Shown here: positions 1-25,969 of the stretch, piece by piece
Position numbering within the stretch: the stretch's first letter is position 1
Layout of the letters: every line of letters begins with the position of its first letter
Virus record (IMG/VR): IMGVR_UViG_3300032285_004554
Coordinates: 1-25,969 of that record
DNA length: 25,969 nt
Strand: one strand, 5' to 3'
Source: a virus
Program-made: the position numbers and the translations under genes
Notes under the pieces: model-generated
What the model saw: the letters and a program-made list of their open reading frames with translations, nothing else
The model's database searches: none
What the model was told of the DNA's origin: nothing

Positions 1-239
1 AGGAACCGTCCCAGCTTATCATGCTGGAAGCGGATGTTTACTGTGTGGAGTTTTTCTCCTGGGCAATAAACCACATATGTTACCTTTGCCCTTGCCCACC
101 CGTGTGACCTCTCCGGGAGCAGGCTATAGTTGTGAACATACACCCTTGCTGGTGGGTATGGCTGACACTCCTGGTAGAGTGTTTCCACGATGGATCTTTC
201 TAGCTGCTGCTTGATGGAGTCAAATTCTTGGTTAGTCAT
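1..239 (-). CDS. hypothetical protein, cut by the left window edge
   Basis: An open frame starts at ATG 239 and runs off position 1, so the C-terminus is missing and 79 residues are visible. It begins MTNQEFDSIKQQLERSIVET and continues with a mixed aromatic and basic stretch (VYVHNYSLLPERSHGW, then VTYVVYCPGE). The start has the leader TAAATACACAT, like the A/C-rich leaders of many other genes here, and the gene follows the 250-639 gene by 10 nt on the same strand, so the two are probably co-transcribed. I recognise no family. The frame is open over the whole visible length and fits the gene packing, which is the main support for it. Confidence 0.6.
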   Translation of the reverse strand, partial: MTNQEFDSIKQQLERSIVETLYQECQPYPPARVYVHNYSLLPERSHGWARAKVTYVVYCPGEKLHTVNIRFQHDKLGRF

Positions 240-249
240 ATATGTGTAT

Positions 250-639
250 TTATTTGGTTGCGATTATTTTTAGTTCTCCTGACTTTAGGGTCTCTACCTG
301 GTAGTTGAGATCCTCCTCATTCATAAACTGCTTTAATTCAGTTAACGAATAATTCTGCTTAACATTCTTCAAGTTCTGTCCTAGCTGTCTAGCTATAGAG
401 CTATCAAAGAAGTCGCAGGTGAATGTTGCCTCACCATCGCTATTTATATCAATTCCCACATCATATCCGCGAGGAGATGGATTTAATGCTACGTATTGAT
501 GAACAATGTTTCTACTGGGATCGGAGGGATACGTTGTGCACTTCTGATTCTCGACAATTTTCCATCCGAGATTTTCAAAAGTACTCAAAAGTAATCTCTT
601 GTTTTTAAACTTTGTTTTGATTTTTACTGAGTGGCTCAT
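250..639 (-). CDS. DUF1257 / Ycf35-like protein
   Basis: 129 residues. The N-terminus MSHSVKIKTKFKNKRLLLST followed by ENLGWKIVEN matches the typical opening of the DUF1257 (Ycf35) family: MSH, a beta strand, K/R-K-x-L, then a helix ending LGW-x-V. Ycf35 proteins are small and of unknown biochemical role, known from plastids, cyanobacteria, other bacteria and phages. The family is often found beside a Ycf46-type AAA+ ATPase, and one lies three genes upstream here (1973-3541). The ATG overlaps the stop of the preceding gene as ATGA (636-639), which suggests translational coupling. The leader is AATAACACA. I identify the family from sequence pattern alone; a profile search would settle it. Confidence 0.65.
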   Translation of the reverse strand: MSHSVKIKTKFKNKRLLLSTFENLGWKIVENQKCTTYPSDPSRNIVHQYVALNPSPRGYDVGIDINSDGEATFTCDFFDSSIARQLGQNLKNVKQNYSLTELKQFMNEEDLNYQVETLKSGELKIIATK

Positions 640-965
640 TGTGTTATTAGTATTTGTATAACGTCATTTGTTTTTGCCGGCTGAACGCTAAGTCGCGTTA
701 TTTTCTTCTTTTTGAACCCCTGGTGTTCCAATGCGTCATTGAGTTCATATTCTATGGCTTCCTTGAATTCTCCGTGTGAGAGTTCTATGTTTTCTTTTTT
801 ATGCGATACAATGATATCAGTTTGAGTAATTCCTATTATTACTCCGTTGATTACCTCGCAACACGGAACTATCAAGCTAAAGGTACCCTCTGGATCCCCC
901 CTAAAGGAGATCCAGAGCATATCAAAAGAGGGAATATTCATTACTGTTTCTTCTCCCTCGTACAT
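636..965 (-). CDS. hypothetical protein in the Ycf46-Ycf35 cassette
   Basis: 109 residues from ATG 965. The frame is open further upstream, but starting there would overlap the preceding gene by 47 nt; ATG 965 lies one base after that gene's TAA (967-969), the same TAA-T-ATG junction seen elsewhere in the window. The protein is predicted to be beta-rich at the N-terminus (MLWISFRGDPEGTFSLIVPC, ending in a Cys pair) with a helix-turn near FKEAIEYELNDALEHQG and a basic KKKK segment. DUF1257 genes are often accompanied by a small DUF2997 gene, but this sequence does not look like DUF2997. Function unknown; its position between two conserved partners suggests it works with them. Confidence 0.6.
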   Translation of the reverse strand: MYEGEETVMNIPSFDMLWISFRGDPEGTFSLIVPCCEVINGVIIGITQTDIIVSHKKENIELSHGEFKEAIEYELNDALEHQGFKKKKITRLSVQPAKTNDVIQILITQ

Positions 966-966
966 A

Positions 967-1971
967 TTATACCTCAAGCTTACGGAAGTATTCCCCAGAG
1001 ATATTGGCCACATCGGTCATACTCTTGGCTTCCGAGATAACATTGGTTAACACTCCCTGCAGTTCTTTGACTGCGTCCTTATCCTTAGCAAAGTCTGTTT
1101 CTCCTTTAAGGAGCTTTTCAACCTTGCTAAGCTCTGCCTCTATGGTCTTATCTTCTATGAAGTTAAGATCACGGAACTCGTTGATATGTTTCATGAGTGT
1201 TTTGATGCTGGTCTCGGAAACAACCTCTTTCTTTGAGATTTTGCCGAGCACAACAGAGCAATGTTCAACCACCTTGCTACGCAGGGTGTTGATAACATCG
1301 CCAACGAACTCGTTGATTTTACCCATGTGAGTATCCAATTGGTTCTTGTACTCCTGCTTGTACTGACGCGCAGCTGCAAGTTTAGCTTCACCAGCAGCCT
1401 GCTCACGATTGATTTCAGTATGAATATCAATGTCAGCAAACTCAGTAGGCAGTTTAACCTCGAAGGATACAATCTCGAATGAGAACTTGCTCTTCACGTT
1501 TTCAACGCTGGGATATAGATCTTCCATATCATCAACGTTGATCTGGTCTGCAAACTGCTTGTAGTACTCTATAGCCTCCTCCTTGTAGGTTGGATACTTC
1601 TCGATGAACTCATCACGCATCTGGATGAACGCTTCTTTATACTCATTTAGCTTCTGGTAGACCTCTACATATCTTGCCTTAGGGACAAAGTGTGCTTGAG
1701 GAACCAGTGGAAACTGGAATGAGTTGGCGTACAAGTAGTTACGGGCCTTGGCCTGTAGACTGCGGAACAGGTTATGTACCGCAGGCTTGATAAGCATTTT
1801 CTTGCCGAGCTGAATAACCTCAGGAAGTTTGTTATCTAATTTGATATCTTCTTCCGTGAGGCTGTAGCTCATTCCCCACATTGCTATGTGTACGTTCACA
1901 AGCTTTCCATCTTGGAATACCTTGTCGTAGTACTGCTGCAGTGTGTCTGATATTTTGTGTTCTCTTTCCAT
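967..1971 (-). CDS. DUF3150-like protein, partner of the AAA+ ATPase
   Basis: 334 residues. After a short N-terminal part with VNVHIAMWGMSYSLTEED come segments typical of the DUF3150 layout: a beta-type start, a helix with K-x-L-I-x-P, and a long helical C-terminal half rich in K, E and A (roughly residues 190-320) that is probably coiled coil. DUF3150 proteins have no proven activity but are repeatedly encoded beside AAA+ ATPases, and here the gene follows the Ycf46-like ATPase with a TAA-T-ATG junction (1971-1975). The likely role is an adaptor or substrate-side partner of that ATPase. The family call is moderate; the coupling to the ATPase gene is seen directly. Confidence 0.55.
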   Translation of the reverse strand: MEREHKISDTLQQYYDKVFQDGKLVNVHIAMWGMSYSLTEEDIKLDNKLPEVIQLGKKMLIKPAVHNLFRSLQAKARNYLYANSFQFPLVPQAHFVPKARYVEVYQKLNEYKEAFIQMRDEFIEKYPTYKEEAIEYYKQFADQINVDDMEDLYPSVENVKSKFSFEIVSFEVKLPTEFADIDIHTEINREQAAGEAKLAAARQYKQEYKNQLDTHMGKINEFVGDVINTLRSKVVEHCSVVLGKISKKEVVSETSIKTLMKHINEFRDLNFIEDKTIEAELSKVEKLLKGETDFAKDKDAVKELQGVLTNVISEAKSMTDVANISGEYFRKLEV

Positions 1972-1972
1972 A

Positions 1973-3541
1973 TTATTCCATTGAGATGCTAAGCTTTCGC
2001 ATAGCGGTTTCTATTGTTTGGGTTTCGCCCTGATCGTTAAGCATGACTAGCTTGCCGCGGGCTTGTTTACGCATGGTCTGAAGATCTTCCTCGTGCGAAT
2101 GGGCAAAAGGAATAAACTCATCCAACTCTGCTAATATATCCTTATCGGATATTTCTTTACCAACATCAAATGCCCTGAACAATGCAGATTTAACCACATC
2201 CTCAATCTCGGCACCTGTGAATTCATCTGATTCAACAACAAATTTCTTTAGGTCGAAATCTGAGGGGTTACGGCCATATTTGGTTAATACCACATTGAAT
2301 ATCTCACGACGTTCCTGATCGCTAGGAAGGTCAACCCAGAATAACTGGTCAAACCTACCCTTACGAATAAGTGGCGTTGGGAGTATGGTGTGATCGTTTG
2401 AGGTTGCCACAATGAACGCAGGATTAGTCCTGTCATTGAGCCAACCAAGAAACGTACCAAAGATACGTGAACTTACACCTGTGTCACCCTTACCAGAAAC
2501 TGCATCCTTACTGAGACTCTTTTCTATCTCATCAATAAGTATAACGCACTTCCCAATGCTCTCTATGACCTTGATGGCTTCACGCATATTACGCTCACTG
2601 TTACCAACATGAGAATCAAATATAGATCCCATATCGAACTGGAACAATGGGCAATCAAACTCCTTAGCAATAGACTTGCTCACAAGAGTTTTGCCCACAC
2701 CAGGCACAGAGGCCAGCAATATACCCTTTGGTAGGGGTAACTTGTAGTCTCTTGCATCCTGTGAATATGCCTTTTTCCTAGAGCGAATCCAACGCTTTAA
2801 GCCGTTAAGCCCACCCACATTATCAAACGATATATCAGATGGGATATAGGTTAGCAGTCCGTTTTTCTTCAGCTGCTGAATCTTCTCATCGAATACCGTA
2901 CCCACAAATGGCTGTTCAAAGCTCTTCGTGGTGGTGTATGCCATAGCAAAAGCATTCTCAATTTCACCAAAGGTCATACCCTTGGCTGCTTCTACTGCCG
3001 CTTCTTTGATTTCTTCAGGAACCACTAGGGCGTCCATTTTATTGTCCTCCCGGGCCTTGTTAACAGAATCAATAATAAACGCTAGACGCTCCTCTATGCT
3101 CTTTGCACCAGGGAGATCGTAGTCTATCAACTGAATCTCTTTTTCCATTTCCGCGGGTATTGCGAATTTATGGCCAACAAGAACCAACATGTTACCCTTG
3201 GTCTTTAGAATATTCCAAAGGTTCCTGAGCAGGCGGATGTTAATCACCTTGTCGAAGTGAAGGTGGAAGTCTTTTAGGATAAAGATATTATCCTCTTCTC
3301 TGTAGCTCTGCAGATACTTGAGAAGCTCTGTGCTGTTATTTAGCCCTTCTGGGTGAATTTGATTTGTATCTTTAAGATTAACCAATCCACGTTGGGCATC
3401 CCAGGTGTGTATCTTTGTTACCTCATCCGTGGAGAATAGCTCCAGGATATCTTTTACTACCCTCTCCTCCTCATGGGTTAGGATGAACAGGCTAGGATAG
3501 TGTGCTTTGTAATAGTTTTTGAATTTTTGTGTGAATTCCAT
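1973..3541 (-). CDS. Ycf46-like AAA+ ATPase
   Basis: 522 residues. The N-terminal part (about 1-230) starts with a Y-P-S-L-F-I-L-T-H-E-E-E-R segment characteristic of Ycf46 proteins, whose N-domain resembles a degenerate ATPase fold. The C-terminal AAA+ module has Walker A SVPGVGKT (278-285), Walker B VILIDEIE (333-340), sensor 1 FIVATSN (376-382), an arginine-finger region LIRKGRFD (391-398) and sensor 2 GAEI (443-446), so it should hydrolyse ATP and assemble as a hexamer. Ycf46 is known from plastids, cyanobacteria and many bacteria; its substrate is not established. Here it heads a coupled set with DUF3150-like and DUF1257-like genes. The start ATG 3541 follows the upstream TAA by one base. 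Confidence 0.85.
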   Translation of the reverse strand: MEFTQKFKNYYKAHYPSLFILTHEEERVVKDILELFSTDEVTKIHTWDAQRGLVNLKDTNQIHPEGLNNSTELLKYLQSYREEDNIFILKDFHLHFDKVINIRLLRNLWNILKTKGNMLVLVGHKFAIPAEMEKEIQLIDYDLPGAKSIEERLAFIIDSVNKAREDNKMDALVVPEEIKEAAVEAAKGMTFGEIENAFAMAYTTTKSFEQPFVGTVFDEKIQQLKKNGLLTYIPSDISFDNVGGLNGLKRWIRSRKKAYSQDARDYKLPLPKGILLASVPGVGKTLVSKSIAKEFDCPLFQFDMGSIFDSHVGNSERNMREAIKVIESIGKCVILIDEIEKSLSKDAVSGKGDTGVSSRIFGTFLGWLNDRTNPAFIVATSNDHTILPTPLIRKGRFDQLFWVDLPSDQERREIFNVVLTKYGRNPSDFDLKKFVVESDEFTGAEIEDVVKSALFRAFDVGKEISDKDILAELDEFIPFAHSHEEDLQTMRKQARGKLVMLNDQGETQTIETAMRKLSISME

Positions 3542-3542
3542 T

Positions 3543-4022
3543 TTATACGGGTTTGTGTGTTTCTTTTAATGCTTGACCAAGTTCTGTGCCTCTTATTGCA
3601 AAGAAATCAAGGATATGCTCCATAATAGTGTTTAATGGAGTGGTGCCTCTCTTTCTAGCCATTTTCTTAATATACTCCTCCTCATGTGGAGGCAGCTTGG
3701 AGAGTAACCACACAGAGCCATTATATAATGGGTGTGAGGCTATCTGTAGCTCCTGAGGAGATTGCGGGGTGTCATTGTACCCCATCGCAGGTTTGCTTCT
3801 TATAGCAAGCTTCACGGGCTTTCTAAACCCTGCTAGCTTGTCTTCCTTCTTAAGTGGAGCCGGCAATGGTGTTTTAACCTTTGGTGGCCTTCCACGTCTT
3901 TTAGCCGGAGTTGCCTCTACAGCTTTAACCTCTTTTCTAGGTCTACCCCTACCTCTTTTAACGGGAGGAGTCTCATTCTTAATTATTTTTTTGTTAACCT
4001 TTTTCTTTTTTCTTCTTTTCAA
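3543..4022 (-). CDS. AT-hook DNA-binding protein with TTG start
   Basis: 159 residues. The N-terminus is strongly basic and carries two AT-hook cores, RGRGRPRK (about 23-30) and KRRGRPPK (about 41-48), which bind the minor groove of A/T-rich DNA. The C-terminal part (about 105-155, EEEYIKKMARKRGTTPLNTI and following) looks like a helical DNA-binding or dimerisation domain, possibly ribbon-helix-helix. No ATG fits; the only suitable start is TTG at 4022, directly preceded by an A/C-rich leader (AACAACACACACA) like those of ATG-started genes here. A nucleoid-like or transcriptional role on the A/T-rich phage DNA is likely. It precedes the Ycf46-like gene with a TAA-A-ATG junction. Confidence 0.7.
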   Translation of the reverse strand: MKRRKKKKVNKKIIKNETPPVKRGRGRPRKEVKAVEATPAKRRGRPPKVKTPLPAPLKKEDKLAGFRKPVKLAIRSKPAMGYNDTPQSPQELQIASHPLYNGSVWLLSKLPPHEEEYIKKMARKRGTTPLNTIMEHILDFFAIRGTELGQALKETHKPV

Positions 4023-4043
4023 TGTGTGTGTTGTTTTGAAGGG

Positions 4044-4235
4044 TTATACCTTTTTAGGTCGTGGTGGTTGTTGCATAGGTTTCTGAACTGGAGGTTCAGG
4101 AATATGCGTTAACTCTTTGCGTTGCTGAGACTTGCTGCTATCTGTATAATACTTACTAAGTAACGGATTTAGTATCGGTTCTACATATCCGCAAAGTCTG
4201 TCCCTAACTTTATAATATATTGCTGTTTTGCTCAT
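4044..4235 (-). CDS. small proline-rich hypothetical protein
   Basis: 63 residues, starting MSKTAIYYKVRDRLCGYVEP and ending in a proline/glutamine/lysine tail (PPVQKPMQQPPRPKKV). The tail looks disordered; the first 30 residues could form a short helix. No family recognised. A TATAAT sequence lies only 7 nt upstream of the ATG (4242-4247), so if it is a promoter the transcript would be almost leaderless. The downstream AT-hook gene begins 21 nt after the stop. Confidence 0.55.
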   Translation of the reverse strand: MSKTAIYYKVRDRLCGYVEPILNPLLSKYYTDSSKSQQRKELTHIPEPPVQKPMQQPPRPKKV

Positions 4236-4241
4236 TAATTA

Positions 4242-4247
4242 ATTATA
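4242..4247 (-). promoter_or_regulatory. candidate -10 box TATAAT
   Basis: Minus-strand TATAAT with spacing to ATG 4235 that would give a leaderless or nearly leaderless mRNA. No convincing -35 hexamer was found. It is a candidate start point for the leftward 1-4235 operon. Confidence 0.35.
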
Positions 4248-4249
4248 CA

Positions 4250-4414
4250 CTATTTCTTTCCATAGATTGGATAATATTTTTTATTTCCCTTCACTTTAGG
4301 TGTTAGGGTGGATATTAGCGAATCTAATGATCTGTATGTAAAATCATATAGTGCAACAAAGTTATTGCCTTGTTGCGGTTTTTTACTTAACTTCTTTCTT
4401 GTTCTATGTCCCAT
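4250..4414 (-). CDS. possible small basic protein overlapping the terminase start
   Basis: 54 codons from ATG 4414, starting MGHRTRKKLSKKPQQGNNF and ending with a basic tail. A longer frame reaches 4558 but lies inside the terminase gene. Even the short version overlaps the divergent terminase start at 4406 by 9 nt, and it contains a perfect hairpin plus T-run that looks like a plus-strand terminator (4353-4384). Both facts weaken the call. In its favour, its stop sits just before the next minus gene, as in a packed operon. It may be spurious. Confidence 0.3.
   Translation of the reverse strand: MGHRTRKKLSKKPQQGNNFVALYDFTYRSLDSLISTLTPKVKGNKKYYPIYGKK
4353..4384 (+). terminator. hairpin plus T-run ahead of the terminase gene
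   Basis: GCAACAA (4353-4359) and TTGTTGC (4370-4376) form a perfect 7-bp stem with a 10-nt loop, followed by GG and TTTTTT (4379-4384). It has the form of an intrinsic terminator on the plus strand, 21 nt before the terminase ATG, with no plus-strand gene upstream. It could be a leader attenuator for the terminase, or insulation against read-through from antisense-derived transcripts. Confidence 0.5.
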
Positions 4415-6109
4415 TCTGATGTCAAAGATACTATAGAAAAACTTTTCCAGGTTGGTACCAAGGATGCTGTTTTTCGTGCTCGACAGCTGATGTTTTCGGT
4501 ACTTCCGCCCTCTCATTTTGTCGAGAACTATTTGTTCGATAATGAGGGGAGGCTTCAAGATTTAACTGATTTCCCGATGCTTAAACATGTGTATGACCAC
4601 ATGCCACAGAAACTGCTCCTTAAGTGTAGTCGTAAGACTTTAAAGAGTACACTTTTGAGTAACTTCGTGTGCTTGAATATGTTGAGATGGAACTACTACA
4701 AGATGCTCTATATTGGCCCTCAGGAATTAACTGTTAAGTATTTCTCTAGTAATTACCTTCCACCCAGATTTGATAGCCCTAAGGTTAAGAATATGTTGGT
4801 GAAAGGTTGGGATAAGAATGATGTGTTTGAAAAAATTATGGGCGATACCAGAAGCAGTATCTTGTTTCGTTATGTTAAAGATGATGCTACGCGAGTCCGT
4901 GGACCTGCGGTTGATTGTATTGTTTATGACGAGGTGCAAGACATGATGTATGACCAGATTCCTATTATCCAGGAAACTATGGCATTGAGCCCTTACAAAA
5001 GAGAAATCTTCGCAGGTACTCCTTTGGATAGCACGAATACTATTCATAGTTTATGGAAAACAACGAATCAGCTTGAGTGGATGATGCGCTGTGGATGTGG
5101 TCATTGGAATAGTCTCACAGAGGGTAATGACCCAATGAAAATGATTTTGGAGCACGGTTTGAGTTGTTCTAAGTGCTCTAAACGTATTAATGCAAGAGAT
5201 GGTGAATGGGCGGCAGGAAATCCTACTAACTTCCTGATGACTGGTTATCATCTAGCCCAGCCTATACTGCCATTCTTTAATGAAACTGAAAAAGAGTGGA
5301 AAGAAATTTATGAAAAATGTACTAGTGGTAAGTACGATCATAAAAAGATAATGAACGAAGTGTTTGGGCTTACTTTTGATATGGGCACAAAACCCATCAC
5401 AGAAGAAGAACTTCGCCGTGTTTGTGTATTAGGTAAGATGTTGGATAGTGATGGTAAAAAGCTTATTCATGAAAAGAACCGACCAATGTATAAGATATAC
5501 ACGGTTGGAGTGGATTGGGGTGTTTCTATGGTTCAAAGCAGAACTATATGCACCGCAGGAGCCATGAGAAACGATGGAGTGTTTGAGGTTTTCTATGTAA
5601 AGATATTCAATGGATTTGATCATGAAGGGCATATTAGAAACATCTCAGAATTAGCTAATGCTTATAATGCCTTTTGTGTGGCTGACTCCGGTCCTGACCC
5701 TATCAGAGGAATTAAACTGTGTGAATTAACAAGCCCTACACGTTCGCAATTAGCAACATATAGGAGAAGTAAAGTTATTCAGTATTTTGATATGGGAGAT
5801 TACGATTGGAGGCAAAACCGCTGGGTGCTACATAGATCTGATGTTATTTCATTAGTTATACGACAAATAAAGGCAGGTAAAATATTGTTCCCTAATTGGG
5901 AGGATGTGTCCGACTATATGCAGGACTTATTGAATGTTTATGTAGAAGTAAAGGATGGTATGTACGGTCAGGAAATGTTCTATAACCACAACCCTAACCA
6001 GCCTGATGATGCAATGCACAGTCTTGTGTTTGCTGTTTGCGCCGCCTACATGGCCGCTGGAGATATTAGTCTCCAGGGCGCAAGTAGTAGTGCAAGAGAT
6101 GTTATTTAA
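4406..6109 (+). CDS. terminase large subunit (DNA-packaging ATPase/nuclease)
   Basis: 567 residues. It pumps phage DNA into the procapsid and cuts concatemers. ATPase part: Walker A-like LLKCSRKTLKST (about 71-82), which is the diverged RKT/ST form seen in terminases, Walker B CIVYDEVQDM (171-180) with its acidic pair, and motif III FAGTP (202-206). Between ATPase and nuclease lies a probable zinc knuckle, CGCGHWN (229-235) and CSKCSKR (254-260), as in GpA-like terminases. The RNase H-fold nuclease begins with YTVGVDWG (about 365-372, first metal-binding Asp), and VADSGPD supplies a second acidic residue near 427. It is one of few plus-strand genes, has no SD, and its last codons overlap the convergent gene 6106-7227 by 4 nt. 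Confidence 0.92.
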   Translation: MSHSDVKDTIEKLFQVGTKDAVFRARQLMFSVLPPSHFVENYLFDNEGRLQDLTDFPMLKHVYDHMPQKLLLKCSRKTLKSTLLSNFVCLNMLRWNYYKMLYIGPQELTVKYFSSNYLPPRFDSPKVKNMLVKGWDKNDVFEKIMGDTRSSILFRYVKDDATRVRGPAVDCIVYDEVQDMMYDQIPIIQETMALSPYKREIFAGTPLDSTNTIHSLWKTTNQLEWMMRCGCGHWNSLTEGNDPMKMILEHGLSCSKCSKRINARDGEWAAGNPTNFLMTGYHLAQPILPFFNETEKEWKEIYEKCTSGKYDHKKIMNEVFGLTFDMGTKPITEEELRRVCVLGKMLDSDGKKLIHEKNRPMYKIYTVGVDWGVSMVQSRTICTAGAMRNDGVFEVFYVKIFNGFDHEGHIRNISELANAYNAFCVADSGPDPIRGIKLCELTSPTRSQLATYRRSKVIQYFDMGDYDWRQNRWVLHRSDVISLVIRQIKAGKILFPNWEDVSDYMQDLLNVYVEVKDGMYGQEMFYNHNPNQPDDAMHSLVFAVCAAYMAAGDISLQGASSSARDVI

Positions 6110-7227
6110 GCCTTACCAAAGCCAATAACTCTATCTTCTTCTTTATCTTCTTTGTGACGATTATCTTCGTCTAAATAATAGATGTCAGCAATAGACATAC
6201 TCTCTGTTGCGGTATGTTGTATACCTAGAGAGTCTATTAATTTCTGACTATCTTCTACCGATAATTTCTTGAACTCATGACTGACTTTCAACCTGCCTTT
6301 TCTTAACAAGGCCTTATCAAGATTTTCCTTTTTGGTGTTGAATGTAGCAATAATACTTACATTCAAGGTACTGCTTATAAAGCTATCCGTAAGATTAAGT
6401 ATGGTTGATACCAATGATGAGTTTCCTCTATCTTCTTCCCGGGATAATAGTGCCTTTTCTGCGTCTTCTATAACAAGAATCATGTTCCTATTACTCATGA
6501 GCAGCGGCAGGAAGTTTGGCGATGTCAGGCTATCAATAAGGCTAATAGGGATATAAACAATCTTTCTATTTTTTACTGTTGATAGCAGATGTTTGATATA
6601 CGAGGATTTACCTGTGCCTGGATCCCCATAAAACAGGTATAAACCAGAGGATTTATTCTTTAATGAGTCTATAACACTATCATGTACTTCTTTAAACTCA
6701 GTACCGTAATTCAAATCAAGGTTAGTGTCTATTACAGGCACATCTAGTGGCCGTAAATCTGTATCCCCATGTTCGCTTACTAATAGGTATATCTTTGCTT
6801 CTGCTTCATGTTTGAACTTAGACAACTCCTCACCTAACTTTTTTAGTTTTTCAGGGGAGCCACCACAAGCCTGAACAGAGCAGGTTTTTACTTGTTTAGG
6901 TTTATTAAGATTATAACTTTCTTCGCTAATGTACGGCAGATATTCTCTTGATCTTCCGTAATCGCTAACCTCAAGAATAATATCCAGATATTCTCCTTTA
7001 CCTAGCCAGAATCCTGATTCTGATAGTTTCCCCCCTTTAAACGCAAATTCTGAATTTAATGGATCAAAATTATCAGATATAAACTGGCTAGTCTTTTCTA
7101 AATCAAGCGGATCTCCAACGTATACCTTAGATGGTAATGTTCCGTTTTCTTTATTATATAAGTATTCTACTCTAGTGTCACCTAATCCAGACGGACGGTC
7201 GAATAGGTCTGTGTGTGCTTTTTTCAT
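6106..7227 (-). CDS. AAA+ family ATPase
   Basis: 373 residues. The N-terminal 170 residues are unassigned and include a Cys pair near CSVQACGGS (about 116-124). The AAA+ core has Walker A GDPGTGKSS (201-209), Walker B ILVIEDAE (250-257, acidic but without the usual D-E order), sensor 1 IIATFN (292-297) and ALLRKGRL (306-313), where the conserved R-K-G-R finger is kept. This resembles the BCS1/classical AAA group rather than clamp loaders. The C-terminus is short, charged and probably disordered. It is convergent with the terminase with a 4-nt overlap and follows the 7230-7784 gene by 2 nt, so it is expressed with that gene. Its substrate is unknown. Confidence 0.8.
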   Translation of the reverse strand: MKKAHTDLFDRPSGLGDTRVEYLYNKENGTLPSKVYVGDPLDLEKTSQFISDNFDPLNSEFAFKGGKLSESGFWLGKGEYLDIILEVSDYGRSREYLPYISEESYNLNKPKQVKTCSVQACGGSPEKLKKLGEELSKFKHEAEAKIYLLVSEHGDTDLRPLDVPVIDTNLDLNYGTEFKEVHDSVIDSLKNKSSGLYLFYGDPGTGKSSYIKHLLSTVKNRKIVYIPISLIDSLTSPNFLPLLMSNRNMILVIEDAEKALLSREEDRGNSSLVSTILNLTDSFISSTLNVSIIATFNTKKENLDKALLRKGRLKVSHEFKKLSVEDSQKLIDSLGIQHTATESMSIADIYYLDEDNRHKEDKEEDRVIGFGKA

Positions 7228-7229
7228 CT

Positions 7230-7784
7230 TTATTTAATGTCTGTCATATATTTCGTCACATTATCAATTTTCATATTAAATATTTCTTCTAGCGCCAGAT
7301 TCTTTTCTTTGTCATCTCCGTCGGTTGGGAAACCTTCTGGCATGATAGCATTAGGAAAGATATCAGGAGCTTTGCAAAAACCGTATTCATGAAATACCCA
7401 GCCAGCATAAGCTTTAACAGAGTCACTATATTCTAGCTGTTCCATTTTAAGCAATAGTGCTTCTGTAATTCCAATAACGATCTCCTCTGCTTCTGAGGGC
7501 TCGAAGTCTTCAAAATCTTGATGATTATGATTTGTTAAACTATTGAGTACTTCGAATGTTCGTACATCCGTCTCATACATATCTGTGGTTAACATAACAA
7601 TCACAGCCTGAATCTTATCGGACTGCAGATCAGTTATCTTTATGTCATACTTAGTCTCTAGCTCGTTTCTGAGAAGTTGAGGTTCCCAGGTGAAAGAGTC
7701 CACGCCAAATTCCTCCTGTATAACGTAGGCCAAAGCCATTAGCGGAGCAGTTTGATCTTTTAATATTTCCTTAGAGGATTTCAT
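7230..7784 (-). CDS. hypothetical acidic protein
   Basis: 184 residues, strongly acidic, predicted mostly helical with a central EDFEPSEAEE stretch and a conserved-looking motif YAGWVFHEYGFCKAPDIFP. No family recognised. The first 60 residues (ALAYVIQEEFGVDSFTWEP, LRNELETKYDIKI) look like a small helical domain. It is coupled to the AAA+ gene 6106-7227 (TAA-AG-ATG), so it may be a partner or regulator of that ATPase. Its own start ATG 7784 lies 18 nt past the 3' end of the tRNA-Met gene with the A-rich leader AATAAAACCTAA. Confidence 0.7.
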   Translation of the reverse strand: MKSSKEILKDQTAPLMALAYVIQEEFGVDSFTWEPQLLRNELETKYDIKITDLQSDKIQAVIVMLTTDMYETDVRTFEVLNSLTNHNHQDFEDFEPSEAEEIVIGITEALLLKMEQLEYSDSVKAYAGWVFHEYGFCKAPDIFPNAIMPEGFPTDGDDKEKNLALEEIFNMKIDNVTKYMTDIK

Positions 7785-7801
7785 TTAGGTTTTATTAGAT
7801 T

Positions 7802-7873
7802 TGGCAGAGGCAGGAGTTGAACCTGCTGTCTCAACGTTATGAGCGTTGCGAGATACCGTTTCTCTACTCTGCG
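7802..7873 (-). tRNA. tRNA-Met (CAU), initiator-like
   Basis: Full cloverleaf of 72 nt: acceptor CGCAGAG/CTCTGCC with a C1xC72 mismatch, D-arm GAGA-AACGGTA-TCTC, anticodon arm CAACG-CTCATAA-CGTTG (anticodon CAT), T-arm GCAGG-TTCAACT-CCTGC, discriminator A, no encoded CCA. The unpaired 1-72 position and the A11:U24 pair are marks of bacterial initiator tRNA, but the three G:C pairs at the base of the anticodon stem are missing. A CAU anticodon modified to read Ile AUA is the other possibility. It stands alone, 5 kb from the other tRNAs. Confidence 0.9.
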
Positions 7874-7877
7874 TTAA

Positions 7878-7914
7878 ATCTTAATTCTTGTTAAGATATC
7901 AATGTTTCATATCT
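7878..7914 (-). other. two mutually exclusive hairpins upstream of tRNA-Met
   Basis: ATCTTAA/TTAAGAT (7878-7884 with 7891-7897, 7 bp) and AGATAT/ATATCT (7894-7899 with 7909-7914, 6 bp) share bases 7894-7897 and cannot form together. They lie between the stop of the 7930-8394 gene and the tRNA and may act in processing or attenuation. Confidence 0.3.
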
Positions 7915-7929
7915 TTTGCAAGTTGTAGA

Positions 7930-8394
7930 TTAAGCATGGTTCAAGATAAAGTAATCTTTACCCTGATCGTATACTGCTTTAATTGCTGCTGCCGCCCATA
8001 CCACGTGCTCTACAGGGGTGTGCACATAGTCGTAGAACTGTACCCTGTTAGTTGTCCATGGTGTTTCCGCAGCATCTCTGGTTGAGAAATAAATACGTGC
8101 AGAAGTTCTAGCCCACAGGTCAAACTCAGAGGGTTCGTAATTTTCTTGGTTATTCACATATGGCTTCGCATATGGCTTATCTAATAGAGTATGAACCTCG
8201 CAATAAGCCTTAAAGAAGGTTTTGTGCCATAACTGAGGATCAGCGTGCACCATAGTGTTGTAACCCTCCATTCTGCATTGATGTAGAACATCTGCAAGAC
8301 CTGGCCCGTTTTTCCAGCTCCATTTGTATACGTCTGCTCCCCATCTACGAACATGTCCGCAGTCATTCCAAAGTACTTTAATTCTAGCTTCCAT
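7930..8394 (-). CDS. hypothetical protein
   Basis: 154 residues from ATG 8394. The frame extends upstream to 8427, but that would overlap the preceding gene, and ATG 8394 has the typical A/C-rich leader TAAACACACAACAA. The sequence is rich in aromatic and histidine residues (WGADVYKWSWKNGPGLADVL, HKTFFKAYCEVH, HVVWAAAAIKAVYDQ) and has no signal peptide or membrane segment. No family recognised. The compact alternating Trp/His pattern suggests a small folded enzyme or binding protein. Co-transcribed with the 8406-8597 gene. Confidence 0.65.
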   Translation of the reverse strand: MEARIKVLWNDCGHVRRWGADVYKWSWKNGPGLADVLHQCRMEGYNTMVHADPQLWHKTFFKAYCEVHTLLDKPYAKPYVNNQENYEPSEFDLWARTSARIYFSTRDAAETPWTTNRVQFYDYVHTPVEHVVWAAAAIKAVYDQGKDYFILNHA

Positions 8395-8405
8395 TTGTTG
8401 TGTGT

Positions 8406-8597
8406 TTATATTTCCCAGAAACCCCACTCTACTTGTGGGAGTGTGTTTTCTGGTTTGAATGTAGGTATTTGTGATCCGTCCGAGTACTTACCTACACGTA
8501 GTATTTCGGCGGCTTTGTCTTTCGCATCCCAGGGGGCATCAGCCTCCACGGATATAATAGTAGTATATATTCTCTTAACCTTTACCTCATACTTCAT
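8406..8597 (-). CDS. small beta-type protein, possibly DpnD/PcfM-like
   Basis: 63 residues, MKYEVKVKRIYTTIISVEAD followed by PWDAKDKAAEILRVGKY. The pattern of a beta hairpin, V-E-A-D and an A-x-x-K-A helix resembles small DpnD/PcfM-type proteins found in mobile elements, but the match is by eye only. ATG 8597 has the leader GTACACACAAT. A strong terminator hairpin lies just upstream (8611-8653), so this gene probably has its own promoter or depends on read-through. Confidence 0.6.
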   Translation of the reverse strand: MKYEVKVKRIYTTIISVEADAPWDAKDKAAEILRVGKYSDGSQIPTFKPENTLPQVEWGFWEI

Positions 8598-8610
8598 ATT
8601 GTGTGTACAA

Positions 8611-8653
8611 TAAAAAACCTCCCTGGTGCGCTTCAGTGAGAGGCGTGGGAGGT
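8611..8653 (-). terminator. intrinsic terminator after the 8676-9728 gene
   Basis: Outer stem ACCTCCC (8617-8623)/GGGAGGT (8647-8653), inner stem CGCTTC/GAGGCG with loop AGTGA, and on the minus strand a run of six T right after the stem (8611-8616). It ends transcription of the leftward gene 8676-9728. The plus-strand side is also T-rich (8654-8676), so it may work both ways. Confidence 0.85.
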
Positions 8654-8675
8654 ATTATTTTATTTTTTTACTTTT

Positions 8676-9728
8676 TTATACTGGGCGGATACCCGAGATC
8701 TCTTCGAACAGCTTGATGTCTGAACGTGGCATTGTAGGGAATACTTCTGCAAGCTTTGTGGAATCTGCTGGATCCAGGTCGAATCCAAAAGCTTCCTCAT
8801 ACTTGTCCTTACCTACCTTTTGAAGGTCATCGATGAGATACTTGTCGCCGTGAGCCTCAACAAAGTTAAGATCACTTGCAACTTTCTCTATGCTCTTCGT
8901 GAAGATCATGTCAACAGGGTCACGAAGAACCTGTGCGACTTTAACATTATCATATAGACCTTCCATATTCTCAATATGGGCTAGGGTCTCTGCGAGTTTC
9001 ATAACCTCTTCTGATGAGCTTATGTTTTCGATATCTGCAGAGATTTTCTCATACATCTCTTTATGCTCTGCTTGCTTGAGCTTTGTGCTTCTTCTCCAGA
9101 CTTCTGTTTTTAAACCAGCAAAGTCAGGATAGAAATAACCGGCATACTTAAGGAGCAGATCAGGAACCTCGTCCACACCTAGCTCACCGGCAACCTTAAC
9201 GGAATTCTCTGCTAGCTTGGTTCTCCACTCAAATGGATAGTTATGGATGTTGTTTACAATGTGGTCCATATTCTCCCTGAGGTCCGCTGCGGTTTTAACA
9301 GGATAAAGATCCATAGCACCCAAACCGGCAAGTTCAAAGTTACCTAAGTGTGTTTCTGGATAATCTGAGCTAGCCTGTTTTGTGAACTCATTAGAGTAAC
9401 TATTGATATCTTCCTCAATTTGGAATATCTCAGCGGCCTCTTTAATCTTGTTTTCTAGTTGACGAACATACCCATCACCGTATAGCTTTTCTATATCAGC
9501 TTTCTTGCTGATGAAATAAGCATTACTCACATATGTACGGGCAGCACTATTCAGGGGATAAATCCTACGATCTTCATCCGCAAACGCCTCTTTGGGGAGG
9601 CCTTGGAGGGTATCATAGTCATCCACAGAAGCGGTCTTCACATATTCAGGAAGTTCTGCAACGCGGAGTAATTGATAAAGCTCCTTATTGGAGTAGTCGG
9701 TGGATTGGTCAAAATTTAATGAACTCAT
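8676..9728 (-). CDS. hypothetical protein, possibly virion-associated
   Basis: 350 residues, helical and charged, with no signal peptide or membrane segment and no nucleotide-binding motif. Repeated K-V-A/K-L-A-E segments (ENSVKVAGELG, MKLAETLAHIE, SIEKVASDL) with spaced alanines recall scaffold or internal virion proteins, but this is only a resemblance. It has its own terminator (8611-8653) and is divergent from the 9754 gene with a 25-nt gap, so it is probably a single-gene transcript. Strong monocistronic expression would fit a structural protein. No family recognised. Confidence 0.75.
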   Translation of the reverse strand: MSSLNFDQSTDYSNKELYQLLRVAELPEYVKTASVDDYDTLQGLPKEAFADEDRRIYPLNSAARTYVSNAYFISKKADIEKLYGDGYVRQLENKIKEAAEIFQIEEDINSYSNEFTKQASSDYPETHLGNFELAGLGAMDLYPVKTAADLRENMDHIVNNIHNYPFEWRTKLAENSVKVAGELGVDEVPDLLLKYAGYFYPDFAGLKTEVWRRSTKLKQAEHKEMYEKISADIENISSSEEVMKLAETLAHIENMEGLYDNVKVAQVLRDPVDMIFTKSIEKVASDLNFVEAHGDKYLIDDLQKVGKDKYEEAFGFDLDPADSTKLAEVFPTMPRSDIKLFEEISGIRPV

Positions 9729-9753
9729 AATTTTATATTTACCTTATTTTAGC

Positions 9754-11037
9754 ATGAATATCAACGATTTTAATAGCAAAATTAATCTGCCTCGTTTAGT
9801 GTCCAAACTGGGGTTGAAAGTGGATGATTTCGATTTTGTAAGAATACCAGTCTTTGGCTGGTTTGCAAGGTCTAAAACCTCTAACTTTGTGGGTACTGTG
9901 TTTGACTTTTTTGAGGGCAAGGACTGGCCTACCCTATATACCACAGTATTAGATAACTTTGATGACTGCTTGGATTTTAAACTTCCTAGGTCTGAATATG
10001 CGGAAAGGAAGCTATGGAATAACTATTATCTACACGCCCAGTATCAAGGGGCATGGCAACTCTCTAAAGAGGAAGCCAAGAACCATAGAGCAAGGCACGG
10101 GGATAAAGTAATGTATTTTAAAGATATATTAACTGTAGGAGGTATGCCTGGGTTCTTAGAGAACGAAGTAGGATACCTCACAGAAAATGTGGTTAAGGCC
10201 TTTCCTAAATTGAATCTGGGCCCTAAGCAGAAGTATAAGAAGGTTTTGCTCATACCTTCATTTGTATCTCCTAAACATATTTGTTCTCTAGAGCTGGCTA
10301 AGTTTCAAACACCAGCCGAAAGAGAAAAACTATATATGAATGCCGAAATGGGTTGGTATGGTAAAATTGGCTCTGAGGTTCTAGGAGATTTCAATGAGCT
10401 AAAAATCAGATCCGGTTTTACCTGGAACTACAAGGCTGATTGGTGGACGAACCAACCTATCAAATTATCTGATAGTATTGATACGTCCAGCCTAATCAAA
10501 ATATGGAGTGAGGCAAAAAGGTCGGAGTTTAAAACAAACCCTATGGATTTACTCATAGGCAAAGAGGGAACCACTAATCTTCATCACTATGTGGCAAACC
10601 TATCCTATGAGCAAGTAAAAGAGCTTGGAGAGCGCTCTGGAGAGGATTTGATGCGCTCCTGGAGAGAATCCAGAGAGCAGCAATTCACTGTGCAGGGTAA
10701 AACATTCGTAAGAAGAGGAACCTCATACTTTCTTGTTAAAGAACGTGAGGAAGAACAACTTACAAATTTTGCACTAGAAATTAACGAAATCCGTAAAAAG
10801 ACAGAAGATAATGAAGAAGCGTTCTACTGGAGTGGTATGATTCATCATGGAAATAGCGTTGTGCCCTTCCAGATGAGCGATAAGTTCTTCAATAGCTCAC
10901 ATCTGTTCTCTAAAGGAATTAGAAAGCAGTTTATGACACTGGGTATGGGAATACCGTTCATTAACGAAAGGTATGTCCGACAGGTGTTAAATATGATACA
11001 GCTAACCTCGTACAAGGTTCCTATCATAGCGGAATAG
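9754..11037 (+). CDS. unassigned 427-residue protein on the plus strand
   Basis: The start is taken as ATG 9754 (MNINDFNSKINLPRLVSKLG); the frame is open back to 9700 but that would run into the divergent gene at 9728. The N-terminal 60 residues, with FVGTVFDFFEGKDWPTL, faintly resemble the front of primase-type proteins that recognise DNA ends, and KKVLLIPSFVSPKHICSLEL looks like a beta-alpha unit of a TOPRIM-like fold, but the catalytic acidic residues are not evident. The C-terminal half is helical and basic. I give no function. It is followed by a hairpin (11042-11078). Confidence 0.75.
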   Translation: MNINDFNSKINLPRLVSKLGLKVDDFDFVRIPVFGWFARSKTSNFVGTVFDFFEGKDWPTLYTTVLDNFDDCLDFKLPRSEYAERKLWNNYYLHAQYQGAWQLSKEEAKNHRARHGDKVMYFKDILTVGGMPGFLENEVGYLTENVVKAFPKLNLGPKQKYKKVLLIPSFVSPKHICSLELAKFQTPAEREKLYMNAEMGWYGKIGSEVLGDFNELKIRSGFTWNYKADWWTNQPIKLSDSIDTSSLIKIWSEAKRSEFKTNPMDLLIGKEGTTNLHHYVANLSYEQVKELGERSGEDLMRSWRESREQQFTVQGKTFVRRGTSYFLVKEREEEQLTNFALEINEIRKKTEDNEEAFYWSGMIHHGNSVVPFQMSDKFFNSSHLFSKGIRKQFMTLGMGIPFINERYVRQVLNMIQLTSYKVPIIAE

Positions 11038-11041
11038 GTTA

Positions 11042-11078
11042 GCCTCCCCCTAATTGTGAGGATTTTTTAAGGGGAGGC
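11042..11078 (+). terminator. inverted repeat between convergent genes
   Basis: GCCTCCCC (11042-11049) and GGGGAGGC (11071-11078) pair perfectly over 8 bp with a T-rich 21-nt loop. No T-run follows directly, but one occurs at 11114-11120 after a small AGCA/TGCT hairpin. The position between converging genes (stops at 11037 and 11166) supports a bidirectional terminator. Confidence 0.55.
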
Positions 11079-11165
11079 CACCTGATCCACACCATCCAGC
11101 ATTAGTGCTATCGTTTTTTTAAACTTTCACACTATGGATGCAGGGACAGAGTCAACAGCTGTATG

Positions 11166-11540
11166 TTACCACCAGCTAGAGTAATATACTAGCCTTCCTT
11201 GACGGATTTCATCTCTGGCTTTACGGATAAACTCCATGTCATCCTCTAATGAATCTTCATCAGGAGGATTGTTTCCAAAGAAGAATCCTGTGGTAGGAGG
11301 TAATCCTTCCATCTTGAGATCCTTTTCTAACCTGTCCAGATCTTCCATGTCTAGATTTACATATTCACAGTTGAATTCTTTGGTTCCCCCTTTCTCCAGA
11401 TATAGCTTGTGCATCCAACCATGTAGGTCATGATGTTTTCTCCAATAGTGTATTTCACTAATATCACTGTTTGGTTTAACTTTTACAGGGCCGAGGGTAT
11501 CCACGACCTTGTAGCTTCTTGCGTACATATCTAATCCCAT
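11166..11540 (-). CDS. conserved phage protein of the MGLDMYA type
   Basis: 124 residues. The opening MGLDMYARSYKV, the central block EIHYWRKHHDLHGWMHKLY, the FNCEYV segment, TTGFFFG and the C-terminal YYSSWW together match a small protein family common in phages and prophages, with no proven function (copies are sometimes given unrelated enzyme names in databases). Histidines and tryptophans in the central block suggest a metal or ligand site. ATG 11540 has the leader ATAACACACAT. It lies downstream of the 58-residue gene 11562-11738. Confidence 0.75.
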   Translation of the reverse strand: MGLDMYARSYKVVDTLGPVKVKPNSDISEIHYWRKHHDLHGWMHKLYLEKGGTKEFNCEYVNLDMEDLDRLEKDLKMEGLPPTTGFFFGNNPPDEDSLEDDMEFIRKARDEIRQGRLVYYSSWW

Positions 11541-11561
11541 ATGTGTGTTATGCTTTGGTGT

Positions 11562-11738
11562 TTAGTTTTGTTTTACTGCGGCAATATATACTGCCCCTAG
11601 TAATGTTTCTTCTGATGCCTTGGCCCCGAGTCTAACTGCTGCCTTGGCATCTTTAATGAGGTTGTATGAATAGCTTTTGGACAATAATGTATCCCCAACC
11701 ATCAATTGCTCTAGTCTATTGAGGTACTTTACTCTCAT
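11562..11738 (-). CDS. small alanine-rich hypothetical protein
   Basis: 58 residues from ATG 11738 (MRVKYLNRLEQLMVGDTLLS), ending GAVYIAAVKQN. A second possible start is ATG 11702, giving 46 residues. The body is an amphipathic alanine-rich helix (LIKDAKAAVRLGAKASEETL). It overlaps the 3' end of the 11716-11928 gene by 23 nt, as coupled genes do, and fills a gap that would otherwise be empty. No family recognised. Confidence 0.6.
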   Translation of the reverse strand: MRVKYLNRLEQLMVGDTLLSKSYSYNLIKDAKAAVRLGAKASEETLLGAVYIAAVKQN

Positions 11739-11928
11739 CTTTTACGGCTTTTTTGGGCTTGTAATACATACCCATATATCCAGATATTAACTTTTCTTTG
11801 TCAAATGTGAGGGCAGGAAATAACTCCAGGTCCTCTGCGGCTTTCTTTTTACAATACTTCAAGCATTCCGCTTCTGTCATTTTTTCTGTAGCCTTGTAAT
11901 GGTCTACTTTCTTTTCTTTGGTAGTCAT
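11716..11928 (-). CDS. small charged hypothetical protein
   Basis: 70 residues, MTTKEKKVDHYKATEKMTEA then ECLKYCKKKAAEDLELFP, with a lysine-rich C-terminus. Two cysteines four residues apart (CLKYC) are the only notable feature. It starts 4 nt after the stop of the small membrane protein gene 11933-12109, so they share a transcript. No family recognised. Confidence 0.6.
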   Translation of the reverse strand: MTTKEKKVDHYKATEKMTEAECLKYCKKKAAEDLELFPALTFDKEKLISGYMGMYYKPKKAVKDESKVPQ

Positions 11929-11932
11929 AGTT

Positions 11933-12109
11933 TTAGAACTTAATGGGCTGGTGTGTTAATCTAGCTTTATTTTCTTTCATAGCTGTATCATATGATATGG
12001 AAGAACTTATTTTCATTACCCCAAACCAGCTCATCATTACAAAAAATGAGATGGCAAAGTACATTAATAATGAGAATGCTAGAATTGTTTTAGATGAGTA
12101 TATGTGCAT
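11933..12109 (-). CDS. small single-pass membrane protein
   Basis: 58 residues from ATG 12109 with the leader TATAAAACACAAACC. Residues about 8-33 (TILAFSLLMYFAISFFVMMS and following) form a clear hydrophobic transmembrane segment, followed by a polar tail with lysines and DTAMKENKARLTHQP. The positive-inside rule suggests the tail is cytoplasmic, though the N-terminus also has one lysine. A plus-strand frame covers the same bases, but this one has the usual leader, the usual strand and a stop 4 nt before the next ATG. A small phage membrane protein of this kind could act on the host envelope or exclude other phages; that is speculation. Confidence 0.6.
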   Translation of the reverse strand: MHIYSSKTILAFSLLMYFAISFFVMMSWFGVMKISSSISYDTAMKENKARLTHQPIKF

Positions 12110-12133
12110 GGTTTGTGTTTTATAGTATTTGCC

Positions 12134-12205
12134 AGATCAGGGTAAGTCTTTGTCGCTTGTATATAGCTTACAGAACGGGGCATGAGGCCCCTTGTCCCCT
12201 GATCT
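12134..12205 (-). ncRNA. compact three-helix structured element below tRNA-Tyr
   Basis: A perfect 9-bp closing helix AGATCAGGG (12134-12142)/CCCTGATCT (12197-12205) encloses two hairpins: GTAAG (12142-12146)/CTTAC (12167-12171) and GGGGC (12077+100-12181)/GCCCC (12187-12191) with loop ATGAG. It sits 9 nt beyond the 3' end of tRNA-Tyr and 24 nt before the start of the small membrane-protein gene. It is not a tRNA (no T-arm). It may be a small RNA, a processing signal, or a 5'-UTR element of gene 11933-12109. Confidence 0.5.
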
Positions 12206-12213
12206 AGCAAAAT

Positions 12214-12299
12214 TGGTGGGCAGAGAAGGACTCGAACCTTCGAAGGCTAATGCCAGTAGATTTACAGTCTACCCCGTTTGACCGCTTCGGTATCTACCC
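12214..12299 (-). tRNA. tRNA-Tyr (GUA)
   Basis: 86 nt including an encoded CCA. Acceptor GGGTAGA/TCTGCCC, discriminator A, anticodon GTA in the loop CTGTAAA, a long variable arm (class II, as expected for bacterial Tyr), and T-arm GAAGG-TTCGAGT-CCTTC. Confidence 0.95.
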
Positions 12300-12309
12300 A
12301 TTAAATTTG

Positions 12310-12382
<73 letters not shown>

Positions 12383-12383
12383 G

Positions 12384-12458
12384 TGGTGCACGATGAGGGA
12401 ATCGAACCCCCGACCTTGTCCGTGTAAAGGACCTGCTCTACCGCTAAGCTAATCGTGC
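12384..12458 (-). tRNA. tRNA-Val (UAC)
   Basis: 75 nt including encoded CCA. Acceptor GCACGAT/ATCGTGC, anticodon TAC in loop TTTACAC, T-loop TTCGATT, discriminator A. One base separates it from tRNA-Ala. Confidence 0.94.
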
Positions 12459-12472
12459 ATTAAAATGTAATC

Positions 12473-12546
12473 CGGAGTTGACGAGGCTCGAACTCGCAAC
12501 CCCCGCCGTGACAGGGCGGTGCTCTGACCAATTGAGCTACAACTCC
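12473..12546 (-). tRNA. tRNA-Asp (GUC)
   Basis: 74 nt. Acceptor GGAGTTG/CAACTCC, anticodon GTC in loop CTGTCAC, anticodon stem CCGCC/GGCGG, T-arm GCGAG-TTCGAGC-CTCGT, discriminator G as required for aspartate. CCA is not encoded. Confidence 0.94.
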
Positions 12547-12563
12547 AGATAAATGATTATATA

Positions 12564-12634
12564 CTACCCCGCATGGATTTGAACCATGAATGTTAGTGCC
12601 AAAAACTAAAGTGTTACCGTTACACCACAGGGTA
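12564..12634 (-). tRNA. tRNA-Gln (UUG)
   Basis: 71 nt. Acceptor TACCCTG/CGGGGTA (weak U1:A72 pair, typical of tRNA-Gln), D-arm GTGT-AACGGTA-ACAC, anticodon TTG in loop TTTTGGC, T-arm CATGG-TTCAAAT-CCATG, discriminator G. CCA is not encoded. Confidence 0.93.
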
Positions 12635-12722
12635 ATTTAAAATTGTGCAGGGTTTATTTGTATCTCGTTGGCCTGATCCTGCGTTTGCCCTTCAGTTGGG
12701 AGCGACCCAAACATCTCAAATC

Positions 12723-12797
12723 TGGCTCCTGATGCTGGACTCGAACCAACAACATGCGAGTTAACAGCTCGCTGCTCTACCATTGAGCTAATCAGGA
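12723..12797 (-). tRNA. tRNA-Asn (GUU)
   Basis: 75 nt including encoded CCA. Acceptor TCCTGAT/ATCAGGA, anticodon GTT in loop CTGTTAA with stem GCGAG/CTCGC, T-arm GTTGG-TTCGAGT-CCAGC, discriminator G. It is the first tRNA of the cluster in the direction of transcription. Confidence 0.95.
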
Positions 12798-12801
12798 GTA
12801 G

Positions 12802-12999
12802 TTTTGACGGTACGGCTCTGCAGAACCTTTTCAACATCCGGGTTACCATGGTTAAAGAAGTTACTCAGCACTATTATAGTGTGCCAAACAGGAGAGCTCT
12901 TCTACCCGACCACGCCAGTCTACCTGTTTAACAATACCCTTTGTGAGGGGTGCTAAAGGAAGGGAGGGTCCGGCCGTATTTATGATGCTGCCGTCAAAA
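12802..12999 (-). ncRNA. 200-nt structured RNA candidate ahead of the tRNA array
   Basis: A gene-free block closed by TTTTGACGG (12802-12810)/CCGTCAAAA (12991-12999), 9 bp, and directly inside it TACGGC (12811-12816)/GCCGTA (12973-12978), 6 bp. Internal hairpins include AAACAGG (12886-12892)/CCTGTTT (12923-12929) and the palindrome CACTAT-T-ATAGTG (12869-12881), which on the minus strand also gives TATAAT (12873-12878), a possible promoter for the tRNA cluster. No open frame of note. It lies between the stop of the 13006-13638 gene and tRNA-Asn. I do not recognise the RNA family. Confidence 0.5.
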
Positions 13000-13005
13000 A
13001 TCATA

Positions 13006-13638
13006 TTACATGTATCTGAAAATCCAGAATCCTAGCTTGTCTAAGCCTTGACCTGCTTTTCTTGTGACTCTTGCTATGAACCTCCAGGTAGCTGCCCAGT
13101 AACCAAATGTGATAGAGTTTAACACTCTCTTGGTCTTGTTCCACGGATGATTTCGGTCTGCTTCTAGTCTAGCTCTGAATTCATCATTTGCTCTTTTAAC
13201 CTCGGCAGCTGTTCTGGTTAACTCTACTTTATGGACTTTAAGTGATGATAACTTACCGCCATCGAATACAGCCACGAACTCTAGCCACCATTGATTTCCT
13301 TCATTATCATCTCTGCCTGTGTAGAAATTAACGCTCTGGGTAATTTTCTGCTTAACTAAAGATCTGCCGGTCTCTGTGAACTTAATTGCAGGATAATACC
13401 CTGGGCTATACTTTTCTTTAGCTTCTTTAAGCTCTTCTTCTGATAATTCTTCATAGTCTCCTTCAATTTTTTCTAATATAAGATCACCATTCTTTTTGAG
13501 GTAATATGTTTGCATACATTCCTCTAGATCTTTCGTCTGGAAATCTACTTTACCCCAATCTTTACCCTTGAAAGCTTCTTTGGCTTTCTTGGGTAGGGGA
13601 AGGGCTTTTTCTACTATAATGGTATCAAATAATCCCAT
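13006..13638 (-). CDS. hypothetical protein
   Basis: 210 residues, starting MGLFDTIIVEKALPLPKKAK, an opening common in phage proteins of unknown function. The middle is mixed beta (KYSPGYYPAIKFTETG, NQWWLEFVAVFDGGKLSSL). The C-terminal part (about 150-210) is basic and helical with aromatic residues (FGYWAATWRFIARVTRKAGQ), perhaps membrane- or nucleic-acid-contacting. It is coupled to the 13640-13846 gene by TAA-T-ATG. No family recognised. Confidence 0.65.
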   Translation of the reverse strand: MGLFDTIIVEKALPLPKKAKEAFKGKDWGKVDFQTKDLEECMQTYYLKKNGDLILEKIEGDYEELSEEELKEAKEKYSPGYYPAIKFTETGRSLVKQKITQSVNFYTGRDDNEGNQWWLEFVAVFDGGKLSSLKVHKVELTRTAAEVKRANDEFRARLEADRNHPWNKTKRVLNSITFGYWAATWRFIARVTRKAGQGLDKLGFWIFRYM

Positions 13639-13639
13639 A

Positions 13640-13846
13640 TTATTCTTTATCCTGGGTGAACCTAGGATCTTTCTTGAGTAGGTGTTTTGGGACTTGGTTT
13701 AAAACAATAAGTTTTTCCATCTTTGCGTTAGACACCATTTCTTTCCATTCGTCATCTTTCAAACCCTTGGGTCTGTTAGCCATCATTTTTTTAACGTCCC
13801 ATGTTGGAAGGGATTTAGTAATTTGTTTGGTTTGCCAAATGTGCAT
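13640..13846 (-). CDS. small basic hypothetical protein
   Basis: 68 residues, MHIWQTKQITKSLPTWDVKK followed by MMANRPKGLKDDEWKEMVSN, mainly helical and basic. The leader TAACACATAAAATT fits the usual A-rich type. It is preceded by a structured 140-nt element (13868-14008), so its translation could be controlled by that RNA. No family recognised. Confidence 0.6.
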   Translation of the reverse strand: MHIWQTKQITKSLPTWDVKKMMANRPKGLKDDEWKEMVSNAKMEKLIVLNQVPKHLLKKDPRFTQDKE

Positions 13847-13867
13847 AATTTTATGTGTTAATGTTAA

Positions 13868-14008
13868 TGATCTGGATGGTCACTACTCCATCACTGTTTT
13901 GGTTTCCCTCGGCTTGCAAGCTCGCCCCCGGAATTTCCAGAAGCACAGGGTTGCTGCGGACAACTTACCGCGTAGCAAATGTATGTTCTTTTCCATACCG
14001 TCAGATCA
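13868..14008 (-). ncRNA. structured element upstream of the 13640-13846 gene
   Basis: In the 187-nt gap between two genes, TGATCTG (13868-13874) pairs with CAGATCA (14002-14008), and ATGG (13876-13879) pairs with CCAT (13993-13996). Inside, TTGCT-GCGG pairs with CCGC-GT-AGCAA around 13950-13978 (9 bp with a 2-nt bulge), and GCTTGCAAGC near 13914 is a perfect palindrome. The block is richer in G+C than its neighbours and has no gene. It may be a cis-acting leader or an independent small RNA. Confidence 0.45.
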
Positions 14009-14033
14009 AATTTTTATTTATATTGTTGGTTAA

Positions 14034-14336
14034 TTATTGTTCTTCGTATCCTGCGATAATAGCTGCGCAACGGATATAACCGATAGCATCAACGAAGTTA
14101 TCGCGCTTGGATGTATATACATCCCTGGCCACCTTTAGTAGCATCATCATCATTGCTGCGTCGTAGGCAGAAATCTCTGCCTCTGGATCTTTTCTAACTG
14201 ATAGATAAGCATTCCATAGTGTGGATATTCTTTCGTGATTTGGTGCTGGGTGGTCATAGTCTCTACGACGATCACCAGACGTCAAACGAAGGGCTTCCTC
14301 TAGGATGCTTTCTTTTTGTGTGGTAGTTTTACTCAT
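14034..14336 (-). CDS. DUF6378-type phage protein
   Basis: 100 residues. The pattern ILEEALRLTSGDRRRDYDHP, then LWNAYLS, YDAAMMMMLLKVARDVY and KRDNFVDAIGYIRCA is that of the DUF6378 family, a small all-helical protein common in phages, where G-D-R-x-x-x-Y-x-H and K-R-D-N-x-x-D-x-x-G-Y are the fixed parts. The conserved acidic and histidine residues recall all-alpha NTP pyrophosphatase-like folds (nucleotide house-cleaning), but no activity is proven. The start is ATG 14336. Confidence 0.75.
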   Translation of the reverse strand: MSKTTTQKESILEEALRLTSGDRRRDYDHPAPNHERISTLWNAYLSVRKDPEAEISAYDAAMMMMLLKVARDVYTSKRDNFVDAIGYIRCAAIIAGYEEQ

Positions 14337-14369
14337 GGTTTTTGACCCTAAGCTAGTATTAATATTCTG

Positions 14370-14591
14370 TCAAACGGATTTCTCAGAATATTTTTCAATA
14401 ACCTGGTCAGGGCGTTTACCTACCCAAAATATAGCCAAATATGGTGAGGTGTTGTATTGGGCTATCTCTTTATAGCTTGTGTTTAATCCTGCCAGGCTGT
14501 ACGCCCTTTGCATATTCCAGAAATCATTATAGTTGTCTGCTGTTGCTTCCCACCATTGCGGAATTTCTACTGTGGTTTTTTTGTGTGTCAT
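14370..14591 (-). CDS. small hypothetical protein
   Basis: 73 residues, MTHKKTTVEIPQWWEATADN with a tryptophan-rich front and an aromatic middle (YLAIFWVGKRPDQVIEKY). The leader ACATAAAACAC is A/C-rich. It lies immediately downstream of the large non-coding block 14600-15472, so any minus-strand RNA from that block could continue into it. No family recognised. Confidence 0.6.
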   Translation of the reverse strand: MTHKKTTVEIPQWWEATADNYNDFWNMQRAYSLAGLNTSYKEIAQYNTSPYLAIFWVGKRPDQVIEKYSEKSV

Positions 14592-14599
14592 GTGTTTTA

Positions 14600-15472
14600 T
14601 GTTGATAGCTAAAAATTAGAGCTCAGGACAGGACTTAAAATACTCCACATGCCATTGGAGCATACGCCTAATACCAGAGGGTTATTGGTTGTCCTGAGCT
14701 AGAACCACATTAGCCCTATATAGGCTATGTGGCAAATAAAATTTTCCGGATTGTGTTAGTCACTGCCGGACCAGTGCTCCCAAGCCTGAGTGTGTCAGAT
14801 TTAGAAAATGGTTAATGGTTGTTACTTTATAGGGCTAGAATAAATCTACAGGTTTGGACCCCTTTGAATTATTCTATCTGTTATTTTTTTGGGCGGGAAA
14901 GATATAATATCTCGCGGCCACAGACGGCTGTAACATTAATGATTTAACCGATAAAATACATTACCAAATTTTCCCAGTAGTTGTAGCTCCTAGATGGTTG
15001 ATTTCCTTTGTTCTCACATTCATCACCTGTATGCCTATGAGAGGATGTATCGTTTATCTTCAGGATTTCCACGTATACACACGGCGGCTGACGTGCTTCT
15101 CAGTGTGGGTTTTATATACAACTACTGGGATAAAAAGTGTTCCTCCACCCGCAGCTAGCTTCTCTCCCCCATGATGACTAGTCATGTTTCTTATTACTCA
15201 TGCCTGATATAATAGAGGGATTACACGTGCAGGGAACTGCGGTCTCTTTCGCTTTAACGATAACTGTAGTCGTGCAGTATTCGTCAAGCTATGAGCAAGG
15301 GGAGCGACCTCACCCTAGGAGGAAAATTAATTGACCTATTCGCCCAAAACGTCTTCGGTCTACGAGTTCTTCTGACACACTGGATCAGCTCTAATGTGCT
15401 GCCAGCTTATCGCAATGGGATTTCTCGGATAAAATGTTGCTCCCCTCAGTCCATGGTATTGGACAAGAGGGG
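14600..15472 (-). ncRNA. large ORF-poor block with dense inverted repeats: giant RNA candidate
   Basis: About 870 nt without a credible gene. Directly visible helices: 14620-14630/14690-14700 (11 bp, perfect), 14705-14715/14723-14732 (10-bp hairpin with one bulge), 14797-14803/14841-14847 (7 bp), 14972-14985/15117-15130 (14 bp, perfect, enclosing a 130-nt domain with further hairpins such as CACGT/ACGTG), 15257-15266/15275-15284 (4+4 bp), 15380-15389/15398-15405 (8 bp), and 15442-15453/15460-15472 (6+5 bp). Such a layout next to tRNA/tmRNA genes in a phage resembles GOLLD or ROOL RNAs, but I cannot assign it to either. The strand is uncertain; minus is assumed from the neighbours. A plus-strand TATAAT occurs at 15208-15213. 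Confidence 0.5.
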
Positions 15473-15507
15473 GGGGTTCGACATTCAAATTGGTGGAGGC
15501 GAGGGGA

Positions 15508-16160
15508 CAGATAATTCAAGAATTTTCATCCTTGTCTGGACTATTCCTTTTTCTTGGAGTATGGTTGTGCTTTAACCGTATTCAAGAAAAACCGCATTTA
15601 TGAAATTGTCTATCCAATACACCGCTGGACTTATTGACGGAGAAGGAACCATTACTCTTAGTTATGATAATAAAAAAGATAAATGGCGAGCTCCTATCGT
15701 CTCAGTCAGCAGCACTACCCTTGAAATACTTGATGCCCTTAAAGAATCCTACGGAGGATGTATTTGTAAGCATAAAGTATATAAGGATCACCATAAGCAG
15801 GCATATAGTTGGAGATGTCCAAGAGGTGGCGCAGTTAATCTTTGCACCGGTCTTAAAGACGTCTTACTTGTACCTGAAAAGGCTTATCGCGCAAAAATGA
15901 TTTCAGATAAGTATCCTAAATGTACACCTAGAAACGGTAAATACACAAAAGAACTTTCTGAAGCCAAATCTGAGTTTGAATATGATTTTTTCCATCCTAG
16001 TAAGCCATAGCACTTTCGTGATTTAGGCTCCTATGAGTCTCTAGCCAGCTTACTCCTTTCGGATTCACCGGACGGTGTTAGCATCAGCATTACCTGGAAG
16101 CTTTCGCCGTTTGAGCGGTTTTTTCACTGGATAATTACTTATCCAGGCGACTCTTTATGA
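15508..16160 (-). mobile_element. group I intron in the tmRNA T-loop
   Basis: 653 nt. The 5' exon ends in U and the intron ends in G, as group I requires. P1: exon CGAU pairs with intron GUCG, giving U.G at the splice site. P2: GGATAA-GTAA-TTATCC, perfect. Core hairpins: CACCG/CGGTG, TCC-GAAA-GGA and CAC-GAAA-GTG. The P7 strands are visible as AGAGACTC (near 16040) and AATAGTCC (near 15547), where GACT pairs with AGTC. The endonuclease gene lies between the two P7 strands, so it occupies the P8 side loop. The subgroup was not determined. Confidence 0.85.
15600..16010 (+). CDS. LAGLIDADG homing endonuclease, antisense to its intron
   Basis: 136 residues with one LAGLIDADG motif, YTAGLIDGEGTITL (about 7-20), whose acidic residue before the final G would bind the catalytic metal. 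Single-motif enzymes of this size work as homodimers on near-palindromic targets of about 20 bp. The later part (VSSTTLEILDALKESYGGCI, SWRCPRGGAVNLC, KAYRAKMISDKYPKC) fits the family's beta-beta-alpha repeats. It would cut intron-less tmRNA genes at the T-loop so that the intron is copied in. The gene is on the plus strand, opposite to the intron RNA, so it needs its own promoter; none is clear. The leader CAAGAAAAACCGCATTT is A-rich without SD, like phage genes here. Confidence 0.9.
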   Translation: MKLSIQYTAGLIDGEGTITLSYDNKKDKWRAPIVSVSSTTLEILDALKESYGGCICKHKVYKDHHKQAYSWRCPRGGAVNLCTGLKDVLLVPEKAYRAKMISDKYPKCTPRNGKYTKELSEAKSEFEYDFFHPSKP

Positions 16161-16385
16161 ATCGAACCCCTGTCACTTACTCATTTCAATCAACCGTGTA
16201 CATGCTTTTCACATTTAATATAAGAACTACAATAATGTGTAAATGCGTAGTTCAGATTCCCAACTTAATGCAATTGGTGCATATATGAATTATACCCTCA
16301 CAATATAATCGAGGTACCCGTTTGAAGTACTGGGCATCGGGCGTCCCTGTACCGTTATTGCTACTAGCGGCTCTTGCCGCTGCGG

Positions 16386-16481
16386 TTAGGCAGCGAGAAG
16401 CTCAGCGTCAGCATAGCCATACTTTGCAAGAATGGCATCTGCCTCGGCGAGGCTAGGAGCAAGCATCTCGTTAGAGTTTGC
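16386..16481 (-). other. tmRNA tag reading frame (31 codons plus stop)
   Basis: The resume codon is taken as GCA at 16481-16479, because the preceding bases AAAAATAAAA match the AAAAAATAGTC before the E. coli resume codon, and the next codon AAC is also the same. The tag then runs 31 codons, starting ANSNEMLAPS and ending KYGYADAELLAA, with TAA at 16388-16386. The terminal L-A-A is the usual ClpXP degradation signal. The frame continues upstream to the tmRNA 5' end, which makes it look like a 64-residue protein gene, but that is an artefact. Confidence 0.75.
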
Positions 16482-16600
16482 TTTTATTTTTGTTCTCAGA
16501 TGATTAAGGAGGCCAACTGAGTTCCTCCGCATGTGGGTGTGATATCTATTTGTAAGCTCGAGTGCCTGTAACGCCCCCAAATTTTTATAAGTGTATTAAA

Positions 16601-17383
16601 TTATTTAAGCCTAGTAAAGCAAAAGCTGCCTTCTGGAAGTTCTGCTCCGTTAGCTCCTGGGCTATAATAAACGTGAGGTTTAGCGGGTATTAATACCTTA
16701 CCAAACTTCTTGGCGATTAACACCACTGTTTCCATAATGCCCAGAGCATATGTATGTACCAGATCCGAGGTGTTGTTTTTGGTGTGCCGTAGCCACATCT
16801 TATCGTCATCAACATAGAGCTGATGTCTATAAGCGGATTTCTCCCCGATCTTTATTGTTTCCTCTCTGATATCTTGCCATCCACGAGCAAGCATGAATGT
16901 AAAAATAATATTACCAAGAGGTTTTAACATTTCGGTATCACTCAATAGTTCTTCTATATAGCCTATAATGCCTCTATTAAATGTACCCATGAAGTCTCCG
17001 TAAATGATGTCAAAACCAGCATTTGTGGAATTAAACATCCTAGAGTTAAAATCTCTAACTACCACTTCTTCCCATTTGTTGGGTAGTAGTTCTGTCTTTA
17101 CGTTTTTACCATTAATCGTGGCAGCTACTTCTAGTGATTTCTTGTAAACTACAGGATTTGACTCTGTGCCTAGAAAGTTAATCTTATTATTAGGGAAGTT
17201 CTGAATCAACTGGCTCTCCCACAGCCACTTCTCTGCGGGTAATGATAAAACATTAACTGGTTGATTTTTATACTCACGATATGTCATGAGCTTCTTGAGA
17301 TCCCTATTGATATAAAGATCATTGTCTCTTTTTGCCTTACGGGCAGGTGAAGCCCAATCTATTACTTCTACGTTTTTAGCCAT
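16601..17383 (-). CDS. possible class I SAM-dependent methyltransferase-like protein
   Basis: 260 residues. The segments VNVLSLPAEKWLWESQLI (about 43-60), INFLGTESNP (68-77, acidic residue at the end of strand 2), FDIIYGDFMGTF (124-135, motif IV-like D-x-x-x-x-D) and EMLKPLGNIIFTFMLARGW (151-169) follow the order of a Rossmann-type methyltransferase. The glycine-rich motif I is poor, so it may be a degenerate or specialised member, or a different Rossmann protein. The substrate is not predictable; its closeness to tmRNA and tRNAs invites an RNA target, but that is guesswork. The leader ATAAAACAAAC is A-rich. The tmRNA begins 22 nt after its stop, with no promoter between, so the two may be co-transcribed. 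Confidence 0.5.
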   Translation of the reverse strand: MAKNVEVIDWASPARKAKRDNDLYINRDLKKLMTYREYKNQPVNVLSLPAEKWLWESQLIQNFPNNKINFLGTESNPVVYKKSLEVAATINGKNVKTELLPNKWEEVVVRDFNSRMFNSTNAGFDIIYGDFMGTFNRGIIGYIEELLSDTEMLKPLGNIIFTFMLARGWQDIREETIKIGEKSAYRHQLYVDDDKMWLRHTKNNTSDLVHTYALGIMETVVLIAKKFGKVLIPAKPHVYYSPGANGAELPEGSFCFTRLK

Positions 17384-17410
17384 GTTTGTTTTATGGTTAT
17401 GGTTGGTGTT

Positions 17411-18142
17411 TTGGTTTAGGGGAGGGGACAGTTAAAAATAAGTTTGTGTGATCATCACCACTTAGCAGATTAAATACCACCAGCGTGTGGTTAAAAATCA
17501 ATCTACTAACCGTGTCGCCAGATCTCCGGGCGCTCTACTCACAAGCTTATTTAAATTCGGGGCGCGTTCCTGCCAAGACTTCTGCAATTGTCATTAGCGA
17601 GGCGGGTGGTTTGTTCATTGTCTTTGCAGAGACCTATGAGGTTGTCACCAAATATGGGTTATACCATATCGACCTATTAGGAGCGTACTTAATTACGATA
17701 CGTTCCATTCTTACTGCGCCCAATCCCCCAGCTAGTTTAGCCGGGACGCTCTATGCCTAGTTGGCTATTTATACTCGCATAGACGAGTTTGAAACGCTGC
17801 CTGTGTTGTACCACACACAATCCAAAGCACGTATTATTGGCTATGTATCGTCGCAGGATCTCCCTACACCCTATTCAGGCAGTGCTTCAAAATTAGGATC
17901 TGTGTACCCGTTTGCTATCTATCTCGAAGCAAGGTTGAGAGCTCGAGTGTCCGCTTGCTTGTATAGACAATATCAACCGTGGACCTTTGGTTAATTAGCG
18001 GGTACACAGATCTTCCCACCAAAAAGCTAAATGTAACATGCTATCTTCTGTAAGGAAGATGCACGTTGTTGGGTGTGGGGTTTGTTAACCAATTGATTTA
18101 CCGCTATACCCTAAATTAATAGAGCCCAGCAAATCGTGGTTA
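17411..18142 (-). ncRNA. large structured RNA candidate with a closing helix
   Basis: About 730 nt without a credible gene. A closing helix TTGGTTTAGGG (17411-17421)/CCCTAAATTAA (18109-18119) pairs over 11 bp with two G.U. Inside: 17476-17480/17487-17491; 17581-17586/17625-17630; ATATGG/CCATAT (17652-17669); 17680-17687/17699-17706 (8 bp, one G.U); a perfect 14-bp helix 17897-17910/17999-18012; AAGCAAG/CTTGCTT (17927-17960); ATCTTC/GAAGAT (18043-18060). A minus-strand TATAAT (18149-18154) would start the RNA about 20 nt before the closing helix. The size, ornate structure and phage tRNA-island setting resemble GOLLD/ROOL RNAs; membership is not shown. No terminator separates it from gene 16601-17383. 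Confidence 0.6.
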
Positions 18143-18148
18143 CATTTT

Positions 18149-18154
18149 ATTATA
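18149..18154 (-). promoter_or_regulatory. candidate -10 box TATAAT for the large RNA
   Basis: Minus-strand GCGG-TATAAT-AAAATG. At a 17-nt spacing the -35 position reads TTAGAA, a weak match to TTGACA. The predicted start near 18142 lies just before the closing helix of the 17411-18119 structure. Confidence 0.45.
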
Positions 18155-18170
18155 CCGCAAAAAATGTGTG

Positions 18171-18202
18171 TTCTAAATGGGGGGGTTAGCACCCATTTAG
18201 AA
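18171..18202 (-). terminator. hairpin at the 3' end of the 18186-18473 gene
   Basis: TTCTAAATGGG (18171-18181) and CCCATTTAGAA (18192-18202) pair perfectly over 11 bp; the stop codon of the leftward gene lies in the loop. A T-run (18159-18164 on the minus strand) begins 6 nt past the stem, so termination is plausible but not textbook. It would insulate the large RNA from the upstream operon. Confidence 0.6.
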
Positions 18203-18473
18203 GCTGATTAAGTCTCTTTATTTCTGCCTTGTCGGCTCTACGTATCTCAAACAAATCATCAATGCTTACGAATGTCCTCTCATCATTCTTATTAACTTTC
18301 ACAATCTTGGGATGGCTCTCTAGCACCTTAATCTTTTCATTAAGTTTCTCTAGTTCTGCCATTAATTCATTCCTGGTGACCGTTAGCTGTACGGCCATGT
18401 TAGCGTGAACTTCTAAGTTGTTCTTAAGCTCTGTGTTTTCCCTGATCAACTTGTCTACTATTTCGTGGCTCAT
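18186..18473 (-). CDS. coiled-coil hypothetical protein
   Basis: 95 residues from ATG 18473 (MSHEIVDKLIRENTELKNNL). The frame is open to 18602, but starting there would overlap the 18496-18756 gene; ATG 18473 has the leader AAAACCAAAACATAC. Residues about 5-50 show heptads (L-I-R-E-N-T-E-L-K, LTVTRNELMAELEKLNEKIK), and a second helix (ADKAEIKRLNQLLNG) ends the protein, so a parallel coiled-coil dimer is likely. No enzyme motif. Function unknown. Confidence 0.65.
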   Translation of the reverse strand: MSHEIVDKLIRENTELKNNLEVHANMAVQLTVTRNELMAELEKLNEKIKVLESHPKIVKVNKNDERTFVSIDDLFEIRRADKAEIKRLNQLLNGC

Positions 18474-18495
18474 GTATGTTTTGGTTTTGTGTGGT

Positions 18496-18756
18496 TTAGT
18501 TGTAGAAAGGGGTGTAACCCGCTCTAGTGATTCCTTCATCGTGATTACTTCCTCCGTGTGTTCCTGGTAACTCTGCAAAATCAATAGGATTACCTCTCTC
18601 ATCCGCTCCGAAAATTAACGTTTCCGGTTTCTCAAAATCTGGTTTTGAGCAGGTGACAATTATATAGCTGTGTCCATCTAATGGATGGGATAGACTGTAT
18701 AGTCTGCTATCAGCTGCCCAGTCTTCTAACTTTTTTATATATTTGGCTATCTTCAT
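18496..18756 (-). CDS. small hypothetical protein
   Basis: 86 residues, MKIAKYIKKLEDWAADSRLY, then a beta-rich part with HPLDGHSYIIVTCSKPDFEKP and IFGADERGNPIDFAELPG. No family recognised. It begins a minus-strand unit: a TATAAT lies 39 nt upstream (18795-18800), and the coiled-coil gene follows after 22 nt. Confidence 0.6.
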   Translation of the reverse strand: MKIAKYIKKLEDWAADSRLYSLSHPLDGHSYIIVTCSKPDFEKPETLIFGADERGNPIDFAELPGTHGGSNHDEGITRAGYTPFYN

Positions 18757-18794
18757 GGTTAAAAAATAGACAGCGATAACTTGCCATCTAATTA

Positions 18795-18800
18795 ATTATA
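18795..18800 (-). promoter_or_regulatory. candidate -10 box TATAAT
   Basis: Minus-strand GG-TATAAT-TAATTAG, 39 nt before ATG 18756 and downstream of a terminator-like hairpin (18834-18854). The -35 region (CTTAAA at 17 nt) is weak. The context closely resembles the candidate at 18149-18154 (G-G-TATAAT followed by A/T). Confidence 0.45.
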
Positions 18801-18833
18801 CCAATCAGTTAAGCTATTTAAGCTGGGGGGTGT

Positions 18834-18854
18834 AAAACTATCTTAGCGAGATAG
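18834..18854 (-). terminator. hairpin with short T-run after the virion-type gene cluster
   Basis: CTATCT (18838-18843)/AGATAG (18849-18854), 6 bp, loop TAGCG, followed on the minus strand by TTTT. It starts 4 nt beyond the stop of gene 18858-19517 and would end the leftward structural operon. Confidence 0.55.
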
Positions 18855-18857
18855 ACT

Positions 18858-19517
18858 CTAGCGGGATTTTGATGTTCCTATGGTATCTGCTCCTGGGGGC
18901 CATGATGGCTTTAAATCATTCCTGTGTAATTGATTATCTCCAACGTCCGCACTCTCTGGACGAGGACTCGCTGAGCTATACTCTAAGTTGAAAATATAAC
19001 TAGCAACAAAGATTGTTCTATCTTTTGGCCCTTTACCAGAACCCACAGGTTCTTTTAAAACTATGTCTAGATAGTATGAACCAGCAAACATACTAGAAGT
19101 GCTGTAGCTTGGAATCCATATCTCATACATGCCTGTTTTTTTGCCTTTGTATATACCATTATCAATAATACCAGTCCAAGCTGTGTTAAGGGTGTGAGGA
19201 TCGGACTTAACAACGACAGTAATATTATACTCTTCTTCACTCACAGGTTCTCCCTTATAGTAAAGCATAGCGTCAAGAACTACATCCTCTCCCTGAAAAT
19301 AAGTTGATGGGTTTGGTACGCCCTGCTCGTAGGGTATACCTGGGAAACCCATAAAACCAATAGGAGAAGTATATTCTCTAAGTGGTGAGTTCTTTCTGCC
19401 TCTTATTATGCTCTGTCTGGGCTCTACAGTACCATCAATAGATTCTAAAGGCACAGGTATGCTTGTACCATCTGCAGAATTTATATAGTATGCTGGGTGC
19501 TGGTTTGGATTACTCAT
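18858..19517 (-). CDS. beta-rich protein, probable virion component
   Basis: 219 residues. No signal peptide or membrane segment. A proline/glycine-rich segment (GFMGFPGIPYEQGVPNPSTY, about 54-73) precedes a stretch with the look of an Ig-like beta sandwich (VVLDAMLYYKGEPVSEEEYN, WTGIIDNGIYKGKKTGMYEI, GSYYLDIVLKE). The C-terminal 40 residues are polar and probably disordered. It is the last gene of the leftward run that includes the paralogous tail-type proteins, which is why a structural role is inferred. No family recognised. Confidence 0.65.
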   Translation of the reverse strand: MSNPNQHPAYYINSADGTSIPVPLESIDGTVEPRQSIIRGRKNSPLREYTSPIGFMGFPGIPYEQGVPNPSTYFQGEDVVLDAMLYYKGEPVSEEEYNITVVVKSDPHTLNTAWTGIIDNGIYKGKKTGMYEIWIPSYSTSSMFAGSYYLDIVLKEPVGSGKGPKDRTIFVASYIFNLEYSSASPRPESADVGDNQLHRNDLKPSWPPGADTIGTSKSR

Positions 19518-19538
19518 ATAATCGAGTATACCAGTAAA

Positions 19539-19856
19539 CTAGATGCAAATCATCTCTAATTTACTAGTAGCATTATTCCTCTTATAGTAGCATAGCTCAT
19601 CCAGTAGGAGAGCATTCTTTATAGCTAAAAAATCAGAGTCATTGAGTGAATTTAATGCACTTTCTAGAATTTGTTTATTAACATCTGGGGTTACAATATT
19701 TCTAGAACAATTGCAGCTGTTTGTGGGGGTTGTGCTAAGCTCACTCTCCTTTAAACTTGCAAACCTAGGCATTTGTTGCAATGCGGGTGTGGTTTTTATA
19801 AGTGTTAATATCTGGTTTACGCTGGTAAACACCATTCTTCTTTTAGCTGTGGACAT
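19539..19856 (-). CDS. small hypothetical protein with Cys-x-Cys
   Basis: 105 residues, MSTAKRRMVFTSVNQILTLI, helical at both ends, with a central SCNCSRN segment and a third Cys pattern near ELCYYKR. The cysteines could bind metal. The position inside the structural gene run suggests a virion or assembly protein, but no family is recognised. The leader CTAAAATACATAT is A-rich. Confidence 0.6.
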   Translation of the reverse strand: MSTAKRRMVFTSVNQILTLIKTTPALQQMPRFASLKESELSTTPTNSCNCSRNIVTPDVNKQILESALNSLNDSDFLAIKNALLLDELCYYKRNNATSKLEMICI

Positions 19857-19865
19857 ATATGTATT

Positions 19866-21023
19866 TTAGTTGTTTGTAGGTAATAGTTGTACAGGAGAGC
19901 ATAAATCGGATTCCAGGAATGTCAACCCAACAAATATAGTATTGTTGTTTAAACCTGCCTGTTGGTTTCCGGATATATCTGTGTAACTACTCAGGGTAGG
20001 AGTTACATTTGTGTCTTGAATAGGCTGCTGCACAGAATTTCCGTCAAAAAGATAAATATTACTGCCTGCTGTGAATTTAAAAACACCATTTTCATCTGGG
20101 GGTATTCCATTAATATATGAAATAATATCACCACAGTCATGGTATGCGTCAGGTAAAAATCTAGTTGTACAGTCCATCTGTAAACCTAACCGATAACCTG
20201 CGGTCATGTTTATTAAGTTATTATTAAAATTTATAGCGTAGTTATACCCAGGAGCAAATTCTATATCTCCTGTTATACCTGTGCTTGTTGCTGACTGCAA
20301 TGGAAGAGATGGAACCAATGTATCGGTGTTTTTAGCTCTAATGGTTAATGGTGCTCCACTAGAATTAGCTGACCACAATCCAGTAAAAGTCCATCGAGCG
20401 CCAGGCGAAGGATTACCAGAGGCTCCTGTTATTCCAGCAACTAAACCTCCGTTAAAAACAATTTCATAATTTTGGGGATTAGCTTGTATTTGTGGTCCCC
20501 ATGTGGGATTACCTAATCCAACACTCACTGTGTTTTGACCAACAGTGGCCTGTCCCTGAAAGTTCATTATGTTTTCTATTTTGAAACCTCCACTAACATA
20601 ATTAGGATTACTTGAGATACTAACAACCCCATTCCATGCTCCACCAAACTGATAAACAACTGCAGGCTCTACAGGAACAGCAACGTTAAAAACAGTATTT
20701 CTTGTTACCCTTTTTAAGTCCTCACCTAGAACCAATAAGCTTCCTGCGGTGTTTCTTAAATAAAGCGGAAATTTTATAGCATCCACACCAGAAACACCGT
20801 GCTCTGCATAGTTATAGTCAAAAAAGTTATCAGTGAAAATGACAGTTATATCTGTGGAATTAACTACCAACGCTGTTAATTTAGCTGTAGTTGGGTTTGT
20901 TGATGTGCTGATATTCAAAGACAAGTCAAGTATAGCTCCATCTGGAATCTCTGAAACCGTCTTACCCTCAATTAGTGGGTAAGCTCTCAGCGCGTTTTCA
21001 TTAAGCCATTCTAATACTTCCAT
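19866..21023 (-). CDS. tail-type structural protein, paralogue A
   Basis: 385 residues. It opens MEVLEWLNENALRAYPLIEG, and the block L-x-W-x-N-E-N-x-x-x-x-Y-P-L is shared with the next two genes (21025 and 21798). After it comes IPDGAILDLSLNIS, also matched in the relatives, and then a long beta-rich, Asn/Thr/Ser/Gly-rich body without catalytic motifs (FEPAVVYQFGG-like and GNPSPGARWTFTGLWS segments). Proteins with this front end are typical of phage tail-fibre or baseplate clusters. The shared front probably docks to the same virion site while the bodies differ. Coupled to gene 21025-21795 by TAA-T-ATG. Confidence 0.7.
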   Translation of the reverse strand: MEVLEWLNENALRAYPLIEGKTVSEIPDGAILDLSLNISTSTNPTTAKLTALVVNSTDITVIFTDNFFDYNYAEHGVSGVDAIKFPLYLRNTAGSLLVLGEDLKRVTRNTVFNVAVPVEPAVVYQFGGAWNGVVSISSNPNYVSGGFKIENIMNFQGQATVGQNTVSVGLGNPTWGPQIQANPQNYEIVFNGGLVAGITGASGNPSPGARWTFTGLWSANSSGAPLTIRAKNTDTLVPSLPLQSATSTGITGDIEFAPGYNYAINFNNNLINMTAGYRLGLQMDCTTRFLPDAYHDCGDIISYINGIPPDENGVFKFTAGSNIYLFDGNSVQQPIQDTNVTPTLSSYTDISGNQQAGLNNNTIFVGLTFLESDLCSPVQLLPTNN

Positions 21024-21024
21024 A

Positions 21025-21795
21025 TTATGCAGATAATGTTGTTAGGGCTAGGCTGGATGTGTTGGCTGACGCCTGACCAACAACATATATTGAGAGATTC
21101 TGATTACTGATAGACTTAAACTTAACTATGTCATTTCCACTTAATGTAATATTATTGTTTAAAGGTTTAGTTAGGTTTATTTGTTTGAGTGGGTGTATTT
21201 TGCTATTCGTTGGCACAACAGCGTTGGCAACAGCATTAAATGTAATAGACGCCGGTGAAGTAGAGGTGTTATAAAATATTGTATTTACACCAGCGGATGT
21301 CTGGTAAACTATACCACCTATTTCTGTGAAACTATCTGCCATATCTTGGTTGGCTCCCAAAACGAGACTACCATAAGAATTATCTAATCGGTATACTGCA
21401 TCATTTAGGGGAATACTTCTAACTGTTGTTGGTATAAACGGAAGTGAGGTGTTTAATTGCTCTCCTACATAACTAGCCCAAGCGGTGTTAGCTCCCTCAC
21501 CTATAGTTAAACACCCAAGATACCTATCCCCACCAGAGTCATACATTCTTAAATTCTTTGTACCTACATAAAAGTCAGTCTTTTGATATCTTGTGGTTAC
21601 TTCGCCGTTATCAAATATTATTGTAAATTCCATATAATCTTCACCCACCAGCAAAGATGTAAACACAGGTATAAAATTATCAAATTGTATAAATGACGCA
21701 TCAACCAACAGGTCATTTATTTGAAATGGCGCAAAAAACGGGTAATTGGTTAATCCATTTTCATTTTGCCAGCCTAATGTAGTATATTCAGACAT
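21025..21795 (-). CDS. tail-type structural protein, paralogue B
   Basis: 256 residues, the shortest of the three. It opens MSEYTTLGWQNENGLTNYPF, followed by INDLLVDASFIQFDNFIP, aligned with the equivalent part of paralogues A and C. The rest is beta-rich (DNGEVTTRYQKTDFYVGTKN, LTKPLNNNITLSGNDIVKFK). No enzyme motif. Its start follows the stop of paralogue C by 2 nt and its stop precedes the paralogue A ATG by 1 nt, so the three are translated from one message. Confidence 0.7.
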   Translation of the reverse strand: MSEYTTLGWQNENGLTNYPFFAPFQINDLLVDASFIQFDNFIPVFTSLLVGEDYMEFTIIFDNGEVTTRYQKTDFYVGTKNLRMYDSGGDRYLGCLTIGEGANTAWASYVGEQLNTSLPFIPTTVRSIPLNDAVYRLDNSYGSLVLGANQDMADSFTEIGGIVYQTSAGVNTIFYNTSTSPASITFNAVANAVVPTNSKIHPLKQINLTKPLNNNITLSGNDIVKFKSISNQNLSIYVVGQASANTSSLALTTLSA

Positions 21796-21797
21796 AA

Positions 21798-23240
21798 TTA
21801 TCTATAGTAGAGATATGGCTGAAGGGTTGAAACTCCTCCAGATACACTATTAAAATAAACTGAAAAGGTGTCTCCATCAACAATATTGATAGGTACCGCA
21901 TATCCTAAGCCCTCGTTATTATGCGATGGGTAAACACTGTCATTCACAGTTCTTACTGTGGTAGAGCTGTTAGGTGGAATAACTATTCTCTGAAATCCCT
22001 CCACATTAGTTGTGCTTAGTGCGCCTGACAAAAGTTTAGTGGTTCGCAATAAGGATACAGTTACCGTTGCTGTTCCTGTGTTTACATATATCAAAGATAC
22101 TGAGTATTTTTGTTTAGCGGTCGCAGGGTTTATTGAGGCTTTTCCTATTAGTACCGTCGAATCCGAATTAGCGGTAATCGGAATTACCGGTGTTATACTG
22201 CTGTAAGTAAAGAATTGCGGCCACCACATAAACTCTGGATCTGTTACAGAGTATAAATTGCTGGCGTGATATGCTGATTTTGTATAATAGCTATCTAGGC
22301 CCGCTGCGGATGGGTTGGATCCTGGTAGTGTTCCTCTTTTTATATAAATAGGTGAAATAGGTGGGAGTACTGAATTTCTTGCATTACACAAAGTATTAAG
22401 GGTTATAGGGGCCCCACTGGTAATTGAATTTGCGGTTATTGACAGACCCCCCAGATCAACCAGCTGATTTGAATTATCTATATTTTGCTGGCTTTGGAAA
22501 GATAGTGGCGCAACACCCACCATGAATAAATTACCCTGCAACGCAGGTAGATAATTATAAGTATTATGAGAATCAACAGAGGTAGAAGACTGATAAAATG
22601 GTACAGCTCCATCAATATATCTGATGACCGGGGTGGGGCAATTATTGAATAGAGAGGACTTGTCACCCAGACTCATAACACTAGCAGAATCTATAACGCC
22701 AAAATCAATTTTTTTCGGTGAGTCTACTGGCCTAGATTTTATAATATTAGACAACACCCCAAAATTTACATCTCCTGTTAACCTAGCTCCTCTGTAATTA
22801 ATACTGGTGACTCCAGGAGGGGTATAATAAAAAACGGTCGATTCCTCTAACTCCATTGCTGCCGGCTCAAAAGTGTAAACACCAGATAGCTCATTCAAGG
22901 CTTCTAAAGTACCAATAATTAAAGTACCGCTAGTGAACTTCATTGTTTCTGTAAGCCTTAATACTGTAAATTCTGAAGTTATAGTGCCGTAAAATATACC
23001 AATAGTTTCAAAAAAAGAATTAGATAATTTAGCTGCTAACGTTATTCTTACATCAGCACTATCCACGTATATCTGCCTAACAAATATATTCTTTCTGTCC
23101 AAGGTTGTGGTTATGCTTGCTCCTACCAATAATTCGTTACTCACCTTTCTTCCGTCTATAGCCGTAAGCGAAGATTCCGCCTTTAGCGGATAACTTCTGA
23201 ATTGATTCTTGTTTAAAAATTCTAATGAGCTTAAAGACAT
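21798..23240 (-). CDS. tail-type structural protein, paralogue C
   Basis: 480 residues. It opens MSLSSLEFLNKNQFRSYPLK, with the motif in the form L-E-F-x-N-K-N-x-x-x-x-Y-P-L, and ELLVGASI in the second shared block. It is the largest paralogue; its C-terminal part (about 370-480) has a repeating beta pattern (NTGTATVTVSLLRTTKLLSG, PPNSSTTVRTVNDSVYPSHN, GDTFSVYFNSVSGGVSTLQP) like a carbohydrate-binding or fibre-tip sandwich. A role in host attachment is inferred from position and composition only. It lies 14 nt after the stop of the giant Ig-repeat gene. Confidence 0.7.
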   Translation of the reverse strand: MSLSSLEFLNKNQFRSYPLKAESSLTAIDGRKVSNELLVGASITTTLDRKNIFVRQIYVDSADVRITLAAKLSNSFFETIGIFYGTITSEFTVLRLTETMKFTSGTLIIGTLEALNELSGVYTFEPAAMELEESTVFYYTPPGVTSINYRGARLTGDVNFGVLSNIIKSRPVDSPKKIDFGVIDSASVMSLGDKSSLFNNCPTPVIRYIDGAVPFYQSSTSVDSHNTYNYLPALQGNLFMVGVAPLSFQSQQNIDNSNQLVDLGGLSITANSITSGAPITLNTLCNARNSVLPPISPIYIKRGTLPGSNPSAAGLDSYYTKSAYHASNLYSVTDPEFMWWPQFFTYSSITPVIPITANSDSTVLIGKASINPATAKQKYSVSLIYVNTGTATVTVSLLRTTKLLSGALSTTNVEGFQRIVIPPNSSTTVRTVNDSVYPSHNNEGLGYAVPINIVDGDTFSVYFNSVSGGVSTLQPYLYYR

Positions 23241-23254
23241 AACTATACGTTAAT

Positions 23255-25969
23255 TTATACCTTCCTAACCGGTAATTGTACAGTCTTTGTTACTGTGGAT
23301 GAACTCCAGCAAGCGTCTGAATTCGGAACAAACGAAACGCTTAACGTCTGGTTTACTATAGTGCCCGAAGATTGTCCAGCCAGAGGGAATACCGTCCCGA
23401 GCGGTGGGGTATATGTATATGTACCACCTACAGTTGTATTGGAGTTGGCGGTTAGAACAGCTATTGCGTTTAATTCACTACCGCTCAACCCAGCGTTTGA
23501 CGTTATTTCGCTAGGGGTGGGCCATAGTAATGTTATAGTTCCAGCAATTACGTTTAATGTATTGGTGGAAGTGGTTATCGCGAAATTTGCATTGTCTGTG
23601 GGCGAGAATGTTATTGAAAATACGAAGCTGCCTATGGAGAGTGTTGAGGTTGGATAAAGGGAATATGAAAAAGTTCCGGAATACGGAGGTGTGTGCCCCT
23701 CCGTGGCTGTTAATAAATTGGAAGATACCGCAGTTGCTCCGCAATATAAATAACTAGGGGAGGCCCAGTTTATTATAGCCATTGCCTTTGTTACGCTCAG
23801 TGATACAGCCAATATAGAATCCGCGTAGTCCTGATCTGCTGATGTGAACGTGGCGGTTAGTATGGTTATACCCGCAGTGAGTATTGTCCCCGCTGGGGGC
23901 GAATACGATATACTGCCGGATGCGGTGGTGGTCTGCGTAGCGCGGAGTTGCGTGGAACTAAGTGCCGTACCGTAGCTAATACTTTCTGGGGTCGCCCAAT
24001 TTAATATAGTAGGTAATTTATTTAATTCCAAAATAATATTAAAGTTTTGAGATGTTCCGGCTGAATTACTTGCGGTAGCAGTCACGGAATAAAATTGGCC
24101 CACATCACTACTCGATGGTGTGCCTATAATATTACCATAGCAGTCTATACTTAGTGACGCTGGTAATCCTGTGGCCACAAAGTTAGTAGGATTATTCAAA
24201 GTATTAAATTTTATTAGTGGGTTATTCGCTGTATACGGTCCAGACGAGGTATACACAGATGGTTTGAACTTGTACGTGGTGGGTCCTCCTGTTATCGAAG
24301 TAATCGTTGTGGTGGCAGATATAATTAATGGTACTCCTGTATAATTGATCGTATACCTGGTATTTGATGATCCTCCGGTATAATTATCGGTGATAACTAT
24401 ATCGTAATTTCCGGATGTATTTGTTGAAATTGGGGAACCATAGAGGTTACAAGTAGCTCCTACAGTGCCGTTAAATAATAATCCGGCCGGTATATTTCCA
24501 GAGGTCAAAGCATAAAAATTAGAAGAATCTTGATTTGATATGGCGATACATACGTTGTCTCCCTGAGCTATAGGTATATTTTGAGTTGTATCACTAATAA
24601 TAATTTGAAAACCTACTGACGCCGATGATCTAGCGTTGTTGGCAGTTACATTCACATTATATGTACCTGAGCCTATCGACATTACTGGACCACCTATGAT
24701 TGCTCCGGTTAAATCGTCTATTCTTAATGGTGTTGGTAGTCCTGTGGCCGAGAAGGTTGTTGGGAATCCGGAACACACCATAGAAATTAGAGGAGAGGTA
24801 TTTGTATACACTCTGTTTTGATAGTCAGGAGGTTTGATAGTATAAACATTACCCGCAGTTGGCGAAGAGATGGTGACCTTGTCGGCTCGATAGTCTATTA
24901 CAAAACTAAAAGGTATGGATACACCATTTTTGCGGGCATATATAGTAATTGGGTATTTGGTCGTTGTATTTAGTGTACTGGTCCCCGATATATTACAGGC
25001 GGCTGTGCCAGAGGTATTAAAGGCTAGACCTTGAGGTAGATTTCCAGAATATGTATAGCTGTCAGAAGCTCCTAGACCAGTTATCTTATAGCAGTAAGCT
25101 GAGTTATTATACACAACATCAGATACCGGCGAGGCTGAAATATAAATAGTTATAACTATAGAAGATTTGGCTCCAGCTATGTTTTTTGCTGTTATGGTCG
25201 GGTAGTAATATCCCTCGGTAACAGAAGTAGATCCTATTATTTGGCCATTGCTATTAATACTAAGCCCTGTAGGTAGTCTATCTGCTGTATACCCTGTAGG
25301 GGAATTATCGGCCAGTACCTGTAATAGTGGTGCGACTGTAGTATAATTAATTGTGCTATATGTGGGGGATACAATATAGAATGTTTGCTGACTAGCGGGG
25401 TAAGTTATTTTAGGTGCTGGTATATAATTTATATTAAACTGACGTTTAGATATAATTTTTCCTTTTGTTATTGTTAATATTATGTGGTAAGTACCAGTGG
25501 TGGTTTGTGTTAGCACACCGGATGGATAATATAAGTGACAAGAACTATTCACGCTAGAGTTTACATATAACCAAGAAGGTAGTGATTCACCAGACACGGC
25601 GGTCACTGCGAATGAAACGTTGGGCACTGTTGTTAGCGCATTTAAATCTGTGAATTGATAACAAAAAGCTACTCCCTCGTATGCGTTTATAACCTCCGGT
25701 GTGGAATTAAGTAAAATATTTAATGTTACCGCTGTGGAGTTGCCTGCCGAGTTGGTAGCGTATATGTTTGTAGGGTAGTTTCCTGCGGTGGTTGTGGTTA
25801 TTTTACCAATAATATTTCCATAATTATCTATTGATAGTCCTGCAGGTAGTCCTGTGGCGGAGAAAGACGTAGGCAAATTATCTGCCGCAACAGTAAGAAG
25901 GGGGTGGGCGACTGTAAAAGTTGTGGATTGCCCAAAAGTATTATTAAAATCTGGAGGATATACGGTTAT
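23255..25969 (-). CDS. giant Ig-like repeat protein, 5' end beyond the window
   Basis: 904 residues are visible and the frame is open to the right edge, so the true start is outside (the TTG at 25876 is an internal Leu). Two types of repeats alternate. Type A is a putative-Ig (He_PIG) repeat, as in FSATGLPAGLSIDNYGNIIG, with T-A-x-N-x-A-G near its end (four copies). Type B is similar but starts with a Cys (FCYQF, YCYKI, VCIAI) and has a second Cys before N/H-I/L (three copies). The last 253 residues (23255-24016) are three repeats of another Ig-like type, NWATPESISYGTALSSTQL and relatives, resembling Big_3_5. Such proteins are usually long adhesive fibres or decoration proteins of the virion. 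Confidence 0.85.
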   Translation of the reverse strand: MTVYPPDFNNTFGQSTTFTVAHPLLTVAADNLPTSFSATGLPAGLSIDNYGNIIGKITTTTAGNYPTNIYATNSAGNSTAVTLNILLNSTPEVINAYEGVAFCYQFTDLNALTTVPNVSFAVTAVSGESLPSWLYVNSSVNSSCHLYYPSGVLTQTTTGTYHIILTITKGKIISKRQFNINYIPAPKITYPASQQTFYIVSPTYSTINYTTVAPLLQVLADNSPTGYTADRLPTGLSINSNGQIIGSTSVTEGYYYPTITAKNIAGAKSSIVITIYISASPVSDVVYNNSAYCYKITGLGASDSYTYSGNLPQGLAFNTSGTAACNISGTSTLNTTTKYPITIYARKNGVSIPFSFVIDYRADKVTISSPTAGNVYTIKPPDYQNRVYTNTSPLISMVCSGFPTTFSATGLPTPLRIDDLTGAIIGGPVMSIGSGTYNVNVTANNARSSASVGFQIIISDTTQNIPIAQGDNVCIAISNQDSSNFYALTSGNIPAGLLFNGTVGATCNLYGSPISTNTSGNYDIVITDNYTGGSSNTRYTINYTGVPLIISATTTITSITGGPTTYKFKPSVYTSSGPYTANNPLIKFNTLNNPTNFVATGLPASLSIDCYGNIIGTPSSSDVGQFYSVTATASNSAGTSQNFNIILELNKLPTILNWATPESISYGTALSSTQLRATQTTTASGSISYSPPAGTILTAGITILTATFTSADQDYADSILAVSLSVTKAMAIINWASPSYLYCGATAVSSNLLTATEGHTPPYSGTFSYSLYPTSTLSIGSFVFSITFSPTDNANFAITTSTNTLNVIAGTITLLWPTPSEITSNAGLSGSELNAIAVLTANSNTTVGGTYTYTPPLGTVFPLAGQSSGTIVNQTLSVSFVPNSDACWSSSTVTKTVQLPVRKV

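Follow-up and report, generated by a model that had tools for sequence, protein, structure and literature searches.

The window analysed here is a stretch of 25,969 nucleotides, positions 1 to 25,969 of the IMG/VR virus record IMGVR_UViG_3300032285_004554. Three adjacent genes on its minus strand, A, B and C, and the end of a fourth, E, belong to one protein family whose positions are numbered as slots by gene order alone. The genes and their parts are as follows.

19866..21023, minus strand: slot 5 protein A, ORF of 385 aa; orthologues of 59–97% identity at the same position in 5 relatives
20595..21023, minus strand: shared N-domain of A, residues 1–143 (N-domain profile E 3e-23)
20331..20591, minus strand: stretch of ~87 residues in A (145–231); in the alignment the window, L002 and L007 have it, and L003, L005 and L006 are without it
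19995..20276, minus strand: second shared domain (D2) of A, residues 250–343 (D2 profile E 9e-23)
21025..21795, minus strand: slot 4 protein B, ORF of 256 aa; orthologues of 56–96% identity in 5 relatives
21370..21795, minus strand: shared N-domain of B, residues 1–142 (profile E 4e-21)
21055..21291, minus strand: D2 of B, residues 169–247 (iterated profile E 6e-9), the weakest D2 among A, B and C
21798..23240, minus strand: slot 3 protein C, ORF of 480 aa; orthologues of 50–92% identity in 5 relatives
22779..23240, minus strand: shared N-domain of C, residues 1–154 (profile E 4e-37)
22368..22781, minus strand: D2 of C, residues 154–291 (iterated profile E 6e-11), a poorly modelled stretch
21801..22211, minus strand: extension of C, residues 344–480, a predicted jelly-roll or beta-sandwich (VIA-align, Foldseek)
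23255..25969, minus strand: slot 2 protein E, represented by its C-terminal 904 residues, with Ig-like (He_PIG) repeats; an open frame to the window end

The first-pass annotation had recognized three adjacent look-alike genes with a common front motif, which is indeed present as WLNENALRAYPL in A, WQNENGLTNYPF in B and FLNKNQFRSYPL in C, along with a second block (ILDLS, LVDAS and LVGAS, respectively). The shared front end is real, but the 15–20 residues originally assigned to it are too few, as the similarity spans a whole N-terminal domain of ~145–155 residues in all three proteins. Profile-profile comparison of the N-domains gave 96.1% for A-B (E 3.3e-9, 117 columns), 95.9% for A-C (E 5.1e-9, 135 columns) and 85.8% for B-C (E 5.4e-6, 103 columns), with column-reversed controls at or below 0.8% for all 10 pairs among five profiles. 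An iterated N-domain profile retrieved 396 ORFs at E<=0.01; these, combined with ORFs matched by D2 only, occupy at most five positions per locus. Among 2559 ORFs without an N-domain match, one further ORF scored E<1 (0.0094); its place in the array is that of slot 2. Chance similarity of A, B and C was rejected on the profile comparisons, the reversed controls and the ORF scan, and the homology of the N-domains backs the proposed origin by duplication. The three genes are related as paralogues, yet the family is larger and counts five adjacent members; three of these and the end of a fourth lie in the window.

AlphaFold models of C and A have mean pLDDT values of 66.2 and 63.4, respectively, with poor middle parts in both, and their usable parts are the N-domains and the C extension. 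Block pLDDT is 79–95 across residues 1–120 of A and 71–95 across residues 11–140 of C. The two modelled N-domains present the same order of elements rather than unrelated folds, a result that is not fully independent, as the alignments behind the models have seven rows in common. Residues 145–231 of A are modelled with low confidence (block pLDDT 43–61) and give weak fold matches only. The fold-search lists for both models were filled by parts other than the N-domain; the VIA-align rows of A, in which GTA and T5 pb9 chains occur alongside many ATPase barrels (Z 4.1–5.5), lie mostly on the low-confidence insert and were set aside. Viral structure libraries returned low TM-scores for the models, and two N-domain profiles found nothing meaningful among PDB chain sequences (best E 0.51 and 1.1).

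The complete five-slot array was found at 74 loci (67 contigs, a count based on seven pairs of loci that were picked from the loci tables as sharing a contig), in 74/74 cases on one strand and in fixed order. Median gaps between array genes are -1 to 3 bases; because every gene was started at its first possible start codon, some gene lengths and gaps are off. Five matches were present in 7/7 close relatives and, by whole-contig search, in 4/4 further contigs of 150–204 kb. Two more genes, the 298-aa upstream gene and the gene with Ig repeats that the window edge truncates, are of the same family as A, B and C. Slot 1 displays, by eye, a cysteine motif and a coiled-coil-like tail. The slot-2 N-domain is matched by profile in only 17/67 proteins, with E 5.5e-12 to 9e-7 in 7 relatives. 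Many loci with fewer than five copies, though not all, are cut by the contig or by the fetched stretch. L072–L074 have four copies and, in place of the D2 match of L071, a stretch without assignment; in L158, L167 and L168 slots 3–5 lie farther away, and the contigs of L158 and L168 (G008 and G010), searched whole, contain five matches. L155 has two copies with ~2.6 kb after them. When bacterial and archaeal genomes were scanned, 37 candidate stretches yielded 1 locus, L171, which lies in a Planctomycetaceae MAG and has only slots 1 and 2, with ~9 kb after them; it may be a mis-binned phage contig, and for that reason we claim no host.

Behind the N-domain, the bodies of A, B and C had been described as unrelated-looking. 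This holds in direct comparison (A-B 0.2%, A-C 3.9%, B-C 0.5%), but through intermediate relatives the three are linked by D2, and judged from these profiles the bodies are probably not unrelated. After six rounds the D2 search matched 364/389 bodies at E<=10 and 360 at E<0.001, compared with 0/389 reversed bodies. Since the final round still added matches (348 to 360 at E<0.001) and round one had matched few B and C bodies at that threshold (2/15 and 1/16), drift of the profile is possible; a reversed body control (slot 1 versus the divergent set) reached 18.1%, close to the B-X value of 26.7%. Across the 67 contigs, D2 was detected in 67, 67 and 67 proteins of slots 1, 2 and 3, in 66/67 of slot 5 and in 44/67 of slot 4, and 66 ORFs have D2 without an N-domain match, 63 of them second in their array. 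The two-domain core is firm for A and slot 1 and appears softer for B and C.

Immediately upstream of the array is a module containing a baseplate-wedge homologue, identified through the PHROG ‘baseplate wedge subunit’ phrog_6 (E 6.3e-8 in one relative’s genome). A contractile tail would rest on this homologue, as no tail sheath or tube was identified by profile. Upstream homologues were counted at the 72 loci with at least 9 kb before slot 1: the wedge protein is present at 69, the LamG protein at 69, a 187-aa protein at 71 and a 782-aa protein at 72, the 782-aa gene ending a median of 11 bases before slot 1. The 854-aa upstream protein carries a Laminin_G_3 domain (E 1.1e-12).

The extensions that follow the core differ between slots. 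The N-terminal part of E lies beyond the window edge; the 904 residues within it are 78% identical to residues 994–1897 of a 1897-aa relative in L002, He_PIG (PF05345) matches at E 5.3e-29 for the 873-aa part, and part of E also matches the PHROG tail protein phrog_8763 (E 3.3e-6). He_PIG is above cut-off in 3/7 other slot-2 proteins scanned and not in the remaining 4/7. The slot-2 open frames of 7 close relatives span 1901–3885 aa, with the N-domain/D2 core in front. Residues 344–480 of C align with CBM22 modules in VIA-align (Z 9.0, rmsd 3.2–3.8 Å, 113–119 residues, 12–13% identity), with other jelly-rolls within 1 Z unit and one Foldseek PDB match at E<=0.001; Pfam gave no match to C up to E 1. 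The modelled jelly-roll is a common arrangement and not proof of sugar binding. At the same slot, the protein of L102 carries an FGE-sulfatase domain, and slots 4 and 5 are usually without an extension of more than 60 residues.

The short proteins of slots 4 and 5, and the conserved order of all five slots, could suit a mainly structural role, with the five as cores of a ring inside the baseplate or of a tail-tip scaffold and receptor binding left to other genes, such as those of the 854-aa protein with its LamG domain or of the upstream 782-aa protein. We regard this arrangement as unlikely, though worth keeping in mind, as the very long slot-2 frames, some with Ig-like repeats, and the jelly-roll or FGE-type domain of slot 3 suit surface-exposed arms instead. 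The five proteins are probably parts that attach host-binding arms to the tail baseplate.

How the extensions evolved was addressed by asking where each part finds its closest distant relative, counting only hits of less than 60% identity in other loci. The test left out L002, L007, L006 and L131, as well as 26 loci (one of them the window) that have fewer than five copies; ~165 residues before D2 stood in for slot-2 copies without an N-domain hit, and where D2 was not found the extension start was set 80 residues after the N-domain. The best hit fell in the same slot for 365/368 N-domains with a hit (370 examined), 345/346 D2 domains (351 examined) and 133/133 extensions (154 examined). Pairs with an N-domain identity of 50–95% and an extension in both had homologous extensions in 145/145 cases in slot 2, 508/508 in slot 3 and 27/27 in slot 4, where a BLAST hit to any part of the extension counted as homologous, a criterion that could overlook partial swaps within long repeat proteins. 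A quick N-domain tree with 93 entries required 10 slot-label changes (minimum 4, shuffled mean 57.2), its starred branches forcing at least 2 changes each for the labels s2 and s3.

The suggestion that unrelated receptor-binding bodies are exchanged by recombination on one docking domain is therefore not supported by these bodies from related phages, in which distant best hits nearly always stay in the same slot and relatives keep homologous extensions. It draws on the common N-domain, on extensions that are very different between slots, on a few matches between slot-2 and slot-3 extensions (7 and 9 directed pairs from different loci, and 3 each way within a genome, two of the loci being from one contig) and on the FGE-sulfatase domain of the one L102 protein; against the same-slot best hits, the homology of extensions in every tested pair and a D2 common to the bodies, we consider it improbable. 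Neither the same-slot nor the extension-pair test found exchange of C-terminal parts between related phages. The changes observed are domains that were inserted or became longer, and by sequence comparison the outer parts look inherited rather than swapped.

Searches with the core for known relatives in Pfam, PHROGs, PDB sequences and a phage collection gave nothing convincing. The Pfam and PHROG queries were A, B and C, six C orthologues, ten divergent members (PHROGs) and 50 N-domains. B had an isolated weak SSL_OB match (E 0.0079, 17 bits versus a cut-off of 27), and the best values among the 50 N-domains were 0.0085 (PHROG) and 0.0039 (Pfam), each from 1/50. Likewise, tblastn against 50,697 phage records with A, B, C, slot 1 of L007, L078 and L100 and slot 3 of L100 revealed no convincing core relative: 3 records at E 2 in one search and 46 records with a best E of 0.2, aligned to residues 50–129 without the motif, were taken as chance, and another search gave 247 records, with the match confined to ~40 residues (289–331) of the extension in 9 of the 10 records listed. 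Salmonella phage Arash (29%) and Vibrio phage D69 (28%), which have the best-ranked terminases, gave 0 N-domain matches when searched whole, and slot 1 of L077 had no match among plasmids. A description of the five-gene set was not found in the open-access literature using general terms, which is weak evidence of absence. That the proteins are capsid-bound or other decoration or adhesion proteins, beside tail genes by happenstance, would fit the occurrence of Ig-like domains on many phage surfaces and the lack of a detected structural homologue of the core, but is most improbable given the constant position behind the wedge module (69–72/72 loci).

On balance, it is reasonably probable that, in a large group of uncultured tailed phages, an ancient set of five paralogous genes behind a baseplate-wedge module encodes two-domain cores with slot-specific extensions that together build a heteromeric base at the baseplate periphery. 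Duplication gave rise to the paralogues of slots 1–5, with A, B and C as slots 5, 4 and 3. Each protein consists of an N-domain of ~150 aa, a D2 of ~75–145 aa and an optional slot-specific extension, predicted to be Ig-like repeats in window slot 2, a jelly-roll in window slot 3 and usually little in slots 4 and 5. A docking role of the shared N-domain is plausible, considering that it is common to all and that the genes lie in a baseplate/tail-fibre region. The proteins would be part of the virion, their cores serving as the attachment part and their extensions binding the host. Most likely, the cores would join one another and the wedge to form a heteromeric collar or arm base, from which the extensions, above all those of slots 2 and 3, may reach out to the cell surface. 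The five positions would be non-interchangeable and would diversify by inserting or lengthening domains, not by swapping bodies. We entertain more tentatively, and with the balance tipped somewhat against it, a stricter version in which five obligatory, non-interchangeable subunits, one each per wedge, form a hetero-oligomeric baseplate periphery. Built from a two-domain module absent from the libraries searched, it would define the adsorption apparatus of a large uncultured phage group and would evolve through the growth of extensions in fixed slots, not through exchange of receptor-binding ends.

A common picture of how phage host range evolves has conserved N-terminal docking domains with exchangeable receptor-binding ends. 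By contrast, here the shared N-domains are found on five neighbours, each position retaining an extension of its own type throughout a wide phage group. The two core domains, present across five slots that follow a wedge gene, provide a recognisable marker for this group, for which the cultured-phage collection searched yielded no relative, and slots 2 and 3 are the first candidates for host binding.

Several known tail systems come closest to the array. In the Ackermannviridae phages CBA120 and S117, TSP1–TSP4 form a branched tailspike complex on the virion via conserved N-terminal domains (PMC11414711), and the likeness lies in several co-encoded tail proteins with conserved N-terminal domains and different C-terminal parts. 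In that complex, T4 gp10-like XD domains occur only in TSP2 and TSP4, whereas the same core is on five proteins in our array, and whole tsp genes could be exchanged experimentally, whereas our slots keep their own extensions. Alcyoneusvirus RaK2 encodes nine clustered tail-fibre proteins, gp526–gp534, whose conserved N-terminal domains are needed for assembly (PMC10253068). Its long tail fibres thus share with the array a cluster of genes with related N-terminal domains, but the RaK2 N-domains resemble those of CBA120 tailspikes, seven of the proteins carry depolymerases and the cluster is ~20 kb from the other structural genes, in contrast to a set directly after the baseplate module. The jumbo myophage phiKp24 has a complex, hyperbranched tail-fibre arrangement (PMC9700779), to which the array is likened by description. 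Window slot 2 is rich in He_PIG, like Ig-repeat phage tail proteins, but differs from them in that slot 2 of the relatives has the N-domain/D2 core in front. Like the CBA120 and RaK2 systems, the array groups several tail genes whose N-terminal domains are homologous, and like a baseplate/tail-fibre module it stands in series with a baseplate wedge gene.

Genes A, B and C (385, 256 and 480 aa, minus strand) are members of an array of five ancient paralogues that share a common core, a fixed order and a constant position. The window is a viral record of 25,969 bases. Related contigs, reached via A and via the terminase, measure 64–182 kb; two shorter fragments (5.7 and 7.9 kb) were also recovered. 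Five relatives keep the order and spacing of A, B and C, at 59–97%, 56–96% and 50–92% identity to the window, respectively. A profile of the shared N-terminal domain (N-domain) found five copies per genome in 7/7 relatives, the additional ones being a ~300-aa gene and a giant one whose open frames span 1901–3885 aa. The order of transcription is slot 1 (~300 aa), slot 2 (giant), slot 3 (C), slot 4 (B) and slot 5 (A); of its giant copy, the window covers the C-terminal 904 residues, which match residues 994–1897 of the relative's copy in L002 at 78% identity. Scanning with slot-1-type proteins retrieved 84 relatives among 174 candidate stretches of viral contigs, of which 80 were kept, and one among 37 from bacterial and archaeal genomes. 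Complete five-copy arrays occur at 74 loci from 67 contigs, all 74 on a single strand and with genes separated by medians of -1 to 3 bases, and four further contigs, searched whole, carry five copies each. Fewer than five were found at 26 loci, many of them cut; locus L171 has slots 1 and 2 only, though ~9 kb follow.

The genes upstream of slot 1, listed as encoded in the nearest large relative of the window, recur among the 72 loci with enough sequence:
782-aa protein, homologue in 72/72 loci
187-aa protein, 71/72
854-aa protein with Laminin_G_3 (E 1.1e-12), 69/72
538-aa protein matching a PHROG baseplate wedge subunit (E 6.3e-8), 69/72

By gene position, the set falls in the baseplate/tail-fibre module. 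A protein resembling RNA polymerase sigma factors (L142:1342-1977; phrog_351, E 2.6e-8) lies within the tail module of another locus, upstream of the wedge gene; in Salmonella phage Arash, too, a sigma factor is encoded among the structural genes.

Elsewhere, the window encodes two AAA+ ATPases (PF00004), at 1973-3541 (E 3.6e-25) and 6106-7227 (E 1.4e-11). A DUF3150 protein (E 1.5e-14), encoded at 967-1971, comes after the first. Six tRNA genes (Tyr, Ala, Val, Asp, Gln, Asn) cluster at 12214-12797, and tRNA-Met lies at 7802-7873. A 40-base stretch overlapping the tRNA-Ala gene matches Pseudomonas phage records at 95%, and some of these records annotate it as tRNA-Gly. A small LAGLIDADG-like ORF at 15600-16010 (PF00961, E 0.00058; 21.2 bits, cut-off 23.1) is possibly a homing endonuclease or a fragment of one.

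The ORFs of A, B and C, their lengths and their motif agree with the first-pass annotation, and the common front end is present in all three, but it extends well past the 15–20 residues proposed. Nine columns are invariant in an alignment of their first 84–93 residues. Profile comparison of the N-domains, with 15–16 sequences per gene, gave matches of 96.1% (A–B), 95.9% (A–C) and 85.8% (B–C) spanning 103–135 columns, against ≤0.8% for column-reversed controls in all 10 pairs among five profiles; the common part is thus, judged by sequence, a domain of ~145–155 residues. In the models of A and C the N-domain has an identical predicted order of helix, six strands, helix and strand (block pLDDT 79–95 and 71–95, respectively). 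Both models are weak elsewhere, except at C residues 344–480, a predicted jelly-roll near CBM22 (Z 9.0), with spore-surface and capsid jelly-rolls within 1 Z unit. The core has no convincing match in Pfam, PHROG or PDB sequences.

The bodies looked unrelated, and compared directly they do not match (A–B 0.2%, A–C 3.9%, B–C 0.5%), but they are linked through a second shared domain, D2, once slot 1 (D) and a collection of divergent members (X) serve as intermediates. Matches were 96.6% for A–D, 97.5% for A–X, 99.1% for D–X, 68.1% for C–D, 84.1% for C–X, 14.7% for B–D and 26.7% for B–X; reversed controls stayed at ≤0.7%, except D–X reversed at 18.1%, so that the B–D and B–X values alone are no proof. 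A D2 profile started from slot 1 and iterated six times (E<0.001) grew from 12/15 A, 2/15 B and 1/16 C bodies in round one to 15 A, 14 B and 15 C in round six, when it was still growing. At E<=10 the final profile matched 364/389 bodies, 360 of them at E<0.001, and none of the 389 reversed bodies. These comparisons link A firmly, and B and C less securely. D2 without an N-domain match occurs in 66 ORFs: 63 occupy the second position of their array, and the other three are slot 4 of L071 and truncated ends in L003 and L006. Across 67 contigs, D2 was detected in slots 1–5 in 67, 67, 67, 44 and 66 cases, and the N-domain in 67, 17, 67, 66 and 67; the two low counts mark the N-domain of slot 2 and the D2 of slot 4 as diverged.

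Swapping of bodies on a duplicated docking domain, as first proposed, found no support across related phages. Slots were numbered by gene order, and each copy was assigned its best match from other loci among those below 60% identity. This match fell in the same slot for 365/368 N-domains with a match (370 examined), 345/346 D2 domains (351 examined) and 133/133 extensions, the remainders after D2, of >60 residues (154 examined); end exchange was not seen. Cross-slot extension matches were few and exclusively between slots 2 and 3. Among pairs with 50–95% N-domain identity, extensions were homologous in 145/145 slot-2 pairs and in 508/508 slot-3 pairs where both carry one (five pairs had none). 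Slot 4 gave 27 homologous pairs, 336 without extension and two with one on one side only; slot 5 gave 159 without and 22 one-sided. A quick tree of 93 N-domains grouped them by slot, with 10 label changes against a minimum of 4 and a shuffled mean of 57.2; for slots 2 and 3, however, starred branches require two or more changes apiece.

Diversification was observed within slots. Slot-2 lengths differ strongly among loci, and He_PIG domains pass the cut-off in slot 2 of the window and in 3/7 other slot-2 proteins scanned. By alignment, A carries an extra ~87-residue stretch in 3/6 phages. One slot-3 protein (L102:12461-16147) combines long serine-rich linkers with an FGE-sulfatase-like domain (PF03781, E 1.4e-15); scans of five further slot-3 proteins (C, L100, L103, L128, L129) gave no match to this domain. 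FGE-type folds are also known from variable phage tropism proteins. Slot-1 proteins, such as L007:1084-1980, end in coiled-coil-like heptads (judged by eye), preceded by a conserved cysteine-rich stretch (CCTPCSGC consensus) that may form a metal site or disulphides ahead of a stalk.

In the arrangement we propose, the cores would be non-equivalent subunits attached to one another and to the baseplate, and slots 2 and 3 would turn their extensions towards the host. Two features set the five-slot set apart from CBA120 and RaK2: no exchange of ends was seen, and its core has no convincing counterpart in Pfam, PHROG or PDB sequences. In both those phages (PMC11414711 and PMC10253068, respectively), as here, the tail proteins of a set have N-terminal domains that are conserved.
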